DNA of 50,692 bases from Gammaproteobacteria bacterium (lineage in GTDB: Bacteria > Pseudomonadota > Gammaproteobacteria > Poriferisulfidales > Poriferisulfidaceae), in assembly GCA_028819565.1 (NCBI GenBank), contig JAPPLD010000011.1, forward strand, positions 1 through 50,692, given 5' to 3'. The notes under the pieces were generated by a model. It worked only from the letters and a program-made list of their open reading frames with translations. It was not told the origin of the DNA and did no database searches. This document shows, one piece after another, positions 1 through 50,692 of this stretch (position 1 is its first letter; each line of letters begins with the position of its first letter). Position numbers and translations under genes: made by a program.

Positions 1-49
1 TTGTGGACGCATCAGGCGCCTCTGGGAAGTGGGACGAACCATCCCATCA
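1..49. repeat. terminal inverted repeat, left copy (49 bp)
   Basis: Bases 1-49 are identical to the reverse complement of bases 50641-50689. Identity stops abruptly at base 50, where the left side reads cttcaggc and the right side reads tctctcat. A sharp edge plus placement at both window ends suggests the border of a dispersed repeat or insertion element at which an assembly broke. Nothing inside 49 bp identifies a family. Confidence 0.85.
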
Positions 50-140
50 CTTCAGGCAGCCAAACCGCGGGCGCAAGATTTGACATCGTTGCTCCCATCC
101 TGATCAGGGCACTGGTCGGCATGTTAGAATTCGGAATGCC

Positions 141-362
141 ATGAGCGAGATAGCCCTGTACAAGGCTCTGATTTCTGCCGGCGCGCCGGAAGCGGAAGCA
201 CAAGCGGCAGTCCAGGATTTGGCGCGAGCGAACGAGGTCGCGACCAAAGCCGATCTAGAGACTGGTTTGGCCACCTTGGAAGCCCGACTGATTCGCTGGT
301 ACATTGGCGGCTTGGTTGGTGCTGTTTTGCTGAACCTAGCGATCCTGAAACTGATTCTCTAG
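141..362 (+). CDS. small coiled-coil protein with C-terminal membrane anchor (DUF1640/CCDC90-like)
   Basis: This 73-residue protein has a polar alanine- and glutamate-rich helix (about residues 1-50) containing an ATKADLE-type segment followed by a heptad-like LEARL stretch. A single hydrophobic helix (about residues 54-73) then runs to the C-terminus. That layout matches the small coiled-coil plus one transmembrane segment proteins common in Proteobacteria, often grouped with DUF1640; their function is unknown. It is shorter than the usual 90-110 residues. The ATG at 141 has only a weak GGA upstream. It stands alone near the window edge. The family assignment rests on pattern only. Confidence 0.6.
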   Translation: MSEIALYKALISAGAPEAEAQAAVQDLARANEVATKADLETGLATLEARLIRWYIGGLVGAVLLNLAILKLIL

Positions 363-461
363 GCACCATCCCGAACATCGCGAATGCGCTCTGCCGCACT
401 GGGGAAGGTTTGCTCATACTGTTAAGACCTTTGGGATGAGGCAGCGGTCCTTGATAAGACA

Positions 462-573
462 TGGTCGTTGAATGAACTTGCTCAACGACCTGAAGTTTTT
501 GCTCCTCTGGGAGTTCTTCGACAAGAGTCTTGATTTGACCTAGGCTTGGCTTATTCTGGTTGTTTGTTTCCAT
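462..573 (-). pseudogene. possible decayed small gene (N-terminal part only convincing)
   Basis: On the minus strand an ATG at 573 opens a frame whose first 36 or so codons look protein-coding: polar, with a helix containing VEELPEEQKLQVVEQV, as in the N-termini of some small antitoxin-like proteins. After about base 462 the same frame becomes proline- and serine-rich and unlike a folded protein, while another frame looks better, as expected after a frameshift. The ATG overlaps the end of another minus-strand fragment (551-718), the spacing of a coupled gene pair. I do not recognise the family. Confidence 0.3.
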
Positions 574-718
574 TGGGGTCGAAGAAGCCTAGTGCGTGTT
601 TGTGGTGGGATGGTCGTAGGTCTGGCTTCATGCTCATGTAAAGTCGGTTGAGGAGACAGATCACATAGTTCCATCTTGCATTGATTTGGGTGCCGCATGA
701 GGTCCGGTCGCGGGAGGC
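551..718 (-). pseudogene. 5'-truncated gene fragment of unknown family
   Basis: Between a TGA at 719-721 and a TAA at 551-553 the minus strand has an open stretch of 55 codons with coding-like composition (contains INARWNYVICLLNRLYMSMKP and ends GFFDPNGNKQPE). It has no start codon near its beginning, so it looks like the C-terminal remnant of a larger gene. Its stop lies inside the start of the neighbouring minus-strand frame at 573, a typical operon overlap. The product is not recognised; a database search with this peptide would decide whether it is a real family. Confidence 0.35.
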
Positions 719-950
719 TCAAGTCGCCATTGCCTGGCAAGGGACCATCGAAAACAAACTCAATACGTTACGAGTCTTTTCGAGAAACTGAACGGGATAT
801 TTGCGCTAAAACATTAGGGACTCAGCAATTAGCGTATTTTGAGAGAATCGCGGGACGAAGATGACTTGCGTTGTTTTTTGGAAACGAAGAGTTTGAGAGT
901 TCAGTTTTCGGCGAATTTCGCGAGTTGTAAAAAAACAACGCAGGGAGAAT

Positions 951-1005
951 TTGACATTTCGATGAAGGCATAGACAATTCGCACTTGGATACGGCAGTTT
1001 TGCCG
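951..1005 (+). promoter_or_regulatory. candidate porin promoter and leader stem-loop
   Basis: A perfect -35 hexamer TTGACA (951-956) is followed after 16 bp by GACAAT (973-978, 4 of 6 to TATAAT). Downstream in the predicted leader CGGCA-GTTT-TGCCG (992-1005) forms a short stem-loop, about 60 nt before the porin start. The remainder of the gap 719-950 shows no convincing gene. The promoter is inferred from hexamers alone. Confidence 0.35.
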
Positions 1006-1065
1006 CATTCCCGTGGGGAATGATCACCCTGCGGTTTTACTTACTATTTTTAGGAGTCCTAAAAA

Positions 1066-2838
1066 ATGAAAAAACCATTTCTAATCGCTTTGGCCCTGGC
1101 GGCGGCTCCGTTCGCGGCCCAGGCCGAGACGTGGAACATCTATGGTTGGCAGAATCATTCTTGGGAGTTTGTGGATATCGACGGTGGGCGCAGCTATGAC
1201 CGCATCCAGTCGAATGCCGGCAACATCGGCTTCGCGGCCAGCATGGACGCCGGCAACGACATCTCGGTCAACGTGCAATGCGAGCAGTTCACCTACTACA
1301 ACCACTTCGCGGGCGGCACCGGCTGGTGCAACCGCAACTCCAAGATCGGTCTGTCCCATCCGCAGATGGGCGAGATCATGTTCGCCACCTGGCTGCTCCC
1401 CTACAACGAGGGCGTGGCGCAGTGGGTGGACCCGTTCTATGACGCTGGCGCGGACTCGCATACCAGCATCATGGGTTCGGTCGGTGCCAACACCATCTTC
1501 TACAACACCGGTGACTTCGACTTCCAGGCTTCTGCTTCTGGACCGGGCACCGGCCTCAGCGGTGCTGAGTTCAACTACGCGGTGGCTGGCTACGACACCG
1601 GCTTCAACCGTCGTCAGGAGAACATCATCCAGTACTGGTCGCCGAACTGGAACGGCTTCGTGTTCCGCTTCGCGTGGACTGCTGGCAACCGGGATGAGAG
1701 CAACAGCCCTCGCCGCAAAATGGAAGGTACTAACTGCGTAGCGAACTGCGGAGAAATCGATCCAGTAATCCGTTCTTCCAGCCTGGCCTACACCAACGGC
1801 CCGTTCTGGGGCGCGGTGACCTGGCAGGACCATGAAGACTGGACTGCGGTTTCCGTCGGAGAGATGGACAGTTCGGATGCGGAGAGCTTCCGTATTGCCG
1901 GCCGCTACATCCATGACCTGGGTGACGGCGTGAGCATCCAGATCTCGGCCATGTGGGAAGACCTCGAGTACGAGTTCAACAACGTGTCCAGCGTTGATAA
2001 AGCAATGGCTGCGTTCGGATACGGCAAGTTCAACGAGACCGGCAACCTGATGGTCACCGAGACGGAAATCAGATCCCAGAAGACCATCGGGCTGCTCCAT
2101 GAGCTGTTCGGTGATGATACTGAAACCGCTGATGATACTGATGGAATATCCGACTTTTTCGTCGGAATCGCTGATGAGGCGGTCCCTTTGAAAAGTACGG
2201 CAGAAGAGGATCATCCGCTCACCAAAGCCGATGAGACCAGCAAGGGCAATACCGTCATCAGCATTGAAAGCGAGGCGAGCACGGGCACTGAAGACGCGGA
2301 TACTGCTTTCAATGCCTCTCGCACCGCGTTGATTAATGCGATTACCGCCCTGGAAGCGCTCGCCGACGCTACTGTAGGAGCTGCATTGACGGCGGAGGAT
2401 GGAATCGTGATTGCCAGCGTTACCCAACCTGACATCGACAACGCCAAACTTCAGTACAAGATGCTAAAAGACAGCGCGACGGCCAATGCCAGGGGACAGA
2501 AAGCCGGCAACGTCAAGATCGAGCGGGATGCCTGGATGGTGTCCGGCAAGATCAAGTTCGGCGGCCCCATCGACTTCCGCTTCTCCTACATGGATGCGGA
2601 TGACTTGGAAGTCTCCTGCGGGGCTTGCTCGGGCGACTGGGAAGAAACCGCGGCCGACGCATGGAACGTAGGCATGTTCTACACCATGCCGGGCGGCACC
2701 GAACTGCGCCTGACCTACTCCGAAGTCAACAACGACGACAACGGAACCTATGGCCAGGGCATCTCCGGCACCGGACTGGGTTCGCCTGGTGCGGAAATCG
2801 AGATGTTCGCAGTCGGCATCGTGCACTGGTTCGACTGA
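1066..2838 (+). CDS. outer-membrane porin with an acidic internal insertion
   Basis: This 590-residue protein has a clear Sec signal peptide (residues 1-20, cleaved after AQA). The mature sequence has alternating aromatic and polar beta strands typical of Gram-negative porins (Porin_4-like): WNIYGWQNHSWEF at the start, then IGLSHPQMGEIMFATW, as in the porin motif for the first strands. The C-terminal strand ends VGIVHWFD, so the usual terminal Phe is next-to-last. Residues about 305-483 do not look like barrel strands: they are acidic, rich in Ala, Thr and Asp, include a helical stretch, and lie where a loop would be. A good AGGAGT ribosome site lies about 10 nt before the ATG and a strong terminator follows. 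The role is presumably passive uptake of small solutes, including sulfur anions by inference; the substrate cannot be read from sequence. Confidence 0.85.
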   Translation: MKKPFLIALALAAAPFAAQAETWNIYGWQNHSWEFVDIDGGRSYDRIQSNAGNIGFAASMDAGNDISVNVQCEQFTYYNHFAGGTGWCNRNSKIGLSHPQMGEIMFATWLLPYNEGVAQWVDPFYDAGADSHTSIMGSVGANTIFYNTGDFDFQASASGPGTGLSGAEFNYAVAGYDTGFNRRQENIIQYWSPNWNGFVFRFAWTAGNRDESNSPRRKMEGTNCVANCGEIDPVIRSSSLAYTNGPFWGAVTWQDHEDWTAVSVGEMDSSDAESFRIAGRYIHDLGDGVSIQISAMWEDLEYEFNNVSSVDKAMAAFGYGKFNETGNLMVTETEIRSQKTIGLLHELFGDDTETADDTDGISDFFVGIADEAVPLKSTAEEDHPLTKADETSKGNTVISIESEASTGTEDADTAFNASRTALINAITALEALADATVGAALTAEDGIVIASVTQPDIDNAKLQYKMLKDSATANARGQKAGNVKIERDAWMVSGKIKFGGPIDFRFSYMDADDLEVSCGACSGDWEETAADAWNVGMFYTMPGGTELRLTYSEVNNDDNGTYGQGISGTGLGSPGAEIEMFAVGIVHWFD

Positions 2839-2866
2839 TTCAGTCCGACCAAGCGCAACCAACAAG

Positions 2867-2895
2867 CAGGCGCCCCTCGGGGCGCCTGTTTTTTT
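2867..2895 (+). terminator. rho-independent terminator after the porin gene
   Basis: A GC-rich perfect inverted repeat CAGGCGCCC/GGGCGCCTG with a 4-nt loop (2867-2888) is followed directly by a run of seven T (2889-2895), 28 nt after the porin stop codon. This is a textbook intrinsic terminator. Confidence 0.93.
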
Positions 2896-3088
2896 GTGTG
2901 ATCAGTCAAACGTGCGACCTGCCAATGCCTCAAGAATTTTTGGAATTCTTCCAGTCCGCCCCCATTTATAATGGGATTGTTTTGAGATAGCCTGCCATCG
3001 TAATCGACCATCCGCGCCAAGGTGAAACTGATTCTGTTCACGCACTCTTGGAACCTGAAGCCGGCAGCTGTCCAGAAAGCGAAAACGC

Positions 3089-3427
3089 ATGAAATCAAGC
3101 ACTCTCGACCAGATTCTGCCTCAGATGGTGGAAACCATCGTGACCGAAGTTGACCCCGAACAGGTCATCCTGTTTGGCTCGCATGCCCGCGGCGAGGCAT
3201 CGGAGGATTCAGACGTTGATTTGATCGTCGTGGAATCGGAGCCATTCGGCGGAGACCGCGACCGGAGGGCCGAAGCAGTGCGCCTATGGCGGGCACTCGC
3301 CGGCTTCGAGATTTCGAAGGACATTTTGGTCTACAGTCGTGACGAAGTCGAATACTGGCGCGATTCTCTCAACCATGTACTCGCACGCGCCTTGAGGGAA
3401 GGCGAAATTCTTTATGAGCGACCCTAA
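3089..3427 (+). CDS. MNT-family nucleotidyltransferase (antitoxin of MNT/HEPN pair 1)
   Basis: This 112-residue minimal nucleotidyltransferase carries the catalytic signature LFGSHARGEASEDSDVDLIVV (GS, then D-x-D, around residues 30-50) with a later acidic position in SKDILV. MNT proteins of this type neutralise HEPN toxins, in studied cases by adenylylating the HEPN protein. The next gene, a HEPN protein, overlaps it by 14 bp, the usual arrangement of such pairs. A TATAAT box lies at 2965-2970 upstream. A second MNT/HEPN pair lies 1.7 kb away on the opposite strand, with ispB between them. Confidence 0.87.
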   Translation: MKSSTLDQILPQMVETIVTEVDPEQVILFGSHARGEASEDSDVDLIVVESEPFGGDRDRRAEAVRLWRALAGFEISKDILVYSRDEVEYWRDSLNHVLARALREGEILYERP

Positions 3428-3809
3428 ACTGGCCCGCGTACTCCTGGCAGCAGCAGAGCGAGACATGACCGCCCTTTGCGGAATGGGAGATGTGAATGTC
3501 TTTGCGAACGAGATTTTTGGATTTCATGTGCAGCCGGCTGCCGAGAAGATCCTCAAGGCCAATCTGGCACTGTTGGGGAAGCCATACCCGGCAACCCATG
3601 ATCTGACACGACTGTTTGAACTTTTGAAAACACACCAGCCGGAAACAGAAAATCGCTTCGGTGAATTGATCGCGTACAACCCCTACGCCGTCCAGTTTCG
3701 CTACAGCACCAGTGATCCTAGCCTGAAACCACTAGACCGAGACGCAGCCGTACAACTGCTGGAAGCGTTTTTGACGTGGAGCCGAAGAAACCCGGCAGAA
3801 ACAGAGTAA
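3414..3809 (+). CDS. HEPN-domain protein (toxin of MNT/HEPN pair 1)
   Basis: This 131-residue all-helical protein has a HEPN signature: a helix with FHVQPAAEKILKANLALLG, then THDLTRLFELL, typical of PF05168 proteins. HEPN toxins are RNases in several characterised pairs. In this sequence the Rx4-6H catalytic motif is not obvious, so RNase activity is uncertain. It overlaps the MNT gene by 14 bp and must be co-translated with it. Both genes appear intact. No further gene joins the pair; ispB follows 83 bp downstream with its own start. Confidence 0.82.
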   Translation: MSDPKLARVLLAAAERDMTALCGMGDVNVFANEIFGFHVQPAAEKILKANLALLGKPYPATHDLTRLFELLKTHQPETENRFGELIAYNPYAVQFRYSTSDPSLKPLDRDAAVQLLEAFLTWSRRNPAETE

Positions 3810-3892
3810 CCTAGTCTCACGTCCCTTGCCGCTGAAATGACCTCTCGACTCTCGCTTCCGACCCGGCTTCAATCCGGCCGGCCCTGCCCCGC

Positions 3893-4867
3893 GTGACCCT
3901 GAACCAGATTCGTGCGCTGGTCGCTGACGACCTCGCCGCGGTGGACCGTTTGTTGTCCGAGCAGTCGCGCTCCGAGGTCGACCTGGCGAACCAAGTTGCC
4001 CGCTATATCGTGGAAGCGGGCGGCAAGCGTATCCGTGCCGTGTTGGTGCTTCTGTGCGGACGTGCGCTGGGCGGCCTGCGTCACCCGGATGCCTCTTTCA
4101 TGCTGGCCGCGGTCATTGAATTCATTCACACCGCCACCCTGCTGCACGACGATGTGATCGACGACTCGGAGACCCGGCGTGGCCGGGCAACCGCGAACAA
4201 GGTCTGGGGCAACGAGGCCAGCGTGCTTGGCGGAGACTTCTTCTATTCGCGCGCATTCAGCATGATCGCCGAAATCGACCAGTCCGAAGTCACTCGAATC
4301 CTCGCCGACGCAGCCAATGCAATTGTGGAAGGCGAATTGCTGGAACTCATGCATGCCAAGCAGATAGAACTGGATGAAGACCAGTACCTGACGATCATTG
4401 AAGGCAAGACTGCCAAACTGTTCGAGGCTTCCTGCGAAGCCGCCTCCCGCATCGAGGGAGCGGACGATGAGCGCACCCGGGAACTGGCCCACTTCGGCCG
4501 GCTGCTTGGGGCAGCGTTCCAGATTGCAGACGATGCGATCGACTACTTGGAAGACAACCCGGAAGCCGACAAGAGCGTCGGCGACGACCTCGCCGGCGGC
4601 CGCCTGACCCTGCCGTACATCTACGCTCTCCGCGAGGCCCCGAAAGAAGACCAAGAGTTCCTCCACCACGCGATCCAGTCCGGACAACGCGAACACATCG
4701 GGGAGGTCTGCGCGATCATGCACCGCTCCGGAGCGATCGACTACGCCTGGAAACGAGCCCGGGAGTTTGCACAGCGAGCCCAAAGCCACCTGAATATCCT
4801 GGATACCTCTTCATGGCGGGACGCGCTGGAAGAGGTCACCGAATTCTCGGTTTCCCGAAGGTATTGA
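3893..4867 (+). CDS. ispB: octaprenyl diphosphate synthase (trans-long-chain polyprenyl synthase)
   Basis: This 324-residue enzyme condenses isopentenyl diphosphate onto farnesyl diphosphate to make the side chain of ubiquinone or menaquinone. The first aspartate-rich motif is DDVIDD (residues 86-91), followed by ETRRG; the second is DDAID (213-217) in FQIADDAIDYLED. GGKRIR near residue 43 is the substrate-binding segment. Length matches E. coli IspB (323). The start is a GTG without an evident Shine-Dalgarno sequence; no better start lies nearby. It lies between two toxin-antitoxin loci rather than beside rplU-rpmA, its usual partner on the other strand in enterobacteria. Confidence 0.93.
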   Translation: MTLNQIRALVADDLAAVDRLLSEQSRSEVDLANQVARYIVEAGGKRIRAVLVLLCGRALGGLRHPDASFMLAAVIEFIHTATLLHDDVIDDSETRRGRATANKVWGNEASVLGGDFFYSRAFSMIAEIDQSEVTRILADAANAIVEGELLELMHAKQIELDEDQYLTIIEGKTAKLFEASCEAASRIEGADDERTRELAHFGRLLGAAFQIADDAIDYLEDNPEADKSVGDDLAGGRLTLPYIYALREAPKEDQEFLHHAIQSGQREHIGEVCAIMHRSGAIDYAWKRAREFAQRAQSHLNILDTSSWRDALEEVTEFSVSRRY

Positions 4868-4967
4868 CCCGAGTTCAGTAAAAGACCGAATGAACCCCGA
4901 CTTCCAGCCCAAATCTCGCCCTTGGGACAGGCGCCACGAGGCTCAACAGGAACCGGAAACCAGGGCT

Positions 4968-5141
4968 TTACTCGTCGTCGCCTTCGCCAGGAGCCTCGGC
5001 TTCAGCAACCGCTGACACGTCATCGCCCTCGAACAGGGCGATAATCTCATCCGCATACATGCGGTCGAAATCGTCCGGAATCTCGATTTGTCCGTCCAGG
5101 AAACCCGTTCGCCGTTTTGTTCCTGGCTTTGAAGCGGCCAT
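4968..5141 (-). CDS. orphan antitoxin-like small protein (DUF2281-like)
   Basis: A 57-residue minus-strand protein starts at the ATG at 5141, preceded by a GGGGG-rich ribosome site. Its core, RRTGFLDGQIEIPDDFDRMYADEIIALFEGD, split as KRRTGFLDG then PDDFD then DEIIALFEG, matches small antitoxins usually encoded before a PIN toxin (related to DUF2281). No PIN gene follows: only 100 bp separate its stop from ispB. The gene starts 5 nt after the original stop codon of the frameshifted HEPN gene, so it forms a tail to the second MNT/HEPN locus. Reading on upstream of 5141 would overlap that gene and is unlikely. Confidence 0.62.
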   Translation of the reverse strand: MAASKPGTKRRTGFLDGQIEIPDDFDRMYADEIIALFEGDDVSAVAEAEAPGEGDDE

Positions 5142-5146
5142 TGCAG

Positions 5147-5490
5147 TCACACCCCCGATTCCGGTGGCACCAGTGGCTCGATCATCGCCAACAATCGCGG
5201 GATGCTTTCCTGCACCGTGTCCCATATGATGGTCATGTCCACATCATCAAGCGGTGGATCACCCGATTTCGCATTGCCTTGATCCGATCCCAAGGAACTT
5301 CCGGGTTCTTCTCCCGGAATAACGGCGAGATTCGCCCTACCGCCTCTCCGATGATCTCAAGACGCCGAATCACCGAATCCTGCAACTTCCCGTCCTGCAG
5401 GAATTCGTGGTGTGAGACGCCTTCAACATAGGCCTGCGCTATACGTGCCGAGGCGAGAATGTCCAGAAGGCTATCGACATCACGATCCAT
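5147..5490 (-). pseudogene. frameshifted HEPN (DUF86-type) toxin gene of MNT/HEPN pair 2
   Basis: From ATG 5490 the minus strand encodes a DUF86/HEPN protein up to MRNRVIH, the Rx4H catalytic motif, then reads only RLMMWT and stops. In the next frame the expected family C-terminus continues (starting DDVDMTIIWDTVQES, ending PPESGV) for 33 codons to a TGA at 5147-5149. A single missing base near 5249-5253 explains it; the intact protein would be about 114 residues. The gene overlaps the preceding MNT gene by 11 bp. Whether this is a real mutation or an assembly or sequencing error cannot be told here. If real, the toxin is probably inactive, and the MNT partner is left without a target. Confidence 0.83.
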
Positions 5491-5791
5491 AAATGAGCTC
5501 CGCAGACTCGAGTATCTCCTTGCGACGCAGATAGTTAGGGCTTTTCTCGATGCCGCGCCGACTGACCAGATCAACCTCGCGCCCGAGCATTGCTTCCAGT
5601 TCCTCCTCCATCCGAACTAGGTCGAACAGGGTGTGGTGAGCCTTTTCCTCGAAACTGACCAATAGGTCAATATCGCTCTGTGGCCCAAAATCATCACGCA
5701 GGGCGGACCCGAAGACGGATAGCTCCGTGATACTGTTCGAGCGGCAGAATTCAGCGAGGCGATCTCGGGGAATGCGTACATCGGGGTTCAT
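5480..5791 (-). CDS. MNT-family nucleotidyltransferase (antitoxin of MNT/HEPN pair 2)
   Basis: This 103-residue protein starts at the ATG at 5791. The nucleotidyltransferase signature reads VFGSALRDDFGPQSDIDLLV, with GS and D-x-D, followed by a downstream acidic site in REVDLVS. Family members of this length pair with DUF86 HEPN toxins and modify them with nucleotides. The HEPN reading frame overlaps its end by 11 bp. A longer reading from a GTG at 5866 is open, but its first 25 codons do not look like the family. Confidence 0.85.
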   Translation of the reverse strand: MNPDVRIPRDRLAEFCRSNSITELSVFGSALRDDFGPQSDIDLLVSFEEKAHHTLFDLVRMEEELEAMLGREVDLVSRRGIEKSPNYLRRKEILESAELIYGS

Positions 5792-6181
5792 ACTAGGGAG
5801 CCTCCGGTCATTGGCATCAAACCAGAAATGCCAGCGCGGGACGCTGACGACAACCCTTTCCGGCACCTCGGCGACCGTCCTGCAGGGCTAGTGCGAAGCA
5901 TACCACGAAAGTCATGATCCAGTTCGCCGTCATCTCCATCGCAAGCACTCCGCAAAACCCTATTTTATGCGGCATGGCGCCATGTCTCGGCGCCTATGGC
6001 CTTCATGCATTCCTCGCTCACATACATTTCTCGCCCAAGGGTGCAAATCTTCTTAAAAAGAAGTTCTTTCCTCTCTGTGGCAGCCTGTTCTCGTGCCTGC
6101 CTCCCGATTCCGGATTTCTGTCACGTTTCACAATTTGTATATATTCGGACAGAATAATAATTCGCTGTTAAAGTAAGCAGC
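5792..6181. other. intergenic region between MNT gene and ppk
   Basis: This 390-bp gap holds the divergent control regions of the MNT gene and ppk. The half closer to ppk is AT-rich. A CTGTCAC at about 6118-6124 resembles one half of a Pho box, but the second half-site is poor (see rejected items). No convincing gene lies here; the open frame 5914-6171 has cysteine- and serine-rich composition and no ribosome site. Confidence 0.5.
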
Positions 6182-8278
6182 ATGGCCGATAAGAAAGATT
6201 TAATCCAGCACTATAACTGTCGCGAAATCTCGCAATTGCAGTTCAACCTGCGGGTCGTCATGCAGGGGGCGGACAAGAGCACTCCGGTGCTGGAGCGCCT
6301 GCGTTTCCTGTGCATCGCGAGCCGCAACCTGGATGAGTTCTTCGAGGTGCGGGTCGCCGCCCTGCACCAGCTGGTCAAGTACGGCACCGAGGCGCAAAGC
6401 GGCGAAGGCCTGACCGCCCAGGAAATCCTCGCCGAAATCTCCAAGCAGGCTCACTCCATCGTCAAGCTCCAGTACCGTCTGCTGCAGAAAAGCGTATTGA
6501 CCGCACTGCGCAAACGCGACATCTACTTCCTGCGCCGCCATGAATGGGACAAGGCCCAGCGGCAATGGATCCGCCAGTATTTCCGGCGGAATATCCTGCC
6601 CATTCTCTCCCCGCTCGGACTGGACAGCCGTCACCCGTTCCCGCGCGTGCAGAACAAGAGCCTCAACTTCATGGTCAAGCTCGCCGGCAAGGATGCCTAC
6701 GGCCGAAGCACCGAATACGCGGTCGTCACCGCGCCGCGCTCCCTGCCCCGCATCGTGCGCCTGCCGGACGAGGTCGGCAACAAGCGCGACAGTTACGTCT
6801 TCCTCTCCTCGATCATCCACGACAACCTTGAGGACCTGTTCCCCGGCCTCAAGCTCAAGGGCTGCCACCAGTTCCGGGTCACCATGGACAGCAACCTGTT
6901 CTACGACGAGGAAGAGGTGGAAAGCCTGCGTGACGTCCTGGCCGGCATGCTGCCGGAACGCCAGTACGGCGAAGCGGTGCGGCTTGAGGTGGTCAACGAT
7001 TGCCCGCGCGATATCATCCGCTTCCTGCGCGAGCAGTACCAGCTCGATGCCGACAGCGTCTACGAAGTCAACGGGCCGGTCAACCTGTATCGCCTGATGA
7101 ACTTCCCGGAACTGATCGACCGTCCGGACCTGCGCTACCCGCCCTACCGCCCGAAGACGCCCCAAACATTCAAACTCCTGCCCACCTCGGGAAGCCTGTT
7201 CGATCTCCTCGACCGGCAGGACGTCCTGCTGCATCACCCGTTTAATTCATTCAAGTGGACGATCCGATTCCTGCGTGAAGCCGCGGCAGACCCCAAGGTG
7301 GTCGCCATCAAGCAGACGATCTATCGAACCGGACTGGAATCCGATCTGACGGATATCCTGGAATCGGCAGCCCGGTCGGGCAAGGAAGTCACCGTCATTA
7401 TCGAACTGAGCGCACGCTTCGACGAGGAAGCCAACATCCAATTGGCCCAGCGGCTGGAACAGGCCGGAGCACAGGTGCTGTACGGCGTGGTCGGCCACAA
7501 GACCCATGCCAAGATGATGCTGGTGGTTCGTCAAAGCGACGATGGCCTGCGCCGCTATGCGCATCTCGGCACGGGCAACTACCACCCGGTTACGACCCGC
7601 CTGTATACCGACTACGCCCTGTTGACATCCAACCAGGACCTGTGCGAAGACGTGCACAAGATCTTCCTCCAGGTGGCAAGCCTCGGACGCGCACCCAAAC
7701 TCAGCCTGATGTACCAGTCGCCGCTGACCTTGGGCCAGGGACTCATCAAGAAGATTCTGGCAGCCGCTGAGCAGGCCCGCAAGGGAGAAACGGCGATCAT
7801 CTACGCCAAGATGAACGCGCTGACCGAATACGGCATCATCGACGCCCTCTACGAGGCTTCCCAGGCCGGTGTCACCATCGACCTCCTGGTTCGTGGCGAA
7901 TGCCGGCTGCGCCCCGGCGTCAAGGGCCTTTCGGACAATATTCGCGTCCGCTCCATCGTCGGACGTTTTCTGGAACACACCCGGGTGTTCTACTTCCGTA
8001 CCGGCGAGAACGAGGAAATGTACCTCTCCAGCGCCGACTGGATGACCCGGAACATCCACCGCCGCGTGGAAACCATGTTCCCGGTACTGGACGAGAGCAT
8101 CAAGAAGCGGATCATGCGGGAGATTTTCGAGACTTACTTTGCGGACAATTGTCAGAGTTGGCAGATGGAACCCGACGGCACCTACACCAAGACCCCCATC
8201 GGCCGCGGGCACAAGCGGTTCGCCGCGCAGGAAGCGCTGATGGCCATGCACGGAGAAATTGATGAGTCCTACTTATAG
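6182..8278 (+). CDS. ppk: polyphosphate kinase 1
   Basis: This 698-residue enzyme reversibly transfers the terminal phosphate of ATP onto polyphosphate. It shows the PPK1 layout: N-terminal helical domain (starting YNCREISQLQFNLRVV, with NLDEFFEVRV), head domain, then two PLD-like halves. The autophosphorylated histidine is H442 in THAKMM and the second catalytic histidine is H599 in FLEHTRVFYF, both seven residues after E. coli H435 and H592. Ppx follows, overlapping by 17 bp, so synthesis and breakdown of polyphosphate are co-expressed. Nothing looks truncated. Confidence 0.96.
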   Translation: MADKKDLIQHYNCREISQLQFNLRVVMQGADKSTPVLERLRFLCIASRNLDEFFEVRVAALHQLVKYGTEAQSGEGLTAQEILAEISKQAHSIVKLQYRLLQKSVLTALRKRDIYFLRRHEWDKAQRQWIRQYFRRNILPILSPLGLDSRHPFPRVQNKSLNFMVKLAGKDAYGRSTEYAVVTAPRSLPRIVRLPDEVGNKRDSYVFLSSIIHDNLEDLFPGLKLKGCHQFRVTMDSNLFYDEEEVESLRDVLAGMLPERQYGEAVRLEVVNDCPRDIIRFLREQYQLDADSVYEVNGPVNLYRLMNFPELIDRPDLRYPPYRPKTPQTFKLLPTSGSLFDLLDRQDVLLHHPFNSFKWTIRFLREAAADPKVVAIKQTIYRTGLESDLTDILESAARSGKEVTVIIELSARFDEEANIQLAQRLEQAGAQVLYGVVGHKTHAKMMLVVRQSDDGLRRYAHLGTGNYHPVTTRLYTDYALLTSNQDLCEDVHKIFLQVASLGRAPKLSLMYQSPLTLGQGLIKKILAAAEQARKGETAIIYAKMNALTEYGIIDALYEASQAGVTIDLLVRGECRLRPGVKGLSDNIRVRSIVGRFLEHTRVFYFRTGENEEMYLSSADWMTRNIHRRVETMFPVLDESIKKRIMREIFETYFADNCQSWQMEPDGTYTKTPIGRGHKRFAAQEALMAMHGEIDESYL

Positions 8279-9191
8279 CGTCCTAGATCTCGGATCCAAC
8301 AGTTTCCACATGATCTACGCCCGCGTGGAGGAATACGGGAAAGTCACTGTGCTCGACAAGTTCAAGCAGTACGTCTCGCTCGGGGCCGGCCTCAAGCAAA
8401 ACGGCGAGATCCGGGAGCGCTACCAGCATGCCGCCATCAATTGTCTCCGGGAAGCCTCCAGGGTGATCCGTCGGCAGCAACCCGACTATTTCTCTGCGGT
8501 CGCCACCAATGCCTTCCGCTGCCAGAAGGACGACTATTTCAAGAATCTGTGCGAACGCGCACTGGGACACCCGATCCGCGTCCTAAGCAGCGAGGAAGAA
8601 GGTGACTATATCTACCGAGGTGTGGTGCAAACCACCCCCTTGTCTGGCCAAGACAACTGCATCCTCGACATCGGCGGCAGCAGCACGGAATTCATCCTCG
8701 GCAGCGGTGCCCGCGCCAGCTGCATCCTGAGTTGGCAACTCGGTAGCGCCATTCTGACTGAACGCTTTTTCGACACCCATACATTGCGCCCCACCAACTG
8801 GCAGGCTGCGGTTGATTACGCGGATGAAACCATGACACTGGCCGGCAAAGGCCGCATTCACCTGCCCGGCATTGAAACGATGTACGGCGCTTCCGGAGCC
8901 ATCCGCGCCATCAGCAACACCATGATCAAACTGGGCGTCAACGATACCGGGACCATTGATGCCAAAGCGGTAGAAGAGTTGGTTCAAAGCCTGCTGAACA
9001 TCCGGATTGGTTCTCGCTTCAAACACCTGGACCGTTACCGGGTGCAGGTTTTTCTTGGTGGGCTCGCGGTGCTGCACGCCATTTTCGAACTACTGGACGT
9101 CCGCGACTTGAAGCCGGCCCAAGGGGCAATACGAGAGGGCGTGCTACTGGAAATGCACCAACAGGCACTGACTACCGCAAAAGCCGCATAG
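8262..9191 (+). CDS. ppx: exopolyphosphatase, short form
   Basis: This 309-residue Ppx/GppA-family phosphatase releases phosphate from polyphosphate ends. The actin-like ATPase fold is visible: VLDLGSNSFHM at the start, an SSEEEGDYIYRGV segment and the second phosphate loop DIGGSSTEF. It is short: enterobacterial Ppx has about 510 residues with an added C-terminal HD-like domain, which is missing here; short forms are common in other bacteria. The ATG at 8262 has GGAG 8 nt upstream and lies inside the end of ppk. GppA-type activity on pppGpp cannot be excluded. Confidence 0.92.
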   Translation: MSPTYSVLDLGSNSFHMIYARVEEYGKVTVLDKFKQYVSLGAGLKQNGEIRERYQHAAINCLREASRVIRRQQPDYFSAVATNAFRCQKDDYFKNLCERALGHPIRVLSSEEEGDYIYRGVVQTTPLSGQDNCILDIGGSSTEFILGSGARASCILSWQLGSAILTERFFDTHTLRPTNWQAAVDYADETMTLAGKGRIHLPGIETMYGASGAIRAISNTMIKLGVNDTGTIDAKAVEELVQSLLNIRIGSRFKHLDRYRVQVFLGGLAVLHAIFELLDVRDLKPAQGAIREGVLLEMHQQALTTAKAA

Positions 9192-9228
9192 TTCTACAAG
9201 CAGACCGGCTCCGTAGCCGAGTTCTGGG

Positions 9229-9510
9229 TCACAGGCTTAATTCACTATGAGAACCCAAGCGCACCAATTGCAAAGTCTCCGGGTTAGGCTTTCGATAGAT
9301 GAGTACCAAGTCAGGTCTTAGATGGCAATCTCGATGACCGTGCCACTGACCCGCCAAAGCATGATCACGATAACGCTCATCTAGGGCTTGGTCATTGGTA
9401 AGCAGGAATAGCGCTTCAGCTAGAGCAGTGTCAAGCACGGCACGATGCCGACCTTTACGTTCCCGCTTGTAGTCTAGTTTGAATTTCTTGGTGCGTTCAA
9501 TCCGGCGCAT
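9229..9510 (-). CDS. yafQ: YafQ-type RelE-superfamily mRNA interferase toxin
   Basis: This 93-residue toxin shows the YafQ pattern: FKLDYKRERKG at the N-terminus, then LDERYRDHALAGQW, the DCHLRPDLVLIYR core, and RLGSHSELS at the C-terminus, where the catalytic histidine lies. Such toxins cleave ribosome-bound mRNA. The start overlaps the end of the dinJ-like antitoxin by 14 bp, the normal antitoxin-toxin order. A decayed relative of this toxin is at 29494-29754. Confidence 0.9.
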   Translation of the reverse strand: MRRIERTKKFKLDYKRERKGRHRAVLDTALAEALFLLTNDQALDERYRDHALAGQWHGHRDCHLRPDLVLIYRKPNPETLQLVRLGSHSELSL

Positions 9511-9760
9511 TCAGGTCTTCCATTAACGCCTCGATACTTTTGAAAGACTCTACTTTTCCATGTAGAGCATCACGCATAGCGGCAATAGTCTCCGCATTGG
9601 GCACCAATGGATCAAACGGCAACGCTTTTTCAACCGCCACACGGGTCAACATCATCCGGAAAGCATCAGAAACCGTCAGGCCCATGCTGGCCAATACGAT
9701 TACAGCCTCATTTTTGATCTCCTCGTTGATGCGAGCGCGAACGACAGCATTTGCAGACAT
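9497..9760 (-). CDS. dinJ: DinJ/RelB-family antitoxin
   Basis: This 87-residue protein begins with a ribbon-helix-helix segment (ARINEEIKNEAVIVLASMGLTVSDAFRMML, split as RINEEIKNEA then GLTVSDAFRMML) as in DinJ. The C-terminal tail would wrap the YafQ toxin. A GAGG ribosome site lies upstream of ATG 9760. A perfect inverted repeat 20 bp upstream is a likely operator for autoregulation by the antitoxin dimer. Confidence 0.9.
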   Translation of the reverse strand: MSANAVVRARINEEIKNEAVIVLASMGLTVSDAFRMMLTRVAVEKALPFDPLVPNAETIAAMRDALHGKVESFKSIEALMEDLNAPD

Positions 9761-9780
9761 GATCTATTCCTCTTTCGCCA

Positions 9781-9796
9781 AATATGTAACCATATT
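9781..9796. promoter_or_regulatory. candidate DinJ operator palindrome
   Basis: AATATG-TAAC-CATATT is a perfect 6-bp inverted repeat with a 4-bp centre, 20 bp upstream of the dinJ start. DinJ-YafQ complexes repress their own promoter through such palindromes; the link here is inferred from position. Confidence 0.55.
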
Positions 9797-9965
9797 GTAG
9801 CTCAAAAGGATTACAATTACAATGAAAAAGATTCGGATTGCTTCCAGATAAAAACAGACCGCAAGGTAAACTATGTATTGCTGATACTGTACGAGCGCTG
9901 AACCAAAACTGGTACATAAATTGGCCCAGCAGAAACAAAAAGAAGTACTCGAAAATTCTAGTCTT

Positions 9966-9971
9966 TATAAT
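9966..9971 (+). promoter_or_regulatory. candidate -10 box for ilvD (TATAAT)
   Basis: A perfect TATAAT lies about 37 bp before the ATG at 10008. No good -35 hexamer stands 16-18 bp upstream. With this promoter the transcript leader would be about 30 nt and would start downstream of the TTG at 9921, arguing against that earlier start for ilvD. Confidence 0.4.
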
Positions 9972-10007
9972 CTAGCACCGCAACAAAGCCGCCACCCTAG
10001 ATTCAGC

Positions 10008-11693
10008 ATGCCACGCCTGCCACGCCCGCATTCCAGCGTGATCGTCGACGGACTGGAACGGGCACCTGCCCGCTCCATGCTGCGTGCCGTTGGTTTCGAC
10101 GACGGTGACTTCCGCCGCCCTCAGATCGGCATCGCCTCCACCTGGAGCGAGGTAACACCTTGCAACATGCACATCGACCGGCTGGCCCGCCAAGCAGCCA
10201 CAGGTGCCAACCAGGCTGGCGGCAAATCTGTCACCTTCAACACCATCACCATATCTGATGGCATCTCCATGGGCACCGAGGGCATGAAATATTCCCTGGT
10301 CTCCCGGGAACTGATCGCCGACACCATCGAAGCGGTGACCGCCGGAGAAGGTTTTGACGCGCTGGTGGCAATCGGCGGCTGCGACAAGAACATGCCGGGC
10401 TGCCTGATGGCGATCGCCCGACTCAATCGCCCAGCCGTGTTCGTTTACGGCGGGACCATCGCCCCTGGACGGCACCGCGGAAAGAATGTCGACATCATCT
10501 CGGTCTTCGAAGCGGTTGGAGAACGCGCCAAGGGCAAGATTTCCGGGAAAGAATTGACCGCGATTGAATCCTGCGCTATCCCCGGGGCGGGTTCGTGCGG
10601 TGGCATGTATACCGCCAACACCATGGCCTCGGCAATCGAAGCACTGGGCATGAGCCTGCCTGGCAGTTCGGCACAGATAGCCACTTCCAAGGCCAAGCGG
10701 GAAGACTGTCGCCAAGCTGGCGAAATGGCAGTCCAGTTGCTGAAACTCGGTATTACCCCGCGCGACATCATGACGCGCAAAGCCTTTCTTAATGCCATTG
10801 CCGTAGCGACCGCCCTGGGCGGCTCCACCAATGTCGTCCTGCATCTGCTGGCCATGGCCCGCTCCATGGGTGTGCGTCTTTCACTGGACGATTTCACGCG
10901 GGTCGGCCGCAAGGTGCCTGTGGTCGCGGACCTGCGCCCGTCCGGCCGCTATATGATGTCGGAGCTGGTCCGGATCGGGGGAATTCGCCCCTTGATGAAG
11001 CGTCTGCTGGACGCTGGGCTCCTGCACGGAGACTGTCGGACGGTCACCGGGCGTACCATAGCCGAAGATCTCGACGGAACGCCGGACTATCCGGAAAAAC
11101 AGAAGATCATCCTCCCGTTTTCCGATCCGATCAAGCCGGACGGCCATCTGGTCATCCTGCGCGGAAACCTGGCACCCGAGGGTGCCGTGGCCAAGATCAC
11201 CGGCAAGGAAGGTTCCACCTTCGCCGGGCGAGCCCGCGTGTTCGATTCCGAGGAACGGGCCCTGCGCGCCATTCTTGACGGCTCCATCCGTGCCGGCGAC
11301 GTGGTGGTGATCCGTTACGAAGGACCCCGCGGCGGACCTGGCATGCGCGAGATGCTCGCCCCGACTTCCGCCATCATGGGCCGAGGGCTCGGCAGCGACG
11401 TGGCCCTGATTACCGATGGACGCTTCTCCGGCGGCTCACACGGATTTGTGATTGGGCACATCACCCCGGAAGCCGCCGTCGGCGGCCCACTCACCCTGGT
11501 GAAAAACGGCGACCGCATCGCCATTGATGCCACGCGCCGGGAGATCACCCTGAAAGTGCCGAAGAGGGAACTTGACCGACGCCAGAAAGCTTTGAAGCCA
11601 CGCCGTCCGCGCTATCGCACTGGCGTACTTGCAAAGTATGCCCGTAGCGTGCGCTCCGCTTCGGAAGGTGCTGTCACCGACATGCCGGACTAA
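10008..11693 (+). CDS. ilvD: dihydroxy-acid dehydratase
   Basis: This enzyme dehydrates 2,3-dihydroxy-isovalerate or -methylvalerate to the keto acids for valine and isoleucine. IlvD/Edd motifs: [16 protein letters not shown] at the start, the iron-sulfur cysteine segments [10 protein letters not shown] and [14 protein letters not shown], and [20 protein letters not shown] near the C-terminus. From ATG 10008 the length is 561 residues, as in the family. The frame is open back to a TTG at 9921, but those 29 codons do not match the family, lack a ribosome site and contain the TATAAT box. It stands alone; the acetolactate-synthase-like gene at 37-38.7 kb could act two steps earlier. Confidence 0.94.
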
Positions 11694-11728
11694 ATCCTCT
11701 CCTGATCCACACCTAATTCCCCAAGCCA

Positions 11729-11768
11729 GACTTTAAATCAGTCGGCAATTTTAATTTAAACTAGTCGG
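11729..11768. repeat. two phased copies of a 23-bp repeat (upstream group)
   Basis: The core TTTAAA-NNN-GTCGG occurs at 11732-11745 and again at 11755-11768, exactly 23 bp apart. The same unit recurs three times just before the downstream ATPase gene. The intervening region 11769-11950 is AT-rich with no gene seen. Confidence 0.8.
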
Positions 11769-11951
11769 GAAGGATTTCTTTGATATTCATCATGCAGTCC
11801 AGAACTTAGGCATATCTGAGGTGAAATATATAATGCCATTGTTAAACAGGTAGTTAGAATAGTTCTATTCCCGGCATAATTCCAGCAAATAAATCCTTTT
11901 TCCTATACGGGAAATTTGTTCAGATTCTCCATTAAAGCGAAAATCTTCCGG

Positions 11952-12017
11952 CTTAACTTTAAATTAGCCAATGTCTTAACTTTAAATTGGTCGGGTGTTA
12001 TACTTTGAATTGGTCAG
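11952..12017. repeat. three phased copies of the 23-bp repeat upstream of the DUF4143 ATPase
   Basis: Units with cores at 11958, 11981 and 12004 (TTTAAATTAGCCAA, TTTAAATTGGTCGG, TTTGAATTGGTCAG) are each 23 bp apart, the flanks CTTAAC or TTATAC being kept too. The last copy ends 31 bp before the ATPase ATG. Spacing of 23 bp is close to two helical turns, as in iterons or operator arrays, so a protein could bind all copies on nearly one face. Confidence 0.85.
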
Positions 12018-12048
12018 GTTTCTTGTTTCAAATCCCCTGATTTACACA

Positions 12049-13266
12049 ATGTACCCCCGATTCGCCGAAAATCACATCCGCAAGACCATGGAATACTCCC
12101 GGGTCACGCTGGTATGCGGTCCCCGGCAATCTGGAAAAACGACATTGGTGAAGAAGATCGCTGGTCAATCCATTCCTTTCATCAACCTGGACGACGAGGT
12201 CATGCTCAAGTCCGCATCCAGGGACCCGACCGGCCAGATCCAGAGCCTTGATCGCGCGGTCATTGACGAAATTCAACGCGTACCCGAACTCATCCTCGCC
12301 ATCAAGGTGGCCGTAGATACAAACCCCAGCCCGGGCCGCTTCCTTCTGACTGGATCCGCAGACATCCTGACACTTCCGCGCGTCGCGGACTCTCTTGCTG
12401 GGCGGATGAGAACATTTCGGCTGCTACCCCTGTCCCAAGCCGAGTTGAAGGGAAAACCCTCCTCTTTCCTAGATCAGGTATTTTCCGGAATCGCTCCCAA
12501 ATCGAATTCACCTGCAGTCGGCAATGAACTGCTTCAGGCAATTCTCGCCGGTGGTTATCCAGAAGCGATTACTCTCTCGAACGGACAACGCCAAAACTGG
12601 CATCTGGACTATTCGGAAACCATCCTTCAACGCGACGTTAAAAGCCTTGCTCAAATTGAGCAACTGCACATGATGCCGCGTCTCTTTCGCCTGCTCGCCG
12701 AATATTCCGGACAGCTCGCCAATTATTCCAAGCTGGGAGCCACCCTTGGCATGAACTCTGTCACGACCCAAAAATATGTGGGGATTCTCGAGAGCATGTT
12801 CCTCGTATACGCCCTGCGGCCTTGGTACACCAATACCCTCAAGCGCTTGGTCAAAACCCCCAAACTGCATTTCCTAGACTCCGGCCTGCTGGCTTCATTG
12901 AAGCGCATCACTGCTGAATCTCTTCGCCGGGACCGGTCGCCGCTCGGTCCTGTGCTCGAAACCTTTGTGCTCAGCGAATTGCTGAAACTGGCCAGTTGGG
13001 CAGATGACCGATACGAATTCTGGCATTTTCGAGACAAGGAAAAAAACGAGGTGGACATCGTCATGGAAAACGGACAGGGACAGGTCGTCGGTATTGAGGT
13101 CAAGGCCGCCGCTACCGTCGCCCACAAGGACTTCGCAGGCCTGCGCCGCCTAGCCGCCGATTGCGGCGACCGGTTTACCCTAGGTCTGGTCCTGTACGAT
13201 CACCGATACACCCTGCCGTTCGGCGATCGAATGTATGCTGCGCCCGTCTCGATGCTGTGGGAGTAA
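12049..13266 (+). CDS. AAA_14/DUF4143-family ATPase
   Basis: This 405-residue protein has an N-terminal P-loop ATPase domain: Walker A GPRQSGKT (24-31), Walker B in AVIDEIQRVPEL, and SADILTLPRVADSLAGR. The C-terminal DUF4143 domain has a PD-(D/E)xK-nuclease-like pattern (NEVDIVMENG then GIEVKAA). The family is widespread and its function is not established; roles in stress or mobile-element maintenance have been suggested. I chose ATG 12049 because the upstream GTG at 11995 lies within the 23-bp repeats. No partner gene adjoins it. Confidence 0.9.
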   Translation: MYPRFAENHIRKTMEYSRVTLVCGPRQSGKTTLVKKIAGQSIPFINLDDEVMLKSASRDPTGQIQSLDRAVIDEIQRVPELILAIKVAVDTNPSPGRFLLTGSADILTLPRVADSLAGRMRTFRLLPLSQAELKGKPSSFLDQVFSGIAPKSNSPAVGNELLQAILAGGYPEAITLSNGQRQNWHLDYSETILQRDVKSLAQIEQLHMMPRLFRLLAEYSGQLANYSKLGATLGMNSVTTQKYVGILESMFLVYALRPWYTNTLKRLVKTPKLHFLDSGLLASLKRITAESLRRDRSPLGPVLETFVLSELLKLASWADDRYEFWHFRDKEKNEVDIVMENGQGQVVGIEVKAAATVAHKDFAGLRRLAADCGDRFTLGLVLYDHRYTLPFGDRMYAAPVSMLWE

Positions 13267-13303
13267 ACTTCTCAGGCAAGGACTCAGGACTGCGGCCGGG
13301 TTA

Positions 13304-13642
13304 TCAGTAGCCTCCCTTGCGGCGGCTCTCGGGTAACCCAGAGATGCGCCCTCCCTGCTTGCTCGGGTCCCCGGGAAACAGGTCGTAGAGAGTTTTGGCA
13401 TTGATCTTCTCGTTCCACAGCTTGCTAAAGTGTTTTACCAAATTGCGGGTGTTCGGCTGGTTTCCGGCATTCTGGAAAAACTCCTCCCGAAGATGCTTGA
13501 TGACATCCCAGTGCCGTTGCGTCAGTTCCAGGTCCTCCGAATTCGCGATGTGCTCGGCCAAGCCTTCGCTCCAATCGTCCGCATTGACCAGGTAACCGTT
13601 CGGCGTAGTCTCAACTGTCTTTCCGTCAAATTCAATGCTCAT
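13304..13642 (-). CDS. DsrC/TusE-family paralogue lacking the redox cysteines (RspA-type)
   Basis: This 112-residue protein aligns end to end with the DsrC encoded at 18726-19058: the same start (FDGKTVETTPNGYLVN), the HWDVIKHLREEFFQ helix, and the YDLFPGDPSKQGGRISGLP C-terminal arm. Both arm cysteines of DsrC are replaced, the inner by Gly and the outer lost in SRRKGGY. The protein thus cannot carry persulfide sulfur the way DsrC and TusE do. Cysteine-less members have been named RspA and proposed to be regulatory. It has its own minus-strand start, 1.5 kb before the dsr operon, between an ATPase gene and higBA. A regulatory role is inference. Confidence 0.85.
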   Translation of the reverse strand: MSIEFDGKTVETTPNGYLVNADDWSEGLAEHIANSEDLELTQRHWDVIKHLREEFFQNAGNQPNTRNLVKHFSKLWNEKINAKTLYDLFPGDPSKQGGRISGLPESRRKGGY

Positions 13643-13754
13643 GCAGTCCTCCGTGAACTTTCAAAAAAGAATCGAAAAATAGCCTACAAATTATAACGAG
13701 TACCTTTCCCAAACTATTAAGCTTTGACCCCAGAATGCAATTGCATGTGGAACG

Positions 13755-14072
13755 CTACACCGTCGCCATGTCTTTTGCGTGACGACGCACCTGCATACGG
13801 ATAGCCTCACCGCGTTCAACCAGCTCTTTTGACAATTCATGCACCTTTTGGGCATTCAGCCAAAACTCCGGGGTCTGTTCAAAAAACTCGGCCAGTGCGA
13901 TTGCCGTTTCTGCGCTAACGCCTCGGCGCTCATGCACGATCTCATGCAGGCGAGTTGCCGGTAACCCAATCGCTTGAGCAACGCCATGGACGGTTAGTCC
14001 CATTTCCGCAATTTGTTCAAGCAATAGCGCTCCGGGATGCGTAGAAATCCGTTGTGTGGGAATTAAAGTCAT
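13755..14072 (-). CDS. higA: HigA-type antitoxin (XRE family)
   Basis: The protein from ATG 14072 (105 residues) starts PTQRISTHPGALLLEQI, the hallmark of HigA/VapI antitoxins, followed by a helix-turn-helix (LTVHGVAQAIGLPATRLHEIVHERRG, in two parts GVAQAIGLPATRLHEI and HERRGVSAETAIALA) and the FEQTPEFWLNAQ segment. It follows the toxin gene by 20 bp in the higB-higA order. A longer frame from 14096 would overlap the toxin stop but lacks family similarity. A perfect 12-bp palindrome ATGCAATTGCAT (13735-13746) lies just after its stop. Confidence 0.9.
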   Translation of the reverse strand: MTLIPTQRISTHPGALLLEQIAEMGLTVHGVAQAIGLPATRLHEIVHERRGVSAETAIALAEFFEQTPEFWLNAQKVHELSKELVERGEAIRMQVRRHAKDMATV

Positions 14073-14092
14073 TTTCCTGCCCTGAGTTGTTA

Positions 14093-14383
14093 TCATTTTT
14101 TGTTGTAGTGGTTAGTTAACTCCACCTTGTATGCATTTTCATTCTTCCACTGAAAGCATATTCTCCAGCCTCGGGAAACTCGAAGACTGTATTGCCCCTT
14201 ACGATCACCACTTAGCCGTTCAAGGTGGTTGCCTGGCGGTACTCGTAAGTCATCAATTTCCTTCGCAAGATTAAGACGATCCAATTTCATCCGGGCTCGT
14301 TTCAAGATTCCTGGAGGAAACAAGTTTTTCTTGGTGCCTAGGAAAATGTCCTCGGTATGTTTATCCGCGAAAGAGCGAATCAT
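14093..14383 (-). CDS. higB: HigB-type RelE-superfamily toxin
   Basis: This 96-residue toxin has the HigB signature: MIRSFADKHTEDIF at the start, then LNLAKEIDDLRVPPGNHLERLSGDRKGQYSLRV, given here as pieces DLRVPPGNHLE and GDRKGQYSLRVS, and WRICFQWKNENAYKVELTNHY at the end. HigB cleaves mRNA at the ribosome and is neutralised by HigA. It is the first gene of the pair; a candidate operator and promoter lie 34 bp upstream. Confidence 0.92.
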   Translation of the reverse strand: MIRSFADKHTEDIFLGTKKNLFPPGILKRARMKLDRLNLAKEIDDLRVPPGNHLERLSGDRKGQYSLRVSRGWRICFQWKNENAYKVELTNHYNKK

Positions 14384-14416
14384 GCCATTTCCGTATGGAC
14401 TTTCGAAACCTCCTGC

Positions 14417-14448
14417 GTATTATGATATACGTTATATGTTCTTAATAC
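14417..14448 (-). promoter_or_regulatory. candidate higBA promoter with overlapping inverted repeat
   Basis: Read on the minus strand, TTGTAT then 17 nt then TATCAT forms a sigma-70-like promoter. It lies within an inverted repeat GTATTA (14417-14422)/TAATAC (14443-14448). HigA proteins bind such palindromes and shut down their own promoter; this is inferred from position. Confidence 0.45.
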
Positions 14449-14509
14449 AAGATAAAGGAAAACAGTAATCAAATAGAATGCGTTTTTCGACTCACCAACG
14501 GAACTGGAC

Positions 14510-14971
14510 ATGACCGAATCGGTATGGGGCATACACATGAAAGAGATGTGCAAGGAGCCCGTGGTCGATGGATTCATCGGAATTGGCTGGAAAACAATGG
14601 GTGATCTTTCCAACTTGCCGAACAATCGTAAAGAAATCAGAAAACTCATCCAAATAGCATACCCACGATATTCATCCCATATGGCAGGGTCCGACGCTGG
14701 AGTCCTTCATCGTTTCCTCCATCAAGTTTCCGTAGGCGACATTGTTGTCTATCCCGATGCGTCAAAACCGAACCGTATGGTGCACATTGGACGGGTGATA
14801 GGTGATTATCAATATTTCCCTGATGGGGATCCCTATCCGAGCCGTCGAAAAGTTGACTGGATCGCGCATATTCCTCGCGACCATTTTTCTGAATCGGCCC
14901 GATTTGCGATAAGTGCCAGAAAGACTTTCTTCGAAATCAAGGATGGTGCTGAATTCTGGCCACCCAGATAA
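14510..14971 (+). CDS. standalone PUA/EVE-like domain as in Mrr-type restriction proteins
   Basis: This 153-residue protein matches the N-terminal domain of certain Mrr-like restriction endonucleases: VWGIHMKEM, GFIGIGWKTMGDL, AYPRYSSHMAGSDAGVLHRFLHQ, VGDIVVYP and VHIGRVIGDYQY. Such domains resemble EVE/PUA folds and are thought to read modified bases. The usual nuclease domain that follows is missing: the gene stops right after FFEIKDGAEFWPPR. It may be a truncated restriction gene or a genuine single-domain protein. It is divergent from higBA and precedes the dsr promoter region. The family assignment is from memory of sequence patterns. Confidence 0.6.
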   Translation: MTESVWGIHMKEMCKEPVVDGFIGIGWKTMGDLSNLPNNRKEIRKLIQIAYPRYSSHMAGSDAGVLHRFLHQVSVGDIVVYPDASKPNRMVHIGRVIGDYQYFPDGDPYPSRRKVDWIAHIPRDHFSESARFAISARKTFFEIKDGAEFWPPR

Positions 14972-15028
14972 AGCAAAGGGTCTCAAGAAGTTTTTCCCGA
15001 GACCCTGCGGCCCGCCAGCGAAATGACG

Positions 15029-15092
15029 GGGGTAGTAGGCGAGGAGTGTAGCAGAAACCGGCAACGTCCGACTACCCCTTAGGGGATATAAT
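15029..15092 (+). promoter_or_regulatory. candidate dsr operon promoter with inverted repeats
   Basis: A perfect TATAAT (15087-15092) lies 97 bp before dsrA. There is no matching -35 hexamer, suggesting activator control. Just upstream, CCCC-TTA-GGGG (15075-15085) is a perfect short dyad, and its left arm is part of ACTACCCC (15071-15078), the exact inverse of GGGGTAGT at 15029-15036. The two 8-bp arms are 42 bp centre to centre, four helical turns. A regulator dimer or loop could act here; none is identified. Confidence 0.45.
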
Positions 15093-15189
15093 GATTAGTT
15101 CCCGGCTTACCCCATAGTGAAATTTATATCTACTTCAAAATCATTTATCCTACGCACTGGCCACGTGTTTGACAGGAGGACCGTGAACC

Positions 15190-16452
15190 ATGACAGACGA
15201 ACAGCATAAAACGCCGATGCTGGACGATCTGGAGCAAGGGCCCTGGCCCAGCTTCATCTCCGGCATCAAGCGGCTCCGCGACCAACATCCCGATAAACGG
15301 GTCAATGGCGTCGCAAACGACCTTCTCGGTCAATTAGAACATTCCTACGAAACCCGCAAGGGCTACTGGAAAGGAGGCACGGTCAGCGTCTACGGATACG
15401 GAAGCGGCATCATCCCGCGTTTCTCCGAAGTCGGCGCCGCCTTCCCCGCCTCCAAAGAATTCCACACCCTCCGCGTACAGCCGCCCGCCGGCAACTACTA
15501 CACCACCGACATTCTCCGCCAACTCGGCTCCAGCTGGGAACGCTGGGGTTCCGGCTTGGTGACCTTCCACGGTCAGACCGGGAACATCATGTTCATCGGC
15601 GCCAGCACGGAGAACACCCAGCACTTCTTCGACGAGATCAACGACTACGGGTTTGATCTTGGCGGAGCCGGCCCCTGCGTACGAACCGGCATGTCCTGTG
15701 TCGGCGCGGCCCGCTGCGAGCAGTCCAACACCGACGAGATGCGTGTCCACCGGACCCTGCTCAACAACTTCACCGACGACGTGCATCGCCCGGCCCTGCC
15801 GTACAAGTTCAAGTTCAAGGTATCCGGTTGCGGCAACGACTGCATGAATTCGATCGAACGTTCCGATTTCTCCATCATCGGAACCTGGCGCGACGACATG
15901 AAGGTCGACCAGAAAGCCATCGCTGGCTACCTCGAGACCAAGGGTCGCCAGTATCTGATCGACAACGTGGTTGCACGCTGTCCGACCAACGCCCTGTCTC
16001 TGTCGGACGACGACGAATTGCTGGTCGACAATCGCAACTGCGTGCGCTGCATGCATTGCCTGAATGTGCTGCCCAAGGCCCTGTCTCCAGGTGACGACAA
16101 GGGCGTGTCGATCCTGATCGGCGGCAAGCGTACGCTGAAGATCGGCGACCTGATGGGCACCATGATCGTGCCGTTCATGAAGCTCGAGTCCGAAGAGGAC
16201 TACGAGCGCCTAGTCGAACTTGCCGAGGAAACCATCGACTTCTGGGCCGAGAACGGGCTGGAGCATGAGCGCTGCGGCGAGATGATCGAGCGCATCGGCC
16301 TGGTCAACTTCCTGGAAGGCATCGGCGTGGAGGTAGATCCCAACATGATCAACGAACCGCGTACGAGTTCCTACGTCCGCATGGACGACTGGGAGGAAGA
16401 GGCCGAGAAGTGGTTCCACCGCAAGGCGGAAGAATCCCAGGCTGCGGCCTGA
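15190..16452 (+). CDS. dsrA: reverse-type dissimilatory sulfite reductase, alpha subunit
   Basis: This 420-residue subunit of the cytoplasmic alpha2-beta2 siroheme enzyme here works in the oxidative direction, oxidising DsrC-bound sulfur to sulfite-level products. Siroheme-[4Fe-4S] cysteines: C170 and C176 (CVGAARC) and C214 and C218 (CGNDC). An inserted ferredoxin domain at about 260-300 contains RCPTNAL and NCVRCMHC. An AGGAGG ribosome site lies 10 nt before the ATG. It is the first gene of the dsr operon. The oxidative role is inferred from the accompanying dsrEFH and dsrL and the sox genes, and is not visible in DsrA alone. Confidence 0.97.
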   Translation: MTDEQHKTPMLDDLEQGPWPSFISGIKRLRDQHPDKRVNGVANDLLGQLEHSYETRKGYWKGGTVSVYGYGSGIIPRFSEVGAAFPASKEFHTLRVQPPAGNYYTTDILRQLGSSWERWGSGLVTFHGQTGNIMFIGASTENTQHFFDEINDYGFDLGGAGPCVRTGMSCVGAARCEQSNTDEMRVHRTLLNNFTDDVHRPALPYKFKFKVSGCGNDCMNSIERSDFSIIGTWRDDMKVDQKAIAGYLETKGRQYLIDNVVARCPTNALSLSDDDELLVDNRNCVRCMHCLNVLPKALSPGDDKGVSILIGGKRTLKIGDLMGTMIVPFMKLESEEDYERLVELAEETIDFWAENGLEHERCGEMIERIGLVNFLEGIGVEVDPNMINEPRTSSYVRMDDWEEEAEKWFHRKAEESQAAA

Positions 16453-16470
16453 GCGCGGAGGGATTGATCC

Positions 16471-17544
16471 ATGGCCACTGAACATCGCTCACCGGTCGAA
16501 TCCGGTTGCCCGGACGGCTTCCAGTACCTGCACCCGCTGATGCGCAAGCATTACGGGAATTGGGCCTATCACGAAGATCCCCGTCCTGGCGTCCTGCGCC
16601 ATGTCGCGCACAACGGAGAGTCTATCTGGACCGTGCGCGCCGGCACGCAGCGCATCTTGGACGTGTTCACCCTTCGCAAGTTGTGCGACATCGGGGACGA
16701 GTTCGGCGACGGCTACGTCCGCTTCACCATCCGCAGCAACATCGAGTACATGGTGGCAGACCAAGAGAAGGTCGAACCGCTGATTGATGCACTGGAAGAC
16801 TCCGGTTTCATCGTCGGCGGCACCAAGAACTCGGTGGCAATGATCTCGCACACCCAGGGCTGGCTGCACTGCGACATCCCCGGCACCGACGCTTCCGGCG
16901 TGGTCAAGGCGATGATGGACGAACTGATCGACGAGTTCCGCGGCTGGAACATGCCCAACCGGGTGCACATGACCACGTCCTGCTGCCAGATCAACTGCGG
17001 CGGCCAGGGCGACATCGCGATCAATGTCCAGCACACCAAGCCGCCCAAGATCAACCACGACCTGGTCTCCAACGTCTGCGAGCGCCCGTCCGTGGTGGCA
17101 CGCTGCCCGGTAGCGGCCATCCGCCCGGCCCTGGTCAACAACAAGCCCTCGCTTGAAGTCGACGAGAAGAAGTGCATCTGTTGCGGCGCCTGCTACCCGC
17201 CCTGCCCGCCCATGCAGATTAACGACCCGGAGCACACCAAGCTCGCCATCTGGGTCGGCGGCAATCACTCCAACGCCCGCGGCAAGCCGACCTTCCAGAA
17301 ACTGGTTGCGGCCGGCATCCCGAACAATCCGCCGCGCTGGCCGGAGGCCACCGCCGTGGTCAAGCGCATCCTGCGCGCCTATCGCGACGATGCCCGGGAC
17401 TGGGAGCGCATGAACGACTGGATCGAGCGAATCGGCTGGCCTCAGTTCTTCGAACGCACCGGCCTGCCGTTCACCAAGTTCCATATCAACAACTGGCGCG
17501 GTTCCCGGGCCAGCTTGAACGCCTCGGCGCACATCCGCTTCTGA
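16471..17544 (+). CDS. dsrB: reverse-type dissimilatory sulfite reductase, beta subunit
   Basis: This 357-residue partner of DsrA has siroheme-cluster cysteines in TSCCQINCGG (C171, C172, C176). The ferredoxin domain starts with RCPVAAI and has CICCGACYPPCPPM from C235. In DsrAB only the siroheme bound between the subunits is catalytic. The gene follows dsrA after 18 bp. It is intact and of family length. Confidence 0.97.
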   Translation: MATEHRSPVESGCPDGFQYLHPLMRKHYGNWAYHEDPRPGVLRHVAHNGESIWTVRAGTQRILDVFTLRKLCDIGDEFGDGYVRFTIRSNIEYMVADQEKVEPLIDALEDSGFIVGGTKNSVAMISHTQGWLHCDIPGTDASGVVKAMMDELIDEFRGWNMPNRVHMTTSCCQINCGGQGDIAINVQHTKPPKINHDLVSNVCERPSVVARCPVAAIRPALVNNKPSLEVDEKKCICCGACYPPCPPMQINDPEHTKLAIWVGGNHSNARGKPTFQKLVAAGIPNNPPRWPEATAVVKRILRAYRDDARDWERMNDWIERIGWPQFFERTGLPFTKFHINNWRGSRASLNASAHIRF

Positions 17545-17569
17545 GCCTTGATCTCTGGGAAGTGCCGCT

Positions 17570-17962
17570 GTGAAATTCGGAATCCTGGTCAACGAGGGTC
17601 CTTACCAGCACCAAGCCTCTGATAGTGCCTATCAATTCGCCCAGGCGGCGCTGAACGCCGGGCACGAGGTGTTTCGCGTGTTCTTCTACCACGACGGGGT
17701 CAACAACGGCACCCGATTGACCGTGCCGCCCCAAGACGACCGCAACGTCGTGGACCGCTGGTCGGAATTGGCCGAGAAACACGAATTGGACCTGGTCCTC
17801 TGCGTGGCCGCCGCGCAACGCCGCGGCCTGCTGGATGCCGACGAGGCCCAACGCCACGGCAAGGATGCCGACAACATCGCCCCGGGCTTCCGCATCTCGG
17901 GACTGGGGCAGCTGATTGAAGCCGCCATCCAGTCGGACCGGCTGGTGACTTTCGGAGACTGA
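17570..17962 (+). CDS. dsrE: DsrE, sulfur-transfer subunit of DsrEFH
   Basis: This 130-residue protein is one of three subunits of a cytoplasmic hexamer related to TusBCD that relays persulfide sulfur to DsrC. The active cysteine is C78 in LVLCVAAAQRRG, at the same number as in Allochromatium vinosum DsrE. The conserved start KFGILVNEGPY and the HDGVNNGT loop are present. DsrEFH marks sulfur oxidisers and is absent from sulfate reducers. Confidence 0.96.
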   Translation: MKFGILVNEGPYQHQASDSAYQFAQAALNAGHEVFRVFFYHDGVNNGTRLTVPPQDDRNVVDRWSELAEKHELDLVLCVAAAQRRGLLDADEAQRHGKDADNIAPGFRISGLGQLIEAAIQSDRLVTFGD

Positions 17963-17964
17963 GA

Positions 17965-18381
17965 ATGAGCGAAGAAGGCATCGTCAAGAAACTCATGTAC
18001 GTCAACCGCAAGGCGCCGTACGGCACCATCTATGCGCTGGAATCGCTGGAAGTCGTCCTGATCGGCGCAGCATTCGACCAGCAGGTCAGCCTGGCTTTCG
18101 TCGACGACGGCGTGTACCAGTTGACCCGGAGCCAAAATACCGACGGCATCGGCATGAAGAACTTCTCGCCGACCTACGCCGCGCTCGGCGACTACGACGT
18201 CCGCCACATCTACGTGGAACGCGAGTCGCTGGAGGCGCGCGGGCTGACCGTCGAGGACCTGATGCCGCTCACCTACGAAGACGAAGACGACGACTGGGCG
18301 GAAAAGGAATCGCTGCGCGTCGTCGACAGCAGCGAACTGGCCACGCTGATGGGCGAACAAGACGTGGTGCTGAGTTTCTGA
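17965..18381 (+). CDS. dsrF: DsrF, subunit of DsrEFH
   Basis: This 138-residue DsrE-fold protein has the DsrF segments KLMYVNRKAPYGTIYALESLEV, given as MYVNRKAPYG and YALESLEVVLIGAAF, then VSLAFVDDGVYQL and FSPTYAALGDYDV. It forms the DsrE2F2H2 hexamer with DsrE and DsrH. It contains no cysteine, in keeping with a structural rather than sulfur-binding role. It is separated from dsrE by 2 bp and from dsrH by 2 bp. Confidence 0.96.
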   Translation: MSEEGIVKKLMYVNRKAPYGTIYALESLEVVLIGAAFDQQVSLAFVDDGVYQLTRSQNTDGIGMKNFSPTYAALGDYDVRHIYVERESLEARGLTVEDLMPLTYEDEDDDWAEKESLRVVDSSELATLMGEQDVVLSF

Positions 18382-18383
18382 CC

Positions 18384-18692
18384 ATGAGCCTGCTGCACAC
18401 CGTCAACAAGTCTCCGTTCGAGCGCAACTCGCTGGAATCCTGCCTGCGGCTGGCTGAAGACGGCCACGCGGTACTGCTGATCGAGGATGCCGCAGTGGCG
18501 GCCCTGGACGGCACCGCACACACGGAAACGATCAAGAACGCAACCGGGCGCCTGTCCATGTACGTGCTGGGCCCCGACCTTGACGCGCGCGGTCTTTCGA
18601 GAGACCGCGTCATCGACGGCATTGAAATCGTCGATTACGACCGATTTGTGACGCTCACGTGCGAGCACGACAGCGTCCAATCCTGGTTATAA
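18384..18692 (+). CDS. dsrH: DsrH, subunit of DsrEFH
   Basis: This 102-residue protein starts with LHTVNKSPFERNSLESCLRL; C20 is the conserved cysteine that binds sulfur in some DsrH proteins. The middle segment AVLLIEDAAVAAL and the C-terminal VDYDRFVTLTCEH are typical of DsrH/TusB. Third gene of the sulfur-relay set; its product docks with DsrE and DsrF and interacts with DsrC. Confidence 0.95.
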   Translation: MSLLHTVNKSPFERNSLESCLRLAEDGHAVLLIEDAAVAALDGTAHTETIKNATGRLSMYVLGPDLDARGLSRDRVIDGIEIVDYDRFVTLTCEHDSVQSWL

Positions 18693-18725
18693 CTAAAACA
18701 GTCTCAACGAGACGGGAGTCACATC

Positions 18726-19058
18726 ATGCCCCTTGAAGTGAACGGCAAAAGTTACGAAACTGACGAAGAAGGCTATCTGGCCAACATCAATGAATGGGAG
18801 CCCGGACTGGCGGATGCCATGGCCGAGGCGGATGGCACCAGCCTGGGTGACAACCATTGGGAAGTCATCAACTTTCTTCGCGAATACTACGAGGAATACC
18901 AGATCGCTCCGGCGGTCCGAGTCCTGACCAAGGCGATCGGCAAGAAGCTGGGCAAGGACAAGGGCAACAGCAAGTACCTGTACGAGCTTTTCCCTTACGG
19001 CCCGGCCAAGCAAGCCTGTAAATACGCAGGTCTGCCGAAACCGACCGGTTGCGTCTGA
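18726..19058 (+). CDS. dsrC: DsrC, sulfur-carrier protein with both redox cysteines
   Basis: This 110-residue protein is the substrate carrier of the pathway. Its flexible C-terminal arm carries C98 and C109 (KQACKYAGLP and TGCV) with ten residues between, the pair that forms persulfide, trisulfide and disulfide states. DsrEFH loads it, DsrAB oxidises the bound sulfur, and DsrMKJOP acts on the disulfide form. A GACGGGAG-type ribosome site lies 10 nt before the ATG. A paralogue without these cysteines is encoded at 13304-13642. Confidence 0.97.
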   Translation: MPLEVNGKSYETDEEGYLANINEWEPGLADAMAEADGTSLGDNHWEVINFLREYYEEYQIAPAVRVLTKAIGKKLGKDKGNSKYLYELFPYGPAKQACKYAGLPKPTGCV

Positions 19059-19100
19059 CCGGCGCGCGGCCGCCCGCCGGCGGCTCCGACGCACGTTGAC

Positions 19101-19838
19101 ATGGATGCAGCAAGCCTGGCTCTGACCTTCCTCTATTACGGCGCCACCTTGGTGCTGGTGCTGGGCCTCGCCCTGCGCATCCGCCGGTACGCGACGGTTC
19201 CGGCCCCGCTCAAGATCCCGACCACACCGGCTCCGACCAGTCGCACTGGCGTCGTCCTGCGCATGATCCGGGAACTGACCTTATTCGAGAGCCTGTTCAA
19301 GTCGAACAAGTGGATCTGGCTGTTCGGCTGGATGTTCCACTTCGGCCTGCTGCTGGTTCTGCTTCGCCACCTGCGCTACTTCACCGATCCCGTCTGGGGT
19401 TGGGTCGCGTTCCTGCAACCGTACGGAAAGTATGCCTCCCTGATGATGGTGATCGGGCTGTTGGGGCTCTGGTTCCGGCGCTTGGCAGTCGACCGGGTGC
19501 GTTACATCTCCGCGCTGTCCGACCACCTGATGCTGGCCCTGCTGATTGCCATCGGCGCCACCGGCATCGCCATGACCTTCGCTGTCGGCACGGACGTGGT
19601 GGCCGTCAAGGCGTTCTTCCTCGGGCTGATGTGGTTCGACTGGCAGACGCTGCCGTCCGACCCACTTCTCTACTCGCACCTGATACTCGTCGCCCTGCTG
19701 ATGCTGGTCTTCCCGTTCAGCAAGTTGCTGCACGCCCCCGGCGTGTTCTTCAGCCCAACCCGCAACCAGGCCGACAACCCCAGAGAACATCGCCACGTCT
19801 CCGCTTGGGCGCTGAAACTCGAGAAAGGAAATGGCTGA
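19101..19838 (+). CDS. dsrM: DsrM, membrane cytochrome b of the DsrMKJOP complex
   Basis: This 245-residue NarI-like membrane protein has about five transmembrane helices (starting LALTFLYYGATLVLVLGL, cut here to ALTFLYYGATLVLVL), with histidines in MFHFGLLLVLLRHLRY and LYSHLILVALLMLVFPFSKLLH that would ligate two b hemes and contact quinone. It passes electrons between quinone and the DsrK catalytic subunit. Its stop overlaps the dsrK start by 8 bp. Confidence 0.95.
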   Translation: MDAASLALTFLYYGATLVLVLGLALRIRRYATVPAPLKIPTTPAPTSRTGVVLRMIRELTLFESLFKSNKWIWLFGWMFHFGLLLVLLRHLRYFTDPVWGWVAFLQPYGKYASLMMVIGLLGLWFRRLAVDRVRYISALSDHLMLALLIAIGATGIAMTFAVGTDVVAVKAFFLGLMWFDWQTLPSDPLLYSHLILVALLMLVFPFSKLLHAPGVFFSPTRNQADNPREHRHVSAWALKLEKGNG

Positions 19839-21363
19839 ACAACCCGCCTTCGACGTCCCAGAACTCAAGCCGTACCCGGTCATCCCGAAGCTGGTCGAAG
19901 ATACGATGGCGCACAGCCAGCCGTTCGTCGCCAAATCAGACTTCCAGGAGCCGCTCGGTTTCCCGGGTGAACTAGTCGACGACTGGCAGGACGTCGCGGT
20001 CAAGAAGATGGGCGAGTTGACGGATCGCTACCGCTCGCTGCAGGTGTTTCTCGATTCCTGCGTCAAGTGCGGCGCCTGCACCGACAAGTGCCACTACTAT
20101 CTCGGCACCACCGACCCGAAGAACATGCCGGTCGCCCGTCAGGACCTGTTCCGCAAGGTGTACCGGCGCTACTACACGTTCGCCGGCAAGTATATGCCGT
20201 GGCTGGTCGGCGCCGAGGACCTGACCGAAGAAGTGCTCGACGACTGGTACAAGTATTTCCACCAGTGCTCACAGTGCCGCCGCTGCTCGGTGTACTGCCC
20301 CTACGGCATCGACACCGCGGAGATCTCGATGGCGGCGCGCGAGGTCATGGACTCGATCGGCAAGGGCCAGAAGTACTGCAACGAGATCATCGGCAAGGTG
20401 CACACCATCGGCAACAACCTGGGCCTGCCGGAACCGGCCCTGCTGGACACCCTGGAAGGCCTGGAGGAAGAAGTCGAGGAAGACACCGGCGTTGCGGTCA
20501 AGTTCCCGCTGGACCAGAAAGGGGCCGACATCCTGCTGGTGACCCCTTCGGCCGACTTTTTTGCCGAACCCCATGTCGACGGCCTGATCGGGTACGCCAA
20601 GGTCCTGCACGAGGCCGGCTTGTCCTGGACCCTGAGCTCGCACGCTTCGGAAGCGGCCAACTTCGGCATGTTCATCGGCAGCTACGAAAACATGCGCAAG
20701 GTCGCCCTGCGCATCCGGGAGGCGGCGCTGGACCTCGGCGTGAAGCGCATCGTGTTCGGCGAATGCGGCCACGCCTGGCGGGTCGCGTACAGCTTCCTCA
20801 ACACGCTGGCCGGTCCCTTCGACTTCCTGGACCCCCAGTACCCGGTTCCCCAGCACATCTGCGAAGTCACCCACGGCCTGATCCAGGACGGACGGCTCCG
20901 CCTGGACAAGTCGCAGAACGACGACATGGTGCTGACCTACCACGATTCCTGCAACGTGGCCCGCGCCTCGCGCATGGGAGACGTCCCGGGCGGACAGTTC
21001 GAGATTCCGCGCGCCATCATCCGCGCCAGTTGCAACCATTTCTACGACATGCCGGCCGACACCGTCCGCGAAGCGACATACTGTTGCGGTGGCGGCGGCG
21101 GGCTTCTGACCGACGACCTGATCGAGCTGCGCGTCAAGGGCGCCCTGCCTCGCATGGAAGCTCTCCAGCAAGTCGTCGAGGACCACGGCGTCACCCATAT
21201 GGCCGCCATCTGCGCCATCTGCAAGAGCCAGTTCGCCAAGGTCCTGACCTATTACGGATTCCAGATGGATCAGATCGTCAGCGTTCACCAGTTGGTGAGC
21301 AATGCCATCATCCTGACCGGAAGCGAACAAGAGAAAGAGGCCGAACTGAGCGAGGCCGCTTGA
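19831..21363 (+). CDS. dsrK: DsrK, heterodisulfide-reductase-like catalytic subunit
   Basis: This 510-residue HdrD-like protein sits on the cytoplasmic side of DsrMKJOP and is thought to handle the DsrC trisulfide or disulfide. Two [4Fe-4S] motifs, CVKCGACTDKC and CSQCRRCSVYC, are followed by CCG-type cysteine-rich segments (YHDSCN and YCCGGGGG, then AICAICKSQF) that bind a noncubane cluster at the active site. It overlaps dsrM. All expected cysteines are present. Confidence 0.96.
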   Translation: MAEQPAFDVPELKPYPVIPKLVEDTMAHSQPFVAKSDFQEPLGFPGELVDDWQDVAVKKMGELTDRYRSLQVFLDSCVKCGACTDKCHYYLGTTDPKNMPVARQDLFRKVYRRYYTFAGKYMPWLVGAEDLTEEVLDDWYKYFHQCSQCRRCSVYCPYGIDTAEISMAAREVMDSIGKGQKYCNEIIGKVHTIGNNLGLPEPALLDTLEGLEEEVEEDTGVAVKFPLDQKGADILLVTPSADFFAEPHVDGLIGYAKVLHEAGLSWTLSSHASEAANFGMFIGSYENMRKVALRIREAALDLGVKRIVFGECGHAWRVAYSFLNTLAGPFDFLDPQYPVPQHICEVTHGLIQDGRLRLDKSQNDDMVLTYHDSCNVARASRMGDVPGGQFEIPRAIIRASCNHFYDMPADTVREATYCCGGGGGLLTDDLIELRVKGALPRMEALQQVVEDHGVTHMAAICAICKSQFAKVLTYYGFQMDQIVSVHQLVSNAIILTGSEQEKEAELSEAA

Positions 21364-21385
21364 AGACCACTCCCAGGAGAACCCT

Positions 21386-23344
21386 ATGAGCAGTTCAAAC
21401 GAGTCCCTAATGGAACAGAAACTTACCTTCCGTCGTTTCGAAGACGACGACTACCAGTGGTCCAGGCCGGGAGACTCGATCTTCGAGGCGGATCATTCGC
21501 ACAAGTGCCCCACTTACGTGCACCGCACGCCGCCGTGCCAGGGCAGTTGCCCGTCCGGCGAGGACATCCGCGGCTGGCTGGACATCGTGCGCGGCATCGA
21601 GACCCCGCCGGAAGGCATGAGCATGCAGGAATACGCCTTCCGCCGCTCGACCGACGCCAATCCGTTCCCATCCATGATGGGCCGGGTCTGCCCGGCCCCG
21701 TGCCAGGACGGCTGCAACCGCAACCATGTCGAGGATTTCGTCGGCATTAATTCAGTCGAACAATACATCGGCGACTCGGCCTACGACGAGGGCTTCAAGT
21801 TCGAGTGCCCCGAACAGACCAGCGGCAAGAGGGTCGCCATCATCGGCGGCGGTCCGGCGGGTCTGGCAGGCGCCTATCAGTTGCGCCGCCGCGGCCATGC
21901 CAGCACCGTCTTCGAGAGCCAGGAGGAACTCGGCGGTATGATGCGCTACGGCATCCCCGGCTACCGCACGCCCCGCTCTTACCTGGACCGCGAGATCGAG
22001 CGCATCCTGGAGATGGGCGACATCGAAGTGCGCAACAACACCAAGGTCGGAACCGACGTCACCATCGAGGAGTTGGAGAAGGAATTCGACGCCATCCTCT
22101 GGGCGGTCGGCTGCCAGACCGGACGCAAGCTGCCAGTCCCCAACAGCGATGCTCCGAACTGTATCTCCGGCGTTGCCTTCCTCGAAGCCTTCAACAAAGG
22201 CCACCTGCAGGTAACCGCCAACCGCGTCATCTGCGTTGGCGGTGGCGACACCTCCATCGACGTGGTTTCCGTGGCACGGCGCCTCGGCAATATTCCGAGC
22301 ATGGACGAAAAACTGCGCCCCGAACATGTCGTGGGCGGTTACGTGGCACACGATGCCGCAATGGCCGCAGCCCGCGAAGGAGCCAATGTGACGCTGACCT
22401 CCCTGTTTCCCAAGGAGGAGATGACCGCAGCCGAGCACGAGGTACACGATGCCCTGCGCGAGGGTGTCGACATTCGCGACGGCGTCATGCCGGTCGAGGT
22501 GCTGCTGGACGACACCGGCCGCGCCCGTGCCCTGAAAATGGCGGAATGCACCATAGAAGAAGGCCGTCCGAGCCCCGTGGAAGGCACGGAATTCGAAATC
22601 GAGGCCGACCTGATCGTATCTGCGATCGGCCAGGGCGGCGACCTCAGCGGCGGCTTGGCAGATCTCGACAACGGCCGCGGTTTGATCGACGCCAGCAAGT
22701 TCTTCGAGGTCGAAGGCCGGCCCGGGCACTTCGTGGCAGGTGACATCATCCGCCCGCACTTGCTGACGACTGCCATCGGGCAGGCGTCCATCGCCGCCGA
22801 GGGCATCGACCAGTACCTGAAAGAGGCCGAACTGCGCAAGCGCCCGAAGGTGGACGTGCATCACTTCGACCTGCTGGCAAAACTGAGCGAGGCGGGGCTG
22901 GACCCCACGCCTTACGAGGTTGGCGAGACCCGGGGCACCTGTGACAGCGATTTTTCGGTTCACAACTACGAGGACCGCTCCAGCCAGGAAATCATCACCC
23001 ACGAAAAACTGTTCCTCGCCCACTTCCCTTATCAGGCCCGCACCCTTCGGGGCGAATCCGGGCCCGACAGCGAGGCCGTACTGGGTCACTTCGAGGAGCG
23101 CGTAATCGGCCTGAACGAAGAGGAGGCGGTCGCCGAGGCCGGACGCTGCATGAGCTGCGGCATGTGCTTCGAATGCGACAACTGCGTCGTGTTCTGCCCG
23201 CAGGATGCCGTGTTCCGGGTCAAGAAAGACGAACATACGACCGGACGCTACGTTGACACCGATTACGACCGTTGCATCGGTTGCCATATCTGTGCCGACG
23301 TCTGCCCGACCGGCTATATCGACATGGCTCTGGGAGAGCATTGA
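21386..23344 (+). CDS. dsrL: DsrL, NAD(P)H:acceptor oxidoreductase partner of DsrAB
   Basis: This 652-residue iron-sulfur flavoprotein is related to the glutamate synthase small subunit. An N-terminal cluster domain (CPTYVHRTPPCQGSCPSG and CPAPCQDGCNR) is followed by an FAD fold (AIIGGGPAGLAGAYQL), an NAD(P) fold with CVGGGDTSIDVVSVARR, the FAD-side motif HFVAGDIIRPHLLTTAIGQ, and a C-terminal ferredoxin domain (CMSCGMCFECDNC and CIGCHICADVCPTG). In sulfur oxidisers DsrL takes electrons from DsrAB to NAD(P). The ferredoxin tail is present, as in oxidative DsrL. AGGAG stands 6 nt before the start. Confidence 0.96.
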   Translation: MSSSNESLMEQKLTFRRFEDDDYQWSRPGDSIFEADHSHKCPTYVHRTPPCQGSCPSGEDIRGWLDIVRGIETPPEGMSMQEYAFRRSTDANPFPSMMGRVCPAPCQDGCNRNHVEDFVGINSVEQYIGDSAYDEGFKFECPEQTSGKRVAIIGGGPAGLAGAYQLRRRGHASTVFESQEELGGMMRYGIPGYRTPRSYLDREIERILEMGDIEVRNNTKVGTDVTIEELEKEFDAILWAVGCQTGRKLPVPNSDAPNCISGVAFLEAFNKGHLQVTANRVICVGGGDTSIDVVSVARRLGNIPSMDEKLRPEHVVGGYVAHDAAMAAAREGANVTLTSLFPKEEMTAAEHEVHDALREGVDIRDGVMPVEVLLDDTGRARALKMAECTIEEGRPSPVEGTEFEIEADLIVSAIGQGGDLSGGLADLDNGRGLIDASKFFEVEGRPGHFVAGDIIRPHLLTTAIGQASIAAEGIDQYLKEAELRKRPKVDVHHFDLLAKLSEAGLDPTPYEVGETRGTCDSDFSVHNYEDRSSQEIITHEKLFLAHFPYQARTLRGESGPDSEAVLGHFEERVIGLNEEEAVAEAGRCMSCGMCFECDNCVVFCPQDAVFRVKKDEHTTGRYVDTDYDRCIGCHICADVCPTGYIDMALGEH

Positions 23345-23365
23345 TTCTGGGGTGATCTGCACGCC

Positions 23366-23794
23366 ATGCGAGCAACTCTGCTCATGCTGTCAGTTGTCGC
23401 ACTGACAGCATTCTCGAACGCTTCGGCTGAAGGGTTGGGGCCGTTCATTCCCAAAGCCAAGGGCGAACAATGCGTGGAACCCACCCAGGTGATGCGTGAG
23501 CGCCACTGGGAATTCATCCTGCACCAGCGCGACGAGACCATGTACAAGGGCATCCGCACCACCCGCCACTCCCTGAAGAACTGCCTGGAATGCCACGTGC
23601 AGCCGGACGAGGAAGGACGCTTTCCGCGGAGCTCCGAGATGAGCCACTTCTGCACCAGTTGCCATGTCTTCGCCGGCATCCGCGTCGACTGCTTCGAATG
23701 CCATGCCGACCGTCCGCATGAGGCCTACAGCATCATCCCTCGCCACTCCCGGCTGAGCCTGAACGACCTGTTCCGCCGGAGGTCCGTCCAATGA
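23366..23794 (+). CDS. dsrJ: DsrJ, periplasmic triheme cytochrome c
   Basis: This 142-residue protein has an N-terminal Sec-type signal or anchor (about residues 1-21). There are three heme sites: CLECH (73-77), CTSCH (96-100) and CFECH (109-113). C36, before the first heme, matches the cysteine known as an unusual heme ligand in A. vinosum DsrJ. It belongs to the DsrMKJOP transmembrane complex and acts on the periplasmic side; its exact substrate is unknown. Its stop overlaps the dsrO start by 4 bp. Confidence 0.95.
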   Translation: MRATLLMLSVVALTAFSNASAEGLGPFIPKAKGEQCVEPTQVMRERHWEFILHQRDETMYKGIRTTRHSLKNCLECHVQPDEEGRFPRSSEMSHFCTSCHVFAGIRVDCFECHADRPHEAYSIIPRHSRLSLNDLFRRRSVQ

Positions 23795-24513
23795 GCCTGG
23801 ATCTCTCCCGGCGCGAATTTCTGCAGGGGGCCGGCGCAGCCGGTGCCCTGACTCTCGCCCCCGGCGTGTTCCTGCACGCCAAGGACCCGGAAGTCCCGGT
23901 GACCGATGCCGTGCGCTGGGGAATGCTGGTCGACACCCGGCTGTGCCAGGAAGACTGCGACGCCTGCGTGACTGCCTGCAACGAGGAACACAACCTGGAG
24001 GATCTCGGCCGCCCCGAAACCGACGCGCAATGGATCCGGAAACTGACCGTCCGCGACCCGCTCGGAGGCCGGACGATCTCGCTGCCGATGATGTGCCAGC
24101 ACTGCGAAAATCCCCCCTGCGTGGATGTTTGCCCGACAGGTGCCTCGTTCCGTCGCGTAGACGGTATCGTGCTGGTCGACAAGCACACCTGTATCGGCTG
24201 CCGCTACTGCATGATGGCCTGCCCCTACAAGGCACGCTCGTTCATCCATGAAAACCTGACCGAACAGCTGCCTCACGCGCCGCGAGGCAAGGGCTGCGTC
24301 GAAAGCTGCACGATGTGCGTGCACAAGGTCGACGCCGGGGAAAACACGACCGCCTGCGCGGAAGCCTGTCATAAGGATGGGCACCAAGCCATCCTGTTCG
24401 GAGACCTGAACGACCCGGACAGCGAAATCTCCAAGCGCATCCAGGAGTTCGGCGCGACGCAGATCCGGGCCGACCTCGGGCTCAACACCGGCGTACGCTA
24501 CCAGAACCTATGA
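23791..24513 (+). CDS. dsrO: DsrO, periplasmic iron-sulfur protein with Tat signal
   Basis: This 240-residue ferredoxin-like protein begins LSRREFLQGAGAAG, a twin-arginine signal ending near residue 30. Four [4Fe-4S] sets are visible: CQEDCDACVTAC, CQHCENPPCVDVC, CIGCRYCMMAC and CTMCVHK followed by CAEAC. It links DsrJ and DsrP electronically within DsrMKJOP. It overlaps dsrJ and dsrP by 4 bp each, so translation is coupled. Confidence 0.96.
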   Translation: MSLDLSRREFLQGAGAAGALTLAPGVFLHAKDPEVPVTDAVRWGMLVDTRLCQEDCDACVTACNEEHNLEDLGRPETDAQWIRKLTVRDPLGGRTISLPMMCQHCENPPCVDVCPTGASFRRVDGIVLVDKHTCIGCRYCMMACPYKARSFIHENLTEQLPHAPRGKGCVESCTMCVHKVDAGENTTACAEACHKDGHQAILFGDLNDPDSEISKRIQEFGATQIRADLGLNTGVRYQNL

Positions 24514-25709
24514 GCGTCGCCTCGATCCGCTACGCCACCCTGGACGCCGGTCGCAGTTACTGGGGCCTGCTCGCCGTGCTGGCGGGCGTGACGCTGGTCG
24601 GATTGGCCGGATTCCTCCATCTGGAACACGAGGGGCATTGGATCACCGGCATGAACAACCAGGTCGTGTGGGGCATCCCGCACGTCTTTGCCGTGTTCCT
24701 GATCGTCGCCGCATCCGGCGCGCTGAATGTCGCGTCCATCGCCTCCGTATTCGGACAAGTCACCTACAAGCCACTGGCCCGCCTGTCCGGGCTGCTGGCC
24801 GCAGGTCTCCTGATCGGCGGTTTGGTCATCCTGGTGCTGGACCTCGGCCGGCCGGACCGGCTGATCGTGGCCATGACCTACTACAACTTCAAGTCCATCT
24901 TCGCCTGGAACATCTTCCTGTACACCGGGCTGCTGGCCGTGATCGCCCTATATATGTTCGTGCTGTTCCAGCCTGCATTCGCCCGCTGGACCCGGGCCGC
25001 CGGCACCCTGGCCTTGCTGTGGCGCCTCATCCTGACCACCGGTACCGGCGCCATCTTCGGTTTTCTGGTCGCCCGCCAAGGGTACGACGCGGCCATCATG
25101 GCACCCCTGTTCATCATCATGTCGTTCTCGTTCGGCACGGCCGTGTTCATGCTGGTCCTGACCGCGGCCTGCCACGGTTCCGGGCGAGTGCTCGGTGACG
25201 CCCTGCTGTTCCGCCTGAAGAACCTGCTCGCCGTATTCGTCTCTGCGGTGCTTTACTTCGTCCTGGCGTACCACATCACCAACCTCTATGCCACCGAGCA
25301 CCATGGCTATGAGGCATTCATCCTGAATTTCGAGAGCCTGTACTCGAAGCTTTTCTGGATCGGACAGGTTGGCTTCGGTTCTCTTGTGCCGCTCGCCCTG
25401 TTCTACGCCCCGAGGACTCGGACCTGCCGCATCAGCACGCATGTCGGCGCAGGGCTGGTCATCCTCGGTGGCCTGATCCAGATGTACGTCATCATCATCG
25501 GCGGGCAAGCGTACCCGCTGGTCCTGTTCCCCGGCATGGAGGAAAGCAGTTCGTTCTATGACGGCGTGGTTGCCTCCTATATCCCGAGCATCTGGGAATT
25601 CCTGCTGGGCTTCACCGGTGTTGCCATCAGCTTGATTGTTGTGGTCGCGGGCCTCGGCGCATTGGGCATCCTCCCCGAGGACCTGTCGGATCCCAAGCCG
25701 GCCGGATAG
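24510..25709 (+). CDS. dsrP: DsrP, NrfD-like membrane quinone-interacting subunit
   Basis: This 399-residue NrfD/PsrC-family integral membrane protein has about ten hydrophobic helices, for example YWGLLAVLAGVTLVGLAGF and PHVFAVFLIVAASGALNVAS. The LVLDLGRPDRL motif after the third helix is typical of the family. It exchanges electrons between quinone and DsrO. Last membrane component of the DsrMKJOP set. Confidence 0.95.
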   Translation: MSVASIRYATLDAGRSYWGLLAVLAGVTLVGLAGFLHLEHEGHWITGMNNQVVWGIPHVFAVFLIVAASGALNVASIASVFGQVTYKPLARLSGLLAAGLLIGGLVILVLDLGRPDRLIVAMTYYNFKSIFAWNIFLYTGLLAVIALYMFVLFQPAFARWTRAAGTLALLWRLILTTGTGAIFGFLVARQGYDAAIMAPLFIIMSFSFGTAVFMLVLTAACHGSGRVLGDALLFRLKNLLAVFVSAVLYFVLAYHITNLYATEHHGYEAFILNFESLYSKLFWIGQVGFGSLVPLALFYAPRTRTCRISTHVGAGLVILGGLIQMYVIIIGGQAYPLVLFPGMEESSSFYDGVVASYIPSIWEFLLGFTGVAISLIVVVAGLGALGILPEDLSDPKPAG

Positions 25710-25718
25710 GCTTCATCC

Positions 25719-27092
25719 ATGCCCGGCCAGAACCGCCGGATCTACCTGTCGGCAAGCCGGAAGTCCAGCGGCAAGACCTGTCTCTCCATCGGCCTGCTGC
25801 ATGCGCTCGGCCAGCGAGGAATCACAACCCAGCCTTTCAAGAAAGGGCCTGACTACATCGACCCGATGTGGCTGTCCCGCGCCGCAGGGCAACCCTGCTA
25901 CAACCTGGACTACAACACGCAGACCGACCGCGAAATCCTTGAGACCGCGGCTCGTGCCGTAACCGCAGACTGTTCCCTGATCGAGGGCAACTTGGGGCTG
26001 TTCGACGGCATGGCGGAAGACGGTTCCGACAGCAATGCGGCTCTCGCCAAACTGCTCCAGGCACCCATTGCGCTCGTGCTGGACTGCGAAGGAATGACCC
26101 GCGGCATCGCGCCATTGGTCCTTGGCTACCAGGAGTTCGACTCCGAACTGCGATGGGCTGGCGTGATTCTCAACCGGACCGGCGGCAGCCGGCACGAATC
26201 CAAGCTCATCCATGCTTTGGAACAGCACACCGACCTGCCGGTATTGGGTGCCGTCGGAAGATCCCCGGACATGCAACTGACCGAGCGTCACCTTGGGCTT
26301 GTCACCCATATGGAACAGGCCGACGCGGATCAACGTATCGAAAAAATGGGTCAGGCCGTGGCTGGGAGTGTTGATGTCGATCGACTGATCGACCGGGCAA
26401 GTAGTCCGGCTGCGGATTCGGAAACTGAAACACCAGCATCTCTGCCCGTGCCGGACCTGCGCATCGGCTATGCCCGGGATGCCGCATTCGGGTTCTACTA
26501 CGCGGATGATCTGGAACAGTTCGTTCAATTGGGTGCGGAGTTAGTACCGTTTGATGCGCTACATGACACCAAGCTCCCCGAGGTGGATGGTCTGTGGCTC
26601 GGTGGCGGGTTTCCAGAAACCCAAGCCGAAGCCCTGTCGGCCAATGTCCCAATGAAGGAGGCTCTGCGCGACCGCATTGCGGCTGGATTACCGACCTACG
26701 CTGAGTGTGGCGGTCTTATGTACTTGTCCAGGCAACTCTCCTGGGAAGGTCAGACTCACGAGATGGTCGGCGTTGTCCCCGGTGATTGCGTGATGGATTC
26801 GCGCCCGCAAGGGCGAGGACTGGTGGAGCTGGAAACCACCGTCGACTTCCCTTGGTCCGAGGTGCCCTCAGAACTGCGAGTGCCCGCACACGAATTTCAC
26901 TACTCGCGTCTTGAAAATCTGGATGGCGGCCTTCGCTGGGGTTGGCGGGTCCGGCGCGGCACCGGCACGACCGAGGAAATGGATGGGCTGATCTTAGGCA
27001 ATCTGTTTGCCAGTTATTGCCACCTGCGCCACACGGAACGCTTCGAATGGATCCGCTATTTTCTAGAGTTTGTGAGGAAAAAGTTTCCATAA
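25719..27092 (+). CDS. dsrN: DsrN, siroheme amidase (CobB/CbiA-like glutamine amidotransferase)
   Basis: This 457-residue protein is related to cobyrinic acid a,c-diamide synthase. The ATP-binding P-loop region reads LSASRKSSGKT (around residue 10), followed by KKGPDYIDPMWL. The C-terminal class I amidotransferase domain has AECGGLMYLS, its catalytic cysteine in ECGG, and HEFHYSRL. In A. vinosum DsrN amidates the siroheme of DsrAB. The gene follows dsrP by 9 bp and ends the recognisable operon; dsrR and dsrS, next in A. vinosum, are absent here. The following 100 bp is extremely AT-rich, marking an island border. Confidence 0.95.
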   Translation: MPGQNRRIYLSASRKSSGKTCLSIGLLHALGQRGITTQPFKKGPDYIDPMWLSRAAGQPCYNLDYNTQTDREILETAARAVTADCSLIEGNLGLFDGMAEDGSDSNAALAKLLQAPIALVLDCEGMTRGIAPLVLGYQEFDSELRWAGVILNRTGGSRHESKLIHALEQHTDLPVLGAVGRSPDMQLTERHLGLVTHMEQADADQRIEKMGQAVAGSVDVDRLIDRASSPAADSETETPASLPVPDLRIGYARDAAFGFYYADDLEQFVQLGAELVPFDALHDTKLPEVDGLWLGGGFPETQAEALSANVPMKEALRDRIAAGLPTYAECGGLMYLSRQLSWEGQTHEMVGVVPGDCVMDSRPQGRGLVELETTVDFPWSEVPSELRVPAHEFHYSRLENLDGGLRWGWRVRRGTGTTEEMDGLILGNLFASYCHLRHTERFEWIRYFLEFVRKKFP

Positions 27093-27231
27093 AAAATAAG
27101 TTATCAACTATATATTCTATATTTATTATAAAATTTCACATTATTTTTTCATAAAAAGTATGTTATTATGTCTTATGCCGATATGAGAATAGGATTTCTT
27201 GACTCATGTGGCAACATATGGAGGAAGAATT

Positions 27232-28494
27232 ATGCTTGTATCGTTCGCAGTCGAAAACTGGACCTGCTTCCGGAACCGACAGGAATTTAGTATGGAAACA
27301 GTCGGCCGGGTTGAAGACGATTTTGCATTCAATACCGAGGTTAGCCGATATCCACGACTCAACCGGGTGGCAACTATTTACGGTCCAAATGGGAGCGGTA
27401 AATCTCGTTTTGTCGAAGCCCTGGCTTTTATGAGAGATTTTGTCATGGAATCAGCAGGTGAAACCCAAGCGGGGGATTCTATTGATGTTGAACCATTTTG
27501 CTTCGACTCTCTATCCCTCGAAAAACCAACTCAGTTTGAAATTGTATTCATTCAAAAGAATACCGTATATGAGTACGGCTTCGCAGTCGACAATGAAAAA
27601 GTATGGGATGAATGGCTTTTCGTCCGTCCACCCGGTGGACGCATTCAACGATGGTTTAGACGAAGCTTTGATCCATCATCCGGGAAGCATGAATGGGTTT
27701 TTGGTCCTTCCTTTCAGGGTGCCCGAAATATGTGGCGTACCGCTACCCGCCCAAATGCTCTGTATGTCTCTACAGCAGCCCAACTGAACAGTAAATCTCT
27801 GTACCCAGTCATGGAATGGTTTCAAAATCTTGGAGTTTATCGATCAGATGAGGTTCTTTCCTGGTTCACATCTGAATTTCTCATGAATGAAAGCGACGGC
27901 TATGCACGTGTAATTGACTTCCTGAACCAAGCCGACATCCAGGTCTCTGACATCAAAGTCCGGGAAGAAGATATAGACCTTGAAATGGCAGGATCGCTCA
28001 TTCGCATGGGAGATATGGAGCGCCTAAAAAATTTAGCAGGTCAAAAAGTTCCTAGACCAGAATTCGGACTACCCATCGAAAATTCTGACGATCTCGCTTA
28101 CCTAGATTTCAATGAGCAATCGGATGGCACCCAGCGTATGTATGCATTCGCGGGTTTTTGGCTTGATGTCATTGACCACGAACGAGTCATGGTCGTCGAT
28201 GAATTAGACCGTAGCCTACACCCCCACCTTGCCAAGTTTTTGATCGAGTTCATCAACCGCCCGAACAAAACTCGGGCCCAATTGATCGCAACCACCCATA
28301 ACGTGGTGTTGCTTCAAAATCAAGATGTCCTTGATCGAAATCAAGTATGGTTCATGGAAAAAGATGCAAATCAGGCCGCATCGCTTGTGCCGTTGTCCGA
28401 CTATCGCCCGCGCAAGAAAGAATCGTTACTACGTGGCTATCTTGGAGGACGCTATGGTGCGATTCCCAATGTCTCAGATCCCAGACTCAATTGA
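27232..28494 (+). CDS. AAA-family ATPase, first gene of an AbiL/RloAB-like defence pair
   Basis: This 420-residue SMC/ABC-like ATPase has the N-terminal FAVENWTCFRNRQEFS common to AAA_15/AAA_21 proteins, Walker A GPNGSGKS (51-58), signature-like SDGTQRMYAF, Walker B VMVVDELDRSLHP and the switch TTHN. Paired with a RloB protein 6 bp downstream, it matches the AbiLi/RloA plus AbiLii/RloB pair known from abortive-infection systems. The start at ATG 27232 has a strong GGAGG; an earlier start at 27199 lacks one. Codon use and AT content differ from the dsr genes, so it is likely acquired. The defence role is inferred from family pairing. Confidence 0.85.
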   Translation: MLVSFAVENWTCFRNRQEFSMETVGRVEDDFAFNTEVSRYPRLNRVATIYGPNGSGKSRFVEALAFMRDFVMESAGETQAGDSIDVEPFCFDSLSLEKPTQFEIVFIQKNTVYEYGFAVDNEKVWDEWLFVRPPGGRIQRWFRRSFDPSSGKHEWVFGPSFQGARNMWRTATRPNALYVSTAAQLNSKSLYPVMEWFQNLGVYRSDEVLSWFTSEFLMNESDGYARVIDFLNQADIQVSDIKVREEDIDLEMAGSLIRMGDMERLKNLAGQKVPRPEFGLPIENSDDLAYLDFNEQSDGTQRMYAFAGFWLDVIDHERVMVVDELDRSLHPHLAKFLIEFINRPNKTRAQLIATTHNVVLLQNQDVLDRNQVWFMEKDANQAASLVPLSDYRPRKKESLLRGYLGGRYGAIPNVSDPRLN

Positions 28495-28500
28495 CAAAGC

Positions 28501-29151
28501 ATGCCCCCGCAAAAGTCTCGACGAGTCAAGCGCGGCCATCCCCGTAGAAGCGGAAAACCGCGCATCCTAATCCTATGCGAAGGCACGAGAACTGAACCAA
28601 ATTATTTTGAAGGATTGAAAAGATCAAAAGCCCTCACCAGTGTGGTCGTGCGTACCCTGCGGCCGGGTCAAGTTGGCCCAACCGGATTGCTGAAGCGTAT
28701 ACGCGAGGAATTGAAAGAAGATTCGGGCTGGGATGAGGTCTACTGCGTTCTTGACCATGATGGGCGGGATGCGGAAATCGATTCTTTCGAGAAGAAACTA
28801 GCGGCCGTTGACCTTCAGGCTGATTCCTGCGACGTCAAAATGGTTCTTTCTCGGCCCTGCTTTGAATTTTGGCTGCTTCTACATTTCGAAATTACTGATC
28901 GTCCATTTTCCTCAGGGCCTCGTGGCACCGAATGCGAAGATGTGATCAAGCGACTTGGACGTCATCTGGATGTATATAATAAAAACGACTCCCAAGTTTT
29001 CGAGAAATGCCGAGAACATATTCATACCGCTCTCGACAATGCCGAGCGGCTGCGAAGAACTGCACGCTCACTCCCAGAGTCCCCTTCTGCCCCGCAAACG
29101 CAAATCGAGACCCTCGTTCGGCGACTTCTGAAACTCTCCCGAGGTTGGTAA
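28501..29151 (+). CDS. RloB-family protein (AbiLii-like), partner of the ATPase
   Basis: This 216-residue RloB-family protein has basic residues at the start, then RILILCEGTRTEPNYFEGL with conserved E27, CVLDHDGRD with D85-x-D87, and SRPCFEFWLLLHF (118-129). These acidic positions recall TOPRIM nuclease sites. It starts 6 bp after the ATPase stop, so the two are one transcription unit. In abortive-infection pairs this protein is taken to be the effector; the nuclease activity here is inference. Confidence 0.85.
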   Translation: MPPQKSRRVKRGHPRRSGKPRILILCEGTRTEPNYFEGLKRSKALTSVVVRTLRPGQVGPTGLLKRIREELKEDSGWDEVYCVLDHDGRDAEIDSFEKKLAAVDLQADSCDVKMVLSRPCFEFWLLLHFEITDRPFSSGPRGTECEDVIKRLGRHLDVYNKNDSQVFEKCREHIHTALDNAERLRRTARSLPESPSAPQTQIETLVRRLLKLSRGW

Positions 29152-29186
29152 AATCAAACTGGCTCGGCAAGCTATCCGGTTTTTCG

Positions 29187-29426
29187 ATGGAAGAATCCAC
29201 AATCACATCAAGAGGGCGAACTACTCTGCCCAAACCCGTGCGTGAAGCACTCGGAGTCGCCCCGGGAGATCGTGTGCGCTATGTCATCCTGGATGATGGT
29301 GTCCGCATCTTGCCAAGGCGGTCTATTGAGAGTCTGTTCGGTGCACTCAAATCACAGTACCGTGGACCGCCAGCGACACTGGAAGATATGGACCGTGCCA
29401 TCGCGAAAGGAGCATGCGAAGAATAA
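29187..29426 (+). CDS. AbrB/MazE-fold DNA-binding protein (antitoxin-like)
   Basis: The 79-residue protein from ATG 29187 begins ESTITSRGRTTLPKPVREALGVAPGDRVRYVI, in parts TITSRGRTTLPKPV and REALGVAPGDRVRY, the swapped-hairpin AbrB/SpoVT fold of many antitoxins. Its C-terminal half (PPATLEDMDRAIAKGA) resembles the toxin-wrapping tail of VapB-type antitoxins. A PIN toxin would be expected next but none follows. It may regulate the defence pair 35 bp upstream, or be the surviving half of a toxin-antitoxin locus. A decayed second copy lies at 30137-30290. Confidence 0.8.
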   Translation: MEESTITSRGRTTLPKPVREALGVAPGDRVRYVILDDGVRILPRRSIESLFGALKSQYRGPPATLEDMDRAIAKGACEE

Positions 29427-29493
29427 TTGTCCGATGTTCTAATTTTCAAATGCTGCGGGTCATGGCGGATGCTCGCCGCCTAAAAAACAACTC

Positions 29494-29754
29494 TCATCTC
29501 TGTGGCCTGATTACCCAAATAAATCGGCATGTGTACGATTCTATGAGAGTGGTCAAACGCTCATCCTCACGCCAAATGAGAAGCCCGTCAGGCTCGATAT
29601 AACACTCCCGACAATCAGCCCAATACCCAAAAAGATCGTGAGGTCTATTGCGCTTATCTAATGGCTCGTTGGAGACTAACTTATCTATGATCTGCTGGAG
29701 TTTTTTCGGGTCTTTGCCGCGGCGGCTTGCTCTTTAATGTCTTTTTTGAGAAGT
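29494..29754 (-). pseudogene. decayed YafQ-type toxin gene
   Basis: The minus strand reads KRH-stop-RASRRGKDPKKLQQIIDKL, continues EPLDKRNRPHDLFGYWADCRECYIEPDGLLIWRED, and then loses the family pattern. In pieces, LDKRNRPHDLFGYW matches LDERYRDHALAGQW and CYIEPDGLLIWR matches CHLRPDLVLIYR of the intact YafQ at 9229-9510. There is an internal TAA near the start, no initiation codon, and the final RxGSH segment is out of frame. It is a toxin relic with no antitoxin beside it on this strand. Confidence 0.78.
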
Positions 29755-29784
29755 CTAACAATTTGATTTACATTCCTAGTATCT

Positions 29785-30105
29785 TCAGTCTTCGGTCTCG
29801 CAGCGGTAATCGGGGAATCCCGCCTCGGCCATTGCAAGTTCTTTCACGCAGCACCGCACACCCGACGCGGTCACCGTATCCGGTCCATGCGAAATAATTT
29901 TGGAAGCGACACACTGTTCTATCAGATCCATTGTGCCGTCAGCGTCCTGGATGAGAAGATAGGCAGCTTCACGGTCCAAGGCTGTGGCACAGAAATTCGG
30001 TGCGTCTGCCTCTAGCGCGCGGCATATTTTGTCGGCGTCTTCCTGCCAACCAGCCGCCGCCTGAGTCGCGACTGCCAGTAGTGCTGAAAATGCTAGTATT
30101 TTCAT
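29785..30105 (-). CDS. small secreted cysteine-rich protein of unknown function
   Basis: The 106-residue protein begins with a signal peptide (MKILAFSALLAVATQAAAG, cleaved near residue 19) and has a strong AGGAGG ribosome site 6 nt before the start. The mature part has six cysteines (in KICRAL, FCATAL, EQCVAS, RCCVKE and YRCETE), suggesting disulfides in the periplasm. I do not recognise the family. It lies between toxin-gene relics, yet looks intact and well translated. Confidence 0.72.
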   Translation of the reverse strand: MKILAFSALLAVATQAAAGWQEDADKICRALEADAPNFCATALDREAAYLLIQDADGTMDLIEQCVASKIISHGPDTVTASGVRCCVKELAMAEAGFPDYRCETED

Positions 30106-30136
30106 GATGTGCCTCCTGTTATGAAAGGGGAATTAT

Positions 30137-30290
30137 ATGCAATGCCAGCCAAAGGTTGTTTTTAGAGGATAGGTCACGCTGCTCAAATTTGTCCGTAAAG
30201 CACTCGGAATCCACCCAAGAGACTGCATTCGTTACACCATACGTGTAGAGAGATTTGGATTCTTTCCGCGAAACCAACAGTCCGATCATC
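30137..30290 (+). pseudogene. decayed copy of an AbrB-type antitoxin gene
   Basis: From an ATG at 30137 the frame reads eleven codons to FRG, then a TAG, then VTLLKFVRKALGIHPRDCIRYTI. This aligns position by position with SRGRTTLPKPVREALGVAPGDRVRYVI of the gene at 29187: RG-stop replaces RGR and the PRN near 30283 replaces PRR. The nucleotide similarity is also clear. One premature stop and many substitutions show an old duplicate or a related relic. Confidence 0.75.
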
Positions 30291-30350
30291 TATCCCCCCC
30301 AATCGACGGAATGCCAACAAATTGAAAGCGAGGAATAGTTGTTCCGTCTT

Positions 30351-31061
30351 TCAATCTTGTTCGCGACCTTCCTCTTGCAAAACCTTTGACAAGGCTGCCG
30401 CAATTAGCCCTGCCGGTACAGCCACAATACCCAAACCGCACATGAGAATCAAAAAAGTGAACAGTTTTCCCCCTGCGGTTATGGGATAGAAATCTCCGTA
30501 ACCAACAGTAGTCAAGGTCGTTACCGCCCACCACAAACTATGAAAAATCGACGGGAAGTTTTCAGGCTGAGCCTCATTTTCAAAGTAATAGATCCCTGCA
30601 GCCGAGAAATAAAGCAGCATCAGCGTGATACATGGAAATACAAGAGCTTCGGCTTTGGCATGCGAGAGAGCTTTTCCAAAGCGTTCCATTGCTTTGCTGT
30701 ATTGAGCCATTTTCAAAATTCGGAAAATACGCAATAACCGAAAAACGCGTATGGAGCGAAGATCAATTCCAAGGGCAAGATAAAACGGAAGAATGGCAAG
30801 CAAGTCAATAATTCCGTAAAAACTGAAGATATAGTCTTTTTTGCTGGGTGCAGTAGCAACTCGCAAAACATATTCAACTGTAAACAGCACAGTGACTACA
30901 ACTTCTGACAGATTAAGGAGTTCCTTAGTTGTAGAAGACAGGCCCGGCAATGTTTCAATCGACAAGGTGATAATCGAGAAAACGATTAAGAAGAGAACAA
31001 AAAAATCGAACGTGCGACCCGCGGTCGTATCGGATCGTTGCACAATGTCATAGATTTTCAT
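30351..31061 (-). CDS. voltage-gated potassium channel (Kv type)
   Basis: This 236-residue inner-membrane protein has six transmembrane helices. S4 carries regularly spaced arginines in LRSIRVFRLLRIFRILK, the voltage sensor. The pore loop has TTLTTVGYGDFYP with the TVGYGD selectivity filter, and the last helix ends near IAAALSKVLQ. This is the KvAP-like minimal layout without cytoplasmic RCK domains. It lies 88 bp downstream of the sox cluster on the same strand, with its own AGGAG-like ribosome site, and is not obviously part of sulfur metabolism. Confidence 0.93.
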   Translation of the reverse strand: MKIYDIVQRSDTTAGRTFDFFVLFLIVFSIITLSIETLPGLSSTTKELLNLSEVVVTVLFTVEYVLRVATAPSKKDYIFSFYGIIDLLAILPFYLALGIDLRSIRVFRLLRIFRILKMAQYSKAMERFGKALSHAKAEALVFPCITLMLLYFSAAGIYYFENEAQPENFPSIFHSLWWAVTTLTTVGYGDFYPITAGGKLFTFLILMCGLGIVAVPAGLIAAALSKVLQEEGREQD

Positions 31062-31149
31062 TTTCAGTCTCCTGAGTTGTACTGGGCTACTGATATCCGC
31101 TGAATCTACGGATATTGATATTTGCTTTTTTATCCGGTTCCGGGATCCT

Positions 31150-32184
31150 CTATTCCATCAAGTTGACCGCCACCCCTTTTTCCTGCAGGCGGTCCGCCCG
31201 CACCTGAATGTAACGCTGGAATTCGTCGTATTCTAAATACGCACCCGAAGCGACATAATCCAGGATGGACTGCACATGAAAGGCCTTGACATAACCTTCG
31301 TTCCGGAAAACTTCCTGGCCTTCCGAGTCAAACATTACCTGCGTCGGGACAACCTTGACCCCCAAGTGCATCGCCCAGTTCAAGGAGTCCGTCTCTTTTC
31401 CTGAGGGAGTCGTCAGCGGTGCTTTCTCACGGATATTCAATACCGCAATTTCGAATTTCTCAAGAACATCCTGCGTTTCCGGTCGGCGAAAAATATCCTG
31501 ATGCAACTCGTCGCAACCCAAGCATTCTTTTTGTTCGAACATAACTAATAGAGGCTTGTCGCGATCGCGATCCGTCAAGTCAAACGGCGGCCCGGGCAGG
31601 GTCGAAGACTCAACATGCAGAACACCGCTCCCGGCCTGCTTGTCCTGGCTTCCGTAGTATTCAACGAACCGCTCGCTCGTATAGCGTCGTTCTGAGATGA
31701 AACGCATCACGGCCCGGAACCGGGGCGGCTTGTAGTAGCCGTTCATGCGAAAGATGACCGAACCGTCTTCTCCAAAAACCAAGAGGGTCGGGGTAAACAT
31801 CACCTTGGTCTTCATCGTGTACTCCCTTTCGGGCAAGGTCTCCCCGTCCACGTCTGTCACTTCCAGCGCACCAAAAATATTGATGGCAACGATATCGAAA
31901 TTCTGCTGCGCATATTCGGCAATGTCGTGCTGGCCCAGGCCGTTCTCAATGAACATCTTGCAGTACGGACAACCATCCTGATAGAAATACAACATCAGGT
32001 GGCGACTTTCCGCAGAAGCTTCCTCGATATCTTCGTTCAGGTCCAGAAACGACTGCTTGAACCACTCCGGATGGGGCACGTAGCCTGGATTGGTCATGTC
32101 CGAGCCCAACGCAGGGTCAGACTCAGCCCAGGCCGCGGGCCAAGCCAGCATCCAGATCAAAAGAGCGGCAAAAAGCCTGCGCAT
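31150..32184 (-). CDS. soxW: SoxW-like periplasmic protein with two thioredoxin domains
   Basis: This 344-residue protein has a signal peptide (1-20, ending WAAWA-like PAAWA). Two thioredoxin folds follow in tandem: the first with CPYC (C72-C75) in YFYQDGCPYC and the cis-Pro loop FTPTLLVFG, the second with CLGC (C221-C224) in FEQKECLGC and the VVPTQVMFD loop. SoxW thioredoxins keep Sox proteins reduced; standard SoxW has a single domain. It is last in the sox cluster, 8 bp after the GlcG-like gene. By place and fold it probably reduces SoxY or other Sox thiols, but naming it soxW is an inference. Confidence 0.8.
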   Translation of the reverse strand: MRRLFAALLIWMLAWPAAWAESDPALGSDMTNPGYVPHPEWFKQSFLDLNEDIEEASAESRHLMLYFYQDGCPYCKMFIENGLGQHDIAEYAQQNFDIVAINIFGALEVTDVDGETLPEREYTMKTKVMFTPTLLVFGEDGSVIFRMNGYYKPPRFRAVMRFISERRYTSERFVEYYGSQDKQAGSGVLHVESSTLPGPPFDLTDRDRDKPLLVMFEQKECLGCDELHQDIFRRPETQDVLEKFEIAVLNIREKAPLTTPSGKETDSLNWAMHLGVKVVPTQVMFDSEGQEVFRNEGYVKAFHVQSILDYVASGAYLEYDEFQRYIQVRADRLQEKGVAVNLME

Positions 32185-32192
32185 AACTCCAG

Positions 32193-32660
32193 TTATTCTT
32201 CAAATTCCAGGTCGTCCGTGACCCCATCAATGCCAGCCTGGGCGCAGGCCTCGTCAATTTCCCCGGTCGCGCCGGAGACCCCGACACCCCCGTAGAACTG
32301 GCCTCCCGCCTCGATCGGCAGTCCGCCACGCAAATGAGTCAATTTCTTGCTGGCACGCGCCAAGGGCTTTGGAACTTCCATGCTTGGCAGGCGCATGTTC
32401 GCTGAAGTCTTTGCCTTTTTCTTGGCGATTTTGACCGTGACCGGTGAAGCCAACGCATGGCGCAACAACGCTTGGATCCGCCCGTCGCGCGCCACCACCA
32501 CGGCGGTGACCTGATAGCCCTCCTTGGCGCAATGTTCCAAGGCAGTCACCACGATCCGCTGAGCAACATCCGCGGTAATCAATTTGACCGTGACCGTGTT
32601 GCCTGCAACAGCAGATGCTGCAAAGCACAGCAGCAATAAACCCGTAGCAACTCGCTTCAT
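32193..32660 (-). CDS. GlcG/HbpS-like heme-binding-family protein in the sox cluster
   Basis: The 155-residue precursor from ATG 32660 has AGGAGG upstream and a signal peptide ending AASAVAG. The mature part follows GlcG/HbpS: LEHCAKEGYQVTAVVVARDGRIQALLRH, in parts CAKEGYQVTAVVVARDG and QALLRH, then LPIEAGGQFYGGVGVSGATGEIDEACAQAG (GGLPIEAGGQ and GVGVSGATGEIDEAC). HbpS binds heme and senses redox stress in Streptomyces; the role in sox clusters is unclear. It lies 14 bp after soxB. A role with c-type cytochromes SoxA and SoxX is only a guess. Confidence 0.85.
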   Translation of the reverse strand: MKRVATGLLLLCFAASAVAGNTVTVKLITADVAQRIVVTALEHCAKEGYQVTAVVVARDGRIQALLRHALASPVTVKIAKKKAKTSANMRLPSMEVPKPLARASKKLTHLRGGLPIEAGGQFYGGVGVSGATGEIDEACAQAGIDGVTDDLEFEE

Positions 32661-32674
32661 GAATTCCTCCTTTT

Positions 32675-34420
32675 TCAAATCCCGATTCCTGGATTGTTTT
32701 GAACGTTCAGCAAACGTGGCTGGTTGAGTGTCGCAAGATTGACTTCCTTCTGTGAAAGCAGCCAATTCTTCACTATATCCCAAACCGGCGGCCCCGGCGC
32801 CACCGAGCCGACGACCCCCCACCCCGTCACCTTGTAGCGGCGCTTCAGGTCTAGTTCCGCGCCGTCGCGGGTGCGCAAGTCCCGGAGTCTGTCCCCGATC
32901 GGGGCCGTCGGGTCCAAGCTGTATTCGATCCCGGCCACACGCACCATGTCCCCTCCCTGCTGCAGGTAGGGGTCCAGGTTGAAGAGATTGTCCGCCACAT
33001 CCTCCAAGATCAGCTTGACCTGCTCCCCGCTCATCTCGTTCATGTACGTTTCTGGATACGTGATGGCCGTCTGAGCCAAGACGTGCTCCATGGTCAGGAT
33101 TTCACCCGGCAATACGCTCGTCCCCCAGCGGAAGCCCGGAGACAGGGCGATTTCGGCATCGTAGTGCTCCAGAAGCGCCTCGCAGATGACCTGGTCGAAA
33201 GTCCCGTTGAAATTGCCCCGGCGGTACAGGGTCTGCCCCGCCACCGCAAGCGGCTGATTCAGGGTTTCCAAGTACGGGAACCGCGCCTGATCGATCCAGT
33301 TCTGCATTTCAGGATCCGGCGGAAGCATCGAGGAGAACACCGGGAGCAAGCGATAGCGGGCGTCAGTCATGCGGCCCTGCTTCACTTGAAAATCCATGAC
33401 GCCCAGAAATTTTCCATTCGACCCCGCATTGGTCACCAGCGTCATTCCTCCGGGATTCTTGATCTTGATAGCTGCCGGCACCCCGTCGTGGGTATGCCCG
33501 CCGAAAATCGCATCTAGTCCCGACACCCGGGAAGCGAGCTTGAGATCCACGTCCATGCCGTTATGCGACAACAGCAAGACAAGGCTCGGGTTGTGGCGTG
33601 CCCTGATCTCGCCGACCAATGTCTGCAGGGCAGCCTCCTGGATGCCGTAATTCCAGTCGGGGACGAATCGCCTGGGATTCGCGACCGGCGTATACGGGAA
33701 CGCCTGCCCGATCACAGCCACCTGCACACCCCCAACATCGCGCAGGGTATAAGGCTGGAATGCGTGCCCGGTCTCTTCGTCGAATGCCGGACGTTCATCA
33801 AATAAGGCCTCTTCCGTCAGGAAAACGTTCTGGGCAACGAATTCAGCTTCCGACTGCGCCAGATTGGCGCGCAGCGCTTCCTCTCCGTACGTGAATTCCC
33901 AGTGTCCCGTCATCACGTCCACGCCCAAGCGGTTGCACGCTTCCACCATATCCGCGCCCTGACTCCACATGGCCGTTGCCGATCCCTGCCAAGTATCTCC
34001 ACCGTCCAGCAACAAGGTGTGATTTGCGCCTGCAGCCTCCCTCAAACGCGAAATCAAGGTGGATAGATGCGCAAAGCCCCCCACCTTGCCGTATTTTTCC
34101 GCCAAAGACGGGAAATCGAGATAAGTCAGCGCATGCGCTTCCGCACCACCTGCACTCAGACCAAAGTGATCCAGGAAAGCTTGCCCGACCAAGTGAGGTG
34201 GTCGGCCCCGTGCCGGGCCGAGTCCCAGATTGGTATCCGGCTCACGAAAGTAGACCGGCAGCAACTGCGCGTGACAGTCGGTGAAATGCAGAATTCGGAC
34301 GTTGCCGAAAGATGGAAGGTCGTACAAGGCATCCGCAGCCCGCGCACCGCGGTACGGCAGGATTCCTGCCGCCGAAGCCGCCACCATCACCGACAGAAAT
34401 TCGCGTCGGTTCAGGTGCAT
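32675..34420 (-). CDS. soxB: SoxB, S-sulfosulfanyl-L-cysteine sulfohydrolase
   Basis: This 581-residue periplasmic di-manganese hydrolase releases sulfate from the SoxY-bound thiosulfate adduct. The Tat signal is NRREFLSVMVAASAAG. Metal-site motifs of the 5'-nucleotidase family are present: HFTDCHAQLLP (D48, H50), LLLDGGDTWQGS, MTGHWEFTYG, and GGHTHDGVP, then the C-terminal half with the substrate pocket. Length fits other SoxB. It follows soxK by 7 bp. Confidence 0.96.
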   Translation of the reverse strand: MHLNRREFLSVMVAASAAGILPYRGARAADALYDLPSFGNVRILHFTDCHAQLLPVYFREPDTNLGLGPARGRPPHLVGQAFLDHFGLSAGGAEAHALTYLDFPSLAEKYGKVGGFAHLSTLISRLREAAGANHTLLLDGGDTWQGSATAMWSQGADMVEACNRLGVDVMTGHWEFTYGEEALRANLAQSEAEFVAQNVFLTEEALFDERPAFDEETGHAFQPYTLRDVGGVQVAVIGQAFPYTPVANPRRFVPDWNYGIQEAALQTLVGEIRARHNPSLVLLLSHNGMDVDLKLASRVSGLDAIFGGHTHDGVPAAIKIKNPGGMTLVTNAGSNGKFLGVMDFQVKQGRMTDARYRLLPVFSSMLPPDPEMQNWIDQARFPYLETLNQPLAVAGQTLYRRGNFNGTFDQVICEALLEHYDAEIALSPGFRWGTSVLPGEILTMEHVLAQTAITYPETYMNEMSGEQVKLILEDVADNLFNLDPYLQQGGDMVRVAGIEYSLDPTAPIGDRLRDLRTRDGAELDLKRRYKVTGWGVVGSVAPGPPVWDIVKNWLLSQKEVNLATLNQPRLLNVQNNPGIGI

Positions 34421-34427
34421 CGGGATT

Positions 34428-34739
34428 TTATTGCAGGAAAGGATCGAGCCCGACGTTGCCGGCCTGCGAAGTCATCTGCTCGTAGCCCCGCTGTCCTTGG
34501 TGCTCCGCTTGCTTCGCCAACTTGATCGCCTCTTCGAAGTCGCCTTCCTCGGCTTGCTTCTTGGCCTCCTTCAGCATCTTTGCGGTATCGCGCCATTCGC
34601 CGCTGACCGAAGCCGCTTTCTGCTGCGCAGCGACCGCTGCCTCGTATGCCTTGTCGAAGTCCGCCTGATCGGCCGCCAACGCAACCGTCGAACCCAAGCA
34701 TAAGACCAAAACCACAAAAACTGGCATCTTCGATTTCAC
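34428..34739 (-). CDS. soxK: SoxK, SoxAX-binding protein (SAXB)
   Basis: This 103-residue protein has a signal peptide (about 1-22) and a mature helical sequence: FDKAYEAAVAAQQKAASVSGEWRDT (part KAASVSGEWRDT), EEGDFEEAIKLAKQAEHQGQRGYEQM (part IKLAKQAEHQGQRGY). This matches SoxK, the third subunit that enhances SoxAX activity in A. vinosum and relatives. It starts with GTG, 7 bp after soxA, and has AGGAC upstream. Confidence 0.9.
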   Translation of the reverse strand: MKSKMPVFVVLVLCLGSTVALAADQADFDKAYEAAVAAQQKAASVSGEWRDTAKMLKEAKKQAEEGDFEEAIKLAKQAEHQGQRGYEQMTSQAGNVGLDPFLQ

Positions 34740-34746
34740 GATGTCC

Positions 34747-35604
34747 TCACTTCCGTGCTGCCGGCCCGTTCAGGGGCAAGCCGTTGCTCATATGGGTATG
34801 GAAATATTCCAGGTTCCGGTATTCCTCGCCCTGGGCCTCGAATGGCTTGGCGCGAACCTGCTTGTTGCACCCGGTGTAGCGGCGGTGCAGGGTTCCAATC
34901 GCGCCCCACTTCGACCGGTAGACCGGCCAGCCGGTCGCTTGGCCCAGCGCAGGGCTTAGGGGTTCGGTCCGAAGCGTGCGTCCCGCCATGCTGAAATGGC
35001 AATGCGCGCAAGCGAAATTCAGTTGGCCGCGGCGCGTGAAATAGAACTCGCGCCCCTTCTTGTATGCCTCCAATGCACCGGGCTCATCCTCGGGCACCAC
35101 CACATTGATGATCTGGCCCCGTGATTCATACGCCATGTAAGCCAGAAGATCCACGATCGGACCTTTCTTGTACTTCAGCGGTTCTTCGCCGTTGGCCTCG
35201 CGGCACTGATTGATCGCAAGCGCCAAGGTGACAACCTGCCCCTGTTCCTTGTCCCACCGTGGATAGTGATGCTGTACGCCCGGCTCGCCGAAGCAGTCCG
35301 TATAAGACTTCCCGTTGGCGAACGGGGTGTTCCACATTTCTTCGCCATTGCCGACCGCGATCTCATAAGGTGGAAATTCCTCGATCAACAGCCAGTTTTC
35401 ATACCAAGCCTTGTTCAAAGCGTATGTGCCATTGGCGAAATCTTCCCAAGCAATCTCGGGAAACTTTTCCGTAAAAAACTTCTGGATCGCTTCCAAATCC
35501 TTCTTGGGACTCACATTGGCATCCAGGCTTTCCGCGCCCGCATTGGCCACCAACCCCGCCAGCAGCAGGGAAGCCGACCAAGCCAAGACTTTTCTGGAGA
35601 TCAT
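34747..35604 (-). CDS. soxA: SoxA, cytochrome c of the SoxAX thiosulfate-binding complex
   Basis: This 285-residue protein has a signal peptide (1-24). A single heme site CAHCH (199-203) is visible; C246 in RRYTGCNKQ is the cysteine that becomes the modified (persulfide) heme ligand. C104 and C134 stand where diheme SoxA has its other heme and probably form a disulfide, so this is a monoheme SoxA. SoxAX links thiosulfate to the SoxY cysteine. Its start overlaps the soxZ stop by 4 bp. Confidence 0.95.
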   Translation of the reverse strand: MISRKVLAWSASLLLAGLVANAGAESLDANVSPKKDLEAIQKFFTEKFPEIAWEDFANGTYALNKAWYENWLLIEEFPPYEIAVGNGEEMWNTPFANGKSYTDCFGEPGVQHHYPRWDKEQGQVVTLALAINQCREANGEEPLKYKKGPIVDLLAYMAYESRGQIINVVVPEDEPGALEAYKKGREFYFTRRGQLNFACAHCHFSMAGRTLRTEPLSPALGQATGWPVYRSKWGAIGTLHRRYTGCNKQVRAKPFEAQGEEYRNLEYFHTHMSNGLPLNGPAARK

Positions 35605-35909
35605 TTGACCTCGGCTTCTAGCGAATCCGAATGGCCATCGTTGTCCGTCCAGCTCAGAGTCACGATGTCACCCTTGGAGCCTTTGTATTTGAACGACAGA
35701 TACGGATTCTTGGAGACGCCCGTCCCCCAGTTCGCGGTAAAGACGACCTTGTCGCCGACCGTCGCGGTGACTTCCTGGATAAAGTGCGCCGGAATGATGT
35801 TCCCGTCTTCGTCCTTACGCAGGCCTGTTTCCATCGGATGAGTAATCAGGGCCTTCACGGTCACGATGCCGTTTTTTTCCTTAGCCCGTACACGCATGCT
35901 TCCTGCCAT
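35601..35909 (-). CDS. soxZ: SoxZ, partner of the SoxY sulfur carrier
   Basis: The 102-residue protein from ATG 35909 (GGAGG 6 nt upstream) reads MRVRAKEKNGIVTVKALITHPMETGLRKD, parts GIVTVKALITHPMETG and IPAHFIQEVTA, and ends DNDGHSDS, all typical of SoxZ. It has no own signal peptide and would be exported together with SoxY through the Tat system. An earlier start at 35945 would overlap soxY and adds an unlikely alanine run. Confidence 0.95.
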   Translation of the reverse strand: MAGSMRVRAKEKNGIVTVKALITHPMETGLRKDEDGNIIPAHFIQEVTATVGDKVVFTANWGTGVSKNPYLSFKYKGSKGDIVTLSWTDNDGHSDSLEAEVK

Positions 35910-35925
35910 GATTTTGCCTCCTGGT

Positions 35926-36363
35926 TTAGCCGCCGCAGCCGCCAATGGTTACTTTGACTTCCCGCACACCGGAATATGACTTGCCGCCCGCTTCAACCAG
36001 TGCCACGACGTTGGATGTCTTGAGCATCTTCACTCGGGTCGAGACATACGGAACCGAATCGGCGGTCAGATCGTACGTGGACGTCAACGGCAGAGGGTTC
36101 TGCTCGACCACGATACTGATCCGGGTCACGTCTCCCAGCGTCGTGGAAACCGAAATCGGGACCACTGCGCCGTTTTCCGCAATGTCGGGGGCGGTGATGG
36201 TGATCGCGTCGCTGGGTGCCGGTTTGCTGCTTGCCAGCATGTCGATCAGTGCGTTGGACTCTTGAGCCTCAAACGCCTCTTTGGGCCAAGCGGCCTGCAC
36301 GGAACCCGCTACGCATAGCGTCCCCAAGCCTAGACCCGCTGTTAGAAAAGTTCTTCGATCCAT
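35926..36363 (-). CDS. soxY: SoxY, sulfur-carrier protein
   Basis: This 145-residue protein starts MDRRTFLTAGLGLGTLCVAG, a Tat-type signal with RR at 3-4. It ends with GGCGG, whose cysteine on a flexible arm carries the sulfur intermediates in the Sox cycle. Middle segments (ITITAPDIAENGAVVPISV, part DIAENGAVVPI) fit the family. Without SoxCD the sulfane sulfur left on this arm is expected to be moved to sulfur stores rather than oxidised in place. Confidence 0.96.
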   Translation of the reverse strand: MDRRTFLTAGLGLGTLCVAGSVQAAWPKEAFEAQESNALIDMLASSKPAPSDAITITAPDIAENGAVVPISVSTTLGDVTRISIVVEQNPLPLTSTYDLTADSVPYVSTRVKMLKTSNVVALVEAGGKSYSGVREVKVTIGGCGG

Positions 36364-36381
36364 AATCTTGTTCTCTCCCGG

Positions 36382-36729
36382 CTACAGAGTGTGTATGAAT
36401 TCGACAACCTTGTCGATTTCCTCTTCCGTCAGAATCTGGTGCTTGCCGAACGGCGGCATCATGGCGTGCGGCCGGAACTGGGTCTGATCCCAGACATTCT
36501 GCCGCAAGACTTCCTTGTCGGGGAAACGCGCCTGCATCGCGATCAGCGGCACCGAGATGGTGCCCGGAACCTCGCCCCCTGCGATCGAGTGGCACGAGAG
36601 GCAGTTTCCCTTTTTCCTGTCGAAGGCGATTTGCCGTCCTTCTTCGGTCATTGCGTCGTCCGCCTGCGCCAATGGCGCGAAGCCTACGCATGCGACGACC
36701 AGCAGCAACGACAAGCTAGAGAATTTCAC
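36382..36729 (-). CDS. soxX: SoxX, monoheme cytochrome c of SoxAX
   Basis: This 115-residue protein has a signal peptide (about 1-23). The heme site is CLSCH (43-47) and the distal methionine lies in HAMMPPFG (M90 or M91). SoxX accepts electrons from SoxA when thiosulfate is coupled to SoxY. It is first in the sox cluster, starts with GTG, and has AAGG about 10 nt upstream. A TATAAT box lies about 33 bp before the start. Confidence 0.95.
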   Translation of the reverse strand: MKFSSLSLLLVVACVGFAPLAQADDAMTEEGRQIAFDRKKGNCLSCHSIAGGEVPGTISVPLIAMQARFPDKEVLRQNVWDQTQFRPHAMMPPFGKHQILTEEEIDKVVEFIHTL

Positions 36730-36761
36730 GTTTGATGCCTTGAAATCCGCAACGGCGTGAC

Positions 36762-36767
36762 ATTATA
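36762..36767 (-). promoter_or_regulatory. candidate sox operon -10 box (TATAAT)
   Basis: A perfect TATAAT on the minus strand lies 33 bp before soxX. The best -35-like hexamer, TTGTCA, is 22 bp away, too far for a standard promoter, so activation by a regulator is likely. The gap also carries upstream DNA of the divergent tRNA-Val gene. Confidence 0.4.
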
Positions 36768-36862
36768 CCTAAAGAAAATAAGGGTTTTTTGACAAAAATC
36801 TTACGAAAAACGCTTAGAATATTGGCGAAAATCTATCACTGCTGATAGACTGCTATGCGGAT

Positions 36863-36937
36863 GGGCGATTAGCTCAGGGGGAGAGCGCTGCCTTCACACG
36901 GCAGAGGTCGCTGGTTCAATCCCAGCATCGCCCACCA
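36863..36937 (+). tRNA. tRNA-Val (anticodon CAC)
   Basis: This cloverleaf of 75 nt includes an encoded CCA. Acceptor GGGCGAT pairs with ATCGCCC; the anticodon stem CTGCC/GGCAG encloses TTCACAC, giving CAC; the T arm is CTGG-TTCAATC-CCAG. A TTGACA (36789-36794) and TAGAAT (36815-36820) upstream are spaced 20 bp, a loose promoter. Confidence 0.96.
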
Positions 36938-37004
36938 CTCCCGATCACACCTCGCTCTAGCGATGCGAAACGTATCGTCGCCTGCTAGAATTTCAATGTG
37001 TTCC

Positions 37005-37080
37005 GCCCCCATCGGTTAAGCGGATAAACCACGGGATTCCTAATCCCGGACTGGTGGTTCGAATCCACCTGGGGGCGCCA
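37005..37080 (+). tRNA. tRNA-Arg (anticodon CCT)
   Basis: This cloverleaf of 76 nt includes an encoded CCA. Acceptor GCCCCCA pairs with TGGGGGC; the anticodon stem CGGGA/TCCCG encloses TTCCTAA, giving CCT; the T arm is GGTGG-TTCGAAT-CCACC. It lies 67 bp after tRNA-Val, perhaps co-transcribed. Its end is 4 bp from the stop of the convergent downstream gene. Such tRNAs are common integration sites, but no attachment repeat was seen. Confidence 0.96.
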
Positions 37081-37084
37081 CCCC

Positions 37085-38737
37085 TCAGATCGGGCAGACG
37101 ATCTCGCCGAGGTGCTTGCTCAGGCGCATGTTCTCGTCATAGTCGATCGGCACCACGATCAGGGACGGCCCCTCTTCCTCGAACGCCGCCTCCAATGTCG
37201 CCTCAAGATCCCGGCTGGCCGTCACCACGTGCCCGTGCCAGCCGAATGCCCGAGCCAGTTCCAGCCAATCCGGATTGGTGAATTCCAGCTCCGTGTGATT
37301 GTCGAACTGTTGCTCCTGCTTCCAGGAAATCAGCCCGTAACCGCCGTCCTCCCACACCATCACGACAATGGGCACGCCCAAGCGGCGAGCGGTCTCCATT
37401 TCCTGCACGTTCATCAGGAACCCGCCATCGCCGCAGATCGCCAGGATTCTGCGATCTGGATGTATGAGGCTTGCCGCAATCGCCCCGGGCAGCGCAAATC
37501 CCATTGAGCAAAACCCGTTAGGAATCAAGCAGGTATTGGGTTCGTGGCAGTGATAGTGGCGGGCGATCCACATCTTGTGCGCACCTACGTCGGACAGCAA
37601 GATGTCCGACGGGCCCATGACTTCACGCACGTCCCAAAGCACTTTTTGGGGACGCAACTTCCCATTTGTATCGTCGTCCTTGTAGGCGGCGAACTCGCCC
37701 AGCATCTCTTCCCGGACTCTTTTCTCCCGGGACAAGTCCCAATCCATTTTCCCGTTCGCCCGCGCCCGCTCGTTGAGCATGGCCAGGGTCTGGCCCAGAT
37801 CGCCGACCAGTTCCACTTCAGGATGGTAGTGAAAATCGATCTCAGCCGGCTGGAAATCCGCATGAATGATGGTCTTGGTCCCATCCGGATTCCAGAGATG
37901 CGGATGATACTCGACCATGTCGTAGCCCAGGGCCAGCACCAGATCCGCCGCGTCGATCGCGCAGGCTACCAGATCCTTGGCCCCCAAGCCAATGGTGAAC
38001 AGGCAGTAGTCTTCGTCCATGTTGACACAGCCTTTCGCCATGAACGTGCTGATCACGCCGATGTCGGTCTGCTCGCAGAACATGCGAAGCTGCTGGCTGG
38101 CCCGGATCCGGATGCAACCATTCCCGGCAAGGATCACAGGACGCCGCGCCCGGCACAGCATGTCGAAAGCCAGATCGATCTGCTCTTCGGCCGGGATCGG
38201 TCTGCGGAAACGAACCGGGGCAATCGGCTCTACGTCCGTGTCTCGTTTTGCAATGTCCTCCGGCAATTCAAGGTGGACGGCACCAGGTTTTTCGCTACGC
38301 GCGATGCGAATCGCCTTGCGCACAATCTCCGGAAGGCTGTTCGGCTGGATGATGCTGGTCGACCATTTCGTTACCGCTTGAAACATGCTCACGGCATCCA
38401 TGATCTGGTGGGATTCCTTGTGCTGGCGAGCGGTGGAGCCCTGACCGGTCAGCACCAGCATCGGCGACCGATCCATGTTGGCGTTCGCCACGCCCGTCAC
38501 CAGGTTGGTGGCGCCCGGACCCAAGGTTCCCAGACAGCCTGCCGGCTGCCCGGTCAACCGACCGTACACATCGGCCATGAATGCCGCCCCCTGCTCGTGC
38601 CGGGTCAGAATAAACTGAATCTTGTCCGACTTCGACAGGGACATGAGGAAATCTGCGTTCTCTTCCCCAGGAACGCCGAATATATACTCGATGCCCTCGG
38701 CCTCAAGGCAGCGGACAAACAGGTCAGAAGTCTTCAT
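37085..38737 (-). CDS. thiamine-pyrophosphate enzyme, acetolactate synthase-like
   Basis: The 550-residue enzyme from ATG 38737 has the ThDP-enzyme layout: N-terminal domain with EYIFGVPGEENADF and the catalytic Glu in LTRHEQGAAFMADVYGRLTG, a middle domain, and a C-terminal domain with GDGGFLMNVQE and WEDGGYGLI as the cofactor motif. It resembles stand-alone acetolactate synthases of the AlsS type rather than IlvB with a regulatory subunit, and no small-subunit gene adjoins it. Another pyruvate- or keto-acid-using reaction remains possible. A longer open frame to 38914 lacks family similarity. It could feed ilvD, far upstream. Confidence 0.87.
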   Translation of the reverse strand: MKTSDLFVRCLEAEGIEYIFGVPGEENADFLMSLSKSDKIQFILTRHEQGAAFMADVYGRLTGQPAGCLGTLGPGATNLVTGVANANMDRSPMLVLTGQGSTARQHKESHQIMDAVSMFQAVTKWSTSIIQPNSLPEIVRKAIRIARSEKPGAVHLELPEDIAKRDTDVEPIAPVRFRRPIPAEEQIDLAFDMLCRARRPVILAGNGCIRIRASQQLRMFCEQTDIGVISTFMAKGCVNMDEDYCLFTIGLGAKDLVACAIDAADLVLALGYDMVEYHPHLWNPDGTKTIIHADFQPAEIDFHYHPEVELVGDLGQTLAMLNERARANGKMDWDLSREKRVREEMLGEFAAYKDDDTNGKLRPQKVLWDVREVMGPSDILLSDVGAHKMWIARHYHCHEPNTCLIPNGFCSMGFALPGAIAASLIHPDRRILAICGDGGFLMNVQEMETARRLGVPIVVMVWEDGGYGLISWKQEQQFDNHTELEFTNPDWLELARAFGWHGHVVTASRDLEATLEAAFEEEGPSLIVVPIDYDENMRLSKHLGEIVCPI

Positions 38738-38766
38738 GTGAAAAGCCTCGTGCGCCCATTGTAGAC

Positions 38767-39429
38767 TTAGTGTTTGCGCGCCAGAGTCAGGCCATCGCCG
38801 ATCGGCACCAAGCTGACCATGACCCGGGAATCTTTCGCCAGCATCCGGTTGAATTCCCGGATGGCAACCGTGTCGGATTCCTGTTCGGCAGGATCCGCCA
38901 CCCGCCCGGACCACAGGGTGTTATCCACCGCGATCACCCCGCCAGGCCGGATCAAATCCAGCAGGTGCTCGTAGTAAGCCTGATAGTTCCCCTTGTCGGC
39001 ATCGATGAAGGCAAAATCGAAGCGTCCGGCCTCTCCGGACTCGCGCATCTGAGCCAAGGTTTCAAGCGCCGGAGCCAGCCGCAGGTCAATGCGTTCCGCC
39101 ACTTCGGCCTGCTCCCAGAACTCCCGCCCGATCGCAGTCCATTCCTCGCTGATGTCGCAGCATACGACCCGTCCGCGGGGTCCAACCGCCTGCGCCATGC
39201 ACAAAGCACTGTAACCGGTGTAGGTACCAACCTCGATGACCTGCTGCGCATTCATCAGTTTGAGCAACAGCTTGAGGAATTGTCCCTGCTCGGGGCTGAT
39301 CTGCATGTAGTGTTCCTCCAGCGTGGCCGTTCGGTCGCGCAGGGCGCGGGCCACCGGATCCTCGTCAACTGATACTTCCAGCAAATACTGGTGCAGCGCG
39401 TCGTCCAGGCCGAAGGTTCGCGTACTCAT
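38767..39429 (-). CDS. SAM-dependent O-methyltransferase (class I, MTF3 family)
   Basis: This 220-residue protein of the caffeoyl-CoA/catechol O-methyltransferase family has SAM-binding motif I VIEVGTYTGYSALCMAQ, acidic D in VVCCDISEEW, metal-site DADKGNY, and VDNTLWSGRV. Bacterial members methylate small phenols; the substrate here is unknown. The start at ATG 39429 overlaps the end of the carbonic anhydrase gene by 4 bp, so the two are co-transcribed. Confidence 0.92.
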   Translation of the reverse strand: MSTRTFGLDDALHQYLLEVSVDEDPVARALRDRTATLEEHYMQISPEQGQFLKLLLKLMNAQQVIEVGTYTGYSALCMAQAVGPRGRVVCCDISEEWTAIGREFWEQAEVAERIDLRLAPALETLAQMRESGEAGRFDFAFIDADKGNYQAYYEHLLDLIRPGGVIAVDNTLWSGRVADPAEQESDTVAIREFNRMLAKDSRVMVSLVPIGDGLTLARKH

Positions 39430-40160
39430 GACCCTTCCTGCAAGACGGTATGTACAGTTCGGTTGCCGAGCGGCTGCACGGGGCGGGCATTCCGCCCTTT
39501 TTGCTGTTCCAGCCAACGCTGCTCCGCCGATCCCAGGGTCATCGGCTCCATCGCCAATAGCCAATTAACCCCTTCGGTGCACGGCGGCATCGTCAAGGAT
39601 CCTCGATAACCCACGAAACGGCTCTGCCGGGGAATCAGTCCGGTCGGGTCAAGGGTCAGCGGCTCTCCAGCCTTGGCAGCCTGCAACCAATCCCAGAAAG
39701 AGTCAGGAAAAGCCTGCTCCGCATCGGGGCGCAACGGGATCCCAAGCACGGCGATCTCCCCCGAATCGGTTACATGCACTAGGTGGAGTTCTCCCGCCTC
39801 TGCACTATCCGACCACAAGTGTTCACCCGGAGTATGGAAGTGGAATTGCCTCAAGGAAAAGGTCCGATCCCCGAGTAGCAACCGGGAACCCGGCTCCATA
39901 TCCACCCGGACGGCGTACACGTTGTCGCTCAGTCGTCCAATCGTCGGTTGATAGTGGAGCGCAAGACATTCGACCGTCGGCTCCACCTCTCCCCCCGACA
40001 AGGCAATTGGGGACTGTTCCTGGCCCTCGGCACATGCTTTCCAATCCGAATGCAACTGCCCCCAGTGATCCGGGCCTTCACTCCCACAGTAGCTCCAGCA
40101 GGGCAATTCTTTAGGTTTACGCGAAGTCACGGCAAGAGTCCGGTCCACTGAAAGAGACAA
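39426..40160 (-). CDS. alpha-class carbonic anhydrase, probably exported
   Basis: This zinc enzyme hydrates CO2. Ligands are H107 and H109 (QFHFHTPGEH) and H126 (ELHLVH), with E124 as the gate residue and SLTMPPCTEGVNW as the TTPP-like substrate region; numbering is from a TTG at 40160. That start cuts through a hydrophobic segment: in the same frame upstream are 15 codons reading RNRRNFLSSFACFG, forming a Tat-like signal peptide. They begin at an ACG (40203-40205) with a perfect GGAGG 8 nt upstream; no ATG, GTG or TTG is available there. The real start may be that ACG. Export fits alpha carbonic anhydrases, which are usually periplasmic. Confidence 0.88.
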   Translation of the reverse strand: MSLSVDRTLAVTSRKPKELPCWSYCGSEGPDHWGQLHSDWKACAEGQEQSPIALSGGEVEPTVECLALHYQPTIGRLSDNVYAVRVDMEPGSRLLLGDRTFSLRQFHFHTPGEHLWSDSAEAGELHLVHVTDSGEIAVLGIPLRPDAEQAFPDSFWDWLQAAKAGEPLTLDPTGLIPRQSRFVGYRGSLTMPPCTEGVNWLLAMEPMTLGSAEQRWLEQQKGRNARPVQPLGNRTVHTVLQEGS

Positions 40161-40340
40161 CCCGAAGCATGCGAATGAGCTTAGGAAATTCCGTCGATTC
40201 CGCGTCGCGGGAACCTCCGGCTAATGGAAGAGGCACTCGATTCGCTTTCGGGCATCAAAATTACGAGCCATTGTACCTGTCCACTCCCAGCGTCCCGGAC
40301 GCGAATGCCGTAGAATATGCGCGCCTTTTGAGGATTTGCC

Positions 40341-41012
40341 ATGCCTCTCCCCGACCAGATCGCCCCGTCCATCCTGTCCGCGGATTTCGCACGCCTTGGT
40401 GCGGAAGTGGATGCAGTTGTCGAGGCCGGGGCCGACATGATCCACTTTGACGTAATGGATTACCATTACGTTCCCAACCTCACTATCGGTCCGCTGGTCT
40501 GCGAGGCCCTGCGCAAGCACGGCGTCACTGTGCCCATAGACGTTCATTTGATGGTGACCCCGGTGGACGGGCTGATTACCGACTTCGCCAAGGCAGGGGC
40601 CAGTTCCATTACGTTTCACCCGGAAGCGACCCAGCATGTGGACCGCAGCCTGCAATTGGCCCGCGACCTCGGCTGCAAGAATGGGCTGGTGCTCAATCCG
40701 GCCACGCCTTTGAGTGCCCTGGATCATGTTCTGGACAAGATCGACATGGTCCTGCTGATGTCCGTCAATCCCGGGTTCGGGGGGCAGTCCTTTATCCCTC
40801 AAACTCTGGAGAAGATCCGCCAGGTCCGCGCTCGGCTCGACACCTGCGACCAGCCGGTCCGCCTGGAAGTCGATGGCGGCATCAAGGTAGACAACATCGC
40901 CAGCGTGAAAGAGGCTGGGGCGGATACGTTCGTCTGTGGCTCTGCCGTCTTCGGCAGCGACGATTATGCGGCCACGATGGCCGCGATGCGCGCAGAGCTC
41001 GCCCGGATCTGA
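40341..41012 (+). CDS. rpe: ribulose-phosphate 3-epimerase
   Basis: This 223-residue TIM-barrel enzyme interconverts ribulose 5-phosphate and xylulose 5-phosphate. Motifs: [31 protein letters not shown] with the metal-binding His and Asp, [19 protein letters not shown] and EVDGGIK at the catalytic Asp and phosphate site. It serves the pentose phosphate pathway and, in an autotroph, the Calvin cycle. It stands alone and is divergent from the carbonic anhydrase gene. Confidence 0.96.
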
Positions 41013-41123
41013 AGGCATCAATCGAATCTAGTACGGCACAACTGTCAAGCGGGGTACACCCAGACGCTTGAATCAATATCAAAGGGCAGAGGTCTTGCCT
41101 TCCGGAATTACAAATTACTGGCT

Positions 41124-41411
41124 TTAAGCCGTGACGAAATGTTCAACTGAAATCTTTTCAGCACGGTCTTGAGCCTGCCACAGATCGTACGCCATCTGCA
41201 TCCCGAGCCAAGTCTCAGGAGTCGAACCAAATGCCTTTGATAGACGGATCGCCATATCAATGGAAATGCCCGTACGCTCGTTTACGAGCTCGGAAAGCGC
41301 CTGACGCGTGACTCCCAAGCCTTGAGCAGCCCGAGTGACGGAAAGCCCTAGAGGCTCGAGGCATTGCCTTTTTACAATTCCGCCTGGATGTGGAGGATTC
41401 TTCATTGCCAT
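41124..41411 (-). CDS. higA: HigA-type antitoxin (second higBA locus)
   Basis: This 95-residue protein starts PPHPGGIVKRQCLEPLGLSVT, typical of HigA/VapI, followed by the helix-turn-helix TRAAQGLGVTRQALSELVNERTG (parts AAQGLGVTRQALSELV and NERTGIS) and the FGSTPETWLGMQMAYDLW segment. It follows the toxin gene by 11 bp. The first ATG at 41411 or the internal Met at residue 3 could both serve as start. Confidence 0.92.
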   Translation of the reverse strand: MAMKNPPHPGGIVKRQCLEPLGLSVTRAAQGLGVTRQALSELVNERTGISIDMAIRLSKAFGSTPETWLGMQMAYDLWQAQDRAEKISVEHFVTA

Positions 41412-41422
41412 ATTCGACCTCC

Positions 41423-41701
41423 TCAGTGATAGTCCACGTAATCAACTTCAACTGCCGATCCATTTTCGAACCGGAATGTTACTCGCCAGTTCCCGGATAC
41501 CGAAACCGCGTAATAACCCCTTTTTCGACCTTTCAGCCCATGCAACCGAAATCCTGGAAGATTCATGCCTTGCGGCGTTCTGCTAAGGTCAAGAGCAGCC
41601 AAAATATCCACCAGTTTTTGTACGTGTTCCTGTTTTACGTGTCGCGTCGTTTTGCGATCGTATAACGCTTTTAGTCCACGATGCTTAAACGACTTGATCA
41701 T
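41423..41701 (-). CDS. higB: HigB-type toxin (second higBA locus)
   Basis: The 92-residue protein from ATG 41701 has MIKSFKHRGLKALYD, LDLSRTPQGMNLPGFRLHGLKG (parts TPQGMNLPGFRLH and GRKRGYYAVSVSG) and WRVTFRFENGSAVEVDYVDYH, the HigB ribosome-dependent RNase pattern. It is first of the pair. A longer open frame to 41800 covers the promoter and is unlikely. A sigma-70-like promoter lies 8-36 bp upstream. Confidence 0.93.
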   Translation of the reverse strand: MIKSFKHRGLKALYDRKTTRHVKQEHVQKLVDILAALDLSRTPQGMNLPGFRLHGLKGRKRGYYAVSVSGNWRVTFRFENGSAVEVDYVDYH

Positions 41702-41708
41702 ATCGAAT

Positions 41709-41744
41709 ATCTTATCATGCAACCTGTCAGTTGACAATTGACAA
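41709..41744 (-). promoter_or_regulatory. higBA promoter with tandem heptamers
   Basis: On the minus strand TTGTCA (41732-41737), 17 bp, and TAAGAT (41709-41714) form a promoter. The -35 lies in three head-to-tail 7-bp units on the plus strand: CTGTCAG, TTGACAA, TTGACAA (41724-41744). These could be the antitoxin binding site; that link is inferred. Confidence 0.5.
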
Positions 41745-41821
41745 TCACGGGCGTGAGACCACGGTGCCCGGCTCAAATAAGGTACAATGCCGTCATTCAC
41801 ATTGGCTGACGAAATAGGCTT

Positions 41822-42025
41822 ATGGGCGGCATCAGCATCTGGCAGATTCTTGTCATTCTGGCCATCGTGCTGCTGCTGTTTGGCACCAAGCGCTTGCGCA
41901 ACATAGGCGGCGATCTGGGCGAGGCCATCAAGGGTTTCAAGCAGTCCATGCAGTCTGCATCACAGACTGAGAAGTCCGATACCGACGATTCCACCGAATC
42001 CAAGAAAGACACTCCGGGCAGTTAG
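41822..42025 (+). CDS. tatA: TatA/E-family twin-arginine translocase subunit
   Basis: This 67-residue protein has one N-terminal membrane helix ([22 protein letters not shown], parts [16 protein letters not shown] and TKRL), the FG hinge, the amphipathic helix [14 protein letters not shown] and a polar acidic tail. TatA multimers form the pore for folded, twin-arginine proteins. tatB and tatC, usually adjacent, are absent. Tat substrates in this window include SoxY, SoxB, DsrO and possibly the carbonic anhydrase. Confidence 0.94.
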
Positions 42026-42260
42026 CGCCTGACTGGTGGCAACAATGCCACCCAAACTCTTGACATTTGGAAGCAAGCAAACTGCCTGCTTCCCGAGTCG
42101 CCCCCTTTTGTCGGCTTCGTGCGGCAAAAAATGGCGTCTACCCCAATCTTATGAATCAGTGCTCCATTTGGAACTTCTTTCTATAAAGAAGGTCTTTTAT
42201 ATTTTGCAAGATTTTCTTGCATTAGATATAATGCAATCGAGACACTGGGGGGGCAAGACC

Positions 42261-43370
42261 ATGTCTGAACAAATAATCGGGCGTAGAATCAAAGCATTAC
42301 GAGAAAAAAGAAACTTAACACAAGATGAACTCGCAGATCTTTTCGAATTCAATGACCGGCAAACTGTTTCTGCCATCGAAACTGGGGCGCGCCGCGTCAC
42401 TGCTGATGAACTGGTGCTTGCTGCCGAGAAACTCGGCGAGCCAATCGACTATTTCACTGATCCGTTCCGACTCGTCGGCGAGGGATGTTTTTCATGGCGA
42501 CAGACAAGCGTGAACACTAAACAGTTGGATGCATATGAACAACATGCAGGAAGCTGGATTGCCGCATTTCGGACTTTACGCTCTCAGGTAGGACATGAAA
42601 TACCCCTCCTGCGGCACACCCTCACTCTTGATCGCTATTCGAGCTATGAGGATGCCATGCAGGCGGGGGAGCGATTTGTCAGCCAGTTTGGACTCGGGAA
42701 AGCGCCTGCCTTGCAACTTGCCGAAGTGATGGAGAATGAACTGGATATTTTGGTGCTGATGGTCGATGCAACTGATGGCGTCTCCGGCGCCGCCTGTCAC
42801 TTAGCTGATTTGGATGCAGTACTGATTGCTCGCCACGAGGTTTCAGGCCGCCGCCATTTCGATCTTGCTCACGAACTTTTCCATATTCTCACTTGGGAAG
42901 CCATGCCGCCCAAGCATATAGAGGAGGTAGAAGAAAAACCCAGAAATCGCGTGGAGCAGCTTGCCAATAATTTCGCCGCCGCGGTGCTCATGCCGTCAGA
43001 GGTTCTGGATCAGTTTGGTGATTGGTCAGACCTCACGGAGGAAAAACTGATTGCCCACTTGAACCTTGTCGCAGACGAACTGCATGTGACATCCTCGGCA
43101 CTGAAGTGGCGTCTGACAGCACTCGGAAAAATAAAAAAGACGATTGCAAATTCATTGCCCGAAGCCAAACTGCACAACAACGGGCGCAGTTCTGCCACAG
43201 AAAAAGTCCCTCCCCCTCTATTCTCGCCATCCTTCCTGGAAGTGATTGGAAACGCCATCGAAGAGGGAAAGGTTTCGGTCAGACGTTTGGCTCGGTTACT
43301 TGACATGTCCGTAGACGACCTCTCAAACCTGTTCACGGAACATGGCTTGAAAAGCCCAATTTTCCTGTGA
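42261..43370 (+). CDS. XRE helix-turn-helix and ImmA/IrrE metallopeptidase fusion
   Basis: The 369-residue protein from ATG 42261 has an XRE-type helix-turn-helix (residues 1-60: RRIKALREKRNLTQDELADLF, parts IKALREKRNLTQDELA and TVSAIETGARRVTADEL), a linker, and an ImmA/IrrE peptidase domain with HELFH (204-208) in HFDLAHELFHIL and the later NNFAAAVLMPSEV. Such fusions are antitoxin or repressor-protease proteins. The PIN-like gene starts 6 bp after its stop. The longer frame from 42036 overlaps likely promoter DNA. AT-rich surroundings suggest transfer. Confidence 0.9.
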   Translation: MSEQIIGRRIKALREKRNLTQDELADLFEFNDRQTVSAIETGARRVTADELVLAAEKLGEPIDYFTDPFRLVGEGCFSWRQTSVNTKQLDAYEQHAGSWIAAFRTLRSQVGHEIPLLRHTLTLDRYSSYEDAMQAGERFVSQFGLGKAPALQLAEVMENELDILVLMVDATDGVSGAACHLADLDAVLIARHEVSGRRHFDLAHELFHILTWEAMPPKHIEEVEEKPRNRVEQLANNFAAAVLMPSEVLDQFGDWSDLTEEKLIAHLNLVADELHVTSSALKWRLTALGKIKKTIANSLPEAKLHNNGRSSATEKVPPPLFSPSFLEVIGNAIEEGKVSVRRLARLLDMSVDDLSNLFTEHGLKSPIFL

Positions 43371-43376
43371 GGCACC

Positions 43377-43892
43377 ATGACCCAACCCGAAGAGCCCATA
43401 CTGGTCGACACCAATACGATCATAGAGGCTCATCGAGTAGAGAGCTTGGAAATACTGGTATGCAACTATCGCATAGAGACTGTTGAAGAGTGTGTGACAG
43501 AAACTCAGACAGGATTTCCAAATCGACCGGAGGAACAACAGATTGATGCGCGAGCATTGCGTTCGTCACTAGCAATTGTTCACTTTGTCGAAGACAAAGA
43601 AAAGGCTAAGCTTGCATTGCAAATACAGGGTATCCACTTGGATGATGGCGAAGAAAAACTTTGGGCTCACGCTTTAAGCCGGGATGATATGTGGTTACTT
43701 TGTGGCCCCGACACAGCCAGCATTCATGCTGGTGTGCGACTCGGATTTCGTGAGCGATTGATAACACTGGAATCGCTTTTCAATGGCATTGGTCACAATC
43801 CAAGGATACCCCTGAGAGATGCTTACACTGAACGATGGCTACGAAGAGCACTCGACAAACTAGTTCTCGAAGAAACCTTCGGTCCAGCATAG
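43377..43892 (+). CDS. PIN-like domain protein, putative toxin partner of the XRE-ImmA protein
   Basis: This 171-residue protein has a PIN-nuclease-like acidic pattern: D11 in ILVDTNTIIEAHR, E37/E38 in RIETVEECV, D89/D90 and E92 in HLDDGEEKLWAHAL, and D112 in LLCGPDTASI. PIN proteins are metal-dependent RNases and frequent toxins. It is 6 bp after the XRE-ImmA gene, so the two form one operon, resembling known helix-turn-helix-ImmA plus PIN pairs. Catalysis is inferred from the spacing of acids only. Confidence 0.78.
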   Translation: MTQPEEPILVDTNTIIEAHRVESLEILVCNYRIETVEECVTETQTGFPNRPEEQQIDARALRSSLAIVHFVEDKEKAKLALQIQGIHLDDGEEKLWAHALSRDDMWLLCGPDTASIHAGVRLGFRERLITLESLFNGIGHNPRIPLRDAYTERWLRRALDKLVLEETFGPA

Positions 43893-44018
43893 ACTACATC
43901 AGTTACGGACTTCACTTCAGGAGAATTAGCCGTCCCAAGGCAGGCTTCTTTTAATCCTTGCCCTCCAAGTGAATCCTGTCTGCGCGTAAAATGCGGGCAC
44001 CAAACAACGGACTTTTCC

Positions 44019-45494
44019 GTGAACGACCACCCTACCTTGAGCCAAGCTCAATTCGAGCGCTACCGTTCCGAAGGCTGTACGCATGTCCCGCTGGTGACCA
44101 TGCTGCCGGCAGGCCAGCACAAAGCCTTGGCCTTGTACGCGCCGATAGCGAATCAACCGGGCAGTTACCTGCTTGAATCCGGAGAAATTGATACGCATGC
44201 CGGACGGTACTCGATCATCGGCATGCCCACCGCGACCGAACTGATTTACCAAGACGGCCGGTTTCGCATCGTGGAAGGCAGCGAGACCCGAAGTGCCCAG
44301 GAGACCGACGACCCGTTGTCCTGCGTGGAAGACTACCTGCACAGTCACAAAGTCGCCCCCCTGACGGAAGACTTGCGCTTCGGGGGCGGCCTGGTCGGCT
44401 ATTTCGGCTACGACCTGATCCGAACCATCGAGCCGGTTCTAGCCGGGAGCCGACCGGACGACTTGCTCGGCCTGCCGGACCTGTGGTTGCTTCGCTCGAC
44501 CGAACTGATCATGCTGGACAACCAGACTGGGCAGATCTTGCTGATCGTGAACCAGCCGGTAGATGTTCCGGAAGCCTATGCTGCAGGATGCCAGCGGTTG
44601 CAGGAATTGCGTGCCCAAGTCGAAGAGACCCCAGAGCCGGAACCACTGGTGGACACACCGGACCAGGAATCCTCGTTCACATCGGGATTTACCGAGGCCG
44701 GGTTCTGCGAAGCGGTTCAGACGGCCCGCGAATACATCATCGCGGGCGATCTGATGCAGGTCGTGCTCTCGCAGCGGCTCAGCCGGCCCTACCAGGGCGA
44801 TCCGTTTCACATGTACCGCGGCCTGCACGAGCTCAACCCTTCTCCCTACATGTATTTCCTGAATCTAGGCCCGGTCCAGGTGGTCGGCTCCAGCCCGGAA
44901 ATCCTGGTGCGACGCGAGGACGATGACGTCACGGTGCGCCCGATCGCCGGGACCCGCTGGCGCGGCGAGACGGAAGAAGAAGACCGGAGGCTGGAGGCGG
45001 AACTTCTGGCCGACCCGAAAGAATGCGCCGAACACCTGATGCTGATCGACCTCGGTCGCAACGATATCGGTCGGGTCTGCCAGCCGGGCACGGTCCGACT
45101 GACCGAACAGATGGTGATCGAGCGCTACTCCCATGTCATGCACATGGTCTCAAACGTGGAAGGCAAGCTGTCGCCGGGAATCTCGACCCAAGACGTACTG
45201 CGGGCGACTTTCCCCGCCGGAACGGTCAGCGGCGCCCCCAAGATTCGGGCCATGGAGATTATCGACGAGCTGGAACCGTCAAGCCGCGGCATTTATTCCG
45301 GAGCCATCGGCTACTTCGGATGGGACAGGAACCTCGACACCGCTATCGCCATCCGAACCGCAATCGTTCACAATGGGCAGATTCATGTGCAGGCCGGAGC
45401 CGGGATCGTTTACGATTCAATTCCGGAGCGAGAATGGCATGAAACCATGCACAAGGCGCAAGCCTTGCTCCAGGTCGCGGACCGGTACTGCTGA
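44019..45494 (+). CDS. trpE: anthranilate synthase component I
   Basis: This 491-residue enzyme converts chorismate and ammonia to anthranilate. N-terminal tryptophan-sensing region: APIANQPGSYLLESGE. Catalytic domain: VVLSQRLSRPY, YMYFLNLGPVQVVGSSPEILVRRE (part GSSPEILVR), RPIAGTRWRG, DLGRNDIGRVC, FPAGTVSGAPKIRAMEII, and YSGAIGYFG. It is first in the trpE-G-D-C operon. No leader peptide with tandem Trp codons or attenuator was found upstream, so feedback inhibition may be the main control. Confidence 0.97.
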   Translation: MNDHPTLSQAQFERYRSEGCTHVPLVTMLPAGQHKALALYAPIANQPGSYLLESGEIDTHAGRYSIIGMPTATELIYQDGRFRIVEGSETRSAQETDDPLSCVEDYLHSHKVAPLTEDLRFGGGLVGYFGYDLIRTIEPVLAGSRPDDLLGLPDLWLLRSTELIMLDNQTGQILLIVNQPVDVPEAYAAGCQRLQELRAQVEETPEPEPLVDTPDQESSFTSGFTEAGFCEAVQTAREYIIAGDLMQVVLSQRLSRPYQGDPFHMYRGLHELNPSPYMYFLNLGPVQVVGSSPEILVRREDDDVTVRPIAGTRWRGETEEEDRRLEAELLADPKECAEHLMLIDLGRNDIGRVCQPGTVRLTEQMVIERYSHVMHMVSNVEGKLSPGISTQDVLRATFPAGTVSGAPKIRAMEIIDELEPSSRGIYSGAIGYFGWDRNLDTAIAIRTAIVHNGQIHVQAGAGIVYDSIPEREWHETMHKAQALLQVADRYC

Positions 45495-45509
45495 ATACGG
45501 ATTGCCATC

Positions 45510-46078
<569 letters not shown>

Positions 46079-46082
<4 letters not shown>

Positions 46083-47125
46083 CCCCGGATCACGCCCTCG
46101 AGATCGCCCAAGCCGGTTCCGACCTCGACGCCGCACAGATGGAGGCGTTGATGCGCTCGATCATGGCAGGCGAAGTGGAACCAGATAAACTCAAGGCCCT
46201 GCTGATCGCCTGGCGCGACAAAGGCGAAGCGGTTTCAGAAATCGTCGGGGCCGCAAGGGCTATGCGCGCCTGTTCCGTGCGCATCAACGTCAATGCGCCG
46301 CGAATTCTCGACACCTGCGGCACCGGCGGCGATGGCCTGAGGACTTTCAATGTTTCCACCGCCGTGGCAATCGTTGCTGCGGCAGCAGGTGTTACCGTGG
46401 CGAAACACGGTAATCGCGCAGTCAGTTCCAGCAGCGGCAGCGCCGATGTGCTCGCCGCAGCCGGCCTTGCGATCGACCTTCAGCCAGAGTCGGTGCGCCA
46501 CTGTATCGAAGAAGCCGGAATCGGTTTCCTGTTCGCCCCCTCTCACCACCCGGCAATGCGGCACGCCGCTCCAGTCCGCAAGGAGATTGGGACCCGGACA
46601 CTGTTCAACTTGTTGGGCCCCCTGACTAATCCGGCTGGCGCCACCCATCAGTTGATCGGGCTGTTTGATGCCCGCTGGCTGCGCCCCTACGCCGAAACCC
46701 TGGCGGAACTGGGCAGCACGCGCGCCATGGTGGTGCACTCGCGGGACGGCATGGACGAACTCTCTCTGAATGCGCCAACCGATTTCGCCCTCTTGGATCA
46801 GGGGGAAGTCTCCACCGGTACGCTGGATCCTAAAGCGCACGGATTCGAACCCGTGGACCCGGCTTCACTGCAGGCCGATTCTGCCGAGGACAGCCTCGCT
46901 ATGATTCGCGAGGCATTTGTTGGTAAACCTTCACCCGCAGCAGACCTGATCTGCCTTAATGCTGGCGTAGCACTGCATACCGTCGGAAACGTCGAGGACG
47001 TGAGCGACGGCATCCATCAGGCCCGCGTCATCCTTGAAGACGGTTCCGCTGCCGCCGAACTGGATCAGCTTGCACAAATCACCCAGCGTCTGAAGCAGGA
47101 GGAAGCCGATGCAGATGCTGGATGA
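46079..47125 (+). CDS. trpD: anthranilate phosphoribosyltransferase
   Basis: This 348-residue enzyme joins anthranilate and phosphoribosyl pyrophosphate. Motifs: [71 protein letters not shown] (parts FAPSHHPAM and [13 protein letters not shown]), and the metal-binding DGMDELS. It overlaps trpG by 4 bp and trpC by 17 bp. Confidence 0.97.
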
Positions 47126-47900
47126 GATTCTGGCGCACAAGCGCGATGAAATCGTACGGAAAAAAGGCAAGGTTTCGGAAGCAGGGTTCCGGGAGATGGC
47201 ACATGAAAATCCATCGCCCGGCGGCTTCCGCGATGCTCTCAAGGCCGCGATCGCACAGGATCGCCCGGCCGTCATTGCCGAACTTAAAAGAGCCTCTCCG
47301 AGCCGGGGCGTCATCCGCGAAGACTTCGATCCGACTGCCATAGCCAGCAGTTACCAGCGCGGCGGTGCTACCGCCCTGTCGGTACTGACCGACGCAAAGT
47401 ATTTCAAAGGCTCTGGAGTCGTCCTGGAGTTGGCTCGACGAGGTTCCACCCTACCCATTCTGCGCAAGGATTTCATACTCGACCCCTACCAAGTCTACGA
47501 AAGCTGCGCCATGGGAGCCGCCGCCATCTTATTGATTGTTGCGGCCCTGTCGGATGATGAACTCAAGGAACTCCAACAACTGGCTCGAACCTTCGGGCTG
47601 GACGTGCTGGTGGAAGTGCACGACGGCGAAGAACTGGATCGCGCGGTATCGATCGGTGCGGATCTGATCGGCATCAACAACCGCAACCTGCAAACCTTCG
47701 ATGTGAGCTTGGACACAACCGTCCAACTGGCCCCGCAAGCACCCGAAAATGCTGTTGTGGTCGCGGAAAGCGGCATTCACACCCCGGAGGACATCGCCAA
47801 GATTCGTGCCTGCGGTGTGCAGGCTTTCCTGATCGGCGAGAGCCTGATGCGGGCGGACAATCCTGGCGACCGCTTGGCCGAACTGTTGCAGGAAGCATGA
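47109..47900 (+). CDS. trpC: indole-3-glycerol phosphate synthase
   Basis: This 263-residue TIM-barrel enzyme (monofunctional, no TrpF domain) has VIAELKRASPSRGVI, LSVLTDAKYFKGS, PILRKDFILDPYQVYE, GINNRNLQTF and VAESGIHTPEDI as active-site strands. It overlaps trpD. trpF, trpB and trpA are not in the window and must be elsewhere. The operon continues into an OsmC-like gene through a 4-bp overlap. Confidence 0.97.
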   Translation: MQMLDEILAHKRDEIVRKKGKVSEAGFREMAHENPSPGGFRDALKAAIAQDRPAVIAELKRASPSRGVIREDFDPTAIASSYQRGGATALSVLTDAKYFKGSGVVLELARRGSTLPILRKDFILDPYQVYESCAMGAAAILLIVAALSDDELKELQQLARTFGLDVLVEVHDGEELDRAVSIGADLIGINNRNLQTFDVSLDTTVQLAPQAPENAVVVAESGIHTPEDIAKIRACGVQAFLIGESLMRADNPGDRLAELLQEA

Positions 47901-48313
47901 AAGCGCGCGTTACCTGGCAGGAACACCGCACGTTCGTCGGAGAATCCGGCAGCGGGCACACGGTTGTCATGGATGGAGCACCCGAACACGGTGGACGCAA
48001 CCTTGCCGCGCGTCCGATGGAAATGATGCTGCTGGGCATGGGTGGATGCAGCGCATTCGATATAGTCGGCATGCTGGAACGCGCCCGCCAGCCTCTGGAT
48101 CGGCTGGAGTTGGAAATCGAGGCTGAACGGGCCGAGGACATTCCCCAAGTATTCACCCGCATTCACGTGATTTACCGGGCATTCGGCAACGGCCTGTCGG
48201 AAGCGCAGGTTCGCCGTGCCGTCGACCTCTCGGTCACCAAATACTGTTCCGCCTCCCTGATGCTCGGAGAAACCGCCGAAATCACCTACGATCTTGAACT
48301 GATCGAAAACTGA
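47897..48313 (+). CDS. OsmC/YhfA-family protein
   Basis: This 138-residue protein has the two OsmC cysteines, C51 in MGGCSAFD and C117 in KYCSAS, that act as peroxidatic and resolving residues in OsmC and Ohr. The RPMEMMLLGMGGCSAFDIV region (part PMEMMLLGMGG) resembles the YhfA subgroup, whose substrate is unknown. It overlaps trpC by 4 bp and touches bioA by 1 bp, so it is co-translated with both. Its link to tryptophan or biotin synthesis is unknown; a similar gene next to trpC occurs in other Gammaproteobacteria, from memory. Confidence 0.92.
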   Translation: MKARVTWQEHRTFVGESGSGHTVVMDGAPEHGGRNLAARPMEMMLLGMGGCSAFDIVGMLERARQPLDRLELEIEAERAEDIPQVFTRIHVIYRAFGNGLSEAQVRRAVDLSVTKYCSASLMLGETAEITYDLELIEN

Positions 48314-49623
48314 TGGGCACTCCGCCCGAATGGACCGCCCTGGATCCTCGCCACCTGTGGCATCCGTACGCACCTGCTCCTGATCCTCTTCCGGCACACC
48401 CGGTCGTCGGTAGCGAAGGTGTCCACCTGATATTGGCCGACGGACGCAAATTGGTCGACGGGATGGCCTCCTGGTGGTGCGCCATCCACGGTTACCGGCA
48501 TCCGGACATGGTGCGGGCCCTGCAGGAACAGATTGATGCCCTGCCGCATGTCATGTTCGGCGGGCTGACCCATGAACCCGCCGCACGACTGGCCAAGCGG
48601 CTGGCCCGGCTCTCTCCTGGGGATCTCAATCGGGTTTTCTTTTGCGATTCCGGCTCTGTTTCGGTTGAGGTCGCCCTAAAACTGGCCGTACAGTATTGGC
48701 AGGCACGCGAATGTCCGGAGAAATGTTGCTTCCTCGCCCTTCGCGGAGGCTACCACGGCGACACTTTCGCCGCCATGTCAGTCAGCGATCCGGATAACAG
48801 CCTACATGACCGCTTTCGCAACCTGCTGCCGCGGCAGTACTTCACTCCACAACCCCCCGACGCAGATTGCACCGCATCCGAACTGGAAGACGCCTGTGCG
48901 CGGTTCGAAGCTGATCTCGTTGCCCACCAGTACGCACTCGCAGGAGTCGTGTTGGAGCCCGTGCTTCAGGGGGCTGGAGGATTCCATCCCTACCCGCCCG
49001 CATTCCTGACACAGGTCGCCGCCCTGTGCGCCCGGCATGAAGTGCTTCTGATTGCCGACGAAATTGCCACCGGGTTCGGAAGAACCGGGACCCTGTTCGC
49101 CTGTGAACAAGCCGATGTCGTCCCGGATATCCTGTGTCTCGGCAAGGCGTTGACAGGCGGCATGCTGAGTTTGGCAGCCACGTTGACTCGCGAGGAAATC
49201 GCCAAGGTGGTCAGCGAAGCTGGACCATTCCTGCACGGTCCCACGTTCATGGCGAATCCTGCAGCCTGCCGAGTCGCTCTGGCAAGCCTGGATCTTTTGG
49301 AATCCCGGGACTGGAAGGCCGAAGTCACTGCGATCGAGGAAATTCTGAGGCGCGAATTGCTGCCATTGCAGTCAGCCAAAGGTGTCGCGAGGGTACGCGT
49401 GCTCGGCGCATTTGCCGTTGTCGAGACTTCCGAACCGGTAGATGCCTCAGCCTGGCAGGCTTTGGCCATCCAGCGTGGGGTCTGGCTGCGGCCGTTTCAG
49501 AATTTCGTGTACCTGATGCCGCCCTTCATTATTCGGGAACCCGAATTAATGCAATTGACCGACACCATCCGGGCTGGCGTATCGGAATTACTTCAGTCCT
49601 CCTCAAAGGCTGAAAAATACTAG
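48313..49623 (+). CDS. bioA: adenosylmethionine-8-amino-7-oxononanoate aminotransferase
   Basis: This 436-residue class III PLP aminotransferase makes diaminopelargonic acid in biotin synthesis using SAM as amino donor. BioA-specific segments: LDPRHLWHPYAPAPDP, DGMASWWCAIHGYRHPDM (WWCAIHGY), FCDSGSVSVEVALK, LRGGYHGDTFAAMSV, LIADEIATGFGRTG, PLP lysine in CLGKALTGG, and GPTFMANPAACRVA. bioB, F, D and C are not nearby. It ends the trp-osmC-bioA operon. Confidence 0.95.
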   Translation: MGTPPEWTALDPRHLWHPYAPAPDPLPAHPVVGSEGVHLILADGRKLVDGMASWWCAIHGYRHPDMVRALQEQIDALPHVMFGGLTHEPAARLAKRLARLSPGDLNRVFFCDSGSVSVEVALKLAVQYWQARECPEKCCFLALRGGYHGDTFAAMSVSDPDNSLHDRFRNLLPRQYFTPQPPDADCTASELEDACARFEADLVAHQYALAGVVLEPVLQGAGGFHPYPPAFLTQVAALCARHEVLLIADEIATGFGRTGTLFACEQADVVPDILCLGKALTGGMLSLAATLTREEIAKVVSEAGPFLHGPTFMANPAACRVALASLDLLESRDWKAEVTAIEEILRRELLPLQSAKGVARVRVLGAFAVVETSEPVDASAWQALAIQRGVWLRPFQNFVYLMPPFIIREPELMQLTDTIRAGVSELLQSSSKAEKY

Positions 49624-49652
49624 ACCTCACCCCAGACGGGGCGAAAAACTTT

Positions 49653-49678
49653 AAAAAAGTATCGGGCCTTTCAGGCCC
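49653..49678 (-). terminator. terminator after rpoH
   Basis: On the minus strand GGGCC-TGAAA-GGCCC (49678-49664) is followed by GATAC and six T (49658-49653), 12 nt after the rpoH stop. It lies between two convergent genes and may also slow transcription leaving bioA. Confidence 0.8.
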
Positions 49679-49689
49679 AAGGAACGAAA

Positions 49690-50541
49690 TTAAGCCAGCG
49701 CGACGCGCAGCTTCTTCATTGCGGCGGCTTCGATCTGCCGGATCCGCTCACCTGAAACACCAAACTCTTCCGCCAGTTCCTGCAAAGTCCGCTTGGGTTC
49801 GGCGAACCAACGCTGTTGCAAGATCGAACGGCTGCGCTCATCCAGATCGGCCAGTGCTTCCTGCAGACGTGCATCGCGAACCTGCGCGTAATCTTCCGCC
49901 TCCAGTTGCGGAGCCGGATCGGCACCGGGTGCCGACAGATATGCCATCGGGGAAAGTGGAGCTTCCTCATCGTCGGAATCCATCTCCATCGGCACGTCCG
50001 GCTGGTTGAGACGGGATTCCATGTCCCGAACCTCGCGGGCGGTCACGCCCAAGTCCTCCGCCACCGCGTTGACTTCTTCCTCGTTCATCCAACCCAGCCG
50101 TTTCTTGGCCTTGCGCAGGTTGAAGAACAGTTTGCGCTGCGCCTTGGTCGTGGCCATCTTGACGATGCGCCAGTTGCGCAGGACGTATTCGTGGATTTCG
50201 GCACGGATCCAGTGCACGGCGAAAGACACCAGCCGCACTCCCACCTCAGGGTCGAAGCGTTTCACTGCCTTCATCAGACCGATGCTGCCTTCCTGGATCA
50301 GGTCTGCCAGCGGCAGGCCATAGCCGGTATAGCCACGGGCCACGTGAATCACGAAACGGAGGTTGTGCAGCACCAACTGACGCGCCGCATCGACATCGCC
50401 CTCATCGCGCAAGCGCAACGCCAGCGCACGCTCCTCTTCGGGGCTCAGCACCGGCAAACTGTAGGCCAGCTGGATATATTGATCCAGACTGCCCGCCGCG
50501 ACCGGCAGGTTATGGGCGTAATCCGAAACCGCTTGTGCCAT
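49690..50541 (-). CDS. rpoH: RNA polymerase heat-shock sigma factor sigma-32
   Basis: This 283-residue sigma-70-family protein directs transcription of chaperone and protease genes. Region 1.2/2: [21 protein letters not shown] (part [14 protein letters not shown]), [20 protein letters not shown] and [23 protein letters not shown] (part [13 protein letters not shown]). The RpoH box [16 protein letters not shown] is present, separating it from RpoD and RpoS. Region 4 has [19 protein letters not shown]. It is one residue shorter than E. coli RpoH. GGAG lies just before the ATG. The ftsYEX genes that often precede rpoH are not seen; the window ends. Confidence 0.96.
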
Positions 50542-50587
50542 TCATTTTCTCCCGGAACAGGGAAATTTCCCCTGTCCGCAACACCCT

Positions 50588-50616
50588 ACTTTAGCAAATT
50601 GGGGTGTTTTTGTCCA
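50588..50616 (-). promoter_or_regulatory. candidate rpoH promoter
   Basis: On the minus strand TGGACA (50616-50611, 5 of 6 to TTGACA), 17 bp, then TAAAGT (50593-50588) form a sigma-70-like promoter. ACACCC (50581-50586) and GGGTGT (50602-50607) make an inverted repeat around the -10 box, a possible operator. Confidence 0.45.
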
Positions 50617-50640
50617 TATTTAGTCTCTTCTCATGAGAGA

Positions 50641-50689
50641 TGATGGGATGGTTCGTCCCACTTCCCAGAGGCGCCTGATGCGTCCACAA
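50641..50689. repeat. terminal inverted repeat, right copy (49 bp)
   Basis: This is the exact reverse complement of bases 1-49. It contains a short frame from an ATG at 50648 that ends at a TGA on the last base, too short to interpret. Identity begins abruptly at 50641, just after TCTCATGAGA, an incidental palindrome at 50631-50640 that is absent from the left copy. Confidence 0.85.
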
Positions 50690-50692
50690 TGA

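Follow-up and report, generated by a model that had tools for sequence, protein, structure and literature searches.

Structure of the locus

The window (the whole stretch of 50,692 nucleotides analysed here) contains a gene for an AAA_14-DUF4143 ATPase (P0001), preceded by a five-unit array in which a pair and a triplet of 14-mers are each set at 23-bp steps, the last 14-mer ending 31 bases before the ATG (Table 1). The number of units, their spacing, and the gap to the start codon agree with the original prediction, in which every unit was also said to carry a common core, TTTAAANNNGTCGG; an exact match to this core is found in only three of the five units, with two mismatches in the unit at 12004 and a weaker match in the unit at 11958. 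Taken alone at up to two mismatches, the core occurs at chance level (6 matches in the window versus a mean of 9.28 in shuffled sequences), and the case is therefore built on the spacing and on the relatives. The exact core has three copies in the 1.80-Mb genome, all in this array (reversed control, 1), and the two-unit 23-bp pattern at up to three mismatches has five, four at this locus and one stray with three mismatches (control, 0). Within this genome, the array is confined to this locus.

Table 1 Features of the array, the ATPase gene, and the cassette, in window coordinates
Feature	Position	Strand	Basis
Cassette (array and gene), gained or lost as a whole between ilvD and the gene that follows	11703..13303	+	blastn versus congeners
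Unit 1, TTTAAATCAGTCGG	11732..11745	+	Core scan of the window
Unit 2, TTTAAACTAGTCGG	11755..11768	+	23 bp from unit 1
Unit 3, TTTAAATTAGCCAA, degenerate	11958..11971	+	Position matrix; genome pattern scan
Candidate -35, TTAACT	11976..11981	+	Consensus match only; unit 4 lies in the 17-bp spacer
Unit 4, TTTAAATTGGTCGG	11981..11994	+	23 bp from unit 3
Candidate -10, TATACT	11999..12004	+	Consensus match only
Unit 5, TTTGAATTGGTCAG	12004..12017	+	23 bp from unit 4
Possible weak unit 6, TTTCAAATCCCCTG	12026..12039	+	22 bp from unit 5; 3 mismatches; uncertain
AAA_14-DUF4143 ATPase P0001, 405 aa, PADLOC PDC-S01	12049..13266	+	Pfam and PADLOC profiles
Codons for N236-S237-V238, probable specificity residues at the start of the recognition helix	12754..12762	+	Covariation, model, and held-out loci
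PD-(D/E)xK-like motif, E334, D336 ... E350-V-K352	13048..13104	+	Conservation; strands in the model; putative nuclease

Array and gene together form an autonomous cassette. The blastn alignments to L183, L184, and L185 stop at window positions 11696–11702 and resume at 13304; in three congeners (G001, G002, and G004), ilvD is followed directly by the gene at window position 13304, with neither array nor ATPase, a fourth congener (G003) has both at this site, and a fifth (G005) is truncated. The cassette contains the array and the gene only, and no transposase was found in it by an ORF and Pfam profile check. Among 387 flanking ORFs examined, no family recurs, the largest cluster consisting of 4 ORFs in 4 loci. 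Plasmids are also among the carriers (225 records at E 1e-40). The 1.8-Mb genome G000 contains 14 stretches matched to DUF4143 ATPases of different subfamilies.

P0001 matches AAA_14 (PF13173; 86.7 bits; cut-off, 27) and DUF4143 (PF13635; 156.1 bits; cut-off, 28.1), and its full length (residues 1–405) matches the PADLOC profile PDLC04790 (PDC-S01; 549.3 bits). The Pfam search gave these two families only and no Rep family, the NCBIfam search gave no match, and the PHROGs search gave weak partial matches only. In the AlphaFold model (mean pLDDT, 93.7; alignment of 79 sequences), an AAA+ core is followed by a winged helix and a C-terminal α/β domain. The winged helix is composed of three predicted helices (residues 206–218, 226–232, and 237–249) and two strands (residues 253–256 and 272–275), of which the helix of residues 237–249 is the recognition helix in the model and is preceded by residue 236. 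In the wing loop, a motif R-L-x-K-T-P-K (residues 266–272; window positions 12844–12864) is nearly invariant. The C-terminal domain is a putative PD-(D/E)xK nuclease: E334, D336, and K352 are invariant and E350 is found at 90% or more in the 79 sequences, and the strand order in the model fits this fold, in a region (beyond residue 321) for which the fold search gave hardly any coverage. The closest solved folds are the archaeal ATPases 2qen (Z-score, 15.4; rmsd, 4.8; 249 aligned residues) and 2fna (Z-score, 14.4; rmsd, 4.9; 250 aligned residues), both matched over residues 1–286; the matches in the fold search include Orc/Cdc6 and DnaA, and a sequence search of solved structures gave mostly P-loop matches, 2fna among them.

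Arrays in front of related genes

Relatives were collected as the best 80 of 557 loci from a scan of 84,980 genomes, together with 40 loci from related genomes, and the best self-alignment lag within the range of 12–45 was determined for 120 genes, those with sufficient sequence upstream. This lag was 22 in 40 and 23 in 30 of them; downstream of these DUF4143 genes, a lag of 22/23 was found in 7 of 117 (control). With the clade defined as the genes with a profile score above 430, the lag of 22/23 was obtained for 67 of 89 clade genes versus 3 of 31 distant DUF4143 genes. The 22/23-bp arrays are the rule in one DUF4143 clade, across many phyla; most distant DUF4143 genes have none, and the array is hence not a property of the entire Pfam family. 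Enrichment in front of DUF4143 genes in relatives, the absence of which had been set beforehand as refuting, is thus found, and the claim of a repeat array in front of such genes holds for the clade and fails for most distant genes.

Training a position matrix on the clade gave T-Y-Y-S-A-A-T-T-R-G-M-C-G-R. Chaining units with this matrix, with only steps of 21–24 bp allowed, gave 212 spacings, 126 of 22 bp, 80 of 23 bp, and 6 of 21 or 24 bp. A chain score of at least 20 was reached in front of 57 of 78 clade genes versus 3 of 499 other ORFs in those loci (of these three, two trace to a neighbouring second DUF4143 gene, that of L081, and the third to a run of N, in L065), and in 53 of 70 loci the best chain anywhere in the locus, both strands considered, was the one preceding the gene; since the matrix was trained on the clade itself, the controls carry the weight, not the absolute scores. 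The periodicity score used initially gave a high background in shuffled sequences and was retained only alongside the matrix chain and the downstream and other-ORF controls. The units are alike within a locus and unlike between loci, and the expectation of a conserved core did not hold: the literal TTTAAATTGGTCGG is not kept, and every subfamily has its own version.

The arrays vary in length. Many consist of 2–4 units only; those of L005 (G009:C84) and L083 run to about ten units, with steps of 23 and 22 bp, far beyond the need of simple repression. Two adjoining clade genes (L081:2133-5224) have one 22-bp array and one 23-bp array, with different codes. Units resembling TGG...CCA and ending at or near the ATG were noted by eye in a subclade (L091, L109, L119, L135, and L136), several members of which have the helix PQT, AHS, or AHT. 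Some distant DUF4143 genes with SGP or SQP helices (L148/L188, L153/L189, and L211) are preceded by 23-bp arrays of ACTTTRGATTATTCC or ACTTTGAAATTC, and one of these genes is carried by a Ruminococcus albus plasmid. In other distant DUF4143 genes, on viral contigs (L195, L194, L200, and L204), inspection by eye found no arrays and found inverted repeats around a -10-like TATAAT in the last 60 bases before the ATG, with a near-perfect palindrome ending at the ATG in L204, which suggests self-operators there too.

Covariation of residues 236–238 with unit positions 1–3

Covariation was calculated for 64 loci from 79 aligned rows, 15 with weak or single units having been left out (effective number, 24). 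The top four of the 5670 residue–base pairs are 236/position 1, 238/position 2, 237/position 3, and 238/position 1. Position 1 is C with D236 and mostly T with S236; position 2 is C with K238, mostly T with V238, and A with Q238; and position 3 is C with H237, mostly G with G237 or D237, and, with S237, either A (together with V238) or G. The window protein (NSV) is accompanied by TTTAAA, its nearest named relative (NHV; L041) by TTTCAA, the Rhizobiales SSV proteins (L055 and L062) by TTAAAA- or TTTAAA-like units, and a homologue with NHI (WP_042120035.1) on plasmid p42f of Rhizobium etli CFN 42 by 22-bp units with TTTCAA.

A held-out set was drawn from 34 clade genes with a score of 500 or more, from new genome and viral loci. 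Left out were 6 with >85% identity to a training protein, 7 with >85% identity to another test protein, and 4 (L171, L139, L135, and L136) for which the generic matrix found no array; in the remaining 17 loci, the arrays were located with a matrix blind at positions 1–3. Among 405 columns, 238 held the top rank for both position 1 and position 2, 237 led for position 3, and 236 came third for position 1, the 17 loci representing fewer than 17 independent cases because 5 of them share the SRQ code. Identical bases also recur between the two sets, TTAC being common to L076 (SRQ, Legionellaceae, training) and the SRQ test group, and TAAC to L085 (NRL, training) and L125 (DRL, test).

Relatedness was addressed with pairs among 81 loci, for which protein identity was computed without residues 236–238. 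At 50–60% identity, the mismatch at positions 1–3 was 0.27, 0.37, 0.60, and 0.85 for pairs with 0, 1, 2, and 3 of these residues differing (26, 195, 281, and 218 pairs, respectively), and the corresponding values at positions 4–12 were 0.36, 0.40, 0.47, and 0.44. The 238/position 2 effect was absent in the 60–70% and 70–90% identity bins (14 and 9 differing pairs). When changes were mapped on a FastTree tree also built without residues 236–238, co-change with position 3 was strongest for residue 237 (p, 1.2e-4, with 7 shared branches) and co-change with position 1 for residue 238 (p, 2.9e-4), with 236 fourth for position 1 and 238 weak for position 2 (rank 31); these p values fail correction for all pairs, and the argument therefore consists of the ranks and the held-out results. 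The covariation of residues 236–238 with unit positions 1–3, found on held-out loci as well, indicates that the DUF4143 protein most likely binds its own array. As a lead to a second contact, wing residue 268 and unit position 10 came out top in the tree co-change test (p, 2.5e-7), the same pair ranking 214 by covariation and 21 on the held-out loci.

Candidate promoter elements and proposed mode of action

Promoters across the clade loci were assessed as consensus matches only. In 26 of 84 clade loci, the -10 of the best promoter-like pair lies in the linker at offset 16–18, and fixed units with shuffled linkers gave a mean of 3.9 and a maximum of 9 over 50 runs. Promoter-like elements in phase within the arrays point to autoregulation, either repressing or activating, with repression as the simplest reading, and in many loci the bound protein would cover its own promoter. 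Self-regulation or DNA targeting had been proposed for the array; the residue–base covariation and the in-phase promoters support the first of these two forms, which, like the observation itself, now stands in a stronger and more general shape. A second candidate arrangement was rejected: a -10 inside the unit (offset 1; TACAAT in the last unit with a possible leaderless start at GACGATG), striking by eye, occurs in 22 loci versus 25.1 with shuffled linkers.

It is probable (~80%, in our estimate) that the array acts as an operator-promoter and that its reader is the protein encoded behind it. The array, its phasing, the covariation, and the cassette limits are observed, and binding, an oligomer, and repression are inferred in the following manner. 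The N-terminus of the recognition helix (residues 236–238) would dock on positions 1–3 of each unit, and a different part of the protein would contact the second half of the unit, which is more conserved and lies roughly one turn further on. Protomers lined up along the 22/23-bp repeats would lie over a promoter with both elements, -35 and -10, phased to the units, and the gene may in this way keep its own level low for as long as the protein stays on the array. The cassette of gene and array would travel as one self-contained piece carrying a DNA address of its own, by which several paralogues could coexist without cross-talk. Antiviral defence is the leading guess for the role of the ATPase and putative nuclease.

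The arrays of up to ten units count against this operator-promoter reading, exceeding what simple repression needs. They would suit an iteron- or centromere-like platform, on which the array nucleates an ATPase–nuclease filament serving mainly in copy control, maintenance, or cutting, with promoter control as a side effect. Such a platform would also accord with the direct repeats of 22/23 bp, the resemblance of the AAA+ and winged-helix parts to the initiators in the fold searches, and the plasmids among the carriers; we consider it rather unlikely in view of the chromosomal occurrence, the flanks with no recurrent family, and the many arrays of only 2–4 units with an embedded promoter. That the array serves a different, host-encoded regulator as its operator, with the covariation reflecting shared ancestry, is highly improbable, as the covarying residues are three neighbours at the end of the recognition helix that reads DNA, the signal persists in held-out loci and among pairs matched for protein identity, and the array types go with the gene across phyla and plasmids. 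The presence or absence of the cassette between the same genes in congeners could suggest units serving as transposon-end binding sites of a mobile element, and the ends of Tn7 also hold 22-bp sites; against this very improbable assignment stand the lack of 22/23-bp enrichment downstream (7/117), the position of the best whole-locus chain before the gene (53/70 loci), and a cassette without transposase. Transcribed upstream repeats that bind and hold the protein as RNA, in the manner of type III toxin–antitoxin systems, would likewise be direct repeats immediately 5′ of a putative nuclease gene, and are hardly credible here, the winged-helix residues tracking the bases and a promoter-like pair lying inside the array in many loci, so that some units would escape transcription.

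Comparison with known systems

The full-length match to PDLC04790 (549 bits) likens P0001 to PDC-S01, a PADLOC candidate for single-gene phage defence. According to the available text of PMC12988326, PDC-S01 ranks fourth in frequency among prokaryotic defence annotations (29,494 cases in bacteria and 9,986 in archaea). As for most such candidates, defence by this family awaits validation, and the available portions of the two reports concerned mention no promoter array or DNA code for it (PMC12988326, PMC13356809). RNA of the Thermus thermophilus DUF4143 gene TT_P0211 is given as 6.6-fold up with a plasmid, in an Argonaute-bearing strain, in the available text of PMC4406477. The literature searched yielded no account of how PDC-S01 works and none of 22/23-bp repeats with an AAA ATPase plus winged helix, and the search by Pfam names gave chance word matches only.

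Tentatively, the operator-promoter reading may be extended to PDC-S01/DUF4143 cassettes as self-addressed immune switches, in which an ATPase–nuclease assembly would sit on its own array through an orthogonal three-residue address, and invading DNA or infection would strip or titrate the protein, with expression going up and the nuclease assembly being freed. If this is true, the three residues would constitute a general DNA-recognition code for the PDC-S01/DUF4143 family. The array would be a concrete candidate substrate for PDC-S01 proteins, with a DNA site predictable from three residues, and offers a handle on what releases the protein.

The archaeal AAA ATPases of the 2qen/2fna (SSO1545) type are alike in the ATPase and winged helix (residues 1–286), whereas the C-terminal PD-(D/E)xK-like domain of P0001 and the arrays fall outside the match. 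Plasmid Rep iterons are direct repeats of ~22 bp that are read by a winged-helix protein encoded beside them, with autoregulation; the likeness lies in ~22-bp direct repeats beside the gene of a winged-helix protein, and the difference in the lack of a Rep-family match in P0001 and the chromosomal setting. C-protein boxes of restriction-modification systems and toxin–antitoxin operators belong to selfish cassettes, in which the small regulatory DNA varies with the regulator among relatives; here, reader, ATPase, and putative nuclease would be one protein, and the sites are long phased direct-repeat arrays. Self-binding operators are already known; what appears to be new, as far as the literature was searched, is a phased array whose reader would be an ATPase with a putative nuclease that uses a three-residue code, in a very common defence candidate.
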